Shown in pieces: positions 1-64,000 of a DNA stretch of 64,000 nucleotides; position 1 is the first letter of the stretch, and every line of letters begins with the position of its first letter. The DNA comes from Geodermatophilus telluris (GTDB lineage Bacteria; Actinomycetota; Actinomycetes; Mycobacteriales; Geodermatophilaceae), in NCBI RefSeq assembly GCF_900102745.1, contig NZ_FMZF01000001.1, positions 124,001 to 188,000 of the forward strand. The letters are read 5' to 3'. The notes under the pieces are model-generated. The model saw only the letters and a list, made by a program, of their open reading frames with translations. It searched no databases and had not been told where the DNA came from. A program made the translations under genes and the position numbers.

Positions 1-2052
1 GCGCAGCACCCACCGCTGCAGCTCGCCGATGACGCCGGCCCGCTCGGCGATGGGCACGAACTCCCGCGGCGGGACGTCGCCGAGCTCGGGGTGCCGCCAG
101 CGCAGCAGCGCCTCGACGCCGACGACCCGCTGCTCGTCCATCGACACGATCGGCTGGAACGCCAGCCACAGCTCCCCGCGGTCGACGGCACCGGGCAGGT
201 CCTCGCGCAGCCGGTCGCGGCGCGCGGCGGCGGCGCCCAGCGCGTCGGTCCACCGGGTGGCCCGGGCCGACCCGCCGGCCCGGGCGGCCGCCACGGTGGT
301 CTCCGCGCGGGCGGTGAGCTCGGCGACGGTCAGGCCGGGCTCGACGACCACGACGCCGACGTCGGCGGTGAGGTCGAAGACGCCCGCGGGCGTGCCCACC
401 GGGCGCTCCAGGGCGGCCAGGCAGCGGTCGGCGAGCCGGTCGGCGGTGTCGCCGTCGCCGGTGGCCAGCACGCCGAAGACCCCGCCGGCGACCCGGGCGA
501 CGACGTCCTCGCCGCGCACGGTGGCCCGCAGGCGGCGGCCGAGCTCGACCAGGACGCCGGAGACGGTGTCGCGGTCGGCGTGCTCGCGCACCTCGGTGAG
601 GCCGCAGACGTCGACCAGCAGCAGCGCCCGGTCGGGGACGGCGCCGGCGCGGGCCACGGCGTCGGTGAGCGCGGCCTCCCAGCCCGCCCGGTTGGGCAGG
701 CCGGTCAGCGGGTCGGTGAAGGCGACCTCCTCGAGCGCCCGCTCCCGGGCCTCCCGCTCGGTGACGTCGCGGCAGTGCAGCACGACCGAGGCGAGGGCGG
801 GGTCGGCGCGCAGGTCGGAGACACTGGCCTCCAGGCAGCGGACGCCGCCCGCGCCGTCGCGGACGTGCAGGGTCAGCAGGCCGGACGTCTCCCCCGCCTC
901 CAGGCGCAGGCGCAGGGCGGTGGCGTCGCCGGCGTCGACCGCCGAGCGGCCGGAGAGCAGGTCGTGGCCGACCAGTTCCGCCGGCGTGCTGCCCAGCAGC
1001 GCGGCCAGCGCCGGTGAGGCCCAGCCGACGCGCAGGCGCGCGTCGAGGACGAGCACCGCCTCGCTGGTGGAGGCGACCAGGCTGCGGAAGTAGGCCTCGT
1101 CGCGGCGCAGCCGGGCGCCGCGGAGGTGGTCCTCGCGGGCGGCGACCCAGCGGTGGGCGGCCGACAGCCCCACGCACAGCAGGGCGCCGAGCAGGGTGAC
1201 CGCGCTCGGTGCCAGGCCGAGGGCCAGCGGCACCACCACGATGCCGACGACGACGACCAGCGCCAGGTGCGGCAGCACCGCGCGCAGCTGCACCGCCCGG
1301 CTCGCGGCGGCCGGGCCCGGCGAGGGGGCCCCGTCGAGCAGCCGGGCGAGCACGAGCAGCGCCAGCCCGACGACGACGGCCACCCGCGTGACGGGGACGG
1401 CGTCGGGGGCGCCGAGCAGCGCGGCGGACGTGCCGGTGCCGCGGCCCACGCACAGCGCGACCAGGCCGGCGAGGAGGACCACGGCCATCCGCTGCCGGTG
1501 GCCGGCGACCCCGCCGAGGACGGTGAGGCCGGCGGCCATCGTGGCCGCGGTCGCCACCACGGCGCCGCCGAGGACCAGCCGGGCGACCGGTGCCAGCGCC
1601 GACCAGCTGTTGCCGGGCCCGACCAGCAGGGCCTGCATGACGACGAGCGCGGCGGTGCCGAACAGCGCCAGCTCCAGCGCCGCCCGGGGGCAGGTGCGCC
1701 GCAGCGCCGCGCGCTCGACCATGCCGAGCAGCCCGACGACGGCCAGCACGTAGCCGGGCACGATGACCACCCAGCGCAGCACGACCTCCTCGAGCGGCGA
1801 GGAGGGCGCGGCCAGGACGCTGACCAGCAGCCCGGTGACCGGGAAGAGCGCGGCGGCGGCGAGCAGCCGCCAGGGGCGGGACGAGCGGTCGGCCGGGCGG
1901 CCGGGACCCCACAGCACCACCGCGGCGACCAGCCCGGCGAGCGCCGCCACGACCTCACCGAGGGGGTGCAGCGCCGGGACGAGCGCGGCGACCAGGCACG
2001 CCCCGGCGGCGGGCACGGCACACGTCACCAGCCACCTGATCCGCCTCTCCAC
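1..2052 (-). CDS. Membrane PAS-GGDEF-EAL cyclic-di-GMP protein (C-terminus cut by window edge)
   Basis: This is a cyclic-di-GMP signalling protein truncated at the left edge; 684 codons are visible. The order is about 8-9 hydrophobic segments (residues ~8-310), a PAS domain (~320-430), a GGDEF domain (~445-590, beginning LTGLPNRAGW) and the start of an EAL domain (~630 on, QPIVSMDEQ and the signature EALLRWRHPE). The GGDEF active-site loop reads AGGVF instead of GGDEF, so diguanylate cyclase activity is probably lost, while the EAL signature glutamate is intact. The likely role is a membrane-bound phosphodiesterase or receptor. The GTG at 2052 (MERRIRWLVT) gives an N-terminus running straight into the first membrane helix. 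It lies downstream of ilvD on the same strand, separated by a hairpin. Family call is strong; which activity survives is inferred. Confidence 0.85.
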   Translation of the reverse strand, partial: MERRIRWLVTCAVPAAGACLVAALVPALHPLGEVVAALAGLVAAVVLWGPGRPADRSSRPWRLLAAAALFPVTGLLVSVLAAPSSPLEEVVLRWVVIVPGYVLAVVGLLGMVERAALRRTCPRAALELALFGTAALVVMQALLVGPGNSWSALAPVARLVLGGAVVATAATMAAGLTVLGGVAGHRQRMAVVLLAGLVALCVGRGTGTSAALLGAPDAVPVTRVAVVVGLALLVLARLLDGAPSPGPAAASRAVQLRAVLPHLALVVVVGIVVVPLALGLAPSAVTLLGALLCVGLSAAHRWVAAREDHLRGARLRRDEAYFRSLVASTSEAVLVLDARLRVGWASPALAALLGSTPAELVGHDLLSGRSAVDAGDATALRLRLEAGETSGLLTLHVRDGAGGVRCLEASVSDLRADPALASVVLHCRDVTEREARERALEEVAFTDPLTGLPNRAGWEAALTDAVARAGAVPDRALLLVDVCGLTEVREHADRDTVSGVLVELGRRLRATVRGEDVVARVAGGVFGVLATGDGDTADRLADRCLAALERPVGTPAGVFDLTADVGVVVVEPGLTVAELTARAETTVAAARAGGSARATRWTDALGAAAARRDRLREDLPGAVDRGELWLAFQPIVSMDEQRVVGVEALLRWRHPELGDVPPREFVPIAERAGVIGELQRWVLR

Positions 2053-2096
2053 ACCCCGGGTGTCGGCAGCGCGGCGGGCCGGCACGAGCCCCGGCG

Positions 2097-2124
2097 GGCC
2101 CCCCTCACCCCAAGGAGGGGGGCC
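2097..2124. terminator. Perfect 10-bp hairpin between ilvD and the GGDEF-EAL gene
   Basis: GGCCCCCCTC (2097-2106) and GAGGGGGGCC (2115-2124) are perfect inverted arms around an 8-nt loop. There is no T-run. It lies just past the ilvD end and probably terminates or stabilises ilvD transcripts. Confidence 0.55.
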
Positions 2125-2126
2125 TC

Positions 2127-2177
2127 GTCCTCAGGTGCAGATCGTCGTCAGGTGCAGATCGTCGTCAGGTGCAGATC
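2127..2177. repeat. Three tandem 17-bp repeats spanning the ilvD stop codon
   Basis: The units are 2127-2143 (gtcctcaggtgcagatc, one mismatch) and 2144-2160 and 2161-2177 (both gtcgtcaggtgcagatc). The unit nearest ilvD carries its last codons (I-C-T) and stop. The other two are copies of the 3' end lying in the intergenic region. Confidence 0.9.
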
Positions 2178-3868
2178 GCGCCCTGGGCCGCCGATCCGAC
2201 GAGCTTGGCGTACTTGCCGAGCACCCCGGTCGTGTAGCGCGGGGGCAGCGGCGACCAGTCCTGCCGGCGGCGGGCCAGCTCGTCGTCGTCGACCAGCAGG
2301 TCCAGCGTGCGGGTGCGCAGGTCCAGCCGGATCGGGTCGCCGTCGCGGACCAGGGCGATCGGGCCGCCGTCGGTGGCCTCGGGGGCGACGTGGCCGATGC
2401 ACAGGCCGGTGGTGCCGCCGGAGAAGCGCCCGTCGGTGAGCAGCAGCACGTCCTTGCCCAGCCCCGCGCCCTTGATGGCGCCGGTGACGGCGAGCATCTC
2501 GCGCATGCCCGGGCCGCCCTTGGGGCCCTCGTAGCGGATGACGACGACGTCGCCGGCCTGCAGCGTGCCGTCGGTGACCGCGTCCATGGCGCCCTGCTCG
2601 CCGTCGAACACGCGGGCCGTGCCGTCGAAGACGTCCCGGTCGAAACCGGCCGACTTCACCACGGCGCCGTCGGGCGAGAGCGAGCCGCGCAGGATCGTCA
2701 GTCCGCCGGTGCGGTGGATCGGCTCGGACATCGCGTGGATGATCGCGCCGTCGGGGTCCGGCGGGGCGATCTCGGCGAGGTTCTCGGCCATCGTCCTCCC
2801 GGTGACGGTGAGCGCGTCGCCGTGCAGCAGGCCGGCGTCGAGCAGCGCGCGCAGCACGACCGGGACGCCGCCGATGCGGTCGACGTCGGTCATCACGTAG
2901 CGGCCAAAGGGCTTGACGTCGGCCAGGTGCGGCGTGCGGTCACCGATCCGGTTGAAGTCGTCGAGCGAGAGGTCCACCTGCGCCTCGTGCGCGATGGCCA
3001 TCAGGTGCAGGACGGCGTTGGTGGAGCCGCCCAGAGCCATCACCACGGTGATCGCGTTCTCGAACGCCTCGCGGGTCATGATCTGCCGCGCGGTGATGCC
3101 CTTCCGCAGCAGGTTGACCACGGCCTCGCCGGAGGCGACGGCGAACGCGTCGCGGCGGCTGTCGGGCGCCGGCGGGGCCGCGCTGCCGGGCAGCGCCATG
3201 CCGAGCGCCTCGGCGACGCTGGCCATCGTGTTGGCGGTGTACATGCCGCCGCACGAGCCCATGCCCGGGCAGGCGGCGCGCTCGACGGCGCCGAGCTCCT
3301 CCTCGGTGATCAGCCCGCGGGCGCAGGCGCCGACCGCCTCGAAGACGTCGATGATCGTGATGTCGTCGCGGTCGCCGAGCCTGCCGGGCAGCGTCGAGCC
3401 CGAGTAGAGGAAGACGCTGGCCAGGTCGAGCCGGGCGGCGGCCATGAGCATCCCGGGCAGCGACTTGTCGCAGCCGGCGAGCAGCACCGTGCCGTCGAGG
3501 CGCTCGGCGAACACCACCGTCTCCACCGAGTCGGCGATCACCTCCCGCGAGACCAGCGAGGCGCGCATGCCCTCGTGTCCCATGGAGATGCCGTCGGAGA
3601 CCGAGATGGTGCCGAACTCCAGCGGGAAGCCGCCGGCGGCGTGCACGCCCTCCTTGGCCCGCTTGGCCAGCCGGTCCAGCGAGAGGTTGCACGGGGTGAT
3701 CTCGTTCCACGACGAGGCGACGCCGACCTGCGGCTTCTCCCAGTCGTCGTCGCCCATCCCGACCGCGCGCAGCATGGCCCGCGCCGGGGCCCGGGTGATC
3801 CCGTCGGTCACCTCGCGGCTGCGGGGCTTGACGTCGGCGGCGGTGCGGGGCTCGTCCACGGTGGTCAC
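2165..3868 (-). CDS. ilvD: Dihydroxy-acid dehydratase
   Basis: IlvD (567 aa, normal length) dehydrates 2,3-dihydroxy-isovalerate and 2,3-dihydroxy-3-methylvalerate to the 2-keto acids in valine and isoleucine synthesis (also pantothenate supply), in the cytoplasm with an Fe-S cluster. Diagnostic segments are EITPCN (~residue 58), GCDKSLPGM (~131), [16 protein letters not shown] (~200), with the three cluster cysteines, and [20 protein letters not shown] near the C-terminus. The GTG at 3868 is chosen because a TACGCT -10 box sits 8 nt upstream, the spacing expected for a leaderless transcript; GTG at 3859 is the alternative. It is transcribed divergently from the HTH regulator, and no other ilv gene is in the window. 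Certain at family level. Confidence 0.96.
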
Positions 3869-3876
3869 GAGCGCCG

Positions 3877-3882
3877 AGCGTA
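3877..3882 (-). promoter_or_regulatory. Predicted -10 box of ilvD (leaderless)
   Basis: TACGCT read on the minus strand lies 8 nt before the GTG at 3868. This matches the TANNNT consensus and position expected for leaderless actinobacterial transcripts. No clear -35. Confidence 0.45.
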
Positions 3883-3914
3883 GGCCGGACGCCGGCCGCT
3901 GCCGAGGCGCCATC

Positions 3915-3920
3915 GATACT
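3915..3920 (+). promoter_or_regulatory. Possible -10 box of the XRE regulator
   Basis: GATACT is followed by GGTACC and then, 18 nt after the hexamer, by the GAGGAGG ribosome site. It would give a short 5' UTR. It shares a ~80-bp divergent region with ilvD. Confidence 0.3.
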
Positions 3921-3950
3921 GGTACCGACACCACCACCGAGGAGGCCGCC

Positions 3951-4796
3951 CTGTCCGCCACCGCCCGGCGTGCCGATCCCCCGCCCACCCGCCGTGAGCT
4001 CGCCGAGTTCCTCCGCTCCCGCCGCCGGCAGGTCGACCCGAGCGCCGCCGGGCTGCCCGCCGGCGGCGCGCGGCGGACGCCGGGCCTGCGGCGGGAGGAG
4101 GTCGCGCTGCTCTCGGGCGTCAGCCACACCTGGTACACGTGGCTGGAGCAGGGCCGCGACATCCGCCCCTCCCGGCAGGTGGTCGACGCGCTGGCCCGCA
4201 CGCTGCGGATGTCGCCGGCCGAGCACGAGTACGTGCGGCGGCTGACCGGGCACGGTGGCGCCGCCCTGCCCGACCCCGGCGACGGGCTGCCCGCGCACCT
4301 GCAGCGGCTGCTCGACGCGCTCGGCCCCTCCCCCGCCTGCGCGATCACCGCCACCTGGGCCATCGCCGGGTGGAACCGGGCCTACCAGCGGCTCTACCCC
4401 GGCGTGGCCGCGGTCGCCCCGGCCGAGCGCAACCTGCTGTGGCTGGTGTTCACCGACCCCGCCGTCCGGGAGCTGCTGGGCGACTGGACGACCGACAGCC
4501 GCCGCTTCCTCACCCAGTTCCGCGCCGAGGTGGGCCCCCGGCTGGCCGACCCGGCGGTGGTCGACCTGGTGGCCCGGCTGGAGGCGGCCAGCCCGCACTT
4601 CCGGGCCGGGTGGGCCAGCCGCGACGTCGACCGGTTCAGCTCCGCCGAGCGCCGCTTCGAGCACCCCGAGGTGGGCACCCTGCTGCTCGAGCACCACCAG
4701 CTCACACCGGCCGACGCACCCGGCCTGCAGCTGGTCGTCTACACCGCGGCCGAGGGCAGCGACTCCGCCCGGCGGCTGGCCGCGCTGGCGGGCTGA
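3951..4796 (+). CDS. XRE-type transcriptional regulator with MmyB-like ligand domain
   Basis: A 281-aa DNA-binding regulator. An N-terminal helix-turn-helix (~residues 15-80; [20 protein letters not shown] and EQGRDI are hallmarks) is followed by an MmyB-like ligand-binding domain (~100-275), which in related proteins has a PAS-like fold that binds small lipids. No ATG or GTG lies in the right place. The best start is CTG at 3951, 5 nt after a strong GAGGAGG at 3939-3945; an in-frame ATG upstream would lie deep inside ilvD and is unlikely. Genes of this family usually control an adjacent oxidoreductase. Here the neighbour is ilvD, divergently oriented, so regulation of itself or of ilvD is possible but unproven. 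Family confident, target unknown. Confidence 0.82.
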
Positions 4797-4799
4797 GCG

Positions 4800-5165
4800 T
4801 CAGGGGACGTCGATCCGGCCGCCCGACACCGCTGCCAGCCGCGGGAGGTCGCGCGCCCGCAGCACCGGCAGCCGCACCTCGGACCCACCGCGGGTGACCA
4901 GCCGCAGCCTGGCGCCGCGACCCACCCGGATGCCGGCCAGGTCGCTCCAGGCCACCCGGCGGGAGGGCCCCAGGGTGTGGGTGGTGATCCCCTCGTCGTC
5001 GACGTCCACCCCGACCCGCAGCACCCAGACGGCGGCCAGCACCGGGACCACCAGGACCAGGGCGGTCCAGGGGGTGGCCGCGGCGAGCGGCAGCACGCAG
5101 ACGGCCAGGAAGACGACGGGCACGAGGGCCACCCGGCTCAGCCGCATGCGCGCGTGGTCGGCCAC
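4800..5165 (-). CDS. Small PH-domain membrane protein
   Basis: A 121-aa protein with two closely spaced hydrophobic helices (VALVPVVFLAVCVLPLAA and the following TALVLVVPVLAAVWVL), then a beta-rich tail (VDVDDEGITTHTLGPSRRV, SDLAGIRVGRG) typical of the bacterial PH domain (bPH_6 type) of actinobacterial membrane proteins. Function is unknown for the family; a role at the membrane is assumed. GTG at 5165 is used as the start; ATG at 5147 is equally possible. It is convergent with and nearly touches the upstream regulator (stop at 4796) and is divergent from the lipoprotein gene. Confidence 0.72.
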   Translation of the reverse strand: MADHARMRLSRVALVPVVFLAVCVLPLAAATPWTALVLVVPVLAAVWVLRVGVDVDDEGITTHTLGPSRRVAWSDLAGIRVGRGARLRLVTRGGSEVRLPVLRARDLPRLAAVSGGRIDVP

Positions 5166-5221
5166 GACCGACCATGGTCCCAGCTCCGCGTCGCCCGCAC
5201 CGCCCGGCCCTCGCCCGCCCG

Positions 5222-5227
5222 TACTGT
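5222..5227 (+). promoter_or_regulatory. Predicted -10 box of the lipoprotein gene (leaderless)
   Basis: TACTGT lies 7 nt before the GTG start at 5235, a good fit to TANNNT with leaderless spacing. Confidence 0.45.
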
Positions 5228-5234
5228 GGGCCGG

Positions 5235-6401
5235 GTGAGGCGACAGCGGGGACGGCGGGCCGCCGGCGCCGCGTGCGCCGTGGCGCTGACCCTGCTCCTC
5301 GCCGGCTGCGGGGAGGACGGCTACGAGCCCGTCGGCCCCTTCCGGCCGCTGCCCGAGGGCCAGCCGCCGCAGGTCGGGCCGCCCACCGAGTCCACCCCGG
5401 CGCCGGACCCCGACGAGCCCGCCGAGCCCGGGTCGGGCGGCTCCGGGGGCGACCCGAACGTGCTCGCCACCGACCTGGCCGTGCCCACCGGGCTGGTCGT
5501 GCTGCCCGACGGCACGGCGGTCGTCGGCGAGCGGGAGACCGGCCGGCTGCTGCAGGTCTTCCCCGACCGCTCGCCGGCGCAGGAGCTCATGGTGGTGCCC
5601 GGCGTCGACACGGCCGGCGACGGCGGACTGCTGGGCCTGGCGCTGTCGCCGACGTTCGACGAGGACGGGCTGTTCTACGCCTACGTGTCGACGGCCACCG
5701 ACAACCGCGTCGTCCGGTTCCCGCTGGGCGGCACGCCCAACCCGGTGCTCACCGGCATCCCGCGCGGCGAGGTGCACAACGGCGGCGGGCTGGCCTTCGC
5801 CCCCGACGGCACGCTGTTCGTGGGCACCGGCGACACCGGCGACCCGGCGCTCCCCCAGGACCCGGCGTCGCTGGGCGGCAAGGTGCTGCACGTCGACGTC
5901 TTCGGCCAGCCGGTCGGTGACGGGCCGGTGTTCAGCCGCGGGCACGCCGACGTGCGGGCGCTGTGCCCCGGCCTCGACGACCCGGCCCTCCTGTTCGCCG
6001 TCGACGACTCCGCCACCGGCCCCGACGAGCTCAACGCCGTCCTGCGGGACAGCGACCACGGCTGGCCCACGCCGGGCCCGACGAGCACCGGGCCGCTGCT
6101 GGAGCTGCCGAACGACACCGGCGGGCTCGGCGGCTGCGCGGCCGTGGGCGGCACGGTCTTCCTGGGCGCCCTCGAGGGCCGGCGGGTCTACGTCGTCACC
6201 GTCGAGGGCGGCGGGGTCGCCGCCGAGCCGACCGAGCTGATCCCCGAGCGCTACGGCCGGCTGCGGACCGTCGCCCTCGACACCGAGGGCGGCCTGTGGG
6301 TGACCACCTCGAACGGGGACGGCGCCGGCACGCCCGCCGAGGACGACGACAAGGTGCTGCGCATCCTGCCGCCGTCCTCGGGAGGCTCCTCCCCCGTCTG
6401 A
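5235..6401 (+). CDS. Glucose/sorbosone dehydrogenase-like beta-propeller lipoprotein
   Basis: A 388-aa exported lipoprotein. The Arg-rich n-region, hydrophobic core and lipobox LLAGC (Cys25) predict lipidation and anchoring outside the membrane. A Pro/Asp/Glu-rich linker (~30-70) leads to a beta-propeller of the sorbosone/glucose dehydrogenase (GSDH) family, with repeated segments such as LAVPTGLVVLPDGTAVVGER, GLLGLALSPTF and GGGLAFAPDGTLFVGTGDTG. Relatives are PQQ-dependent sugar dehydrogenases, but many actinobacterial members have no proven substrate. The GTG start is supported by its -10 box. It is convergent with the gat operon. Fold confident; enzymatic activity and cofactor not shown. 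Confidence 0.82.
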   Translation: MRRQRGRRAAGAACAVALTLLLAGCGEDGYEPVGPFRPLPEGQPPQVGPPTESTPAPDPDEPAEPGSGGSGGDPNVLATDLAVPTGLVVLPDGTAVVGERETGRLLQVFPDRSPAQELMVVPGVDTAGDGGLLGLALSPTFDEDGLFYAYVSTATDNRVVRFPLGGTPNPVLTGIPRGEVHNGGGLAFAPDGTLFVGTGDTGDPALPQDPASLGGKVLHVDVFGQPVGDGPVFSRGHADVRALCPGLDDPALLFAVDDSATGPDELNAVLRDSDHGWPTPGPTSTGPLLELPNDTGGLGGCAAVGGTVFLGALEGRRVYVVTVEGGGVAAEPTELIPERYGRLRTVALDTEGGLWVTTSNGDGAGTPAEDDDKVLRILPPSSGGSSPV

Positions 6402-6489
6402 GTGTCGTGCCCGAGTGGGGCCCGGAGGGCTCCGCGACGGGTGCGACGGTGGGGCTCAGCGCACGCCGGGGACGGCACGTGATGGCGGT

Positions 6490-6507
6490 GTCGGCCGGTA
6501 GGCCGAC
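6490..6507. terminator. Hairpin at the gatB 3' end
   Basis: GTCGGCC (6490-6496), loop GGTA, GGCCGAC (6501-6507). It lies just past the gatB stop at 6512, in the convergent space shared with the lipoprotein gene, and is probably the end of the gatCAB transcript. Confidence 0.45.
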
Positions 6508-6511
6508 GGTG

Positions 6512-8029
6512 TCACAGCACGCGCTCCTCGAGCATCCGCCGGACGGTGGCGGCGTCGGCCTGGCCGCGGGTGGCCTTCATGACCGCGCCCACCAGCGCGC
6601 CGAGGGCCTGCACCTTGCCCGCCTGCACCTTGGCGACCACGTCGGGCGCGCCGGCGATCGCGGCGTCGACGGCGGCGCCGAGCTCGTCGGACTCCCCCAG
6701 CACCGCCAGCCCGCGCGCCTGCACGACCGAGCGCGGGTCGCCCTCGCCGGCGAGCACGCCGTCGAGCACCTGGCGGGCCAGCTTGTCGTTGACCGTGCCC
6801 TCCGCGACGAGCACGGTCAGCTCGGCCACCTGCGCCGGGGTGACGGCCAGCTCGGCGAGCTCGACGCCGGCGTCGTTGGCCCGGCGGGCCAGTTCGCCCA
6901 GCCACCACTTGCGGGCGTCGGCGGGCGAGGCGCCGGCGGCGACGGTCTGCTCGACCAGGCCGAGCGCCCCGGCGTTGACCAGCCAGGTCATCTCGGTGAC
7001 CGACAGGCCCCACTCCTCCCGCAGCCGCGTCCGGCGGGCGGCGGGCAGCTCGGGCAGGCCGGCGGCCAGCTTCTCCACCCACTCGGCGTCGGGGGCCAGC
7101 GGCACGAGGTCGGGCTCGGGGAAGTACCGGTAGTCGGTCGCCTCCTCCTTGCTCCGGCCCGGCGAGGTGCTGCCGGTGTCCTCGTGGAAGTGCCGGGTCT
7201 CCTGCAGCACGCGGCCCCCGGCGTCGAGGACGGCGGCCTGCCGGCGCATCTCGTAGCGGACGGCGCGCTCGACCGACCGCAGCGAGTTGACGTTCTTCGT
7301 CTCGGTGCGGGTGCCCCACTCGAGGCTGCCGACCGGGGCGAGGGAGGTGTTGACGTCGCAGCGCAGGCTGCCCTGCTCCATCCGCACGTCGGAGGCGCCG
7401 AGGGTCTGGATGATCTCGCGCAGCTCGGTGACGTAGGCGCGGGCGACCTCGGGGGCCTTCGCGCCGGCGCCGGGCACCGGGCGGGTGACGATCTCGACCA
7501 GCGGGATGCCGGCGCGGTTGAAGTCGACCAGCGAGTGGTCGGCGCCGTGGATGCGCCCGGTGGCCCCGCCGACGTGCAGGTTCTTGCCGGTGTCCTCCTC
7601 GAGGTGCACCCGCTCGATCTCCACGCGGTAGGTCTCGCCGTCGACCTCGACGTCGAGGTGGCCGGCGGTGCACAGCGGCTCGTCGTACTGGCTGGTCTGG
7701 AAGCCCTTGGGGATGTCCGGGTAGAAGTAGTTCTTCCGGGCGAAGCGCGACCAGGGCGCGATCCGGCAGCCCAGGGCCAGGCCGATGCGGATGGTCGACT
7801 CGACGGCGGCGGCGTTGGCCACCGGCAGCGAGCCGGGCAGGCCCAGGCACACCGGGCAGGTCTGGGTGTTGGGCTCGGCGCCGAAGGTGGTCGAGCAGCC
7901 GCAGAACATCTTCGACTCGGTGCCCAGCTCGACGTGGGTCTCCAGGCCGATGACCGGCTCGTACCGGGTGAGGACGTCGTCGAAGTCGACCAGGGTCTCG
8001 CTGCGGGTCTCGCTGCGGGTCTCGCTCAC
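6512..8029 (-). CDS. gatB: Asp-tRNA(Asn)/Glu-tRNA(Gln) amidotransferase subunit B
   Basis: GatB (505 aa) binds the misacylated tRNA and activates its Asp or Glu side chain with ATP, so that ammonia from GatA makes Asn-tRNA or Gln-tRNA. Family segments include [13 protein letters not shown], the zinc-site cysteines in MFCGCS and [16 protein letters not shown], then [34 protein letters not shown] and RCDVNTS. The C-terminal GatB/YqeY domain ends in [23 protein letters not shown] at 8029 overlaps the upstream ORF stop by 4 bp (GTGA), showing translational coupling. The extreme N-terminus is a short [11 protein letters not shown] repeat, coded by a 12-bp tandem repeat, before the conserved domain. 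Last gene of the gat operon. Confidence 0.96.
7993..8028. repeat. 12-bp tandem repeat in the gatB start region
   Basis: The unit gggtctcgctgc occurs at 7993-8004 and 8005-8016, with a third near-copy at 8017-8028. It codes the repeated Ser-Glu-Thr-Arg at the GatB N-terminus, and such a tract could vary in copy number. Confidence 0.85.
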
Positions 8030-8208
8030 GGGCGGGGGTCTCCCTTCGGGGTGGTGCTGCGCCCGGTCAGCCAGGCGCCGACCGCGGTGACCAGCCCCAG
8101 GACGAGGAACACGGCGAAGAAGGCCTCGCCGGAGAGCGCCCAGCCGACGATGCCGACCAGGACGACGAAGACGGTCAGGCCCCAGGCGGCCTTGAGGGCA
8201 CCGTTCAC
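8026..8208 (-). CDS. Two-helix small membrane protein inside the gatCAB operon
   Basis: A 60-aa protein that I do not recognise as a named family. It has two hydrophobic helices ([19 protein letters not shown] at residues ~6-24 and [19 protein letters not shown] at ~29-47) and a short polar tail ([13 protein letters not shown]), so it should sit in the cytoplasmic membrane as a hairpin. It overlaps the gatA stop by 4 bp at its start (GTGA) and the gatB start by 4 bp at its stop, so it is locked into the operon by translational coupling on both sides. Mycobacteria, as I recall, have pfkA in the corresponding place. The function is unknown. The overlaps and hydrophobicity make it a real gene rather than a chance frame. 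Confidence 0.8.
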
Positions 8209-9698
8209 GCGGCACGCTCCCCGAGCCGGTCGGTCAGCGGGGCGCCCAGGGCCGCCTCGACGGCGGCGGCGACCCGGTAGCAGCGGTCGTCGGCCAGCGC
8301 CGGCGCCATCACCTGCAGGCCCACCGGCAGCCCCTCGGACAGCCCGCAGGGCACCGAGATCGCCGGGACGCCGGCGAGGCTGGCCGGCAGGGTGCACAGG
8401 TCGGCGGCGTACATGGCCAGCGGGTCGTCGACGCGGGCGCCGATCGGCCAGGCCACCGTCGGGCTGGTCGGGCTGACGAGCACGTCGACGTCGTCGAACG
8501 CGGCGAGGAAGTCGCGGTTGATCAGCGTGCGGACCTTCTGCGCCTGCCCGTAGTAGGCGTCGTAGTACCCCGCCGAGAGCGCGTAGGTGCCGAGGATGAT
8601 CCGCCGCTTCACCTCGGGGCCGAAGCCCTGCTCGCGGGTGAGCGCCATGACCTCGTCGATGTCGCGGCTGCCGTCGTCGCCGACCCGCAGGCCGAAGCGC
8701 ATGCCCTCGAAGCGGGCCAGGTTGGACGACGCCTCGCTCGGCGCGATGAGGTAGTACGCCGGCAGCGCCAGCCCGAAGGACGGGCAGGACACCTCGCGCA
8801 CCTCGGCACCGGCACCCTCCAGCAGCGCCACCGCCTCGGCCACCCGCTCGAGCACGCCGGCGTCGTACCCCTCGCGGGCACCGTCGCCGCCGAGCTCCCG
8901 GACGACGCCGACCCGCAGGCCGGCCAGGTCACCGCCGGCACCGCGGCGGGCGGCCTCGACGACGGTGGGCACGGGGGCGTCGATGCTGGTGGAGTCGCGC
9001 GGGTCGTGGCCGCCGATGACCTCGTGCACCAGCGCGGCGTCCAGGACCGTGCGGGCCATCGGGCCGGCCTGGTCCAGGCTCGAGGAGAAGGCGATGAGCC
9101 CGTAGCGCGACACCGAGCCGTAGGTGGGCTTGTGCCCGACCAGGCCGGTGACGGCGGCCGGCTGGCGGATCGAGCCGCCGGTGTCGGTGCCCAGCGCGAC
9201 CGGCGCCAGCCGCCCGGCGACCGCGGCGCTCGACCCGCCGGAGGAGCCGCCGGGGATGCGGTCGTGGTCCCACGGGTTGCGGGTGGGCCGGTACGCGGAG
9301 TTCTCGGTGGACGAGCCCATCGCGAACTCGTCCATGTTGGTCTTGCCCAGCAGCACCGTGCCGGCGTCCGCGAGCCGCTGCGCCACGGTCGCGGAGTAGG
9401 GCGGCCGCCAGCCCTCGAGGATCCGCGAGCCGCTGGTGGTGGGCACGCCCTCGGTGACGAACACGTCCTTGAGCGCCACCGGGATCCCGGCCAGGCCGGT
9501 GCCGGCGGCGCCGGAGGCGTCGACCTCGGCGGCGCGCCGCAGCGCGGCCTCGCCGTCGACGTGGAGGTAGGCCCCGAGGGTGCCGTCCTCGGCGGCGATG
9601 CGGTCGAGGTGCGCGCGGGTGACCTCGACGGACGTGGTCTCGCCGGAGGACAGCGCCTGCTGCAGCTCGACGACGTTCAGCGCGGTGAGGTCGCTCAC
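8205..9698 (-). CDS. gatA: Asp-tRNA(Asn)/Glu-tRNA(Gln) amidotransferase subunit A
   Basis: GatA (497 aa) is the glutaminase of the GatCAB complex: it hydrolyses glutamine and passes ammonia to GatB. The amidase signature is complete: the catalytic lysine in [10 protein letters not shown] (~residue 78), the Gly/Ser-rich [13 protein letters not shown] (~155) and the nucleophile region [13 protein letters not shown] (~175). The following [19 protein letters not shown] is also typical. Start GTG at 9698 overlaps the gatC stop by 4 bp (GTGA), and its own stop overlaps the small membrane ORF in the same way. Cytoplasmic. Certain. Confidence 0.97.
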
Positions 9699-10027
9699 GC
9701 CTCCTCCCCCAGGATGCGCGGCACGCGGAAGCGGTCGTCCTCGGCGGCGGGGGCGCCGGCCAGGACGACGTCGCGGGGCAGGCTCGGGGTGGTGACGTCG
9801 GCGCGCAGCACGTTGGTCAGCGGGACGGCGTGCGTGGTGGGGGCGACGTCGTCGACGTCGGCGCGCTGGACCTGGGCCACCGCGTCGAGGACCGCGCCCA
9901 GCTGCCCGGCGAAGCGGTCGAGCTCCTCGTCGGTGACGGCCAGCCGGGCCAGCCGCGCGAGGTGCGCGATGTCCTGGCGGTCGAGGGCCGGGTGCGCGGC
10001 CGTGTCGGGGGCGGGCTCGGTGCTCAT
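9695..10027 (-). CDS. gatC: Asp-tRNA(Asn)/Glu-tRNA(Gln) amidotransferase subunit C
   Basis: GatC (110 aa) is the small subunit that wraps around GatA and stabilises the GatA-GatB complex. It shows the usual pattern: helix [39 protein letters not shown], and a C-terminal strand with [20 protein letters not shown] and FRVPRIL. ATG at 10027 (MSTEPAPD) is preferred over upstream alternatives because the conserved domain starts soon after it and a GGAG lies ~12 nt upstream. It is the first gene of the four-gene gat operon. Confidence 0.95.
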
Positions 10028-10051
10028 GCTGGGGCTGGTACTCCTGTCGTC

Positions 10052-10067
10052 GGCGCCGGCCGGCGCC
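10052..10067. promoter_or_regulatory. 16-bp perfect palindrome in the gatC leader
   Basis: GGCGCCGGCCGGCGCC lies between a possible -10 box (TACAGT on the minus strand, 10085-10090) and the gatC start at 10027, so it would be in the 5' UTR. It could be an operator or a leader hairpin; no function can be assigned. Confidence 0.35.
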
Positions 10068-10084
10068 AGGGACGCAACCCGGTC

Positions 10085-10090
10085 ACTGTA
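10085..10090 (-). promoter_or_regulatory. Possible -10 box of the gat operon
   Basis: TACAGT on the minus strand fits TANNNT and would give a ~50-nt leader before gatC. Confidence 0.3.
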
Positions 10091-10211
10091 CGTGGGGCCG
10101 GAGGGCTCCCGGGACGGCCGCTCGACCCGGGGGTGCCTCGTGGGGGAAGCTGCTCCCGCCACGCGATCGACGAGGATCGGCCAGCAGCTCGACGTCGTCT
10201 GCGGAGGAACC

Positions 10212-10868
10212 GTGTCCTATCTCCTGCGGCTGGTCGTCCCCGACCGCCCCGGTCTGCTCGGGGCGGTGGCGACCGCCCTGGGTGTCGCCGGGATCGACAT
10301 CGTCTCGGTCGACGTGCTCGAGCGCGGCGGCGGCGTCGCGGTCGACGACGTCGTCGTCGATCTCCCCCGCGACCGGCTGCCGGACAGCCTGATCACCGTC
10401 GCGCAGACGGTGCCGGGCGTGCAGGTCGAGGCGTTGCGCCCCTTCCACGGTCCGCTCGACACCCACCGCGAGCTCGACCTGCTCGAGGCCCTGGCCCGCG
10501 CGGCGGAGGGGACGCAGGTGAAGCTGTTGGCCGCGGAGCTGCCCCGGGTCTTCCACAGCGGCTGGGCGGCGGTGGTGCGGGCCGACGGCGAGACGCTCGC
10601 CGCGTCCGACGCCGCGCCCGGCTTCGAGGGCGTGCCGCTGCCGTGGCTGCCGCTGTCCTCGCCGCTGCTGCTGCCCAGCGAGGACGACTGGCTGCCGGAG
10701 CGGTGGCGGGAGATGGCGATCGAGATGATGGCCGCGCCCTTCGGTGACCCGGACACGGCGGTGGTGCTCGGCCGGTCGGGCGGCCCGGTGTACCGGCGCT
10801 CGGAGCTGCTGCGGCTGACCCACCTGACCGGCATCGCGAGCACGGTCGCCCACCTACCACCGCTCTGA
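10212..10868 (+). CDS. ACT-domain protein next to gatC
   Basis: A 218-aa protein starting with an ACT domain (residues 1-~78: LLRLVVPDRPGLLGAVATAL, GIDIVSVDVLERG), a small-molecule, usually amino-acid, binding module. The rest (~85-218) contains VFHSGWAAVV and a C-terminal THLTGIASTVAHL but is otherwise unfamiliar. An ACT protein divergent from gatC is part of a conserved actinobacterial order (Rv3013 in M. tuberculosis, from recall), so a link to Asn/Gln or tRNA metabolism is conceivable but unproven. GTG at 10212 follows GGAGGAA by 4 nt, and a GAGGAT (10172-10177) may be its -10 box. Confidence 0.8.
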   Translation: MSYLLRLVVPDRPGLLGAVATALGVAGIDIVSVDVLERGGGVAVDDVVVDLPRDRLPDSLITVAQTVPGVQVEALRPFHGPLDTHRELDLLEALARAAEGTQVKLLAAELPRVFHSGWAAVVRADGETLAASDAAPGFEGVPLPWLPLSSPLLLPSEDDWLPERWREMAIEMMAAPFGDPDTAVVLGRSGGPVYRRSELLRLTHLTGIASTVAHLPPL

Positions 10869-10910
10869 GCTGGACATTCGCCCTTCCACAGGGGTTGTCC
10901 GACGATCCCT

Positions 10911-10926
10911 TCGAACATGTGATCGA
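10911..10926. promoter_or_regulatory. Probable LexA (SOS) box before the HNH gene
   Basis: TCGAACATGTGATCGA matches the actinobacterial LexA consensus TCGAAC-N4-GTTCGA at 11 of 12 fixed positions (T to A in the second half-site). It ends 3 nt before the GTG of the DUF222/HNH gene, where bound LexA would block transcription. Several mycobacterial 13E12-family genes are known LexA targets. Confidence 0.6.
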
Positions 10927-10929
10927 GAG

Positions 10930-12989
<2,060 letters not shown>

Positions 12990-13006
12990 GGCCCGACCGG
13001 CCGCGC

Positions 13007-13027
13007 GTCACCCGTCGGCGCGGTGAC
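13007..13027. terminator. Weak hairpin between convergent genes
   Basis: GTCACC (13007-13012) and GGTGAC (13022-13027) flank a 9-nt loop in the 43-bp convergent gap between the HNH gene and the small hypothetical gene. Confidence 0.3.
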
Positions 13028-13032
13028 AGCCG

Positions 13033-13386
13033 TCAGTCGGGCCGTCGGACGGTCACGAGGAAGTCGCCGCTCTCCGATGTGACCAGCTCACCGGTCCACG
13101 GGTCCTCCAGGTGGCCGTCGTCGTCCTCGTCGAAGCCCCGCAGGGCCCGCCCGCTCGGCACGCGGAGCACGGGCCGGGTGGTCTCGTCGTCGAGGACCAC
13201 CCGGAGCTCGGTCACCCGCCCCCGGACCCGCTCGTCGGGGTCGACGTCGTGGTGCGTCTCGACCAGCCGCACCCGGCCGTCCGGCGCCGTCCAGCGGGCG
13301 CAGCCGAGGTCGACGACCTGGTTGCGCTCGATGGCCGGCCCGCAGCAGTCGTGCTCCCACCCACCGACCTCGACGACGACGTCCAC
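13033..13386 (-). CDS. Small conserved actinobacterial protein (WxxxCCG motif)
   Basis: A 117-aa soluble protein with an N-terminal VVVEVGGWEHDCCG motif, an acidic middle (HHDVDPDERVRGRV) and a C-terminal stretch GELVTSESGDFLVTVRRPD. The Trp-plus-CysCys-Gly start recalls a small actinobacterial family of unknown function (possibly DUF6578), from memory only. The paired cysteines might bind metal, but no other clear ligands are visible. The GTG at 13386 lies 3 nt after the ligA stop, so the two genes are probably co-transcribed with this one second. Confidence 0.65.
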   Translation of the reverse strand: MDVVVEVGGWEHDCCGPAIERNQVVDLGCARWTAPDGRVRLVETHHDVDPDERVRGRVTELRVVLDDETTRPVLRVPSGRALRGFDEDDDGHLEDPWTGELVTSESGDFLVTVRRPD

Positions 13387-13389
13387 CGG

Positions 13390-15678
<2,289 letters not shown>

Positions 15679-16707
15679 TCACTCCGGCAGCAGGTACCGC
15701 GCGGCCTCGCGGACGTGGGTCATCGCCGCGCGGGCGTAGGCGGGGCCGGCCCCGGCCAGGCCGCACGCGGGCGTCAGCGTGACCGCCTCGTGCAGCGCGT
15801 CGGCCGGGAAGCCGAGCTCGCGCCACCAGCCCCGCAGCCGGGAGGCGGTCGCCCTCGGCGCCGGCAGCGGCGCGTCGGTGCCGGGGACGACCCCGGGCAG
15901 CAGGTGCGTGCCGGCCTCCACGGCGGCGCCGAGCGCGTCGAGGTCCTGCACGAGGCCCAGGTCGAACGACAGCGCTCCGGCACCGGCGGCACGCAGCAGG
16001 TCCAGCGGCGCGCGGGAGGCGCAGCAGTGGACGACGACCGGCCCCGGCAGCGCCTCGACCACCGCGGCCAGCTCGGACTGCACGACCGCCGCCTCCACGG
16101 CGGCCAGCCGGCCGAAGCCGCTCGCCGTCGGCAGCGACCCCTGCAGGACGGCGGGCAGCGACGGCTCGTCGAGCTGCACGACCACCCGCGCGCCGGGGAC
16201 GCGGGCGGCGACACCGGCCACGTGCGCGGCGATCCCCTCCGCCAGCGACTGCCCGAGGTCGCGCCGGGCGCCGGGGTCGACGACCGCCCGCTCGCCGCGC
16301 TCGCGCTCCAGCCCGGCGGCCAGCGTCCACGGTCCGGCGGCCTGCACCTTGAACGGCCCGGCGTGGCCGCCCGCGACCTCGTGCACGGCGTCGAGGTCGC
16401 GCAGCAGGAACTCCTGCGCCCGGCGCAGGTCGATCCCGCCGCGCGGCACCAGGCGCCAGCCCGCCGGGGTCAGGTCGACGGCGAGGTCGACCAGCAGCGC
16501 CGCGCTACGGCCGAGCAGGTCGGCGCCGGCCCCCCGCGCGGGGAGCTCGGGCAGGTGCGGCAGGCCGGGCAGCTCGCCGAGGACGACGCGCAGCGCCTCG
16601 GTCGGGTCGGTGCCGGGCAGGGACCCGACGCCCGAGGCCGGCCCCCACGGTGCGGGAGCCGGCCTCGGGTCGGTGTGCTCGGTGCGGGGCTCGGTCGGGG
16701 AGGCCAC
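15679..16707 (-). CDS. MetE C-terminal-like methionine synthase family protein
   Basis: A 342-aa protein of the cobalamin-independent methionine synthase / uroporphyrinogen decarboxylase-like TIM-barrel family, corresponding to the catalytic half of MetE only. Probable zinc ligands are present: His and Cys in VVVHCCASRAP (~residue 225) and a late Cys in LTPACGLAGAGP (~314). QLDEPSLPAVLQG (~180) matches the substrate-binding region. Such single-domain forms beside ligA are widespread in actinobacteria (Rv3015c in M. tuberculosis, from recall), and their methyl donor is not established. GTG at 16707 is supported by a TACCGT -10 box 7 nt upstream. It is 57 bp upstream of ligA on the same strand. 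Confidence 0.78.
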   Translation of the reverse strand: MASPTEPRTEHTDPRPAPAPWGPASGVGSLPGTDPTEALRVVLGELPGLPHLPELPARGAGADLLGRSAALLVDLAVDLTPAGWRLVPRGGIDLRRAQEFLLRDLDAVHEVAGGHAGPFKVQAAGPWTLAAGLERERGERAVVDPGARRDLGQSLAEGIAAHVAGVAARVPGARVVVQLDEPSLPAVLQGSLPTASGFGRLAAVEAAVVQSELAAVVEALPGPVVVHCCASRAPLDLLRAAGAGALSFDLGLVQDLDALGAAVEAGTHLLPGVVPGTDAPLPAPRATASRLRGWWRELGFPADALHEAVTLTPACGLAGAGPAYARAAMTHVREAARYLLPE

Positions 16708-16714
16708 GGCGGCG

Positions 16715-16720
16715 ACGGTA
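16715..16720 (-). promoter_or_regulatory. Predicted -10 box of the MetE-like gene (leaderless)
   Basis: TACCGT on the minus strand, 7 nt before the GTG at 16707. Confidence 0.45.
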
Positions 16721-16757
16721 GTCCGGCGCCGCCGCGGCACCCCCGCGGGTCGGCCGG

Positions 16758-18653
16758 TCAGCAGGCCTGGCGGCCCGACAGGTCGTCGTCGAACGGCTGC
16801 GCCGGGTCCAGCGAGTCGGCCCGGTCGGTCGCCGGCGGGGCGACCGCCTGGCCCTGGGCGGCCAGGTAGGCGTTGAACGCGTCGACGTCGTTCGGCCCGG
16901 TGACCACGGTGGCCTCCGGTGCGCGGCCGTCCACGAAGGCCGGGAAGGTGTCCCCTCCGGCGATCAGGAAGGAGTTCGCCACGACCGTGTAGGTCGCCGC
17001 GAGGTCCAGCGGCGTGCCGCCGACCAGGATGCTCGCCGGGTCGACCCGGTCGGCCGCACCGGCACTGGCCGGCGTCGGCGTGTAGGCGTAGGTCAGCCCG
17101 GCCACCGACAGCTGCAGGAAGCTCGGCGCCCCGCTGCGGGTCCCCCACTGCTGCTCGAGGACCTGCTCGATCGCCGCGCCGGTGAGCTCCACGGTGTTGA
17201 CCGTGTTGCTGAACGGCTGCACCGCGAAGGTCTCGGCGTAGGTGATCGTCCCGCTCGGGTCCTCCGGGCCGGACGACGCGCAGTTGACGTCGGCGCGCAG
17301 GCCACCGGGGTTCATGAACGCCACGTCCGCGTCCGGGAAGGCGGCCAGCTGGGCGTCGGCGACCAGGTTGCCCAGCGAGGACTCGGAGTCGCGGACGGGC
17401 GCGCCGGCGCGGTAGGCGCGGTCGAGGTCGGCGGTCTGCGTGCCCACCGGGACGTTGCCCGCCTCGGCCGCGCGGCCCTCCCAGTAGCTGACGATCGACT
17501 GGACGGCCGGGTCCGGCGCGGTGCGGCGGACCGGCACGTTGGTGGCGGTCGCGGTCTCGCGGACGACGTCGCCGTCGCTGCCCAGCCGGAACCGGATGTC
17601 GGTCAGCGCCTTGCCGTAGAACCCGGCCTGGGTGACCAGCCGCGGCTGGCCGGCGGGGTCGGGCAGCACGCAGTCGTAGGGCACGTGGGTGTGCGCGCTG
17701 ATGATCACGTCGACCGACGGGTCGACCGCGGCGTTGATGTCCCCGATCGGCGTGCCGGCCATGTCGCCGACGCAGCGGTCGACGCCGCCGCCGGGGCCCT
17801 GGGTGCCGCCCTCGTGCACCATCACGACGATCGCCTCGACGCCCTGGCCCTGCAGCTCCGCGGCGTAGTGGTTGACCGCCTCGGCCTCGTCGCCGAACTC
17901 CAGGCCCTCGACGCCGGCGGCGGCGACGATGTTCGGGGTGTCGTCGGTGACCACGCCGATCAGGCCGACCTGGCGGTTGCCGGTGGTCTGCACGACCTCG
18001 TAGGGCGGCAGGACGGGCTCGCCGGTGGCCGTGTCGGTCACGTTGGCCGCGAGGTAGGGGAACTGCGCGCCCTCGAAGGCGTGCTCGCCCTCGCCGAAGC
18101 AGCCGTCGACGCCGGGGGTGATGCCCTCGCACGCCGCCACGTCGTCGGAGAACCGGCCGTCGGTGGCACCGGAGATCCGGTACAGCTCGTCCTGGCCGCG
18201 GTCGAACTCGTGGTTGCCGACCGCGGAGAAGTCCAGGCCGAGGGCGTTGAGCACCTCGATGGTCGGCTCGTCCTTGAACACGCTGGAGTTGAACGGCGAG
18301 GCGCTGACCAGGTCGCCGGCGCCGACGAGGAAGGTGTTCCTCGCGGGACCGCCCCAGTCGGCGCGCACGTCGGCCAGGGTGGTGGCGACGTTCGCCGCGC
18401 CGCCGACCTGCTCGACGACGTTGTCGGCGGTGGTGGCGTAGTCGCCGTCGGGACCCGGCCCGGTGGTGAGCTCGCCGTCTCCGCCCGACTGGGGGCTGAT
18501 CCGGCCGTGGAAGTCGTTCACGGCGACGAGCTGGACCGGCAGGCCGCCGGCGCCGTCCCCCGGCGCGGCCTGGGCGGCCGGCGCGGCCAGGATGCCGGCC
18601 GTGGTGGCGACCGCGGCGGCGGCGGCGGCCAGCGTGGAGCGCTTTCTGCGCAA
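16758..18653 (-). CDS. Secreted 5'-nucleotidase / 2',3'-cyclic phosphodiesterase family protein
   Basis: A 631-aa exported enzyme that probably removes phosphate from extracellular nucleotides. A signal peptide (RRKRSTLAAAA..., cleavage near AQA-AP, ~residue 29) precedes a metallophosphatase domain (~38-350) with metal-binding motifs AVNDFHGRI, VGAGDLVSASPF, GNHEFDRG and SAHTHVPYD. A 5'-nucleotidase C-terminal substrate domain follows (~380-590; ESSLGNLVADAQL, MNPGGLRAD, ANSFLIAGGDTF). TTG at 18653 is chosen because GGAGGA lies 5 nt upstream and the Arg/Lys n-region follows directly; there is no better ATG or GTG. A possible -10 box (TAGCGT, minus strand, 18747-18752) gives a ~90-nt leader containing an 8-bp inverted repeat. 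No cell-wall sorting motif is seen at the C-terminus. Confidence 0.9.
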   Translation of the reverse strand: MRRKRSTLAAAAAAVATTAGILAAPAAQAAPGDGAGGLPVQLVAVNDFHGRISPQSGGDGELTTGPGPDGDYATTADNVVEQVGGAANVATTLADVRADWGGPARNTFLVGAGDLVSASPFNSSVFKDEPTIEVLNALGLDFSAVGNHEFDRGQDELYRISGATDGRFSDDVAACEGITPGVDGCFGEGEHAFEGAQFPYLAANVTDTATGEPVLPPYEVVQTTGNRQVGLIGVVTDDTPNIVAAAGVEGLEFGDEAEAVNHYAAELQGQGVEAIVVMVHEGGTQGPGGGVDRCVGDMAGTPIGDINAAVDPSVDVIISAHTHVPYDCVLPDPAGQPRLVTQAGFYGKALTDIRFRLGSDGDVVRETATATNVPVRRTAPDPAVQSIVSYWEGRAAEAGNVPVGTQTADLDRAYRAGAPVRDSESSLGNLVADAQLAAFPDADVAFMNPGGLRADVNCASSGPEDPSGTITYAETFAVQPFSNTVNTVELTGAAIEQVLEQQWGTRSGAPSFLQLSVAGLTYAYTPTPASAGAADRVDPASILVGGTPLDLAATYTVVANSFLIAGGDTFPAFVDGRAPEATVVTGPNDVDAFNAYLAAQGQAVAPPATDRADSLDPAQPFDDDLSGRQAC

Positions 18654-18706
18654 GGAGTCCTCCGAGGACGTGCGGACGCCGACCGCCGGGACCGGCGGCC
18701 GTGAGC

Positions 18707-18740
18707 CGAGCCACCCCGGCGCTGCTCAGGGAGTGGCTCG
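18707..18740. promoter_or_regulatory. Inverted repeat in the 5'-nucleotidase leader
   Basis: CGAGCCAC (18707-18714) and GTGGCTCG (18733-18740) are perfect 8-bp arms with an 18-nt spacer. They lie just inside the transcript predicted from TAGCGT (minus strand, 18747-18752). It may be an operator or a leader stem; the regulator is unknown. Confidence 0.35.
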
Positions 18741-18798
18741 CCGCACACGCTAGGTGACGGACCCGTCCGGTACCAGGCCGGGAGGGGGACGTCCGGGG

Positions 18799-19866
18799 TC
18801 AACCGGCGACGGGCGCCTGGCCGAGCACCAGGTCGCCCCGCACCGGGTCCGGCGCGTAGAGCACGGCCGACTGCCCGGGGGCGACGCCGCGCTCGGTCCG
18901 GGTCAGGCGCAGCACCAGACCGCCGCCGGCCGCCGCCTCGACGGTGCAGGGCACCGGGGTGCCGTGCGCGCGCAGCTGCGCCTCCGCCTGCAGCGGCAGC
19001 GCCGGCGCGGGCCCGGTCCAGGTGGGCGGGCCGGTGCGGACGACGTCGACGCCGGCGAGCTCCGCCGTCCCGACGGTCACCGTGCGGGTGACCGGCTCGA
19101 TGGACAGGACGTAGCGCGGCCGCTGGTCGCCCACCGCCAGACCGAGCCCGCGCCGCTGCCCGACCGTGAACCCGTGGGTGCCCTCGTGCCGGCCCACGGT
19201 GGTGCCGGTGGCGGCGTCGACCACCGGTCCCGGCGCGGTGCCCAGCCGGCGGGTGAGGAAGCCCCGGGTGTCGCCGTCGGGGATGAAGCAGACGTCGTGC
19301 GAGTCGGGCTTGGTCGCCACCGCGAAGCCGCGCTCGGCGGCGATCGCGCGCACCCGCTCCTTGGTCATCGACCCGAGGGGGAAGCGCGCTCCGGCCAGCT
19401 GCCCGGCGGTGAGCACGCCGAGCACGTAGGACTGGTCCTTGGCGGCGTCCACCGAGCGGCGCAGCTGCCCGTCGGCGAGCCGGGCGTGGTGGCCGGTGAC
19501 GACGGCGTCGAAGCCCAGCGCCTGCGCGCGGTCGAGCACCGCGGTGAACTTGATCCGCTCGTTGCAGCGCAGGCACGGGTTGGGCGTGCGGCCGGCCGCG
19601 TACTCGGCGACGAAGTCCTCGACGACGTCCTCGCGGAAGCGGTCGGCGAGGTCCCAGACGTAGAACGGGATGCCCAGCTCGTCGGCCACCCGGCGGGCGT
19701 CGTGCGCGTCCTCCACGCTGCAGCAGCCCCGGGCGCCGCTGCGCAGGGTCTGCCGGTCCGGTGAGAGCGCCAGGTGCACGCCGGTGACGTCGTGGCCGGC
19801 GTCGACGGCCAGCGCCGCGGCGACCGCGGAGTCCACGCCCCCGCTCATCGCGGCGAGCACCCGCAT
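18799..19866 (-). CDS. mnmA: tRNA-specific 2-thiouridylase
   Basis: MnmA/TrmU (355 aa) puts sulfur on the wobble uridine (s2U34) of tRNAs for Lys, Glu and Gln, using ATP and persulfide sulfur. The PP-loop [13 protein letters not shown] is at residues 5-17. The two catalytic cysteines are in [15 protein letters not shown] (~98) and [15 protein letters not shown] (~194). The C-terminal beta-barrel contains [10 protein letters not shown]. Its ATG at 19866 overlaps the desulfurase stop by 1 bp (TGATG), so the sulfur donor and acceptor enzymes are translated together. Certain. Confidence 0.96.
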
Positions 19867-21056
19867 CAGTGGCGCCCCATCCCGGCCCGCCGGGCCCGCT
19901 CGACCACGGGGCCGATCACGGCCAGCAGCGCGTCGACGTCGGCGTCGGTCGAGGTGTGCCCGAGGCTGAACCGCAGCGAGCTGCGGGCCCGGGCGGCGTC
20001 GGCGCCCACGGCGGTCAGCACGTGGCTGGGCCGGGCCACGCCGGCGCTGCAGGCCGAGCCGGTGGAGCACTCGATGCCGCGGGCGTCGAGCAGCATGAGC
20101 AGCGCGTCCCCCTCCGCGCCGGGGAAGGACAGGTGCGCGTTGCCGGGCAGCCGGCCCGGGCCGCCGGCGACGACGTCGTCGAGGGGCGCGCCGTTGAGCT
20201 GGGCGTCGGGCACCTGCTCGAGCACCCCGGCCACGAGCCGGTCGCGCAGGGCGGCCAGCCGGCCGGCCCGCTCCCGGCGGCCGGCGACGGCGGCGGTGGC
20301 GGCGACGGCCAGGCCGGCGATGGCGGGCACGTCGAGGGTGCCCGACCGGACGTCGCGCTCCTGCCCGCCGCCGTGCAGCAGCGGCGTGCACTCCGCGTCG
20401 CGCCGCAGCAGCAGGACCCCGGCGCCCACCGGGCCGCCCAGCTTGTGGCCGGTCGCGGTGAGCGCGTCGACGCCGCTGGCGGCGAAGTCCACCGGCACCT
20501 GGCCGACGGCCTGCACCGCGTCGGTGTGCAGCGGCACCCCGACGGCGTGCGCCACCTCGGCCAGCGCCGCGACGTCGCTGACCGTGCCGATCTCGTTGTT
20601 GGCCCACATGACGCTGGCCACCGTCACGTCCGTCCCGTCGCCGAGTGCGTCGGCCAGCGCCTCGGGCGTCACCCGGCCGCTGGGCTCCAGCCGCAGCCAG
20701 GTGACCTCGGCGCCCTCCTGCTTGGCCAGCCACTCGGCGCTGTCGAGGACGGCGTGGTGCTCGGCCGGGCTGACCACCAGCCGCCGGCGCCGCGAGTCGG
20801 CCTCCCGCCGGGCCCAGAACAGGCCCTTGAGCGCGAGGTTGTCGCTCTCGGTGCCACCGCCGGTGAACAGCACCTCCGACGGGCGGGCGCCCAGCGCCTC
20901 GGCCAGCCGCTCCCGGGCCTGCTCGGCGGTGCGGCGCGCGGCGCGGCCACCGGCGTGCAGCGACGAGGCGTTGCCGACGCGGCCCATCTGCTCGGTCACC
21001 GCGGCGAGGACCTCGGGCAGCACCGGGGTGGTGGCCGCGTGGTCGAGGTAGGTCAC
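19866..21056 (-). CDS. Cysteine desulfurase (IscS/NifS type)
   Basis: A 396-aa PLP enzyme that removes sulfur from cysteine as enzyme-bound persulfide, here probably mainly for MnmA, its coupled neighbour, and for Fe-S synthesis. The [10 protein letters not shown] start, [19 protein letters not shown], the PLP lysine in [12 protein letters not shown] (~residue 203) and the persulfide cysteine in [19 protein letters not shown] (~334) are all present; the long catalytic loop is IscS-like rather than SufS-like. GTG at 21056 is supported by TAACCT 6 nt upstream. It matches iscS beside mnmA in mycobacteria (from recall). Confidence 0.94.
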
Positions 21057-21062
21057 CGGTCC

Positions 21063-21068
21063 AGGTTA
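21063..21068 (-). promoter_or_regulatory. Predicted -10 box of the cysteine desulfurase-mnmA operon (leaderless)
   Basis: TAACCT on the minus strand lies 6 nt before the GTG at 21056. Confidence 0.45.
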
Positions 21069-21220
21069 GACGCGCGCGACCGACCCGCCCGGCGGACGAG
21101 GGGACGCCGACGGCCGTTGACACCTCCCCGCGCACGTCCCACCGTGGACGGCGGCGCGGCCCGCGGTGAGGACCACCGGCCCGCCACGGCACGGGGTCAC
21201 TCGGGCGGGAGCCGGATGCC

Positions 21221-23194
21221 ATGATCACCGCACTCGTCGCGGTCCAGGGACGACTGGAGGGCCAGCGGTTCCCGCTCGGCCGCAACCCGGTCACCCTGGG
21301 GCGCGGGGACACCAACGACGTCGTGCTCACCAGCCGCTTCGCCTCGCGGGTGCACGCCGAGGTGCGCCGCGAGGGCGACCGCTTCGTGCTGGCCGACCAC
21401 GACAGCGACAACGGCACCTGGGTCAACGGCGTCCAGGTCGGCGTCCACACCCTCGAGCCCGGCGACGAGGTACGCATCGGCGACGAGGTGTTCCGCTTCG
21501 AGAGCTGGGAGTCGGCCACCCTGGTCGGCCCGGTCGACGGCCTCGCCGGCGGGTCCCCGGACGTGCTGCGGGTCACCGTCACCGGCGGCGGCCCGGTCGG
21601 GCTCGCGCTGGCCCTGCTGCTGGACCACCTGATGGGACCCCGGGTGGCCGTCCGCGTGCACGACCGCCGCTGGACGCGCGTCGGCGACCGCGTCGAGTGG
21701 AGCGGCTACGAGAAGGGCAACGTGCGCCGCGAGCAGGTCGTGACCCTGCAGAGCCGCCAGTACCTGCGGCTGCCCCCGCACGTGCAGGAGCGGCTGTTCG
21801 CCTCGCGGGAGACCTGGTCGGAGATGTGGCCGCTCGGCCCGGACTCCGTCGACGGCGCGGCCCCGCGCAACACCCCGGTCCGGTTCATCGAGGACACCCT
21901 GCTGGAGCTCGCGAACGAGCGGTCCGAGCGGATCACGCTCGTGCCGGAGCGCTTCGACGTCGGGGAGTCCCGCGACGACCTGGTGCAGCAGCACGTGCTG
22001 GCCGTCTGCGAGGGCGGCCGCTCGCGCACCCGCGACCAGCTCGCCGACCGGTTCGGGACGGCCGACAGGTCGATGTACTCCGTGGACGGCGAGCACGTGT
22101 CCGACATGGTGCTGGGGCTGCGCGTGCGCTCCGGGCTGCCCGACCCCACCAGCGTGCTGCTCACCGTCTCGCAGAACCGGTTCCTGCTGAACTCGCTGCG
22201 CGGCGAGGGGTTCCTCAACATGCGGCTGTCCGACCAGGAGGCGCAGGAGGCCGTGGGGATCAACCCCGTGCGGCAGGTGTTCAGCCCCTGCATCCAGTCG
22301 GCCCCCTGCGTGCTGGAGCGGCAGCCGGACGGCGAGTTCATGTGCGAGACGCACCACACGTTCTTCCTGCCGGCGCTGCTGCGCGGCTCGGCGCTGTGGA
22401 CGCGGGTGCAGGAGGGCCTGCGGCTCTTCGGCGTCCCCGAGGACGCGCTGACGGCGGTGACCGGCTTCCGGCTGGACATGGTGCAGCGGCCCCGGTTCAC
22501 CGCCCAGCTCTTCCCGCCCACCCGCACGACGCCGGGGACCTTCGCCTGCCTCCTCGGCGACGCGGGCAACGCCATCCACTTCTGGCCCGGCCGCGGCCTC
22601 AACAGCGGCCTGGCGTCGGCGATCTCGCTGGCCCGCGCCCTGGCCACCGTGTGGCACGGGAGGCCGCTGCGCGACGCCGACTTCACCCGGCACGAGGCGG
22701 TCATGGCGATGCTGCAGTACCGGCACAAGACCAGGGCGTGGCGGCAGATGGTGTCGATCGACGCCACCGGGCGGGCGCGGACCATCAAGGGCCAGATCGC
22801 CCGCGGCATCGCCGAGGGCGAGCAGGGCGCCCACGACCGGACCACCGACACCGAGGCGCTCCTGGAGCGGCTGCGCCAGAACCGGGCCCGGTTGGAGTCC
22901 CGCCTGCCGGGGCTCCCCGACGACGCGGCGCTGCGTGCGCAGCTCGAGCCGCTCAGCGACCAGACGCTGCACACGCTGGCGGTCAGCGGGTCCTGGGACA
23001 CCGCGAACGTCGGCGGGGAGGAGGTCGACGTCGGCTGGCTGCTGCCCGAGCCGGAGCCCGCGGTCGTCCCGGCGCCGCCGGCCGACCGCGTCACCCGGCG
23101 GGTGGCCGGCGACCAGCTCGCCGCCGCCCCGGTGCCCGGGCCGCGTCCCCGGGAGGCGACGCCGCGGGACCCGGCCCAGGGTCCCCGGGCCTGA
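21221..23194 (+). CDS. FHA domain fused to MICAL-like FAD monooxygenase
   Basis: A 657-aa two-domain protein. Residues ~1-105 are an FHA domain, a phosphothreonine reader ([40 protein letters not shown]). From ~115 a flavin monooxygenase follows: FAD/dinucleotide motif [17 protein letters not shown] and, at ~445-470, [20 protein letters not shown]. The Gly-Asp followed by Phe-Trp-Pro-x-Gly-x-Gly recalls the MICAL subgroup of the p-hydroxybenzoate hydroxylase fold, which oxidises protein methionines. A Pro/Arg-rich tail closes the protein. No signal peptide or membrane segment is seen. ATG at 21221 has GGGAG 8 nt upstream. It stands alone between divergent desulfurase and convergent etfA, so context gives no substrate. 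Domains confident, MICAL relationship tentative, substrate unknown. Confidence 0.78.
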
Positions 23195-23212
23195 GGTCGC
23201 CCCCTGCACGCG

Positions 23213-23248
23213 CAGGCGCCGGCCCCCGCGGACGGGGACCGGCGCCTG
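23213..23248. terminator. Bidirectional hairpin between FHA-monooxygenase and etfA
   Basis: CAGGCGCCGG (23213-23222) pairs perfectly with CCGGCGCCTG (23239-23248); inner C and G runs extend the stem. It lies in the 74-bp gap between convergent stops. Confidence 0.65.
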
Positions 23249-23268
23249 TGCTGCGGTGCGGGCGGGGG

Positions 23269-24234
23269 TCAGCCCCGGCGTGCCCTGATGAGCTCGGTGG
23301 CCTGCGGCGCGACCTGGAACAGGTCGCCGACGACGCCGAAGTCGGCCAGCTCGAAGATCGGGGCCTCGGGGTCCTTGTTGACCGCGACGATCGTCTTCGA
23401 GGTCTGCATGCCGGCGCGGTGCTGGATCGCCCCGGAGATGCCCACGGCGATGTAGAGCTGCGGCGAGACGGTCTTGCCGGTCTGCCCGACCTGGAAGCTG
23501 TGCGGGTAGAAGCCGGAGTCCACCGCCGCGCGCGAGGCGCCGACCGCGGCACCGAGGGAGTCGGCCAGGCCCTCGATGATCGAGAAGTTCTCCGCGCTGG
23601 CCACGCCGCGGCCACCGGAGACGACGATCGCCGCCTCGGTGAGCTCGGGCCGGTTGCTCTTCTGCTCGACGACCTTGTCCACGACGCGGGTGAGCTTGGC
23701 CTGCTCGGACAGGGTGACCTCGACGGGCACCTGCTCGCCGGCGGCCGGCGCGGGCTCGGGGGCGACCGAGTTGCCGCGCAGCGTGTAGATCGGCGTGCCG
23801 GTGGTGACCTTCGAGTGCACGATCTGCGCGCCGGCGAAGACCACCTGGGTGGCGGTGCCGTCGGCGGCGATCTCGGTGACGTCGGTGAGGAAGCCGCTGC
23901 CGGTCTTCAGCGCCAGCCGGCCGGCGACCTCGCGGCCCTCCGGGGAGGAGGGGATGACGACGGCGGCCGGCGACACCTGCGCCACCAGCTGCGCGAGCAC
24001 CTCGGCCTTGGGGGCGACGAGGTACTCGTCGATCTCCGGGGACTCCGCGACGTAGACCTTGCTCGCGCCGTACTCGGCGAGTGCGTCGCGGGCGCCGGCG
24101 GCGACGCCGGGGCCGCCGGCGACGACCGCCGAGACCTCACCGAGCGCGCGGGCCGCGGTGAGCGCCTCGAGCGTGCCCTTGCGGACGGTGCCGTCGGCCG
24201 GGTTCAGCTCGACGAGGACCAGGACCTCTGCCAT
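23269..24234 (-). CDS. etfA: Electron transfer flavoprotein alpha subunit
   Basis: EtfA (321 aa) carries FAD and passes electrons from acyl-CoA dehydrogenases to the respiratory chain via ETF:quinone oxidoreductase. The N-terminal domain begins [20 protein letters not shown]. The C-terminal FAD domain has [47 protein letters not shown] and [20 protein letters not shown], all diagnostic. It follows etfB by 39 bp on the same strand. Certain. Confidence 0.96.
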
Positions 24235-24273
24235 GGGTGTTCGCCTCTCCTGTTCGCTTCGATCCGGGCCGGG

Positions 24274-25053
24274 TCAGACGAGCTTCTGCTCGGCCAGGTA
24301 GCCCACGAGCTTCTGGGCGCCGTCGCCCTCGTCGGTGACCTTGACGCCCTCGCCCTTGGGCGGGCGGCCGGCGAAGTCGACGACCGCGCTGGTGGCGGTG
24401 GCCAGGCCGACGGTGGCGGGGTCGATGCCCAGGTCGGCCAGGGACTTGGTCTCCACCGGCTTCTTCTTGGCGGCCATGATCCCCTTGAAGGAGGGGTAGC
24501 GCGGCTCGTTGATGGTGTCCCAGGTGGACACGATCGCCGGCAGCGGCGCCTCCAGCGCCCAGAACCCGCCGTCGGTCTGCCGCTCGACCTTGACCGTGGA
24601 GCCCTCGACGGTGAGCTTCTGCGCGCCCGACAGCTGCGGGATGCCGAGGCGCTCGGCCAGCAGCGCCGGCATGACCGCGACCTGCCCGTCGGTGGAGGTC
24701 GCACCCATGAGCACCAGGTCGTAGTCCAGCTGCTGCAGCGCCGCGGCCAGGACCGCCGAGGTCTGGACGGCGCACGAGCCGTGGATGGCGTCGTCGGTGA
24801 CGTGCACGGCCTTGTCCGCGCCCATCGACAGCGCCTTGCGGATCGCGTCGGTGGCCGAGGCGGGGCCGACGGTGAGGATGGTGACCTCGCCGCCCTGCGC
24901 CTGCTTGACCTGCAGCGCCTCCTCGATGGCGTACTCGTCGATCTCGTTGATGACGTTGTCCGCGGTGGCGCGGGCGACGGTGTTGTCCGACGGGTCCAGC
25001 GAGCGCTGGGTGCCGGAGTCGGGGACCTGCTTGACCAGAACGACGATGTTCAT
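24274..25053 (-). CDS. etfB: Electron transfer flavoprotein beta subunit
   Basis: EtfB (259 aa) holds AMP and provides the docking loop for dehydrogenase partners. Features are MNIVVLVKQVPDSGTQRSLD, INEIDEYAIEEAL, GADKAVHVTD, LVLMGATSTDGQVAVMPALL and the C-terminal GIMAAKKKPVETKSLADLGI. First gene of the etfBA pair. Enoyl-CoA hydratase, thiolase and hydroxyacyl-CoA dehydrogenase genes elsewhere in the window fit the same acyl-CoA metabolism. Confidence 0.96.
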   Translation of the reverse strand: MNIVVLVKQVPDSGTQRSLDPSDNTVARATADNVINEIDEYAIEEALQVKQAQGGEVTILTVGPASATDAIRKALSMGADKAVHVTDDAIHGSCAVQTSAVLAAALQQLDYDLVLMGATSTDGQVAVMPALLAERLGIPQLSGAQKLTVEGSTVKVERQTDGGFWALEAPLPAIVSTWDTINEPRYPSFKGIMAAKKKPVETKSLADLGIDPATVGLATATSAVVDFAGRPPKGEGVKVTDEGDGAQKLVGYLAEQKLV

Positions 25054-25171
25054 CGCCAGACCTACCTCCGCGATCGGTCATGGGGAACGCGGGCCGCGGC
25101 CCGCCTGGCTGTCGATAGTGGAGGTTACTGCGGGGTAACGGACCCCCGCGGTCCGGTGTCCGTGACGACGG

Positions 25172-26305
25172 TCACGCCGTCCAGCGGCCGGTGGCGGCGA
25201 ACTCCTCGAGCACCGCGGTGTGCGGCGCCAGGTCCAGTCCCCGGGCGGCCACCCAGTCGTCGGCGAAGTAGGTGTCGGCGTACCGCTCGCCGCCGTCGCA
25301 GAGCAGCGTGACCACGCTGCCGGTGCGCCCCGCCGCGAGCATCTCGGCGACGAGCGTGAACGCGCCCCACAGGTTGGTGCCGGTCGAGCCGCCGGCCCGC
25401 CGGCCGGTCACGCGGGCCAGGTGGCGGGTGGCCGCCAGCGAGGCGGCGTCGGGGACGCGGATCATCCGGTCCACCACGGAGGGCAGGAAGGACGGCTCCA
25501 CCCGCGGCCGGCCGATGCCCTCGATCCGCGACGGAGTGCCCGTCGTCCACTCCGGGTCGCCGGCCGCCCAGCCGGGGAAGAACGCCGAGCCCTCCGGGTC
25601 GACGACGGCCAGCCGCGTGGGGTGGCGCATGTAGCGCAGGTAGCGGCCGAAGGTGGCGCTCGTGCCGCCGGTGCCCGCGCCGACCACCACCCACTCGGGC
25701 ACCGGGTGGCGCTCCAGGGCCAGCTGCTCGAACACCGACTCGGCGATGGTGTTGTTGCCCCGCCAGTCGGTGGCCCGCTCGGCGTGGGTGAACTGGTCGA
25801 GGTAGTGCCCGCCGGTCTCGGCGGCCAGCCGGCGCGCCTCGTCGTAGACGTCGGCGGCGCGCTCGACGAGGTGGCAGCGGCCGTCGTACCGCTCGATCAG
25901 CGCGATCTTCTGCCGGCTGGTCGTGGCGGGCATGACCGCGACGAAGGGCAGGCCGAGCATCCGCGCGAAGTAGGCCTCGCTGACCGCCGTCGACCCGCTG
26001 GAGGCCTCGACGACGGTGCTGCCCTCGGTGATCCACCCCGAGCACAGCGCGTGCAGGAACAGCGAGCGCGCCAGCCGGTGCTTGAGGCTGCCCGTCGGGT
26101 GCGTCGACTCGTCCTTGAGGTAGAGGTCCACGCCCCACTCCGGCGGCAGCGGGTGGACCAGCAGGTGGGTGTCGGCGCTGCGCAGGGAGTCGGCCGCGAC
26201 GGCGGCCACCGCGCGGTCGACCCAGGCCCGGCCGGCGGGGTCCGAGCGGTCCAGGTCGGAGCGGTCCAGGTCGGCGGCGGGCGCGGTCGGGACGGGCTGG
26301 CTCAC
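25172..26305 (-). CDS. PLP-dependent cysteine synthase-like enzyme, probable L-cysteine desulfhydrase
   Basis: A 377-aa fold-type II PLP enzyme of the cysteine synthase/cystathionine beta-synthase family. The PLP lysine is in [14 protein letters not shown] (~residue 73); [20 protein letters not shown] and the phosphate-binding [18 protein letters not shown] follow. The N-terminal [20 protein letters not shown] and the overall length resemble actinobacterial Cds1-type cysteine desulfhydrases (Rv3684, from recall), which release H2S from cysteine, more than biosynthetic CysK. It starts at GTG 26305; a CACACT 6 nt upstream may be its -10 box. A 15-bp direct repeat gives [11 protein letters not shown] near the N-terminus. 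Family confident, reaction tentative. Confidence 0.78.
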
Positions 26306-26445
26306 CGGGACAGTGTGGTGCACCGCCCGCGCGGGCCGGGCACGCTGCGTCGCCCCGGGACTGCAGCCCGGCGGGGCGCGGCGCGGGACGCCGGTACCGG
26401 GCGGGCGCAGCGGCCACGGCCGGGCCGCGCGGACGCCACGCTGCC

Positions 26446-26451
26446 TACGCT
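26446..26451 (+). promoter_or_regulatory. Possible -10 box of the Ser/Thr kinase gene
   Basis: TACGCT fits TANNNT and would give a ~60-nt leader before the ATG at 26517, which has GAGGAG 6 nt upstream. Confidence 0.35.
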
Positions 26452-26516
26452 CCCCGCCGCCCACCCCGTCTGCCCGGCCGGCCCGCGGAACCCGGTCGAC
26501 CCGCCGAGGAGCCGCC

Positions 26517-28613
26517 ATGAGCCCCCGAGAGTTCGGCCCCTACCTGCTGGAGGAGCTGATCGGGACCGGCGGCATGGGTGAGGTGTGGCGCGCCCGCGAC
26601 ACCCGGCGGGAGCGGCTGGTGGCCCTCAAGCGGCTGCCGGAGGACCTGGACCGCGACGCCGAGTTCACCGGTCGGTTCCGCCGCGAGTCGCACGTCGCCG
26701 CCCGGCTGCGCGAGCCGCACGTCGTCCCCATCCACGACTACGGGGAGATCGACGGCCGGCTCTTCATCGACATGCGGCTGGTCGACGGCCGCGACCTCGG
26801 CCGGCTGCTGGAGGAGGGCCCGCTGCCGCCGGAGCGGACGGTGGCCCTGCTCGCGCAGGTGGCCGACGCCCTGGAGGCCGCGCACGCCGACGGCCTGGTG
26901 CACCGCGACGTCAAGCCGAGCAACGTCCTGGTCACGCCCAACGACTTCGTCTACGTCGTCGACTTCGGCATCGCCCGCTCCATCGGCAGCACCCGGACGT
27001 CGCTGACCACGACCGGCGCCACGGTCGGGACGCTGGACTACATGGCGCCCGAGCGGTTCACCGACCAGCCGATCGACGGCCGGGTCGACGTCTACTCGCT
27101 GGCCTGCGTCCTGGCCCAGTGCCTGACCGGGCGCCGCCCCTTCCGCGGGGAGGACCTGCCGGCGCTGCTCTTCGCCCACCTCTACGTCGACCCGCCGCGG
27201 CCGAGCGAGCTGGTCGCCGGGGTGCCCCGGGCCATGGACGACGTGGTGGCCCGCGGCATGGCCAAGCGCCCCGAGGACCGCTTCCCCACGCCGCGCGCCC
27301 TCGTCGACGCCGCCCGCGCCGCCCTGGTCGGGGCCCCCGTCCCGGCCGCCCCGCCCCATCCCACCGCACCGGTGGCGGCCACCCCGCCCGCCGGGCTGGG
27401 CGTGCGCTCCGGCGACGGCGCGCACAGCTCGGTGCAGCAGCTGCCTGGGCGGCCGCCGCCTCCCCCGGCACCCGGCGGGCCGGAGTCGTCCCCGCGACCG
27501 CGGCGCCGGGGCCGGACGGTCGCGCTGGTCACCGCGCTGGTGCTCGTCCTGGTCGCCGCGGGGGTCGCCGCTCTGCTGTGGCCCCGCGACGACGGTGGGG
27601 CGGACGCGGCGGACGCGGCCGGCAGCACGCCGGAGAGCACCCTGGCGCCCGAGCGGACCGAGCCGCCGGCCGGGCCGAGCGCGACCCCGCCGGCCAGCCT
27701 CGCCGTCCCGACCCAGCTCGGCGACCCCGTCCCCGTGCCCCCGACGCCGGGCTTCCTCGCCGTCGCCCCGGACGGGCGCTACGCCTACATCGCCCACCGG
27801 GCGCAGGGCGTCCTCAGCGTGCTCGACCTGACCTCGGGGACGGTCTCCTCGCAGATCCGCATCGACGCCGGGCCGCCGCAGTTCGTCACCTTCTCGCCGG
27901 ACGGCAGCCGGGCCTACGTCACGGTGTACGACGACGCCAACACGGTGCACGCCGTCGTCTTCGTGGACACCACGACCAACGCGGTCCTGCAGACCGTCGA
28001 GGTGGGGCTGCGCCCGTACGCGGCGGCGACCTCGCCCGACGGCCGGCTGCTCTACGTCCCCCTCCACGACGAGGGCCGGGTGGAGGTGGTCGACACCGCC
28101 ACCGGGGAGGCGGTCGACTCCTACGTCGTCCCGGAGAACCCGCACTGGATCGCCGTCTCCGCCGACGGCCGGCGCGCCTGGGCCGCCAGCCACGAGTCCG
28201 GCGTGCTGTCCGTGCTGGACCTCGCCGACGGCGGCCGGGTGGTGCAGGAGGTGCCCGCCGGGGTCGCCCCGCACAGCGTCGCCCTCTCCCCCGACGGCAG
28301 CCGGGTCGCCGTGGTGGCCTTCGACAGCAGCGAGGCGTTCCTCGTCGACGCCGCCACCGGCGCGGTGCTCGCCAGCGGTCCCGTCGGCACCCGCCCGCAG
28401 GACGTCACCTGGGCGCCCGACGGCCGCCGCTTCTACACCGCCGACGTGGAGTCCGACACCATGTCGGTGGTCGACGCGCAGACCCTCGAGGTGACCGCGA
28501 GCCCGGTCACCGGCGACGGGCCCACCAGCGTCGCGGTGTCCCCCGACGGCCGGCGCGCCTACGTCACCAACCTCGGCGACGCGACGGTGGTCGTCTACCA
28601 GCTCACCGCGTGA
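26517..28613 (+). CDS. Transmembrane Ser/Thr protein kinase with extracellular beta-propeller
   Basis: A 698-aa Pkn-type receptor kinase. The cytoplasmic kinase domain (~residues 8-270) has all catalytic motifs: glycine loop [10 protein letters not shown], lysine in VALKRL, catalytic loop [13 protein letters not shown], metal site VVDFGIARS, and YMAPERF. A Pro-rich juxtamembrane linker (~275-335) and one helix ([21 protein letters not shown], ~340-360) follow. The outside part (~400-698) is a YVTN/YncE-type beta-propeller of about seven PDGRxAY-type repeats ([34 protein letters not shown]). PknD of mycobacteria has a comparable kinase-helix-propeller plan. The ligand and targets are unknown. 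ATG at 26517 with GAGGAG upstream. It stops 3 bp from the convergent ABC operon. Confidence 0.93.
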
Positions 28614-28616
28614 GGC

Positions 28617-29705
28617 TCACCCCGCGGCGGCCGGCTCGACCAGCACGGGGCGCTCGGCGGGGGTGACGGTGACCGCCGTCCCGGGGGTGAGGCCCTGGCC
28701 CTCGGCGCTCGGGACGTCGGCGGTGACCTCCAGGCCGTCGGGCAGCGCGACCGCCAGCCGGGTGGTGGCGCCGGAGAACGTGCGGGTGACCACGCGGCCG
28801 GCGCCGTCCGGGTCGGCGGTGACGGTGAGCGCCTCGGGACGGACCAGCGCCGTCGCCGGGCCCGGCGGCAGGCCGGCGCCCAGGACCTCGCGGCGGACGC
28901 CGAGGAACTCGACGTCGCCGTCGCCGAGGACGGCGGGGATGCGGTTCATCGTGCCCACGAAGCCGGCGACGAACGCCGTCGCCGGGCGCTCGTAGAGCTC
29001 GTCGGGCGAGGCCACCTGCTCCAGCCGGCCGGCTCGCATCACGCCGACCCGGTCGGCCACCGACAGCGCCTCGGCCTGGTCGTGGGTGACGAACACGGTG
29101 GTGGTGCCCAGCTCCAGCTGGATGCGGCGGATCTCCTCGCGCAGCTGCACCCGCACCTGCGCGTCGAGGGCCGACAGCGGCTCGTCGAGCAGCAGCACCT
29201 GCGGGGCCACCGCGAGCGCCCGGGCCAGCGCCACCCGCTGCTGCTGCCCGCCGGAGAGCTGGTGCGGGTAGCGGCCACCGCGGTCGGCCAGGCCCACCAG
29301 CTCCAGCAGCTCGGCGGCCCGCCCGGCGCGCTCGGCCTTCTCGCGGCGGCGCACCCGCAGCCCGTAGGCCACGTTCTCCGCCACGGTCATGTTCGGGAAC
29401 AGGCTGTAGGCCTGGAACACCATGCCGACGTCGCGCCTGGACGGCGGGAGCCCGGTGACGTCGCGGCGGTCGAACCACACCCGCCCGGAGTCGGGGACCT
29501 CGAAGCCGGCGATCGCCCGCAGCGCCGTCGTCTTGCCGCAGCCGGAGGGCCCGAGCAGGGCGAGGAACTCCCCTCCCGCGATCGCCAGGTCCAGCCCGTC
29601 GAGGGCGAGCACCGAGCCGTAGCGGCGGGTCAGCCCCTCCAGCCGGACGGCGACGCCGGGCGCCTCGCGCAGGTCGGCGGGGGCGGCCGGGCGGACGGCG
29701 GTCAT
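28617..29705 (-). CDS. ABC importer ATPase (PotA/FbpC-like)
   Basis: A 362-aa ATP-hydrolysing subunit of the four-gene importer. Motifs: Walker A LLGPSGCGKTTALRA (~residue 48), Q-loop VFQAYSLFPNMTV, signature QLSGGQQQRVALARALA, Walker B VLLLDEPLSALDA and switch His in VFVTHDQAEA. A C-terminal TOBE-type domain (~250-362) is typical of spermidine, iron or phosphonate importers. The ATG at 29705 overlaps the permease stop by 4 bp (ATGA). Last gene of the operon; substrate is not determinable from the ATPase. Confidence 0.93.
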   Translation of the reverse strand: MTAVRPAAPADLREAPGVAVRLEGLTRRYGSVLALDGLDLAIAGGEFLALLGPSGCGKTTALRAIAGFEVPDSGRVWFDRRDVTGLPPSRRDVGMVFQAYSLFPNMTVAENVAYGLRVRRREKAERAGRAAELLELVGLADRGGRYPHQLSGGQQQRVALARALAVAPQVLLLDEPLSALDAQVRVQLREEIRRIQLELGTTTVFVTHDQAEALSVADRVGVMRAGRLEQVASPDELYERPATAFVAGFVGTMNRIPAVLGDGDVEFLGVRREVLGAGLPPGPATALVRPEALTVTADPDGAGRVVTRTFSGATTRLAVALPDGLEVTADVPSAEGQGLTPGTAVTVTPAERPVLVEPAAAG

Positions 29706-30616
29706 GCGGGGTCCTCCTCGCGGCGCCGGCGGTCCAGCGCGGAGATGAGCAGCAGCAGCGCCCAGGTGAGCAGCAGCGAGAGGACCGAGACGGCGACCGA
29801 CAGCTGCGGCTGCGAGCCGGAGATCCGCACGATCCAGGTGGGGAAGGTCTCGAAGCCGAGGATGTTGGCGACGGTGAACTCGCCCAGCACCAGCGCCAGG
29901 GTGAGGAAGGCGGCGTTGAGCACCGAGGTCCGCAGCACCGGCAGCACCACGGTGAGCATGACCCGCGGCCAGGACGCCCCGAGCACCCGCGCGGCCTCGG
30001 TGAGCGTCCGCAGCTGGGCGCCGCGCACGCCGGCGTCGAGCGCCCGGTAGACGAACGGCAGCGCCAGCACGACGTAGACCAGCACCAGGACCCAGGGCAG
30101 CGCCGGCTCCTGGAGGGCGAAGAACGCCTCGGCCAGCGGGGTGCCGAAGAAGTACTCGGGCGCCCACGCGAGCACGCTGCGGACGCCGACCACCAGGGCG
30201 ATGGGCGGCAGCAGCAGCGGCACGAGGGTGAGCAGCTCGACCAGCGGCCGCAGCCGCGGCAGCCGCAGCTCCACCAGGACGACGGTGGGCACCAGCAGCA
30301 GCAGCGCGATGAGCACGGTGAGCACGCCGAGCGCCAGCGACCGCCCGAAGTTCTCCGCGAAGCCCTCCGCCGACGGGATGCCCGCGTAGACGCCGGCGCT
30401 GACCCCGCCCCGCGCCCGGTCGCGCACGGTGAACCACACCGAGGCGCCCAGCGGCACGAGGAAGTAGACGCCGAGGACGGCGAACACCGCCCAGCGCCAC
30501 CAGCCGCGGCCGCGCCGTCCGGGCCGCTGGGCGGTCCCGGGTTCGACGCCGCCGGCGCCGGTGACCGCGGCCGTCGACAGGCCGGTCGACGTCGCCGGTC
30601 CGGTGGTGGCGCTCAC
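29702..30616 (-). CDS. ABC importer permease 2
   Basis: A 304-aa permease with about six membrane helices after a Ser/Thr/Gly-rich cytoplasmic N-terminus. The BPD-transport EAA loop reads LTEAARVLGASWPRVMLTVV (~residue 205), the site that docks on the ATPase. The GTG at 30616 overlaps the upstream permease stop by 4 bp, and its stop overlaps the ATPase start likewise. It pairs with permease 1 to form the channel. Confidence 0.9.
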   Translation of the reverse strand: MSATTGPATSTGLSTAAVTGAGGVEPGTAQRPGRRGRGWWRWAVFAVLGVYFLVPLGASVWFTVRDRARGGVSAGVYAGIPSAEGFAENFGRSLALGVLTVLIALLLLVPTVVLVELRLPRLRPLVELLTLVPLLLPPIALVVGVRSVLAWAPEYFFGTPLAEAFFALQEPALPWVLVLVYVVLALPFVYRALDAGVRGAQLRTLTEAARVLGASWPRVMLTVVLPVLRTSVLNAAFLTLALVLGEFTVANILGFETFPTWIVRISGSQPQLSVAVSVLSLLLTWALLLLISALDRRRREEDPA

Positions 30617-31515
30617 GCCAGCCACCGCGACGTCCGCCGCTGCACCCAGGTGTAGAAGAGCATCACCAGCCCGACGAGCACGACCATGCCGAGCGCCAGC
30701 GCCTTGCCGAGGTTCTCCGCGCCGACGACGACGTTGCTCGACAGCGAGTCGGCGATCTGCAGGGTCACCAGGGGCACGCTGCTGCCCACCAGCGCCCGCG
30801 CGGTCGCGTAGGCGGCGAACGCGGAGGCGAACAGCAGCACCGTCGCGCCCAGCACCGGCGGGAGGAGGACCGGGCCGCCCACGTACCGCCAGTACTGCCA
30901 GCCGCTGGCGCCGAGCACGTCGGAGGCCTCCCGCCACTGCGGGCGCAGCGCCTCCAGCGCCGGGACGATCGTCAGCACCATGAGCGGGACGAGGAAGTAG
31001 AGGTAGACCACCGCCAGGCCGGTCATCGAGTACAGCGAGAAGCCGTCGAGGCCCAGCGGGCCGGTGAGCACCGCGGTGACCACGCCGGCGTTGCCGATGG
31101 TGGCGAGGAAGGCGAAGGCCAGCGGGACGCCCCCGAAGTTGGCCAGCACGCCGGACGCGGTGAGCACCAGGCGCCGCAGCAGCCGGCCCCGGCGGCTGCG
31201 CACGATCGCCAGCGCCAGCGCCAGCCCGAGGACGGCGCCGAGCACGGCGGTGACCGCCGACAGCCGCAGGCTGCCGAGGTAGGCGCGGGCGTAGGCGCCG
31301 CCGGTGATCGTGCCGAGGTTGCCCGCCGACCACGACTCCTCGAAGGTCACCGGGTCGACCGCGCGGAAGGCCTCCACGGCGAGCACGCCGACCGGCAGCA
31401 GGAGGAACACCGCGACGTAGAGCAGGAACGGGACGATGCCCAGGGCGGGCAGCAGACCGCCGCGCCGGCGTCCCCGGGGGGACGCCGGCGCGGGAGCCGG
31501 GACGACGGTGCTCAG
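30613..31515 (-). CDS. ABC importer permease 1
   Basis: A 300-aa permease with about six helices (first LGIVPFLLYVAVFLLLPVGV) and the EAA loop WREASDVLGASGWQYWRYV (~residue 205). No ATG, GTG or TTG lies at the right place. The CTG at 31515 overlaps the binding-protein stop by 4 bp (CTGA), the same geometry as the other junctions in this operon, and the helical region starts soon after, so CTG is taken as the start. The permease family is clear; the start codon is an inference. Confidence 0.87.
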   Translation of the reverse strand: MSTVVPAPAPASPRGRRRGGLLPALGIVPFLLYVAVFLLLPVGVLAVEAFRAVDPVTFEESWSAGNLGTITGGAYARAYLGSLRLSAVTAVLGAVLGLALALAIVRSRRGRLLRRLVLTASGVLANFGGVPLAFAFLATIGNAGVVTAVLTGPLGLDGFSLYSMTGLAVVYLYFLVPLMVLTIVPALEALRPQWREASDVLGASGWQYWRYVGGPVLLPPVLGATVLLFASAFAAYATARALVGSSVPLVTLQIADSLSSNVVVGAENLGKALALGMVVLVGLVMLFYTWVQRRTSRWLA

Positions 31516-32672
31516 CCGGAGATCTCCTGGTTCCAGCGGGTTGCGACCACCTGCTGGGCGGCGCTCTCCTGCTCCTCGGTCGGGAACTCCGCGGTGCCCT
31601 CGACCGGCGGCAGGGCGGCCAGCGCCTCGGCGTCGACGGTGCCGGCGTCCTCCATCGCGGGCAGCCGCACCGGCCGGGCGCCGCCGGCGAGGTAGAGGTT
31701 CTGGCCCTCGTCGCTGTAGAGGAACTCCTGCCACAGCCGGGCCGCGGCCGGGTGCGGCGCGTAGGCGCTGACCGCCTGGCTGTAGTAGCCGCCGAACAGC
31801 CCGTCGGAGGGGACCGCCACCTGCCACTCGACGCCCTGCGCGGCCAGCTCGTCGGTCAGGCCGGCGTTGTTGTAGTCCCAGTCGATGGCCAGCGGGGTCT
31901 CGCCGCTCTGGATGGTGGCCGGGGTGATCTCCACCGGGTTGAAGTTGCCGACCTCCTTGACCTGGGCGAAGAAGTCGATGCCCGGGCCGATGTCGTCGAG
32001 GCTGCCGCCGTTGGCCAGCGACGCGGCCCAGACGCCGGCGAAGGCGGCCGCGGCCGCGGTCGGGTTGCCGTTGAGGGCGACCTGGCCGGCGTACTGCGGG
32101 TCGAGCAGGTCGGCGTAGGTGGCCGGGCACTCGGCGATCACCGTGGCGTTGCAGCCGATGGAGACGTAGCCGCCGTAGTCGTTGTACCAGTGGCCCTCGG
32201 GGTCCTTCTGGCCCTCGGGGATCTCGTCCCAGGTCTCCACCTGGTAGGGAGCGAGCAGGTCCTGGGCCTGCGCCTGGCGGGCGAAGGCGGTGCCCAGGTC
32301 GAGCACGTCGGGCGCGCGGTCCTGCCCGCGCTGGCTCTCCACGGCGTTGAGCTCGTCCTGGCTGGACCCGTCGGGCGAGGCGCTGTTGACGGTGATCCCG
32401 TACTCCTCCTCGAAGGTGGAGATGATCTCGCCGTAGTTCGCCCAGTCCGGCGGCAGCGCAATGACGTTGAGCTCGCCCTCGGCCTGGGCGGCCTCCACGA
32501 GGGCGTCCATGCCGCCGAGGTCCTCCGCGGAGGTGGCGCTCGCCGCGTCCGAGCCGCCGGACCCGCCGCCGGACCCCCCGCCGTCGTCACCCCCGCCGCA
32601 GGCCGACAGGACGAGACCGGCGGCCGCCAGGGCGGCCGCGGTCCTCAGGGTGGGGGTGGCAGGGCGTCGCAC
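31512..32672 (-). CDS. ABC importer substrate-binding lipoprotein
   Basis: A 386-aa extracytoplasmic binding protein of the PotD/FbpA-like class that delivers a ligand to the permeases. The signal sequence ends in the lipobox LVLSAC (Cys25), followed by a Gly/Ser/Asp linker. The mature part has ELNVIALPPDWANYGEII and TFEEEYGITVNSASPDG at its start, WYNDYGGYVSIGCNA, and PLAIDWDYNNAGLTDEL. Iron-, polyamine-, thiamine- and phosphonate-type ligands are all possible; no ligand residue set is recognisable. GTG at 32672 has GAGGAGG 7 nt upstream. First gene of the operon, with a large leader hairpin. Confidence 0.9.
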   Translation of the reverse strand: MRRPATPTLRTAAALAAAGLVLSACGGGDDGGGSGGGSGGSDAASATSAEDLGGMDALVEAAQAEGELNVIALPPDWANYGEIISTFEEEYGITVNSASPDGSSQDELNAVESQRGQDRAPDVLDLGTAFARQAQAQDLLAPYQVETWDEIPEGQKDPEGHWYNDYGGYVSIGCNATVIAECPATYADLLDPQYAGQVALNGNPTAAAAAFAGVWAASLANGGSLDDIGPGIDFFAQVKEVGNFNPVEITPATIQSGETPLAIDWDYNNAGLTDELAAQGVEWQVAVPSDGLFGGYYSQAVSAYAPHPAAARLWQEFLYSDEGQNLYLAGGARPVRLPAMEDAGTVDAEALAALPPVEGTAEFPTEEQESAAQQVVATRWNQEISG

Positions 32673-32701
32673 GGGCGTCCTCCTCGACGAGCGGTCCGGG
32701 T

Positions 32702-32736
32702 CCCCTCCCCCGCCGGGTGCGCCGGCGCGGGAGGGG
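32702..32736. promoter_or_regulatory. Strong hairpin in the ABC operon leader
   Basis: A 15-bp stem with one mismatch (32702-32716 against 32722-32736, outer arms CCCCTCCC/GGGAGGGG) and loop GTGCG, ending ~30 nt before the binding-protein start. It could be an attenuator, an operator or the terminator of the upstream enoyl-CoA hydratase gene. No known riboswitch consensus was recognised. Confidence 0.45.
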
Positions 32737-32812
32737 TCCTGCGGATCGTGGCAGAACGGGAGGGTCCGCGTCAGGCCGTGCGGGGACACCTCGGCCAACT
32801 CGTGATGACCGC

Positions 32813-33598
32813 TCAGCGGCCGCGGAAGGTGGCCTTGCCCGGACCCTGCTCGAGGAACGAGCGCATCCCGGTGTCCTGGTCCTCGGTGTCGAACAGCTCG
32901 GCGAACAGCCGGCTCTCCAGCTCCAGGCCCCGGCCCAGCGGCAGGTCCAGCCCCTCGTCGACGGCCTTCTTGGCCGCGGCGAGCGCCAGCGGCGGGCCGG
33001 CGGCGAACTTCCGCGCCATGGCGACGGCGGTGTCGTAGACCTCGGCGTCGGGCACGACGGCGTCGGCCAGGCCGATCTCCAGGGCCTCGTCCGCGCCCAC
33101 GTGCCGGCCGGTGAAGACCAGGTCCTTGGCCCTGGCCGGGCCGACCAGGCGGGCCAGCCGCTGCGTGCCGCCGGCGCCGGGGATCACCCCGAGCAGGATC
33201 TCGGGCTGGCCGACCTTGGCGCCGGCCCCCATCACCCGGAAGTCCGCGCACAGCGCCAGCTCGTAGCCGCCGCCGAGCGCGTAGCCGGTGATCGCGGCGA
33301 TGACCGGCTTGGGGACGTGCGCGACCGCGGTGAAGCTGTCGGTCAGCTCCCGGCCCCAGGCGACCATCGAGCGGCCGTCGAGCCGGGACATGGCCTTGAT
33401 GTCGGCGCCGGCGGCGAACACCCGCTCCCCGCCGTAGAGGACGACGGCCCGCACGTCGGCGCGCTCGCCGGCCTCGAGCGCGGCCGCACGCACCTCCTGG
33501 TGCAGCTGCTCGTCGATCGCGTTCATCTTCGGCCGGTCGAGGCGGATCGTGCCCACCCCGTCCTCGACCGACAGGGTCACGTACTCCGGCGCTGCCAT
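32813..33598 (-). CDS. Enoyl-CoA hydratase/isomerase family protein
   Basis: A 261-aa crotonase-fold enzyme that probably hydrates trans-2-enoyl-CoA in beta-oxidation. The oxyanion hole (ERVFAAGADIKAMSRLD, GYALGGGYELALCADFRV) and the catalytic glutamate region (GQPEILLGVIPGAGGTQRL) are intact. ATG at 33598 follows GGAGG by 7 nt. It is 39 bp downstream of the orphan ABC ATPase gene and probably in one operon; the same pair occurs in mycobacteria (EchA17/Rv3041c, from recall). Exact acyl chain unknown. Confidence 0.92.
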   Translation of the reverse strand: MAAPEYVTLSVEDGVGTIRLDRPKMNAIDEQLHQEVRAAALEAGERADVRAVVLYGGERVFAAGADIKAMSRLDGRSMVAWGRELTDSFTAVAHVPKPVIAAITGYALGGGYELALCADFRVMGAGAKVGQPEILLGVIPGAGGTQRLARLVGPARAKDLVFTGRHVGADEALEIGLADAVVPDAEVYDTAVAMARKFAAGPPLALAAAKKAVDEGLDLPLGRGLELESRLFAELFDTEDQDTGMRSFLEQGPGKATFRGR

Positions 33599-33637
33599 CT
33601 GCGGGCCTCCAGGCTGGGACGTCGTCGTCGCCGCACC

Positions 33638-34477
33638 CTAACGAGCAGCCGGGGCCGTGCCGCTGCGGCGGGCGGTGAACCGGCCGTCGGAGCGCGACAG
33701 GTCCAGGGGCAGGCCGAAGGTCTCCGACAGCCGCTCCGCGGTGAGCACGTCGTCCAGGGGCCCGGCGGCCACCACCCGCCCCCCGCGCAGCAGCAGGGCG
33801 TGGGTGTAGCCCGGCGGGATCTCCTCCACGTGGTGGGTGACGAGCACCTGCGCCGGCGCGGCGGAGGAGGCGGCGAGGCCGGACAGCCGGCTGACCAGGT
33901 CCTCGCGGCCGCCGAGGTCCAGCCCGGCCCCGGGCTCGTCGAGGAGCAGCAGCTCCGGGTCGGTCATCAGCGCCCGGGCGATCTGCGCCCGCTTGCGCTC
34001 GCCCTCCGACAGCGTGCCGAAGGGCCGGTGCGCGATGCCCGCGACGCCCCACTGCTGCATGAGGGCGGCGGCCCGGGACAGGTCGTGGATGTCGTAGCGC
34101 TCCCGCCACCGGCCGACGACGGCGTACCCGGCCGAGACGACGACGTCGCCGGTGCGCTCCCCCGGCTCGATGCGCTGGGCCAGCGCCGCGCTGGTCAGCC
34201 CGATCCGCGGCCGCAGCTCGAAGACGTCGACCGCGCCCAGCGTCTCGCCGAGCAGCGTCACCTCGCCGTGCGTCGGGTGCATGTGCGCGCCGGCCAGCTG
34301 CAGCAGCGTCGTCTTGCCCGCGCCGTTGGGCCCGAGGACGACCCAGCGCTCGTCGGGCAGGACGGCCCAGTCCACGTCCTGCAGCAGGTGCGCCGTGCCG
34401 CGGACGACGTCCACCCCGCGCATCTCGACGACGGTCTCGGGTGGGGCGGGCCGGGAGGCGGCGGCGCTGCTCGACAC
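33638..34477 (-). CDS. Stand-alone ABC ATPase
   Basis: A 279-aa single ABC domain with Walker A VLGPNGAGKTTLLQLAGAH, signature TLSEGERKRAQIARALM, Walker B LLLLDEPGAGLDLGG and switch VLVTHHVEEIP. The compact form and the Glu at ...THHVEEIPPG recall ModF/iron-type ATPases. No permease or binding protein is adjacent, so the partner is elsewhere or it acts without one. GTG at 34477 has a TTGGAT -10 box 6 nt upstream. First gene of a likely pair with the enoyl-CoA hydratase; divergent from glgX. Confidence 0.88.
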   Translation of the reverse strand: MSSSAAASRPAPPETVVEMRGVDVVRGTAHLLQDVDWAVLPDERWVVLGPNGAGKTTLLQLAGAHMHPTHGEVTLLGETLGAVDVFELRPRIGLTSAALAQRIEPGERTGDVVVSAGYAVVGRWRERYDIHDLSRAAALMQQWGVAGIAHRPFGTLSEGERKRAQIARALMTDPELLLLDEPGAGLDLGGREDLVSRLSGLAASSAAPAQVLVTHHVEEIPPGYTHALLLRGGRVVAAGPLDDVLTAERLSETFGLPLDLSRSDGRFTARRSGTAPAAR

Positions 34478-34483
34478 GACCCC

Positions 34484-34489
34484 ATCCAA
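34484..34489 (-). promoter_or_regulatory. Predicted -10 box of the orphan ABC ATPase (leaderless)
   Basis: TTGGAT on the minus strand, 6 nt before the GTG at 34477. Confidence 0.35.
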
Positions 34490-34528
34490 CCAACAGCCCG
34501 CGTCCCGCCGCCCGTCAGCCGGACTTGG

Positions 34529-34534
34529 CAGGAT
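34529..34534 (+). promoter_or_regulatory. Predicted -10 box of glgX (leaderless)
   Basis: CAGGAT lies 6 nt before the GTG at 34541, within the 63-bp divergent region shared with the ABC ATPase gene. Confidence 0.35.
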
Positions 34535-34540
34535 CGCCGG

Positions 34541-36688
<2,148 letters not shown>

Positions 36689-36701
36689 GGGGTCGCGCGA
36701 T

Positions 36702-36718
36702 GATCAGGTGACCTGATC
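36702..36718. promoter_or_regulatory. 17-bp palindrome after glgX
   Basis: GATCAGGTGACCTGATC is a perfect 8+8 inverted repeat around one base, less GC-rich than its surroundings. It is in the convergent gap between glgX and the FHA gene and could be part of a terminator or a protein-binding site. Confidence 0.4.
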
Positions 36719-36784
36719 GTGGCGCGTCCCACCCGACCGCCCACCGTCGGGTAGGACGCGCTGCGGTGCGGGAGGACGCCGTGA

Positions 36785-36808
36785 GCCCCGCCCGAGGACG
36801 GGCGGGGC
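36785..36808. terminator. 10-bp hairpin at the 3' end of the FHA gene
   Basis: GCCCCGCCCG, loop AGGA, CGGGCGGGGC: a perfect 10-bp stem 14 bp past the FHA-gene stop at 36823, in the convergent gap with glgX. Confidence 0.65.
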
Positions 36809-36822
36809 AGGAGGGTCCGTCC

Positions 36823-37830
36823 TCAGTCCTGGGGGACCTCGTAGGTGATGACGGTCCAGCCGAGCAGCAGGCGGTCGCCGTCGGAGAGCGGGTGCGCGAC
36901 GCCGGGCTCGAGCTGGGTCCACTCGGTGGCCTCGGGGCCGGCGACGTGGGTGCCGTTGAGCGAGCCGAGGTCGGTGAGGGTCACCTCGCCGCCGTTGCGC
37001 TGGATCGCCGCGTGCGCCGAGGACAGCACGTTCTGCGTGTCGGCGATCGGCACCGGGCGGGCGGTGCCGCTGGTGACCAGCTCGTGGCTGTCGGGACGGC
37101 GGCCGAGCACCAGGTCCTCGTCGACGGTCACGACCAGCCCGTCGTCGAAGCGCAGCACCGGCGCGACGACGTCGGGCTTCCAGAACGCCGTCTCCTCGCC
37201 GCCCTTGTCGGTGCGCGCCGGCGAGTTGACCGCCGACGAGCCGGCGCCGCCGAACGGCGAGCTGCTCCCGAAGCCGGACGCGGCACCGGCGAACCCGGCG
37301 TCGGACCCGGCGGTGTAGGACGACGGCTGCGCGGTGGCCGGCGGCGCGGCGGCCGAGGCGCGGGCCGCGGCGGCCAGCTGCAGCAGCGCCCCCGAGCCGG
37401 GGACGGTGCCCTCGGTCAGGTCGTAGGCCACACCCGGCGGCATCTGCGGCGCGGCCTGGCCGGGGCCGACGTAGAGGGTCGACCCCAGCGGGAAGCCGGC
37501 GGCCACGCTGCAGCCCTCGACCGGCGAGCCCGAGACCGGGACGCCGTCGACGGCGGGCTGGCCCTTGCCCGACCACAGCGCGACGCCGGTGCCCGACCCC
37601 TCGGCCGAGTCGACGAGCACCAGGGCGAAGGACGCCGAGCCACCGCCGAGCGGGGCCACCTGGGCGGCGACGGCGGAGAGCACCCGGTCGGCGCCGGGGC
37701 CCGCGACACCCAGGCAGGCGTGCAGCGCGGCGACCAGGGCGGGCGAGCCGGGCGCGTCCACCCAGAGCAGCCCACCGCCACGTCGGGCGACGACGGCGTC
37801 TCCGGGCAGGACTTCACAGCGGTCGGGCAT
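36823..37830 (-). CDS. FHA-domain protein
   Basis: A 335-aa protein whose C-terminal ~95 residues are an FHA phosphothreonine-binding domain (LVLGRRPDSHELVTSG, NVLSSAHAAIQRNGGEV, TDLGSLNGTHV). The N-terminal ~150 residues (RCEVLPGDAVVARRGGGLLW, FALVLVDSAEGSGTGVALWS) form an unrecognised globular part, joined through an Ala/Ser/Gly/Pro-rich linker (~165-235). No membrane segment. ATG at 37830 is preferred over an upstream in-frame start because a TAGGCT -10 box lies 7 nt before it. It is a plausible client of the propeller kinase or another Ser/Thr kinase; unproven. It lies between glgX and glgP. Confidence 0.82.
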   Translation of the reverse strand: MPDRCEVLPGDAVVARRGGGLLWVDAPGSPALVAALHACLGVAGPGADRVLSAVAAQVAPLGGGSASFALVLVDSAEGSGTGVALWSGKGQPAVDGVPVSGSPVEGCSVAAGFPLGSTLYVGPGQAAPQMPPGVAYDLTEGTVPGSGALLQLAAAARASAAAPPATAQPSSYTAGSDAGFAGAASGFGSSSPFGGAGSSAVNSPARTDKGGEETAFWKPDVVAPVLRFDDGLVVTVDEDLVLGRRPDSHELVTSGTARPVPIADTQNVLSSAHAAIQRNGGEVTLTDLGSLNGTHVAGPEATEWTQLEPGVAHPLSDGDRLLLGWTVITYEVPQD

Positions 37831-37837
37831 GCGCGCC

Positions 37838-37843
37838 AGCCTA
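37838..37843 (-). promoter_or_regulatory. Predicted -10 box of the FHA gene (leaderless)
   Basis: TAGGCT on the minus strand, 7 nt before the ATG at 37830; it decides the start. Confidence 0.45.
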
Positions 37844-37956
37844 GTGACCGGTGGGACGAGTGGGCGGCCCGGCGGCACCGCCACGCCGGTCAGCGCGCCC
37901 CGTGGGGACGCTGCGACCGGCGTGACGGGTGGGCCTGCGGACCGGCCCGCGCCGGG

Positions 37957-40506
37957 TCAGGCCGAGCGGACGAGCCCCAGCTCGGCGGGGTCGGCGAGGT
38001 GCTCGGACTTCGGCAGCACGCGCACCGTGTACCCGAACGCGCCGGTGCGCTCCAGCGGCAGCGTGACGGTGAACCAGTGCCGGGAGCCGTCGGTGTGCTC
38101 GTGCTGCATGGGCACCGTGGTCACCTCGTGCAGGCCGTCGGCGTCGTCGACCCGCCCGTAGGCGGCCTGGACCTCGACGTCGGCCGGGCTCAGCTGCGGC
38201 AGCTCCACCTCGGCCCGCAGGGCCAGCGTCGAGCCGATCTCCGGGGTGTCGCCGGCACCGGTGGCCTCGACGTGCGCCACCCGGACGCCGGTCCAGCTCT
38301 CCTGCAGCCGGGCCCGCCACTGCGCCTCGGTGCGCGCGGGCTCGTAGCCGCCGTCGGCCATGGTGCGCGAGGAGCGGGCCGCGGGGACGTAGAGCCCCTC
38401 GACGTAGTCGCGCACCATCCGGGTGGCCAGCACCTTCGGGCCGGTCTCGCGCAGCGTGTGCCGCACCATCTCCACCCACCGGGTCGGGACGCCGTCGCGG
38501 TCGGTCTCGTAGAACCGCGGCAGCACCTGCGTGGAGAGCAGGTCGTAGATGGCCCGCGCCTCCACGTCGTCGCGGCGTTCGGCGTCGGAGACGCCGTCGG
38601 CGGTCGGGATGGCCCAGCCGTTCTGGCCGTCGAACCACTCGTCCCACCACCCGTCGCGGATGGAGAGGTTCAGCCCGCCGTTGAGCGCCGCCTTCATGCC
38701 CGAGGTGCCACAGGCCTCCAGCGGCCGCAGCGGGTTGTTCAACCAGACGTCGCAGCCCCAGTAGAGGTAGCGGGCCATGCCGATGTCGTAGCCGGGCAGG
38801 AACGCGATGCGGTGCCGGATCTCGGGGTCGTCGGCGAACTTCACCATCTGCTGGATCAGCTGCTTGCCGCCGTCGTCGGCCGGGTGGCTCTTGCCGGCGA
38901 TGACCAGCTGCACCGGCCGCTGCTCGTCGAGCAGCAGCGCCTTGAGCCGCGCGGGGTCGCGCAGCATCAGGGTCAGCCGCTTGTAGGAGGGGACCCGGCG
39001 CGCGAAGCCGATGGTGAGGACGTCGGGGTCGAAGGCGCTGTCGGTCCAGCCGATCTCGGTCTCGGCGGCGCCCCGCGACAGCGCCGTCTCCCGCAGGCGC
39101 CGCCGCACCTCCTCCACCAGCCGGCCGCGCAGCATCCGGCGGGTGGCCCACAGCTCCCCGGAGGGGATGCGGTCGACGCCGTCGAAGGCCGCCACGCCCT
39201 GGCCCTCGAACGGGTCGCCCACGCTGGAGCTCTGGGTGCCCAGCTCGACGAGCTCGCGGGCGGTCCAGGTGGGCGCGTGCACGCCGTTGGTGATCGAGGA
39301 GATCGGGACGTCGCCCTGGTCGAAGCCCGGCCACAGGTCGCTGAACATCGAGCGGCTGACGTGCCCGTGCAGCTGGCTGACGCCGTTGGCCCGCTGGCCC
39401 AGCCGCAGCCCCATGTGCGCCATGTTGAACTTCGCCGGGTCCTCCTCGGCCCCGAGCGGGATCAGGTGCTCGAGCGGGACGCCGAAGCCGGCGAAGTACC
39501 GCTCGATGAGCGCGCGGGGGAAGCGGTCGATGCCGGCCGGGACCGGGGTGTGCGTGGTGAACACGGTGCCGGCGCGCACGGCCTGCAGCGCTTCGGGGAA
39601 GGACAGCCCGTGCGACTCGGTGAGCTCGCGGATCCGCTCCACGCCCTGGAAGCCGGCGTGCCCCTCGTTGGCGTGGAACACCTCCGGCTGCGGCGTGCCG
39701 GTCAGCTGGCAGTAGGCGCGCAGCGCCCGGACGCCGCCGATGCCCAGGAGCATCTCCTGGCGCAGCCGGTGGTCCTCGTCGCCGCCGTAGAGGCGGTCGG
39801 TGACGCCGCGCTCGGCGGGGGTGTTCTCCTCGATGTCGCTGTCGAGCAGCAGCAGCGACACCCGGCCCACCTGGGCGCGCCACACGTGCGCGTGCAGGGT
39901 GCGCCCCTCGGGCAGCGGCACGGTGATGACGACGGCCGACCCGTCGGGCTGGCGCAGCAGCTTGACCGGCAGCCCGTGCGGGTCCAGCGAGGGGTAGCGC
40001 TCCAGCTGCCAGCCGTCGGCCGACAGGCCCTGCTCGAAGTAGCCGGCCCGGTAGAGCAGGCCCACGCCGATGAGCGGCACCCCGAGGTCGGAGGCGGCCT
40101 TGAGGTGGTCGCCGGCGAGGATGCCCAGGCCGCCGGAGTACTGGGGCAGCACCTCGGTGATGCCGAACTCGGCGGAGAAGTAGGCGATGGATCGCGGGGC
40201 GTCGGGCCCCAGGGACTGGTACCAGTGCGGTGAGGCGAGGTAGTCCTCGAGGTCGTCGACGACGTCCTGGAGGTGGCGCAGGAACCGGCGGTCGCGCGAC
40301 AGGGTGGCCAGCCGCTCGGCCGACACCTCGCCGAGGACCTTGACCGGGTCGTTGCCGCAGGTCTGCCAGAGCTCGGGGTCGAGCGCCTCGAACAGGTCGC
40401 GGGTCTCCGGGTGCCACGACCAGCGCAGGTTCATCACCAGCTGGGACAGGGGTGTCAGGGCCTCCGGGAGGGCCGCGCGGACGGTGAACCGACGCAGTGC
40501 TCGCAC
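37957..40506 (-). CDS. glgP: Alpha-glucan phosphorylase
   Basis: GlgP (849 aa, GT35) releases glucose-1-phosphate from the non-reducing ends of glycogen using phosphate and PLP. It is the actinobacterial form with an N-terminal DUF3417-type region (PLSQLVMNLRWSWHPETRDL). Family segments include SIAYFSAEFGITEVLPQYSG, LGILAGDHLKAASDLGVPL, VFHANEGHAGF, ITNGVHAPTWTA, IGFARRVPSYKR and the PLP-lysine region CGTSGMKAALNGGLNLSI (~residue 604). GTG at 40506 has TAGTCT 6 nt upstream. It is transcribed divergently from glgE, so breakdown and synthesis share one control region. Confidence 0.95.
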   Translation of the reverse strand: MRALRRFTVRAALPEALTPLSQLVMNLRWSWHPETRDLFEALDPELWQTCGNDPVKVLGEVSAERLATLSRDRRFLRHLQDVVDDLEDYLASPHWYQSLGPDAPRSIAYFSAEFGITEVLPQYSGGLGILAGDHLKAASDLGVPLIGVGLLYRAGYFEQGLSADGWQLERYPSLDPHGLPVKLLRQPDGSAVVITVPLPEGRTLHAHVWRAQVGRVSLLLLDSDIEENTPAERGVTDRLYGGDEDHRLRQEMLLGIGGVRALRAYCQLTGTPQPEVFHANEGHAGFQGVERIRELTESHGLSFPEALQAVRAGTVFTTHTPVPAGIDRFPRALIERYFAGFGVPLEHLIPLGAEEDPAKFNMAHMGLRLGQRANGVSQLHGHVSRSMFSDLWPGFDQGDVPISSITNGVHAPTWTARELVELGTQSSSVGDPFEGQGVAAFDGVDRIPSGELWATRRMLRGRLVEEVRRRLRETALSRGAAETEIGWTDSAFDPDVLTIGFARRVPSYKRLTLMLRDPARLKALLLDEQRPVQLVIAGKSHPADDGGKQLIQQMVKFADDPEIRHRIAFLPGYDIGMARYLYWGCDVWLNNPLRPLEACGTSGMKAALNGGLNLSIRDGWWDEWFDGQNGWAIPTADGVSDAERRDDVEARAIYDLLSTQVLPRFYETDRDGVPTRWVEMVRHTLRETGPKVLATRMVRDYVEGLYVPAARSSRTMADGGYEPARTEAQWRARLQESWTGVRVAHVEATGAGDTPEIGSTLALRAEVELPQLSPADVEVQAAYGRVDDADGLHEVTTVPMQHEHTDGSRHWFTVTLPLERTGAFGYTVRVLPKSEHLADPAELGLVRSA

Positions 40507-40637
40507 GCGGAGAGACTAGTCAGCGACGCCGGCCGGGACGGGGCGGGACCGGCGCGCCACCCCTCGTGTTGGGGAACCGTCCGGTCCCCTCCGCGGCCGA
40601 TGTGTGGGCACCCCCCGGGGTGGATAGCGTGGCCCGG
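40507..40637. promoter_or_regulatory. Divergent glgP/glgE control region
   Basis: This 131-bp region holds two leaderless-type -10 boxes: TAGTCT for glgP (minus, 40513-40518, 6 nt spacing) and TAGCGT for glgE (plus, 40625-40630, 7 nt spacing). Between them an imperfect inverted repeat, GGGGAACCGTCCGGTCCCC at ~40571-40589, may be an operator. Confidence 0.5.
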
Positions 40638-42665
<2,028 letters not shown>

Positions 42666-42711
42666 CCCCTCTCCCCCTCACCCCACGCACCCGCGAGGAC
42701 GACCCGCACCG

Positions 42712-44558
<1,847 letters not shown>

Positions 44559-44562
<4 letters not shown>

Positions 44563-45926
44563 GCACCGCCCTGACCGACCTGCTGCGCGAGTGGATGCCG
44601 CACCAGCGCTGGTTCGGTGGCAAGGGCCGGGAGTGGGCCGAGGTCACCGAGGAGGGGTTCTTCCTCTCGCGCACCGAGCCGGTGCTCTCGGTGCACCGCG
44701 TGCGGGTGGCCTACACCGACGGCGCCGCCGAGACCTACCTGGTGCCGCTGTCGTGGCGGGCCCACCCCGAGGAGGAGCTCAGCTCGGCCTTCATCGGCGC
44801 GGTCCCGGGGGCCGACCGGGAGAACTACGCCTACGACGCCATGCGCGACCGCGACGCGACCGTGCCGTGGTTGACCCACCTGGCGGCCGCCTCGACCGTC
44901 GGGCCGCTGCACTTCCACCCGGCCGGGGTCGCCGCGATCCCCGAGGGCGTCCCCGGCGACATCGTGTCGACCGAGCAGAGCAACACCTCGCTCGTCTACG
45001 GCCAGGACGCGATCTTCAAGCTGTTCCGCCGGCTGGAGCCCGGGCTCAACCCCGACGTGGAGATCCACGACGCGCTGCGCCGCACGGAGAACAAGCACAT
45101 CGCGCCGCTGCTCGGCCACATCGAGCTCCAGGAGCCCGGCGCGGAGCCGGCGACGGCGGCGATGCTGCAGACGTTCGTGCCCAACGCCAGCGACGGGTGG
45201 CGGCTGGCCACCGCCAGCGTCCGCGACCTCTACGCCGAGGGCGACCTGCACGCCGACGAGGTGGGCGGCGACTTCGCCGCCGACAGCGAGCGGCTGGGCG
45301 CGGCGACCGCGTCGGTGCACGCCGACCTCGCGCAGGTGCTGCCCAGCGAGCCGGCCGACCGGGAGTGGTTCGCCGCCAGCGCGCAGGCCATGACCGCGCG
45401 GCTGGAGCAGGCGCTGGCCGTCGTCCCGCAGCTGGAGGAGCACCTCGCCGGGCTGCGCGCGGTCTACGCGCGGGTGGCCGACAGCCCCGAGACGGTGCTG
45501 CGCCAGCGGGTGCACGGCGACCTGCACCTGGGCCAGGTGCTGCGGACGGCGACCGGCTGGGTGGTCCTCGACTTCGAGGGCGAGCCGGCCCGGCCGCTGG
45601 CCGAGCGGCGCCAGCTCGACAGCCCGCTGCGCGACGTCGCGGGCATGCTGCGCAGCTTCGACTACGCCGCGCGGCACATGCTCGTCGAGCAGCCCGGCGA
45701 CCCGCAGCGCGCGTACCGGGCGCAGGAGTGGGCAGAGCGCAACCGCGGGGCCTTCTGCACCGGCTACTCCGCCGCGAGCGGGATGGACCCGTGCGGGGGC
45801 TCCCCGCTGCTGCGGGCCTTCGAGGCGGACAAGGCCGTCTACGAGTGCGTCTACGAGGCGCGCAACCGGCCCCACTGGCTGATGATCCCGCTGCAGTCGC
45901 TGTCCCGGCTCACGGCCGAGGCATGA
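44559..45926 (+). CDS. mak: Maltokinase
   Basis: Mak/Pep2 (455 aa) phosphorylates maltose with ATP to give maltose-1-phosphate, the GlgE substrate. It has an aminoglycoside-phosphotransferase-like fold: cap domain starting [22 protein letters not shown]-site strand [20 protein letters not shown], catalytic loop [12 protein letters not shown] (~residue 320) and metal-binding [10 protein letters not shown] (~343). Its ATG overlaps the treS stop by 4 bp (ATGA), fitting the known TreS-Mak complex. Its own stop overlaps the glgB start the same way. Confidence 0.95.
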
Positions 45927-48724
45927 CCGGCCCCGCAGCACGGCCCCACACGACGGACGACGAGGACGGCAACGCGACGATGACGACGAACGACTCGACG
46001 AGCGGGGACGCGCCGGCCACCAAGGAGGAGCTGCAGCGGGTGGTCGAGGAGAAGACCGCGCAGGCCGAGGCGGCCGAGAACGAGCCGGTCGTCAACCCCT
46101 CCCCCGCCAAGAAGCGCGCCCCGGCCAAGAAGGCCGCCGCGAAGAAGGCGCCCGCGAAGAAGGCGGTCGCCGCCGCGACGGCGGACGGCGGCGACGCCGA
46201 GCCCGCCGCGCCGACGAAGGCCAGGCGGACGACGAAGAAGGCCGCCGCCGACGGCGCCCCGGCGAAGGCGACCCGCAAGCGGACCCCGGCGAAGCGGACC
46301 GCCGCCGAGACCGCCGCGGTACCCACCGAGGAGGTCGTCGCCGAGCAGGGCGGCACCACCGCACCGGTCGTGGCGCCGGCGCCGATCGCCGAGCCCGGGT
46401 CGCCCGCGGGCGCACCCGTCGGGCAGCCCGACGCCACGGAGCCGGAGCCGGAGCCGGCCGCCGCGCAGGCCCCGGACGCCGCACCCGGCCCCGAGGAGCA
46501 GGCCGGCGGCCCGGTCACCGCGGAGGCGGTCCCCGACGACGTGAGCGCCGACGACCTGCGCGCCGTCGTCGAGGGCTGGTCGCGCGACCCGCACCGCGTG
46601 CTGGGCGCGCACCCCGCGGCCGGCGGCTGGGTGGTGCGCACGCTTCGCCCCGACGCCGTCTCGGTCACCGTCGTCGACCAGGACGACACCCGCTACGAGG
46701 CCCGGCAGGTCCACGGCGGCGGCGTCTTCGAGGCCGCGCTGCCGAACCAGCCCGGCGACTACCGGATCGAGGTCAGCTACCTCGACGGCCAGGGCGGGCG
46801 TGACAGCTACCTGGTCGACGACCCCTACCGCTGGCTGCCCACGCTCGGCGAGCTCGACCAGTACCTCATCGGCGAGGGCCGCCACGAGAAGCTGTGGCAG
46901 GCGCTCGGCGCCCACGTGCGGCGCTACGACACCCCGCGCGGCACCGTCGAGGGCGTCTCCTTCGCCGTGTGGGCGCCCAACGCCCAGGGCGTGAAGGTCA
47001 CCGGCGACTTCGACTACTGGCAGGCCCGCGCCTACCCGCTGCGCCAACTCGGCTCGATCGGCGTCTGGGAGCTCTTCGTCCCCGGCGTGCAGGTCGGCAC
47101 CCGCTACCGCTTCCACGTGCTCGGCGCCGACGGCGTGTGGCGGGAGAAGGCGGACCCGATGGCCTTCGCCACCGAGGTCCCGCCGGCCAACGCGTCGGTC
47201 GTCGTCGAGTCCACGCACGAGTGGCAGGACGACGCCTGGCTGGCCGAGCGCGCCCGGGGCGACTGGCACGAGCGGCCGATGAGCGTCTACGAGGTCCACC
47301 TGGGCTCCTGGCGGCAGGGCCTGTCCTACCGGGAGCTGGCCGAGCAGCTGGTCGACTACGCCGTCGAGGCCGGCTTCACCCACCTGGAGTTCCTGCCCGT
47401 CGCCGAGCACCCCTTCGGCGGGTCGTGGGGCTACCAGGTGACCAGCTACTACGCGCCGACGTCGCGGTTCGGCAGCCCCGACGACTTCCGGTACCTGGTG
47501 GACCGGGCGCACCAGGCCGGTCTCGGGATCATCGTCGACTGGGTGCCCGCGCACTTCCCCAAGGACGACTGGGCGCTGGGCCGCTTCGACGGCACCGCCC
47601 TCTACGAGCACGCCGACCCCCGCCGCGGCGAGCAGCCGGACTGGGGCACCTTCGTGTTCAACTTCGGCCGCACCGAGGTGCGCAACTTCCTGGTCGCCAA
47701 CGCCCTCTTCTGGTGCCAGGAGTTCCACGTCGACGGCCTGCGGGTCGACGCCGTCGCCTCGATGCTCTACCTCGACTACTCGCGCAAGGACGGCGAGTGG
47801 ATCCCGAACGTGCACGGCGGGCGGGAGAACCTCGAGGCGGTGTCGTTCCTCCAGGAGGTCAACGCCACCGTCTACCGCGAGGTCCCGGGCGTGGTGACCA
47901 TCGCCGAGGAGTCCACCGCCTGGCCGGGCGTCACCCGGCCCACCCACCTCGGCGGCCTCGGCTTCGGGTTCAAGTGGAACATGGGCTGGATGCACGACTC
48001 GCTGTCGTACGTGCAGCGCCAGCCGGTGCACCGCAGCTACCACCACAACCAGCTGACGTTCTCGATGATGTACGCCTACTCCGAGAACTACGTGCTGCCG
48101 ATCAGCCACGACGAGGTCGTCTACGGCAAGGGCTCGCTGCTGCGGAAGATGCCCGGTGACCGGTGGCAGCAGCTGGCCAACGTGCGCAGCTACCTGGCCT
48201 ACATGTGGGCGCACCCGGGCAAGCAGCTGCTGTTCATGGGCTCGGAGTTCGCGCAGGACGCCGAGTGGGCCGAGAGTCGCTCGCTGGACTGGTGGCACCT
48301 CGACGACCCGGCGCACCGCGGCATCCTGCAGCTGGTCACCGACCTCAACAGCCGCTACCGCGAGCTGGCCGCGCTGTGGTCGCTCGACGTCGACCCGTCC
48401 GGCTTCCAGTGGATCGACGCCAACGACGCCTCGGGCAACGTGCTCAGCTTCCTGCGCCACGGCCGGGACGGCGGGTCGCAGGAGCAGACGCTGGCCGTCG
48501 TCTGCAACTTCTCCGGGCAGCCGCACCACGGCTACCGGATCGGCCTCCCGCGCGGCGGGCGCTGGCGCGAGGTGCTCAACACCGACGCCGAGGGCTACGG
48601 CGGCTCGGGCGTCGGCAACTACGGCGGGGTGGAGGCGGTCGAGGAGTCCTGGCACGGCCAGCCGTACTCCGCCACGCTGTCCGCGCCGCCGCTGGGCACC
48701 GTCTGGCTGCTGCACGAGGGCTGA
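45923..48724 (+). CDS. glgB: Glycogen branching enzyme with long Lys/Ala-rich N-terminal tail
   Basis: GlgB (933 aa) makes alpha-1,6 branches. Residues ~205-933 are a complete enzyme: N-terminal beta domain ([20 protein letters not shown]), CBM48, and a GH13 barrel with the nucleophile Asp609 in [18 protein letters not shown], acid Glu662 in [13 protein letters not shown] and the third acidic residue in [20 protein letters not shown]. Residues 1-~205 are extra: an acidic start, histone-H1-like Lys/Ala/Pro repeats ([15 protein letters not shown] around 60-85, then [18 protein letters not shown] to ~130) and an acidic Pro/Glu linker. ATG at 45923 overlaps the mak stop by 4 bp; ATG at 45980 is the alternative and would keep most of the tail. 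Confidence 0.95.
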
Positions 48725-48735
48725 CCCGCACGTCC

Positions 48736-48775
48736 GGTCGGGCCGGCGTCCGGGGAACCGGGCGCCGGCCCGACC
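48736..48775. terminator. Terminator of the glgE-treS-mak-glgB operon
   Basis: A perfect 13-bp stem (GGTCGGGCCGGCG at 48736-48748 with CGCCGGCCCGACC at 48763-48775). The loop can itself fold as CCGG-GGAA-CCGG. It begins 11 nt after the glgB stop. No T-run. Confidence 0.65.
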
Positions 48776-48880
48776 GCACCCCGGCAGAGGAGGGACACCG
48801 CTGGCATGAGGCTCCGCCGCGGCTCGGCACGCGCGCTGCTCCGGCGTTCACGCAGGCCGGTCGCGGGTAGGGGGCCTGCG

Positions 48881-50281
48881 ATGGACCTCCGCTCGCGCTC
48901 CCGGGGCGCCCTCCTCGTGCTGATCGCACTCGGCGTCCTGGTGACGTCGGGGTGCTCCTCCGTGGTGATCGGGCTGCCGAGCTCGCGGCTCGCGCCCCAG
49001 GAGTCGGTCGGCGACGGCAGCGTGCCGATCGTCGGCGCGACCGACGGGCCGATCGACTCGCTGGCCCGCAACGCGCTGGCCGACCTCCAGTCCTACTGGA
49101 GCGCGTCCTTCCCCGACGTCTACGGCGAGGCGTTCCCGCCGCTGACCGGCGGCTACTTCAGCGTCGACCCGAACGACGTCGACCCCGCCGCCTACCCCCA
49201 GGGCATCGGCTGCGGCACCGACCCGCGCGACCTGGAGAACAACGCCTTCTACTGCTCGGCGCAGGGCGTGCCCAACTCCGACTCGATCAGCTACGACCGC
49301 GCCTTCCTCGGGCAGCTCGCCGCCGAGTACGGCGAGGTGCTGCCGCAGCTGGTCATGGCGCACGAGTTCGGGCACGCGGTGCAGGCCCGGGTCGGCTACC
49401 CGCAGACCTCGATCGCCACCGAGACGCAGGCCGACTGCCTGGCCGGCGCCTGGACGGCGTGGGTGGCCGACGGCAACGGCGAGTTCGCGCAGATCGACAC
49501 CGCCGACCTCGACCAGCTGCTGCGGGGCTACTTCCTGCTGCGCGACCCGGTGGGCACCGGCAGCGGCGAGCAGCAGGCACACGGCTCCTACTTCGACCGC
49601 GTCTCGGCGTTCCAGGAGGGCTTCGACGACGGCCCGACCGCCTGCCGGGACGAGTTCGGTCCCGACCGGGTGTTCACGCAGGGCGAGTTCACCAGCGACG
49701 TCGACTTCGCCAACCGGGGCAACGCGTCCTTCGGTGACACCCAGGACATCATCGCCGCCTCGCTGCCGGAGTTCTGGACCCGGGCGTTCGAGGAGGTGCT
49801 CGGCGGCACGTTCACCGAGCCCACGCTGGACACCTTCGGCGGGGACCCGCCGGGCTGCGCGAGCGCCGACGTCGCGCTGGTCTACTGCGGCGACGGCGGG
49901 GACGGTGACGCCGGGCTGGTCGCCTACGACCAGCGCTTCGCCGAGCAGGCCTACGACCTCGGCGACTTCGCCCTGGTCACCGGGGTGTCCATCCCCTACG
50001 CGCTGGCCGCCCGCGACCAGCTCGGACTGTCCACCGACGACACCGGCGCGCTGCAGTCGGCGGTGTGCCTGACCGGCTGGTACTCCGCGCAGGTCTACAA
50101 CCAGCAGCTGTCGACGGTGACGATCTCGCCCGGCGACCTCGACGAGAGCGTCCAGTTCCTGCTGGAGTACGGCAACGACCCCGACGTGCTCGCCGACGTC
50201 GAGCTGACCGGGTTCCAGCTGATCGACGTCTTCCGCGCCGGCTTCCTGCAGGGCTCCGGTCCCTGCGACGTCGGCGCCTGA
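48881..50281 (+). CDS. Neutral zinc metallopeptidase-like lipoprotein
   Basis: A 466-aa exported lipoprotein: a basic n-region, hydrophobic ALLVLIALGVLVTSGC with lipobox Cys ~25, then a metallopeptidase domain. The zinc motif HEFGHAVQAR (~residue 160) and the third-ligand region ATETQADCLAGAWTAW (~180) match the neutral zinc metallopeptidase (YpfJ-like) family, whose substrates are unknown. A Cys-containing C-terminal part (~310-466) follows. ATG at 48881 with AGGGGG 6 nt upstream gives a normal-length signal peptide; ATG at 48806, after GAGGAGGG, would add 25 Arg-rich residues and cannot be ruled out. Convergent with the thioredoxin-like gene. Confidence 0.82.
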   Translation: MDLRSRSRGALLVLIALGVLVTSGCSSVVIGLPSSRLAPQESVGDGSVPIVGATDGPIDSLARNALADLQSYWSASFPDVYGEAFPPLTGGYFSVDPNDVDPAAYPQGIGCGTDPRDLENNAFYCSAQGVPNSDSISYDRAFLGQLAAEYGEVLPQLVMAHEFGHAVQARVGYPQTSIATETQADCLAGAWTAWVADGNGEFAQIDTADLDQLLRGYFLLRDPVGTGSGEQQAHGSYFDRVSAFQEGFDDGPTACRDEFGPDRVFTQGEFTSDVDFANRGNASFGDTQDIIAASLPEFWTRAFEEVLGGTFTEPTLDTFGGDPPGCASADVALVYCGDGGDGDAGLVAYDQRFAEQAYDLGDFALVTGVSIPYALAARDQLGLSTDDTGALQSAVCLTGWYSAQVYNQQLSTVTISPGDLDESVQFLLEYGNDPDVLADVELTGFQLIDVFRAGFLQGSGPCDVGA

Positions 50282-50307
50282 GCCGCCCGCCGCGGCGGGC
50301 CGCTCAG
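50278..50307. terminator. Bidirectional hairpin containing both stop codons
   Basis: Arms 50278-50292 and 50293-50307 are inverted with one mismatch over 15 bp (outer CTGAGC/GCTCAG, inner CCGCCG/CGGCGG). The outer ends contain the TGA stops of the peptidase gene (50279-50281) and, on the other strand, of the thioredoxin-like gene (50304-50306). Confidence 0.6.
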
Positions 50308-51281
50308 TAGAGGGCGGCCATCAGCTGGCGGCGGGCGGCGACCACCCGCGGGTCCTCGGCGCCGACGACGTCGAAGAGGCCCACCAGGTGCTGCCGGGCC
50401 CGGTCGCGGTCCTCCCCCGCCGTGCGCCGGACGACGTCGACGAGCCGGGTGAAGGCGCCCTCCACGTCGCCGGTGCCGAGCAGGAAGTCCGCCGCGCGGG
50501 TCTGCGCCTCGACGTCGTCGGGCGCGGCGTCGGCGCGGGCCAGCGCGTCGGGGCCGGCGGCGTCGGCGCGGCGGAACAGCTGCACCTGGCGCAGCGCCAG
50601 GCCGGCGACCGGGTGGTCGGGCTCGGTCTCGAGGATCGCCGCGTAGGCGGCCTCGGCGGCCTCCAGGTCACCGCGCTCCAGCGCCGCCTCGGCGGCGTCC
50701 AGGCGGGGGTCGTCCAGGCCCTCGTCGGCGCCCTCGGGGCCGTCGGGCAGCGCACCGCCGGTGGTGGCGCGCACCAGCTCGGTGACGAACTGGCGGGCCT
50801 GCTCCTCGGGGATGGCCCCGGTGAACTCGGCGACCAGCTGGCCCTGCCAGACGGCCTTGACCGCCGGGATGCCCTGCACCCGCAGCCCCTGGGCGAGCGC
50901 CGGGTTGGCGTCGACGTCGACCTTGGCCAGCACCCACGAGCCGCCGCTCTCGCCGGCCAGCCGCTCCAGCACCGGGGAGAGCTGCTTGCACGGGCCGCAC
51001 CACTCGGCCCAGAGGTCGAGCACGACCGGCACCTGGAAGGACCGGTCGAGGACCTCGGTCTGGAAGGTGGCCTCGGTGACGTCCACGACCGCCGCGCCGG
51101 GCGCGCCCGCGGGGGCCGCGGCGCTCGGCGGCGGGGCGGCCTGGGCGCGCGCGGCGGCCTCGGAGCGCGCCTTGACGGCGGCGAGGTCGACCGCACCGGC
51201 CAGGGAGGCGGCCAGCTGGGCCTGCTGGGCCTGCGCGCGCGGGTCGGGGCGTCCGGGACGGGTCGGCTGCATGCCACCCAT
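50304..51281 (-). CDS. Thioredoxin-TPR protein (YbbN/CnoX-like)
   Basis: A 325-aa protein with an Ala/Gln-rich N-terminus, a thioredoxin domain (~65-175) with the active site LWAEWCGPCKQLSPVL (Cys ~96 and ~99), cis-Pro in QGIPAVKAVW, and C-terminal TPR-like helices (RLDAAEAALERGDLEAAEAA, PDHPVAGLALRQVQLF). E. coli CnoX is a redox-sensing holdase of this architecture; in contrast to E. coli CnoX, which has SXXC, the full CxxC here suggests active redox chemistry. An equivalent gene stands by the glg/thiolase genes in mycobacteria (Rv1324, from recall). ATG at 51281 or 51272. Cytoplasmic. Confidence 0.88.
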   Translation of the reverse strand: MGGMQPTRPGRPDPRAQAQQAQLAASLAGAVDLAAVKARSEAAARAQAAPPPSAAAPAGAPGAAVVDVTEATFQTEVLDRSFQVPVVLDLWAEWCGPCKQLSPVLERLAGESGGSWVLAKVDVDANPALAQGLRVQGIPAVKAVWQGQLVAEFTGAIPEEQARQFVTELVRATTGGALPDGPEGADEGLDDPRLDAAEAALERGDLEAAEAAYAAILETEPDHPVAGLALRQVQLFRRADAAGPDALARADAAPDDVEAQTRAADFLLGTGDVEGAFTRLVDVVRRTAGEDRDRARQHLVGLFDVVGAEDPRVVAARRQLMAALY

Positions 51282-51307
51282 GATCCCACCGGCCGGCGGG
51301 CGCGGTG

Positions 51308-51841
51308 TCAGCCCTCGGCGGACGGGGCGGCCTCGACGCCCGCGACGTCGCCGGCGCCCAGCCGGACCCGGCGCAGCACCTGGAAGAGCGTGTCGAGCTC
51401 GGCCTCGGGCAGGTCGCCGAGGCCGAAGCCGAGGGCGGTGAGGTCGCCGGTGGCCGCCTCCACGACCTCGCGCCCGCGCTCGGTGATGCCGGCCAGCACG
51501 CCGCGGCCGTCGGCGGGGTTGGGCCGGCGGTCGACGAAGCCGGCCGCGACCAGCCGGTCGATGGCGTTGGTGACGCTCGTCGGGTGCACCATCAGCCGGC
51601 TGCCGATGACCTTCAGCGGCAGCTGACCGGTGCGGCTGAAGGTGAGCAGCACGAGCACCTCGTAGCGGGCGAAGGTGAGCCCGTGCGGGCGCAGCGCCTC
51701 GTCGAAGCGGGCCAGCAGGATCTGCTGCACCCGGAACACCGACGTCGCCGCGCGCATCGCCGCGGCCGGCCCGAAGCGCTGCTCCCAGCTCTCCCCCGCG
51801 CGCTCGATCGGGTCGAACGGCAGCCCCAGCGCCCGAGCCAT
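51308..51841 (-). CDS. MarR-family transcriptional regulator
   Basis: A 177-aa winged-helix regulator: dimer helices at both ends, HTH in LPLKVIGSRLMVHPTSVTN (~residues 85-105), wing VDRRPNPADGRGVLAGITERG. Members of this family sense phenolics, oxidants or acyl-CoA thioesters. ATG at 51841 is fixed by a TAGCGT -10 box 7 nt upstream. Its stop is 27 bp upstream of the thioredoxin-like gene start, which may be co-transcribed. Targets are not evident; a role in the downstream acyl-CoA genes is possible but only positional. Confidence 0.92.
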   Translation of the reverse strand: MARALGLPFDPIERAGESWEQRFGPAAAMRAATSVFRVQQILLARFDEALRPHGLTFARYEVLVLLTFSRTGQLPLKVIGSRLMVHPTSVTNAIDRLVAAGFVDRRPNPADGRGVLAGITERGREVVEAATGDLTALGFGLGDLPEAELDTLFQVLRRVRLGAGDVAGVEAAPSAEG

Positions 51842-51848
51842 GCCGCCG

Positions 51849-51854
51849 ACGCTA
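51849..51854 (-). promoter_or_regulatory. Predicted -10 box of the MarR gene (leaderless)
   Basis: TAGCGT on the minus strand, 7 nt before the ATG at 51841. Confidence 0.45.
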
Positions 51855-52000
51855 CCTGTCCCGTCCGTGCGCCCCCCTGCACGCCGAGATGCGGCCTGCA
51901 GCGGCCTCCCCGCACGGGTGACCGCCACCAGCCGCTTCTCGCCGCCCGCCTGTGGACGGCGACGGCGGGATCGCGACCGTCCACGGCAGCATCCCCGCTC

Positions 52001-52888
52001 GTGTCCCGACTGCCGACGCGTCCACCGGAGCTGGCCGGCCGGGTGTTCCGCGGGTCGGTCGTCGTGCGCGCCGGGCTGCTCACGCCCGCGCAGCTGCGGA
52101 CCTCTGCGTGGCAGCGGCTGTTCCCGGACGTCTACGCCTGCACGACCGTCGACGTCGACCACGGACGGCGGGCGCTGGCGGTCGCCTGCCTGCTCCTGCC
52201 CGGCGCCGTGGTGAGTGGGCGCAGCGCGGCGGTCCTCTGGGGCGTCGACCTGGCCGGCCGCGACGACGCGGTCACCTGCACCGTCCCTCCCGCGTGTCGC
52301 GCGGGCGCCGTCGACGGGGTCGTCCTGAGCCGACGGGCCCTGTCCCCCGACGAGGTGACGAGGCGCGGTCCCGCCCGGGTCACCACACCCCTGCGGACCG
52401 CCCTGGACCTGTCCCGCACCCGGCCGCTCGTCGAGGCGGTCGTGGACCTCGACCGCTTCCTGCGCCGCGGCCTGGTCGACGTGGCCGAGGTCCGGGCTGC
52501 GGCCACGGGTCTGACCGGGCGGGACTGCCGCCACGTCCGCCGGGTCGCCGCACTCGCCGACGGGTTGGCCGAGTCGCCGCAGGAGACCCGGCTACGGCTG
52601 CTGGTGCGGGGGTCCGGGCTGCCCCCGCCCGTCGCCCAGCACGTGGTGCGCAGCGGCGGCGGGTTCGTCGCCCGCGTCGACTTCGCCTGGCCGGAGCACC
52701 GCCTCGCCCTGGAGTACGACGGGGCCTGGCACGGCGACCCGGCCCAGTTCCGCGCGGACCGGGCGCGGCTCAACCGGCTCACCGCGGCCGGCTGGCGCGT
52801 CGTCTTCGTCACCGCGGCCGACCTGCACCGTCCCGAGGCGCTGCTGGCGCAGCTCCGCCGCCTGCTCGCAGCACCGAGATCCGCCTGA
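52001..52888 (+). CDS. DUF559-type endonuclease-like protein with AbiEi-like N-terminus
   Basis: A 295-aa protein of a family common and multicopy in actinobacteria. The N-terminal half (~20-180: GLLTPAQLRTSAWQRLFPDV, GAVVSGRSAAVLWGVDL, TTPLRTALDLSRTRPLVEAV) resembles the AbiEi antitoxin-like winged-helix region. The C-terminal ~100 residues form a DUF559/Vsr-like restriction fold: VDFAWPEHRLALEYDGAWHG, RLNRLTAAGWRVVFVTAADL. Asp, Glu and Asp of that segment are candidate metal ligands. No cognate partner is adjacent, so a toxin-antitoxin role is not supported here. GTG at 52001 with CAGCAT 8 nt upstream. Function unknown. Confidence 0.75.
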   Translation: MSRLPTRPPELAGRVFRGSVVVRAGLLTPAQLRTSAWQRLFPDVYACTTVDVDHGRRALAVACLLLPGAVVSGRSAAVLWGVDLAGRDDAVTCTVPPACRAGAVDGVVLSRRALSPDEVTRRGPARVTTPLRTALDLSRTRPLVEAVVDLDRFLRRGLVDVAEVRAAATGLTGRDCRHVRRVAALADGLAESPQETRLRLLVRGSGLPPPVAQHVVRSGGGFVARVDFAWPEHRLALEYDGAWHGDPAQFRADRARLNRLTAAGWRVVFVTAADLHRPEALLAQLRRLLAAPRSA

Positions 52889-52911
52889 TCGTCGTCCAGC
52901 CGCCCGGGTGA

Positions 52912-52942
52912 CCGCGCTGCGCCGCATCTCGACACAGCGCGG
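52912..52942. terminator. Inverted repeat between convergent genes
   Basis: CCGCGCTG (52912-52919) and CAGCGCGG (52935-52942) with a 15-nt loop, in the 65-bp gap between the DUF559-type gene and the oxidoreductase gene. Confidence 0.4.
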
Positions 52943-52953
52943 CGGCGGGAACC

Positions 52954-54420
52954 TCAGGCCGCGGGGCGCAGGCGCGGGGTCCGGCGGACGCCGAAAACCT
53001 CGCGCAGGGCCACCTTCGCGGCGTTGTCCCCGCAGGCGCCGTGCACCGCGGGACCGGGCGGGGTGGCCGAGGAGGCCAGGTACACGCCGTCGACCGGCGT
53101 CTTGTACGTGTTCCACCGCGGCACCGGGCGGAACAGCATCTGGCTCAGGGTCGCCTGGCCGTTGGAGATGTCCCCGCCGATGTACACCGGGTTCCACGCC
53201 TCCATCTGGACGGCGTTCTTGGTGACCCGGTCGACGATCGTGTCCTTGAAGCCGGGGGCGAACCGCTCGACCTGGTCCTCGATGGCCGCGGTCATGTCGA
53301 CGTCGGAGCCGTGCGGCACGTGCACGTAGGCCCAGAACACGTGCCCGCCGGCGGGGGCGCGCGTCGGGTCGGGCACGGTCGGCTGGACGGCGAGCACGTA
53401 CGGGCGCTCGGCGGCCCTCCCCTGGTTCGGGGCGCGCTCGCCGGCGATCGTCTCCTCGAGCGTCCCGGCGACGTGCAGCGTCCCGGCCCGCCGGACGTCG
53501 GGGTTGGTCCAGGGCACCGGCTCGGACAGGATCCAGTCGATCTTGAACACGCCCGCGCCGTGCTCGTACCGCCGCACCCACCGCCGGTAGCCCTCGTGCA
53601 CCCGGTCGCCGGCCATCGACACGAACGCCTCGGGCGAGGTGTCCAGCAGCACCGCGGGGACGCCGTCGAACTCGCGCAGGTCGGTGACCAGGTGCCCGGT
53701 GACCACCTCGCCGCCCTGCTGCTCCAGTGCGGTGACCATGGCGTCGGCGAGGTTCTGCGACCCGCCCTCGACCAGCGGCCACCCGACGTGGTGGCCCAGC
53801 ATCGTCAGCAGCATCCCGAGCGCGGAGGTCAGCGGCTGGCTGAGGTCGAGCATGCCGTGCGCGGCGGCCCCGCCCAGCAGGGCGCGGGCCTCCTCGGTCT
53901 CGAAGTACCGGTGCGCCAGCCAGCTCACGTTGGGCAGCCCGTTGAGCCCGAAGTTCACGATCTGCGGCACGCTGCGGGTCGGCGGCCGGCGCAGCGCCGA
54001 GGTGAGGAAGAACTCGACGACGTCCTGTCCGTGCTCGACCAGCGGCTCGAACAGCCGGCGGTAGGCCGCCCCGTCGGGCCCGAGCGCGTCCGCGGTCTCC
54101 TCCAGCGAGTGGTACTGGACCGCGGCCCGCCCGCCGTCGAGCGGGTGCGCGAAGTTGACCTCCGGCTGCACCAGCCGCACGCCGCGGCTGGGCAGGTCGA
54201 ACTCGCGGAAGAACGGTGCGGCGGCGGCCATCGGCTGCACGATCGAGCAGACGTCGTGCCGGTACCCCGGCCGCATCAGCTCCTCGGTGCGCATGCCGCC
54301 GCCGGGCTTGTCGGCCTGCTCGACCACCTGCACGCGCAGGCCGGCGGCGGCCAGCCGGAGGGCGGCGGCCAGGCCGTTCGGCCCGGCTCCCACGACGACG
54401 GCATCGGGCTTCCCGTTCAC
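52954..54420 (-). CDS. FAD-dependent oxidoreductase, phytoene desaturase-like
   Basis: A 488-aa flavoprotein of the CrtI/amine-oxidase-like family. The FAD-binding Rossmann motif DAVVVGAGPNGLAAALRLAA lies at the N-terminus (residues ~6-25), followed by VVEQADKPGGGMRTEEL. The C-terminal flavin region reads YLASSATPPGPAVHGACGDNAA. Mid-protein GGSQNLADAMVTALEQQGGEV is also typical. No carotenoid genes are adjacent, so a carotenoid substrate is not supported; such proteins are usually annotated only as NAD(P)/FAD-dependent oxidoreductases. GTG at 54420, 37 bp after meaB on the same strand. Confidence 0.87.
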   Translation of the reverse strand: MNGKPDAVVVGAGPNGLAAALRLAAAGLRVQVVEQADKPGGGMRTEELMRPGYRHDVCSIVQPMAAAAPFFREFDLPSRGVRLVQPEVNFAHPLDGGRAAVQYHSLEETADALGPDGAAYRRLFEPLVEHGQDVVEFFLTSALRRPPTRSVPQIVNFGLNGLPNVSWLAHRYFETEEARALLGGAAAHGMLDLSQPLTSALGMLLTMLGHHVGWPLVEGGSQNLADAMVTALEQQGGEVVTGHLVTDLREFDGVPAVLLDTSPEAFVSMAGDRVHEGYRRWVRRYEHGAGVFKIDWILSEPVPWTNPDVRRAGTLHVAGTLEETIAGERAPNQGRAAERPYVLAVQPTVPDPTRAPAGGHVFWAYVHVPHGSDVDMTAAIEDQVERFAPGFKDTIVDRVTKNAVQMEAWNPVYIGGDISNGQATLSQMLFRPVPRWNTYKTPVDGVYLASSATPPGPAVHGACGDNAAKVALREVFGVRRTPRLRPAA

Positions 54421-54457
54421 CGGGCCATCCTCCCCGGCGCGGCCCGGAGCTGCGCGG

Positions 54458-55477
54458 TCACAGGGAGGCCAGGAGCCGGTCGGCCGCGCGGTAGGGGTCG
54501 GTCTCCCCCGCCACCACCTCGCCGGCCAGCGCGGCCAGCGCCGCGGAGCCGCGGACCTCGCCCATCCGCTCGCGCAGCCCGGCCAGCGCGATGGCCTCGA
54601 TCTCCCGCGCGGCCCGCTCCGCACGCCGCCGGGCGCCCTCGCCGGAGGCCTCCAGCCAGCGGCGGTGCGCCCCGACCTCGGCCAGCACCCGGTCCACGCC
54701 CTCGTCGCGGGCGGCCACCGTGCGCAGGACCGGCGGACGCCAGGCGCCCGGCCCGGCGTGCCGCCCGCCCAGGGACTGGGCGTAGCGCAGGTCGCGCACG
54801 GTCTCGTCGGCGCCGTCGCGGTCGGCCTTGTTGACGACGAACACGTCGGCGACCTCGAGGATCCCGGCCTTGGCCGCCTGGATGCCGTCGCCCATCCCCG
54901 GCGCCACGAGCACCAGCGTGGTGTCGGCCAGCGAGGCGACCTCCAGCTCCGACTGCCCGACGCCGACCGTCTCCACCAGCACGACGTCGCACCCGGCCGC
55001 GTCGAGCACGCGCAGCGCCTGCGGGGTGGCCCAGGCCAGTCCGCCGAGGTGCCCGCGGGAGGCCATCGAGCGGATGAAGACGCCGGGGTCGCCGGCGTGG
55101 TCCTGCATGCGCACGCGGTCGCCGAGCAGCGCGCCGCCGGAGAAGGGCGAGGACGGGTCGACGGCGAGCACGCCCACCCGCCGGCCGGCCGCCCGCAGCG
55201 CGCGCACCAGCGCGGTGGTCGTCGTCGACTTGCCCACGCCGGGCGCCCCGGTCAGGCCGAGCACCTGCGCCCGGCCGGTGTGCGGGGCGAGCGCCGCGGC
55301 GACCTCGCGCAGCAACGGGCTGGCGTCCTCGACCAGCGAGATCAGCCGGGCCACCGCGCGCGCCTCGCCGTCCCGGGCGCGCGCGACCAGGTCGGGGACG
55401 TCGACGTGCCGGCGCCCCCGGCGCCCGAGGGGGGCGACGGGGGCGCCGGTCCGGACGGCGAGGCCGTCGGGGGTCAC
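54458..55477 (-). CDS. meaB: Methylmalonyl-CoA mutase-associated GTPase MeaB
   Basis: MeaB (339 aa) is a G3E-type GTPase that gates cofactor loading and protects B12-dependent acyl-CoA mutases. Walker [18 protein letters not shown] (~residue 70), [20 protein letters not shown], the switch region [20 protein letters not shown] and base-recognition NKADRDGAD are present. GTG at 55477 overlaps the thiolase stop by 4 bp (GTGA). No mutase gene is in the window. With the epimerase and Ccr nearby it points to methylmalonyl- or ethylmalonyl-CoA mutase metabolism. Confidence 0.93.
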
Positions 55478-56664
55478 GCCCGGGCGGGCACGTGCAGGAT
55501 CAGCGCGTCGCCCTGGCCGCCGCCGCCGCACAGGGCCGCGGCACCCACGCCGCCGCCGCGGCGGCGCAGCTCCAGCGCCACGTCGAGCACGATCCGGGCA
55601 CCGCTCATGCCGATCGGGTGGCCCAGGGCGATCGCGCCGCCGTTGGGGTTGACCTTCTCCGGGTCGATCCCGAGCTCCTTGGTGGAGACCAGCGCGACGG
55701 CGGCGAAGGCCTCGTTGAACTCGACCAGGTCGAGGTCGGCCGGGTCGATGCCCTCCCGCTCGCAGGCCCGCTGCACCGCCCGCGAGGGCTGGCTCTGCAG
55801 GGTGGCGTCGGGCCCGGCGACGACGCCGTGGGCGCCGATCTCCGCGATCGGGGTGATGCCGAGCTCGGCGGCCTTCTCCGCGCTCATGACGACCACCGCG
55901 CAGGCGCCGTCGGAGATCTGCGAGGACGTGCCGGCGGTGATGGTCCCGTCCTTCGCGAAGGCCGGCTTGAGCCGCGCCAGCGTCTCGACCGTGGTGTCGG
56001 CGCGGACGCCCTCGTCGTCGCGGAACTCGATCGGGTCGCCCTTGCGCTGCGGGATGAGCACCGGGGCGATGGCCTCCTCGAAGATGCCGTTCTTCCCGGC
56101 GCGGGCGGCCTTCTGGTGGCTCTCGGCGGCGAAGGCGTCCTGCTCCTCGCGGGTGAGGTCGTAGCGGCTGTTGGCCTGCTCGGTCAGCGCGCCCATGGCG
56201 ACCTGGTCGAAGGTGTCCGACAGCCCGTCGTGCGCCATCGCGTCGACCAGGGTGGCGTTGCCGTACTTGGTGCCGGTGCGCGAGCCGGGCAGCAGGTGCG
56301 GCGCCTGGGTCATCGACTCCTGCCCGCCGGCCACGACGACGTCGAACTCGCCGGCGCGGATGAGCTGGTCGGCCATCGCGATGGCGCTCAGGCCCGACAG
56401 GCAGACCTTGTTGATCGTGAGGGCCGGCACGGTCATCGGGATGCCGGCGGCGACGGCCGCGGGGCGGGCCGGGTTCTGCCCGGCACCGGCCTGCAGCACC
56501 TGGCCCATGATCACGTACTCGACCTGGTCGCCGGAGATGCCGGCCCGCTCGAGGGCCGCCTTGATGGCGACGGCGCCCAGGTCGGCCGCGGAGAAGTCCT
56601 TGAGCGAGCCGAGCAGTCGGCCCATCGGGGTCCGGGCGCCGCTGACGATGACCGAGCGGGACAT
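55474..56664 (-). CDS. Acetyl-CoA acetyltransferase (thiolase)
   Basis: A 396-aa thiolase that joins two acetyl-CoA to acetoacetyl-CoA or cleaves 3-ketoacyl-CoA. The nucleophilic cysteine is in [19 protein letters not shown] (~residue 90); the C-terminal [36 protein letters not shown] (His ~350) and [14 protein letters not shown] (second Cys ~380) complete the site. ATG at 56664 ([13 protein letters not shown]) follows GGAGG by 5 nt and matches the conserved thiolase N-terminus; longer starts are rejected. It corresponds to FadA4 next to the epimerase in mycobacteria (from recall). First gene of thiolase-meaB, divergent from the epimerase. Confidence 0.95.
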
Positions 56665-56756
56665 GCTGCCTCCAGTGCCGGTCGCCGCCGCTGGCGACCG
56701 CGGGTCGGGCCGCGCCGGCACGGGACGTGCGGGTCGCGGCGAAAGGGCTGTCGATC

Positions 56757-56779
56757 AGGATAGATCGGTTCTCCAACCG
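56757..56779 (-). promoter_or_regulatory. Thiolase promoter region with inverted repeat
   Basis: TATCCT on the minus strand (56757-56762) fits a -10 box with an ~85-nt leader. Four bp upstream of it lies CGGTT-CTCC-AACCG (56766-56779), a perfect 5-bp inverted repeat placed where a TetR-type repressor could overlap the promoter. Confidence 0.35.
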
Positions 56780-56915
56780 GGTCGACGACGCCGAGGGCCG
56801 GTGACGCACGGCCGGGACGCGTGATCCGCGGGGCCACGGGACGCCGACGCCCCGTCCGCGTGATGCGCACCACACTGTGTAGGTCGTCTCAGACGTCTTG
56901 CGCCACCATGACGCG

Positions 56916-57383
56916 GTGACCGCCAACGACGCGACGCCTCCGGCCACGGGTCTGCCCGCCGAGCTGTTCACCACGATCGACCACGTCGGCATCGCCGTCC
57001 CCGACCTGGACGAGGCGATCGCCTTCTACGCGCAGGCCTTCGGCGTGCGGTCGGTGCACGAGGAGACCAACGAGGAGCAGGGCGTCCGCGAGGCCATGCT
57101 CGCCGTCGGTACCGGGGACACCCGCATCCAGCTGCTCGCCCCGCTGACCCCCGACTCCACGATCGCGAAGTTCATCGGCCGCTCGGGCCCCGGCCTGCAG
57201 CAGCTCGCCTTCCGGGTCGACGACGTCGAGGCGGTCAGCGCCACCCTGCGCGAGCGCGGCCTGCGGCTGCTCTACGACACCCCCCGGCGGGGGACGTCGG
57301 ACAGCCGGGTCAACTTCGTCCACCCCAAGGACGCCGGCGGGGTCCTCGTCGAGCTCGTCGAGCCCGCGCGCACCGCCCACTGA
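56916..57383 (+). CDS. Methylmalonyl-CoA/ethylmalonyl-CoA epimerase
   Basis: A 155-aa glyoxalase-fold enzyme that swaps (2R) and (2S) methylmalonyl-CoA, and in some bacteria ethylmalonyl-CoA. TIDHVGIAVPDLDEAIAFY contains the first metal-ligand His, QQLAFRVDDVEAVSATL and FVHPKDAGGVLVELVEPA the later ligand region (a His and Glu). GTG at 56916 is preferred, 6 nt after CACCAT; TTG at 56898 is an alternative that adds six residues. Divergent from thiolase-meaB. The adjacent carboxylating Ccr makes ethylmalonyl-CoA a likely extra substrate. Confidence 0.92.
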   Translation: MTANDATPPATGLPAELFTTIDHVGIAVPDLDEAIAFYAQAFGVRSVHEETNEEQGVREAMLAVGTGDTRIQLLAPLTPDSTIAKFIGRSGPGLQQLAFRVDDVEAVSATLRERGLRLLYDTPRRGTSDSRVNFVHPKDAGGVLVELVEPARTAH

Positions 57384-57388
57384 GACCC

Positions 57389-57416
57389 GGGCGCCGGGAT
57401 CCGGTCCCCGGCGCCG
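57389..57416. terminator. Hairpin after the epimerase gene
   Basis: GGCGCCGGG and CCCGGCGCC arms (within about 57389-57416) around ATCCGGTC form a strong 9-bp stem in the 111-bp gap before ccr. Confidence 0.5.
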
Positions 57417-57423
57417 GGGCGTC

Positions 57424-57441
57424 GGTTACCAGTCGGTAACC
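57424..57441. promoter_or_regulatory. Operator-like inverted repeat before ccr
   Basis: GGTTACC-AGTC-GGTAACC is a perfect 7-bp inverted repeat with a 4-bp spacer, 54 bp before the ccr start. It is AT-richer than its surroundings and has the size typical of TetR-family operators. A repressor of ccr is the simplest reading; none is encoded next to it. Confidence 0.5.
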
Positions 57442-57494
57442 TGCCGCCGCACGGCCCCTCCGCCCTCCGAGCCGACGAAGACCCGGGAGACACC

Positions 57495-58826
57495 GTGGAC
57501 GCCATCAGGGACGCCATCCTCGCCGACCAGCTCACCGACATCGCCGGCCTGCCGGTGCCCGAGAGCTACCGGGCGGTGCTGGTGCGCAAGGACGAGCAGG
57601 ACATGTTCGCCGGGATGCCCACCAAGGACAAGGACCCGCGCAAGTCGCTGCACGTCGAGGAGGTGCCCACCCCCGAGCTCGGCCCGGGCGAGGCGATCGT
57701 CGCCGTGATGGCCTCCTCGGTGAACTACAACACCGTCTGGACGTCGATCTTCGAGCCGGTGTCCACCTTCGGGTTCCTCGAGCGCTACGGCCGGCAGAAC
57801 GACCTCACCAGGCGGCACGACCTCCCGTACCACGTGGTCGGCTCCGACCTGGCCGGCGTGGTGCTGCGGGTGGGCCCCGGGGTGAACAAGTGGAAGCCCG
57901 GCGACGAGGTGGTGGCGCACTGCCTGTCGGTGGAGCTGGAGGACCCGGCCGGCCACGACGACACGATGATGGACCCCCAGCAGCGCATCTGGGGCTTCGA
58001 GACCAACTTCGGCGGCCTCGCCGAGCTCGCCCTGGTCAAGTCCAACCAGCTGATGCCCAAGCCGGCGCACCTGTCCTGGGAGGAGGCCGCCGCACCCGGG
58101 CTGGTCAACTCCACCGCCTACCGGCAGCTGGTCTCCCGCAACGGCGCGGGGATGAAGCAGGGCGACGTCGTCCTCATCTGGGGCGCCTCCGGCGGGCTGG
58201 GGTCCTACGCCACCCAGATGGCGCTCAACGGCGGCGCCATCCCCGTCTGCGTGGTGAGCAGCCCGGAGAAGGCCGACATCGTGCGGCGGATGGGTGCCGA
58301 GCTGGTCATCGACCGCTCCGCGGAGGGCTACCGGTTCTGGAAGGACGAGGACACCCAGGACCCGAAGGAGTGGCAGCGGTTCGGCAAGCGGATCCGCGAG
58401 CTGACCGGCGGCGACGACGTCGACATCGTCTTCGAGCACCCCGGCCGGGAGACCTTCGGCGCCAGCGTCTACGTCGCCAAGAAGGGCGGCACGATCGTCA
58501 CCTGCGCCTCCACCAGCGGCTACATGCACTCCTACGACAACCGCTACCTCTGGATGAACCTCAAGCGGATCGTCGGGTCGCACTTCGCCAACTACAAGGA
58601 GGCGTGGGAGGCCAACCGGCTCATCGACCGCGGCCTGATCCACCCGACCCTGTCCAAGACCTACGCCATGGACGAGGTCGGCCAGGCCGCCTGCGACGTG
58701 AAGAACAACGCCCACCAGGGCAAGGTCGGCGTGCTCACCCTCGCCCCCGCCGAGGGGCTCGGGGTCAAGGACGCCGAGAAGCGGGAGAAGCACCTCGCCG
58801 CGATCAACCGCTTCCGCGGCGTGTGA
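57495..58826 (+). CDS. ccr: Crotonyl-CoA carboxylase/reductase
   Basis: Ccr (443 aa) reductively carboxylates crotonyl-CoA to ethylmalonyl-CoA with NADPH and CO2, the key step of the ethylmalonyl-CoA pathway and a source of extender units. The medium-chain dehydrogenase fold has NADPH motif VLIWGASGGLGSYATQMALN. The four CO2-holding residues of the family are all present: Asn77 in SSVNYNTVW, Phe168-Glu169 in WGFETNFGG and His363 in GSHFANYKEA (equivalents of Asn81, Phe170, Glu171, His365 in Kitasatospora). So it should carboxylate, not just reduce. GTG at 57495 has GGGAG 6 nt upstream. Normal length. Confidence 0.96.
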   Translation: MDAIRDAILADQLTDIAGLPVPESYRAVLVRKDEQDMFAGMPTKDKDPRKSLHVEEVPTPELGPGEAIVAVMASSVNYNTVWTSIFEPVSTFGFLERYGRQNDLTRRHDLPYHVVGSDLAGVVLRVGPGVNKWKPGDEVVAHCLSVELEDPAGHDDTMMDPQQRIWGFETNFGGLAELALVKSNQLMPKPAHLSWEEAAAPGLVNSTAYRQLVSRNGAGMKQGDVVLIWGASGGLGSYATQMALNGGAIPVCVVSSPEKADIVRRMGAELVIDRSAEGYRFWKDEDTQDPKEWQRFGKRIRELTGGDDVDIVFEHPGRETFGASVYVAKKGGTIVTCASTSGYMHSYDNRYLWMNLKRIVGSHFANYKEAWEANRLIDRGLIHPTLSKTYAMDEVGQAACDVKNNAHQGKVGVLTLAPAEGLGVKDAEKREKHLAAINRFRGV

Positions 58827-58831
58827 GGCAC

Positions 58832-58863
58832 CCGGCCCCCGGTCCGCGCGGACCGGGGGCCGG
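58832..58863. terminator. 32-bp perfect palindrome after ccr
   Basis: Arms 58832-58847 and 58848-58863 are exact reverse complements (CCGGCCCCCGGTCCGC and its partner), starting 5 nt after the ccr stop. A very stable hairpin without a T-run. Confidence 0.7.
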
Positions 58864-58928
58864 TGCGCGCCGCCGTCCGGGACGCGGTGCTCCCGGTGCA
58901 CACGCTGACGTCCCCCTCCCGACTCTGC

Positions 58929-58934
58929 GAGGAT
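58929..58934 (+). promoter_or_regulatory. Predicted -10 box of the DivIVA-like gene (leaderless)
   Basis: GAGGAT lies 7 nt before ATG 58942. It overlaps the earlier in-frame ATG at 58933, which argues for 58942 as the real start. Confidence 0.4.
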
Positions 58935-58941
58935 GGACCGC

Positions 58942-60318
58942 ATGACCGATCCCCGCCGCGACCTGCTGCCGATGCGCGAGGCCCAGCACTCGTTCGACGT
59001 GGTGCTGCGGGGCTACGACCGCCACCAGGTGGCCGAGACCATCGAGCGCCTCGAGGCCGACATCCGCGTCGCGCTGGCCGACCGGGACGCCGCGGCCAGC
59101 CGCTCGACCGACCTGGCCGGGCAGCTCTCGGCCATGCACGCCGAGATCGAACAGCTGCGCCGCAAGGCCGCCAACGCCGGCCCGGCCACCTTCGAGAACA
59201 TGAGCGAGCGCATCTCGCACATGCTGCGGCTGGCCGAGGAGGAGGCCGCCGACATCCGCGGCCAGGCCGAGCAGGAGGCCCGCGCGCTGCGCGAGCACAC
59301 CGCTGCCGAGGAGCGGGCGATGCTCGAGCGCCAGGCGGCCGGTCGCGCCGAGGTCGAGCACGTCCTCGCCGAGGCGCGGCAGAACGCCGAGCAGATCGCC
59401 AGCAAGGCGCAGATCCGCGCCGACGAGCTGGTGGCCAAGGCGCAGGAGAAGGTCGCCCGGCTCGACGCCGAGTCGCAGGCCCGCCGCGCCAAGGTCGAGG
59501 AGGACTTCGAGATCGCCCAGCGCGCCCGCCGCGCCGACGCCGCCCGGGCCGAGGAGGAGCGCGAGCGCGCGTCGGTCCAGGCCGCCCGGGAGCGGGTCGC
59601 CGCGGCCGAGGCGCACGCGGCCCGCGTCGTCGGCGAGGCGGAGGCGTCCGCCGCCGCCGTCCGGCGGGTGCGCGACGAGCTCACCGCGCGCCTCGCCGAG
59701 GCCCGTCGCGTGCTCTCCGCGCTGCCCGACCTCGGCGACCGCCCGCAGCCGGGTGGCCGGCCGGCCGCGCCGCCGCAGGGCACCCCGCAGGAGCCGCCGG
59801 CGGCGCGCCGTGCCGCCGAGGGCCCCGGCGACGGCCGGACCGCGCCCGCGCCGACCGGGCCCCAGACCGCCATCCAACCCGTGGCGGGGCCGCCGACCGG
59901 CATGCAGCGGGTCGTGGGCCCGCAGACCGGTGGTCAGCCGGCGCCGCCGCGCCCGGCCGCGCAGCCGCGGCCGGCGGAGGGCCCGGCCGGGGGCGGGGAG
60001 GCCGCGGCCGCCCGCCAGCCCACCCGGCCGCCGGCGCCGCCCACCCAGCCGGCCGTGCAGCCCCCCGCGCAGCAGGAGTCGCCGGCCGCGCAGACCCAGC
60101 AGATCCGGCCGGTGTCCGCACCGGACCAGGACGGCGCCGCCTCCGGAGGGCAGGGCCGGCACGCCGGGCCCCCCACCGGGTCGGGGCGCGCGGCGACCGC
60201 CGAGCAGGCGGCCGTGGACCCCGCCTCCGACGGACCCTCGACGAAGGTGCAGCCCGCCGTCGGCCCGGGCTCCCCGTCCGACACCGGCGGCCAGCCCGCC
60301 GTCCCCGGGCACCGCTGA
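58942..60318 (+). CDS. DivIVA/FilP-like coiled-coil protein
   Basis: A 458-aa cytoskeletal-type protein. A DivIVA-like head (HSFDVVLRGYDRHQVAETIE, ~residues 16-37) leads into a long Ala/Glu/Arg coiled coil (~35-255, e.g. MSERISHMLRLAEEEAADIR, EKVARLDAESQARRAKVEED). A disordered Pro/Gln/Ala tail (~265-458) with short repeats (GPQTAIQPV, GPPTGMQRV, GPQTGGQPA) follows. Streptomyces FilP and Scy, which organise tip growth, have this build and, as I recall, lie next to the epimerase-thiolase-meaB genes, as here. That positional match supports a polar-growth or cell-shape role. No membrane segment. Ortholog assignment is inference. Confidence 0.82.
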   Translation: MTDPRRDLLPMREAQHSFDVVLRGYDRHQVAETIERLEADIRVALADRDAAASRSTDLAGQLSAMHAEIEQLRRKAANAGPATFENMSERISHMLRLAEEEAADIRGQAEQEARALREHTAAEERAMLERQAAGRAEVEHVLAEARQNAEQIASKAQIRADELVAKAQEKVARLDAESQARRAKVEEDFEIAQRARRADAARAEEERERASVQAARERVAAAEAHAARVVGEAEASAAAVRRVRDELTARLAEARRVLSALPDLGDRPQPGGRPAAPPQGTPQEPPAARRAAEGPGDGRTAPAPTGPQTAIQPVAGPPTGMQRVVGPQTGGQPAPPRPAAQPRPAEGPAGGGEAAAARQPTRPPAPPTQPAVQPPAQQESPAAQTQQIRPVSAPDQDGAASGGQGRHAGPPTGSGRAATAEQAAVDPASDGPSTKVQPAVGPGSPSDTGGQPAVPGHR

Positions 60319-60364
60319 CCGCCTCCCCGCGGCGGCACCGCGGACGCTGCGCAGCGGAGGACCG

Positions 60365-61219
60365 GTGACGGCGACACGGCTGGCGGCGGCCGGCCGGCTC
60401 CTGGCGGTGACCGCGCTGACGGCGGCCGCGCTGGCGTGCCCGGCGCCGGCGGCCCGCGCCGCCGAGGGCGGCCTGCTGCGGCTGGCGCACCTCTCCCCCG
60501 ACACCCCGGCCGTCGACGTCTACGTCGACCCGGTCGCCGCCCCGGGCGACGAGCGGGTCGTCCCCGCCGTCGCCTACGGCACGGTGTCGGACTACCAGGA
60601 CGTCCCGCCCGGGAGCTACGCGGTCAGCGTGCGGCCGGTCGGTGCCGACCCGGCGACCCCGCCGGTGCTGTCCGCCACCGTGCAGGTCGACGCCGACAGC
60701 GCCCGCACCGTGGCCGGCGTCGGCACGTTCGCCGACCTCGGCCTCGAGGTGCTCGACGACGACCTGACGCCGCCGGCCGCCGGGAGCGCCCGTCTGCGGG
60801 TCGTCGCCGCGGCCGCCGGGGCGCCGACCCTCGACGTCGCCGTCCCCGGCGGCCCGGTGCTGGCCACCGGCCTGGCCTTCACCGACACGAGCGCCTACCT
60901 CGACGTCCCGGCCGGCGCGACGGCCCTCACGGTGACCCCGGCCGGCGGCCCGGCCACCGAGCTGCCCGTGGAGCTGACCGCGGGCTCGATCCACAGCGTG
61001 CTGGTGCTCGACCGCCCCGGCGGCGGGCTGGCCGTGCGGACGGTCCTGGACGCCGCCGGTCCCGGCGTCGTCCCGGCCGGTGGCGTGGAGGCGGGCGCGG
61101 GCGGCACCGCCGACGACGGCCTGCCGCTGCCCGCGGTGGCCGGCGCGGTGCTCGTCTGGGCGGCGACGCGGACGGGTGCCGGCCGCCGCCGGCACGGGGC
61201 GCGGCCCGGGCCACGGTGA
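60365..61219 (+). CDS. DUF4397-domain secreted protein with possible sortase signal
   Basis: A 284-aa exported protein. The signal peptide (RLLAVTALTAAALACPAPAARA, cleavage near residue 34) precedes two DUF4397 units (LRLAHLSPDTPAVDVYVDPV, then ARLRVVAAAAGAPTLDVAVP), beta-sandwich modules often found on bacterial surfaces. The C-terminus has a sorting-signal layout: GLPLPAVAGAVLVWAA followed by a basic tail (RTGAGRRRHGARPGPR), with LPLPA in place of LPxTG. GTG at 60365 follows GGAGGA. Its stop overlaps the sortase start by 4 bp, the strongest hint that it is the sortase substrate. Function unknown. Confidence 0.82.
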   Translation: MTATRLAAAGRLLAVTALTAAALACPAPAARAAEGGLLRLAHLSPDTPAVDVYVDPVAAPGDERVVPAVAYGTVSDYQDVPPGSYAVSVRPVGADPATPPVLSATVQVDADSARTVAGVGTFADLGLEVLDDDLTPPAAGSARLRVVAAAAGAPTLDVAVPGGPVLATGLAFTDTSAYLDVPAGATALTVTPAGGPATELPVELTAGSIHSVLVLDRPGGGLAVRTVLDAAGPGVVPAGGVEAGAGGTADDGLPLPAVAGAVLVWAATRTGAGRRRHGARPGPR

Positions 61220-61842
61220 GCGGGCCGCGCGCCCGCGGCCCGCGCCTCGGGACCCCGGGCGCGCTCCGGCTGCTCCTCGCCGTCGTCGCCGCCGGAGCCG
61301 GCACGGTCGCCCTGCTGGACCCCGGCGGGTCCGCGCCGGCCGCCGCGCGGGCTGTGGAGACGCCGGCACCCGTGGTCGCGGTCGAGCAGGCCCTCGCTCA
61401 CTCCGCGCCCCCCAGCCGCCTCCGGGTGCCGGCGATCGGCGTGGACACCGCGCTGGCCGACCTCGGCCTGGACGCGGCGGGCGCCCTGGCGGCGCCTGCC
61501 GACCCCGACCGGGCCGGGTGGTTCGCCCGCGGCACCGTGCCCGGCGACGTCGGCCCGGCCGTGCTCGCCGGGCACGTGGACTCCGTGGACGGCCCCGCGG
61601 TGTTCGCCCGGCTGCGCGAGCTCGTCCCGGGCGACGAGGTGCTCGTCGACCGCGCCGACGGGACCACCGCCCGCTTCCGGGTCACCGACGTCGAGCGGCA
61701 CCGGAAGGACGCCTTCCCGACCGAGGCGGTCTACGGCCCCACCGCCGATCCCCAGCTGCGGCTGGTCACCTGCGGCGGCGACTTCGACCGCTCGGTTCGC
61801 AGCTACGAGGACAACGTGGTGGTCTTCGCGCAGATGGCGTAG
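61216..61842 (+). CDS. Class F sortase
   Basis: A 208-aa membrane transpeptidase. One N-terminal helix (LRLLLAVVAAGAGTVALL) anchors it; the sortase barrel starts at ~70 (RLRVPAIGVDTALADLGLDA). The catalytic triad is visible: His120 in VLAGHVDSVDG, Cys186 in LVTCGGDFD and Arg195 in RSVRSYEDNVVVF. These segments mark the actinobacterial class F group, whose physiological substrates are poorly known. Sortases cut a C-terminal motif and join the protein to the cell wall or another protein. The 4-bp overlap with the DUF4397 gene suggests a dedicated pair. Confidence 0.93.
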   Translation: MSGPRARGPRLGTPGALRLLLAVVAAGAGTVALLDPGGSAPAAARAVETPAPVVAVEQALAHSAPPSRLRVPAIGVDTALADLGLDAAGALAAPADPDRAGWFARGTVPGDVGPAVLAGHVDSVDGPAVFARLRELVPGDEVLVDRADGTTARFRVTDVERHRKDAFPTEAVYGPTADPQLRLVTCGGDFDRSVRSYEDNVVVFAQMA

Positions 61843-61917
61843 TCGTTCCGGTCAGGGGCCTCCCTGCAGGGGCCCGCCGCGAGCCTGCGAGCGGTGGGGG
61901 GCAGGGTGGTCCTCCAT

Positions 61918-62229
61918 CTAGCGGCGGTGACCGCGGGCGCGCCAGCAGGCGGCGTGCCAGTGCCGGCGCAGGTCGGCGGCCGAGTCGGTGTCCCAGGGGT
62001 CGAGGTCGGAGGCGCGGGCGTAGGCCGGCCAGGTGACCAGGTGCGGCGTCCCGGGCCGGATCTCCTGGTCACAGCCCGGGCAGCGGTAGGGCTTGGTGCT
62101 GGCCGCCCCGGTCAGCGACCGGACCACCCAGTCGCCGTCGGCGGCCTCCTCCACCGTCTCGGGTCGACGCGACAGCGGGGGGCGGCCGGCCGGCCGCCCC
62201 CCGCTGCTCCGTCGTCCCCGGCGGGGCAC
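61918..62229 (-). CDS. Small zinc-ribbon-like conserved protein
   Basis: A 103-aa basic protein with an Arg/Pro-rich N-terminus (~1-23) and a conserved part containing YRCPGCDQEIRPGTPHLVTW and HWHAACWRARGH; the two Cys of CPGC with later His/Cys likely bind zinc. It is a common actinobacterial orphan, sometimes loosely labelled ATP/GTP-binding protein without evidence I can see here. GTG at 62229 lies 1 bp after the dehydrogenase stop, so it is co-transcribed downstream of that gene. Function unknown. Confidence 0.75.
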   Translation of the reverse strand: MPRRGRRSSGGRPAGRPPLSRRPETVEEAADGDWVVRSLTGAASTKPYRCPGCDQEIRPGTPHLVTWPAYARASDLDPWDTDSAADLRRHWHAACWRARGHRR

Positions 62230-62230
62230 C

Positions 62231-64000
62231 TCAGTGCCGGGAGTGGTCCCGGAACCCGCGGCCGGTCTTGCGGCCGAGGTACCCGGCGGTGACCAGGTGC
62301 TCGAGCAGCGGCGCGGGCGCGAAGCCGGGCTCGCGGAACTCGGTGTAGAGCTCGCGCTCGATCGCCAGCGACACGTCCAGGCCGACGACGTCGAGCAGCT
62401 CGAAGGGGCCCATCGGGTAGCCGCAGCCCACCTTCATCGCCGCGTCGATGTCGTCGGCGGTCGCGTAGTGCGCCTCGAGCATCTTCACCGCGTCGTTGAG
62501 GTAGGGGAACAGCAGGGCGTTGACGATGAACCCGGCGCGGTCCGAGCACGACACCGCGTGCTTGCCGAGCTGCGCGCAGACGGCGTGCGCGGTGGCCGCG
62601 ACGTCGGGCGCGGTGGCGATGGTGCTGACCACCTCGACCAGCTTCATCACCGGCGCCGGGTTGAAGAAGTGCAGGCCGACCACGTCGCCGGGGCGCTCGC
62701 TGGCCTTGGCGCACTCGATGACCGGCAGGCTCGACGTCGTCGTCGCGAGGACCGCGCCGGGCTTGGCGATCTCGCCCAGCGCGGCGAACAGCGCCTGCTT
62801 GACCGGCAGCGACTCGACGACGGCCTCGATCACCAGGTCGCGGTCGGCGAACTCGTCCAGGGACGTCGTCCCGCGGACCCGGCCCAGCACCTCGTCGCGG
62901 CCGGCCTCGTCGAGCCGGCCGCGGGCGACCTGCTTGTCCAGGGAGCGGCGCAGCGCGGTGAGGACCGCCTCGACCTTCTCCGGGGAGCGCGCCTGGAACA
63001 GCGTGTCGAAGCCGCCCTTGGCGACCACCTCGATGATGCCGGTGGCCATGGTCCCCGAGCCGACGACGCCCACCGTGGCGACCGGGCGGGCGCCCTCGGC
63101 GGCGCCGCCGGGGACGGGGGTCTGCTCGTCGGGCACGACCTCGGCGGAGTCGCGGCCGGCGTAGGTGTAGAAGCCGCGGCCGGACTTCCGGCCCAGCAGC
63201 CCCGCCGTCATCATCTGCTTGATGATCGGGCTGGGCGCGTGCAGCCGGTCGCGCGACTGCTTGTACATCGTGTCGAGGATCTCGTAGGCGGTGTCGATGC
63301 CGATGAGGTCCATGAGCGCCAGCGGGCCCATCGGCAGGCCGCAGCCCAGCCGCATGGCCGCGTCGAGGTCCTCGCGGCTGGCGTAGCGGTTCTCGTACAT
63401 GGCCACCGCGTGGTTGAGGTAGCCGAACAGCAGCGCGTTGGCGATGAAGCCGGCCTTGTCGCCGATGGTGACGTCGACCTTGCCCAGCCGGGCGGCCAGC
63501 GCCTCGACGTCCTCGATGACCGACGGCTCGGTGACGACGGTCCGCACCACCTCGACCAGTTTCATGACCGGCGCCGGGTTGAAGAAGTGCATCCCGATGA
63601 CCTTGCTCGGCCGGCCGGTGGCCACCGACAGCTCGGTCACCGACAGGCTGGAGGTGTTGGTCGCGAGGATGGTGTCCGGCGGGCAGATCTTGTCCAGCTG
63701 CGCGAACAGCTCGGTCTTGAGCTCCATCCGCTCGGGGACGGCCTCGACCACGAGCTCGGCCTGCGCCAGGTCCTCGAGCGCCGTGCTGAACCGGATCCGC
63801 CCGAGGATCGCGTCCCGCTCGCCGGCCTCCAGCTTGCCGCGCGCCACCGCGCGCCCGGTGGAGTGCTCGACGTGCGCGCGGCCCCGGGCCAGCGCCTCGT
63901 CGCCGATCTCCACGGCGGTCACCGACAGGCCCGCGCGGGCCAGCACCTCGGCGATGCCGGCACCCATGGTGCCCAGCCCCACCACGCCGACCTCGGTCAG
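62231..64000 (-). CDS. 3-hydroxyacyl(butyryl)-CoA dehydrogenase, tandem two-module (N-terminus beyond window)
   Basis: 589 residues are visible; the start codon lies outside the right edge. It oxidises 3-hydroxybutyryl-CoA to acetoacetyl-CoA, or the reverse, with NAD(P). It is two complete dehydrogenase modules in a row. Module 1 has VGLGTMGAGIAEVLARAG, TNTSSLSVTELSVATGRPSK, GMHFFNPAPVMKLVEVV and a C-terminal half with GLPMGPLALMDLIGIDTAYE. Module 2 repeats this from VGVVGSGTMATGIIEVVAKG through TTTSSLPVIECAKASERPGD and GLHFFNPAPVMKLVEVV to CGYPMGPFELLDVVGLDVSL. This ~590-residue tandem form is usual in actinobacteria (Streptomyces, from recall). It feeds the ethylmalonyl-CoA route together with thiolase and Ccr. 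Confidence 0.93.
   Translation of the reverse strand: MTEVGVVGLGTMGAGIAEVLARAGLSVTAVEIGDEALARGRAHVEHSTGRAVARGKLEAGERDAILGRIRFSTALEDLAQAELVVEAVPERMELKTELFAQLDKICPPDTILATNTSSLSVTELSVATGRPSKVIGMHFFNPAPVMKLVEVVRTVVTEPSVIEDVEALAARLGKVDVTIGDKAGFIANALLFGYLNHAVAMYENRYASREDLDAAMRLGCGLPMGPLALMDLIGIDTAYEILDTMYKQSRDRLHAPSPIIKQMMTAGLLGRKSGRGFYTYAGRDSAEVVPDEQTPVPGGAAEGARPVATVGVVGSGTMATGIIEVVAKGGFDTLFQARSPEKVEAVLTALRRSLDKQVARGRLDEAGRDEVLGRVRGTTSLDEFADRDLVIEAVVESLPVKQALFAALGEIAKPGAVLATTTSSLPVIECAKASERPGDVVGLHFFNPAPVMKLVEVVSTIATAPDVAATAHAVCAQLGKHAVSCSDRAGFIVNALLFPYLNDAVKMLEAHYATADDIDAAMKVGCGYPMGPFELLDVVGLDVSLAIERELYTEFREPGFAPAPLLEHLVTAGYLGRKTGRGFRDHSRH

Follow-up and report, generated by a model that had tools for sequence, protein, structure and literature searches.

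The window, by which we mean the whole 64,000-nucleotide stretch of Geodermatophilus telluris DNA that was analyzed, contains a DUF4397 gene followed directly by a class F sortase gene. The DUF4397 gene (60365-61219, forward strand) has a GTG start and encodes 284 amino acids, read here as a putative secreted class F sortase substrate with tandem DUF4397 domains and a C-terminal sorting tail. Its product matches PF14344 over two stretches with 127.9 bits, above the gathering cut-off of 30.6 bits. The sortase gene (61216-61842, forward strand) also has a GTG start and encodes 208 amino acids. Its product scores 196.8 bits against the class F model NF033748, over the curated cut-off of 166 bits, and by score it does not differ from this class. 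The two open reading frames share four bases (GTGA), as an earlier, sequence-only reading of this DNA had stated. Overlaps of 4 bp between genes are ordinary in bacteria.

The same reading had proposed that the two genes form a dedicated pair. Named genomes were scanned for loci encoding a DUF4397 relative, and the best 80 of 220 loci were used; their genera include Geodermatophilus, Blastococcus, Modestobacter, Klenkia, Micromonospora, Amorphoplanes (Actinoplanes) and others. A class F sortase was present in 74 of these 80 loci, 72 times split from the DUF4397 protein and twice fused; this conservation of the pair is more than chance. Five of the six loci that lack a class F sortase stop at a contig end no more than 140 bases from the match, and the sixth (L268) does not. 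The loci of the DUF4397 family, called family loci below, cover part of the matches (30 loci and 40 regions).

Upstream of the pair, a DivIVA-like gene (58933-60318, forward strand) stops 47 bp before the DUF4397 gene; its PF05103 score of 23.5 bits is below the cut-off of 28. Because a DivIVA-like relative lies upstream on the same strand in 40 of the best 80 of 220 named loci, this gene and the pair may belong to one transcription unit. The wider flanks (56898-58826, forward strand; 62231-63985, reverse strand) hold genes for a glyoxalase-fold (epimerase-like) protein, a zinc-type alcohol dehydrogenase-like protein, which we take to be crotonyl-CoA reductase-like, and a 3-hydroxyacyl-CoA dehydrogenase. 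Relatives of the dehydrogenase were seen in 46 and of the reductase-like gene in 14 of the same 80 loci.

The C-terminal tail of the DUF4397 protein

The AlphaFold model of residues 34-284 of the DUF4397 protein (46 sequences) is almost all-beta, with a mean pLDDT of 87.6. Its best structural matches in the PDB are the extracellular domains of PepT1 and PepT2, with a TM-score on the query of up to 0.57; these are tandem Ig-like domains. A phmmer search of the PDB with this protein gave no match at E up to 1. The tail of the model is poorly ordered from about the motif described below, with block means of pLDDT of 43-63 from model residue 201.

The C-terminus of the protein reads ...VVPAGGVEAGAGGTADDGLPLPAVAGAVLVWAATRTGAGRRRHGARPGPR. 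A short hydrophobic stretch of about 15 residues, which begins with LPLPA (61121-61135), is followed by an Arg-rich C-terminal tail (61121-61216 for both parts). The sorting-signal layout described in the sequence-only reading is thus present, and it was also correct that the protein has no canonical LPxTG. By this pentapeptide, the tail is not an LPXTG wall-sorting signal.

LPLPA had been proposed as the recognition motif, with an alignment of DUF4397 C-termini as the way to check it. Ninety distinct closed DUF4397 tails, chosen from the family and named loci without regard to the motif, contained LPLPA once, in the window's own protein, and LPxTG never. When 16 family proteins were aligned, LPLPA fell in variable columns. 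The proposal did not survive this comparison, and a conserved block was found just upstream instead, stopping 3 residues before LPLPA.

This block, P-x-GGV-[EDA]-[TA]-G-x-GG-x-A in general form, corresponds to P237-A-G-G-V-E-A-G-A-G-G-T-A249 in the window (61073-61111) and is our proposed sorting signal. The segment spanning V241, A243 and G244 reads PAGGVEAGAGGTA. P237, G239, V241, G244 and G246 are invariant in the 16 proteins, and G240, E242, G247 and A249 are conserved in at least 90%. The core, G[GAS][VI]x[TA]GxG, occurs in 83 of the 90 tails and in the DUF4397 frame of 79 of the 80 named loci (best 80 of 220); the only one of the 80 where it was not found is L271, a metagenome contig. 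Most Micromonospora relatives carry GGVDTGAGG. In 85 motif-bearing tails, the hydrophobic stretch begins 3-16 residues (median 8) after the motif. These alignments point to a glycine-rich, GVxTG-type tag as the probable sorting label, rather than LPXTG or LPLPA.

A signal of this type is already known by name, as the GVDTG sorting domain of NCBIfam (GVDTG_CTERM, NF058571). The core of the window protein, GVEAG (61082-61096), is equivalent to GVDTG, and residues 236-268 align to the model in the same position and with the same layout, although the score is below the curated cut-off of 29 (23 bits, 22 in the genome search). GVEAGAGG is followed by the hydrophobic and basic segments (61121-61216) and by a class F sortase gene overlapping by 4 bp, which fits the GVDTG layout, a criterion that is our own reading of the NF058571 model and not the model's own text. 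The suggestion that this pair could define a new motif was therefore right in that the signal appears to be of a non-LPXTG type, and wrong in naming LPLPA and in that the NCBIfam model already exists. What this analysis adds is the tie to class F sortases with Asn at the catalytic-Arg position, the breadth beyond NF058571, the fusions and the substrates without a membrane helix. In our literature search, whose scope took in little of the subscription literature, no paper was found that states a GVDTG-type signal for class F sortases or that combines a class F sortase with DUF4397.

Class F sortases and their neighbors in Actinomycetota

The association was examined in a sample of 119 genomes drawn evenly from the phylum. 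Class F sortase matches over the NF033748 cut-off numbered 41, and 28 GVDTG_CTERM matches at an E value of 0.001 or better were found in 15 genomes. The motif end of the NF058571 model (start at position 5 or earlier) was covered by 23 of the 28 matches. Of these 23, 22 had an over-cut-off class F sortase no more than 1.2 kb away, and the remaining match lies 275 bases from the end of its contig. None of the five matches starting at model position 10 or later was near such a sortase. Class E sortase matches were found in 94 of the 119 genomes, 20 of which had one over the cut-off; by eye, none of the 28 GVDTG_CTERM matches was near a class E sortase among the matches listed.

Since NF058571 may have been built from neighbors of class F sortases, in which case the adjacency test is not independent, these neighbors were also read directly. 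By pattern and eye, 39 of the 41 over-cut-off class F sortases, the window's included, have a motif-bearing neighbor or fused partner; no motif neighbor was found in the available flanking DNA of the other two (L123 and L131). Exceptions in placement are L136 (motif downstream), L118 (upstream, in a frame that overlaps), L121 (upstream by about 0.9 kb) and L098 (fused). Loose forms were counted, namely GVRGG in L121, GAGTGVG in L127, GGVAAGERP in L133 and VNTGSP in L106 and L153, and those of L127 and L133 are weaker. At class F loci below the cut-off, the motif was present in 14 of 25, several times in a looser form (VNTGSP, RVDAGSAG), and absent in 11. These loci represent 27 of the 34 sub-cut-off matches of at least 64 bits; one more is L002 of the window's own genome and six were left out. 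Also left out of the counts were class F matches below 64 bits, many of which are class E, and L146, a duplicate of L105.

At E up to 20, an 18-residue HMM of the motif alone, made from 34 family segments, gave 19 matches, of which the top six were class F neighbors with the motif and most of the others were noise. Because this HMM had too little power, regular expressions and shuffled sequences were used. Of 85 tail-anchored ORFs at class F loci, 30 carried the pattern [VIM].[TA]G.G, against a mean of 1.9 and at most 5 after shuffling; the family loci had it in 32 of 71 (shuffled 3.4, maximum 10) and 30 class E loci in none of 20. A looser pattern showed a weaker contrast, with 49/85 at class F loci against a shuffled mean of 15.1, 37/71 in family loci against 23.2 (maximum 34) and 0/20 at class E loci against 0.5. 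The block is specifically associated with class F sortases. LPXTG was absent from all 85 tail-anchored ORFs at class F loci, as it was from the 90 DUF4397 tails, and its use by the class F sortases examined here was not seen.

The proteins that carry the motif are diverse. Among 51 motif-bearing neighbors, Pfam identified 14 DUF4397 proteins, four ice-binding-like, two CHRD and one AMIN-like protein, and weakly two more families with one member each; the rest had no Pfam match at E 0.001. Their alignment has a mean column identity of 13% and the consensus PxGGVxTGxGGxA; a single column, that of the Gly in [TA]G, is invariant. Val was found in 34 of 51 and Thr or Ala in 47 of 51 at their positions, figures that arise partly by construction because the choice of motifs favored these letters and required the Gly. 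Of these 51 proteins, 25 are matched by NF058571 with an E value of 0.01 or better, and therefore the signal seems broader than this model.

Five neighbors (L092, L125, L130, L132 and L137) have no C-terminal membrane helix and stop no more than about 10 residues past the core. L130, L132 and L137 have a lipoprotein-like N-terminus by eye, and in the three of the five that were scanned singly no Pfam family passed its cut-off. All five lie directly upstream of class F sortases and, by eye, consist of two similar halves followed by GxxTGGGG and a few residues.

DUF4397 protein and sortase are fused in one open frame in five distinct cases: L019, L029 (the same protein as L240, from Trujillonella endophytica), L086, L234 (recorded as Geodermatophilus obscurus DSM 43162) and the distant L098. 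By eye, the order in all except L019 is DUF4397, motif, hydrophobic segment, basic segment, hydrophobic segment and sortase. This order would fit a membrane hairpin; L019 fits it less well. Any individual fusion may be a sequencing error.

The window's own genome encodes three PF04203 sortases. The class F model matches each of them, two above its cut-off and one with 119.9 bits; the class E search gave one weak match (E 3.6e-6). Each of the three adjoins a protein with a sorting-like tail. The second pair includes another DUF4397 protein (L002), in which PSGVPGGTAG has Gly in place of [TA]. The third neighbor (L006/L089), with GSVAAGDG, is excalibur-like, although its Excalibur score of 18.3 bits is below the cut-off of 22. 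The two best GVDTG_CTERM matches in this 4.8-Mb genome, both below the cut-off, adjoin class F sortases. Actinoplanes auranticolor has four class F-like sortases, two of them over the cut-off, and each has a motif-bearing neighbor (GPATGGGG, GGVATGEGG, GGVPSGSGG and SNIATGTGG).

Asparagine at the usual catalytic Arg position of the sortase

The model of sortase residues 62-208 has a mean pLDDT of 92.4, and solved structures from sortase classes A, C, D and E match it; phmmer found no match in the PDB at E up to 0.001. By homology, His120 (61573-61575, forward strand) and Cys186 (61771-61773, forward strand; in LVTCGG) are catalytic. The usual position of the catalytic Arg is occupied by Asn200 (61813-61815, forward strand). 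All three residues are invariant in 44 aligned sortases. In the phylum sample, with the window and duplicates included, 66 of 70 aligned sortases have Asn at this position and four have Arg. The accessible text of PMC6998099 reports Asn for Arg in the class F sortases of Actinobacteria, with reference to a previous analysis by the same authors.

A motif neighbor was found at none of the four Arg-type loci compared with 52 of 62 Asn-type loci (Fisher p = 0.0014; 53 with L098), where the four Arg-type enzymes (L109, L110, L111 and L156) are not independent because they belong to one family of genomes. Upstream of two of these four sortases are ORFs that end in PIPGLL[DE]. Based on the sequences compared, the use of GVxTG-like signals by the Asn-type class F group appears to be widespread in Actinomycetota.

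The structure 5UUS scored 24.2 bits against the profile of the Asn-type group, level with sortases of other classes (about 23 bits). We take it to be the sortase F of Cutibacterium (Propionibacterium) acnes; its Cys is at chain position 195 (compare the C195G mutant). The Arg at the Asn position in this structure was placed by eye in a second segment that, with 1.6 bits, is very weak. The accessible text of PMC8361268 labels 5UUS class F. The C. acnes enzyme is likewise called class F (PMC7451113, PMC13251363, accessible parts), and it transfers LPQTGE peptides according to the accessible text of PMC7451113. The window sortase has Asn200 in place of the catalytic Arg of this LPXTG-cleaving type. 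Our search of the literature found no other class F enzyme that had been studied in vitro.

A signal other than LPXTG is known from class E. The Streptomyces coelicolor enzyme SrtE1 uses LAXTG, which keeps T-G at the scissile bond (PMC5148588, accessible part). Class E sortases are actinobacterial with a non-LPXTG signal, as is proposed for the window sortase, but they form another class, with, by eye, no GVDTG matches near those listed.

Proposed sorting reaction and alternatives

We consider it very probable that the pair is a substrate and its enzyme, that the class F sortase reads the conserved block and not LPLPA, and that cleavage by Cys186 between A243 and G244 leads to display on the wall. 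The DUF4397 protein would be exported and then retained in the membrane through its short hydrophobic tail. The adjacent sortase would recognize P-x-G-G-V-E-A-G-x-G-G (in general form, P-x-G-G-V-x-[TA]-G-x-G-G), and Cys186 would cut between Ala243 and Gly244, a site we infer by analogy with LPXT^G. The cut protein would be passed to a cell-wall acceptor, with its two DUF4397 domains displayed on the wall. In its favor are the block's conservation where LPLPA varies, its adjacency to class F sortases in the 119 genomes, the shuffled controls, the one invariant Gly column among diverse neighbors, the natural fusions, and the neighbors in the window's own genome and in A. auranticolor. Several points speak against this mechanism: C. 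acnes sortase F uses LPQTGE, the window's NF058571 score is below the cut-off, some class F loci have no motif neighbor, several counted motifs are loose forms, the looser pattern contrasts less with shuffles, NF058571 may not be independent of adjacency, the hydrophobic stretch is short, and a sortase mutant has no phenotype. The latter is an Actinoplanes missouriensis strain mutated in four class F sortases, which in the accessible text of PMC13251363 had no phenotype in the conditions tested.

If LPLPA, at the membrane edge, were instead read by the sortase as a degenerate LPxxA/G signal, its place at the opening of the hydrophobic stretch, with the Arg-rich tail behind it, would make sense, and LP..[AG] does occur somewhere in 18 of 85 motif-bearing tails. 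This is highly improbable given the variable columns and the tail counts, 1/90 for LPLPA and 0/90 for LPxTG. LP..[GA] at class F loci was also at chance (3/85, shuffled mean 3.3), and in family loci (3/71) it was below the shuffled 5.0. LPLPA was rejected as the signal for its single occurrence in 90 tails, its chance frequency at class F loci and its variable columns. Another view is that the block is just a flexible Gly-rich linker before the membrane anchor and that the sortase acts on other proteins or on LPXTG elsewhere. Gly-rich linkers are common, and the model shows little order in the tail (block means 43-63). A mere linker would not account for position-specific conservation across otherwise different proteins, the shuffled controls, the adjacency to class F and not to class E sortases among the matches listed, or the block at the extreme C-terminus of five proteins with no membrane helix after it. 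We regard it as very unlikely.

It is also unlikely, although less so, that the block is recognized by a sortase that acts mainly as a protease or self-processing enzyme, releasing the ectodomain and not attaching it to the wall. The replacement of the catalytic Arg by Asn in this group, itself described as a class F feature (PMC6998099, accessible part), would be in line with such an activity, as would the lack of phenotype of the quadruple srtF mutant (PMC13251363, accessible part). Fusions of substrate and sortase would permit processing in cis. However, the sortase fold and the His and Cys, invariant in 44 sequences, are kept, and most substrates have a tail laid out like a wall-sorting signal.

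Beyond recognition of the block by the adjacent sortase, the Asn-type class F enzymes could form a separate one-sortase-one-substrate system that reads P-x-G-G-V-x-[TA]-G-x-G-G, in which the helix is optional and loss of the Arg goes with the change of signal. We put this forward tentatively, with slightly less than even confidence. Each enzyme would be encoded with, and sometimes fused to, its own substrate, and the scissile bond would have conserved residues before and after it. The signal would also occur on putative N-terminal lipoproteins, which in that case would be attached to the membrane at one end and to the wall at the other.

The accessible parts of PMC13251363 and PMC6998099 call the role or function of class F sortases unknown. 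If the GVxTG-type tag is their signal, lists of class F substrates could be drawn up from genomes. A concrete prediction would also follow for the srtF strains of A. missouriensis, concerning AMIS_11010 and AMIS_36440. According to the accessible text of PMC13251363, the neighbors of srtF1 and srtF4 were set aside in that study as having no known pentapeptide, with the remark that they may be substrates; in A. auranticolor, a form of the motif is present beside all four class F-like sortases. For orthogonal protein ligation, an enzyme that has Asn in place of Arg and reads a Gly-Val signal would be useful.

One further DUF4397 protein, encoded in L084, has GGVETGAGG. No sortase was found in the 3.9 kb examined there, and this protein is possibly sorted in trans.
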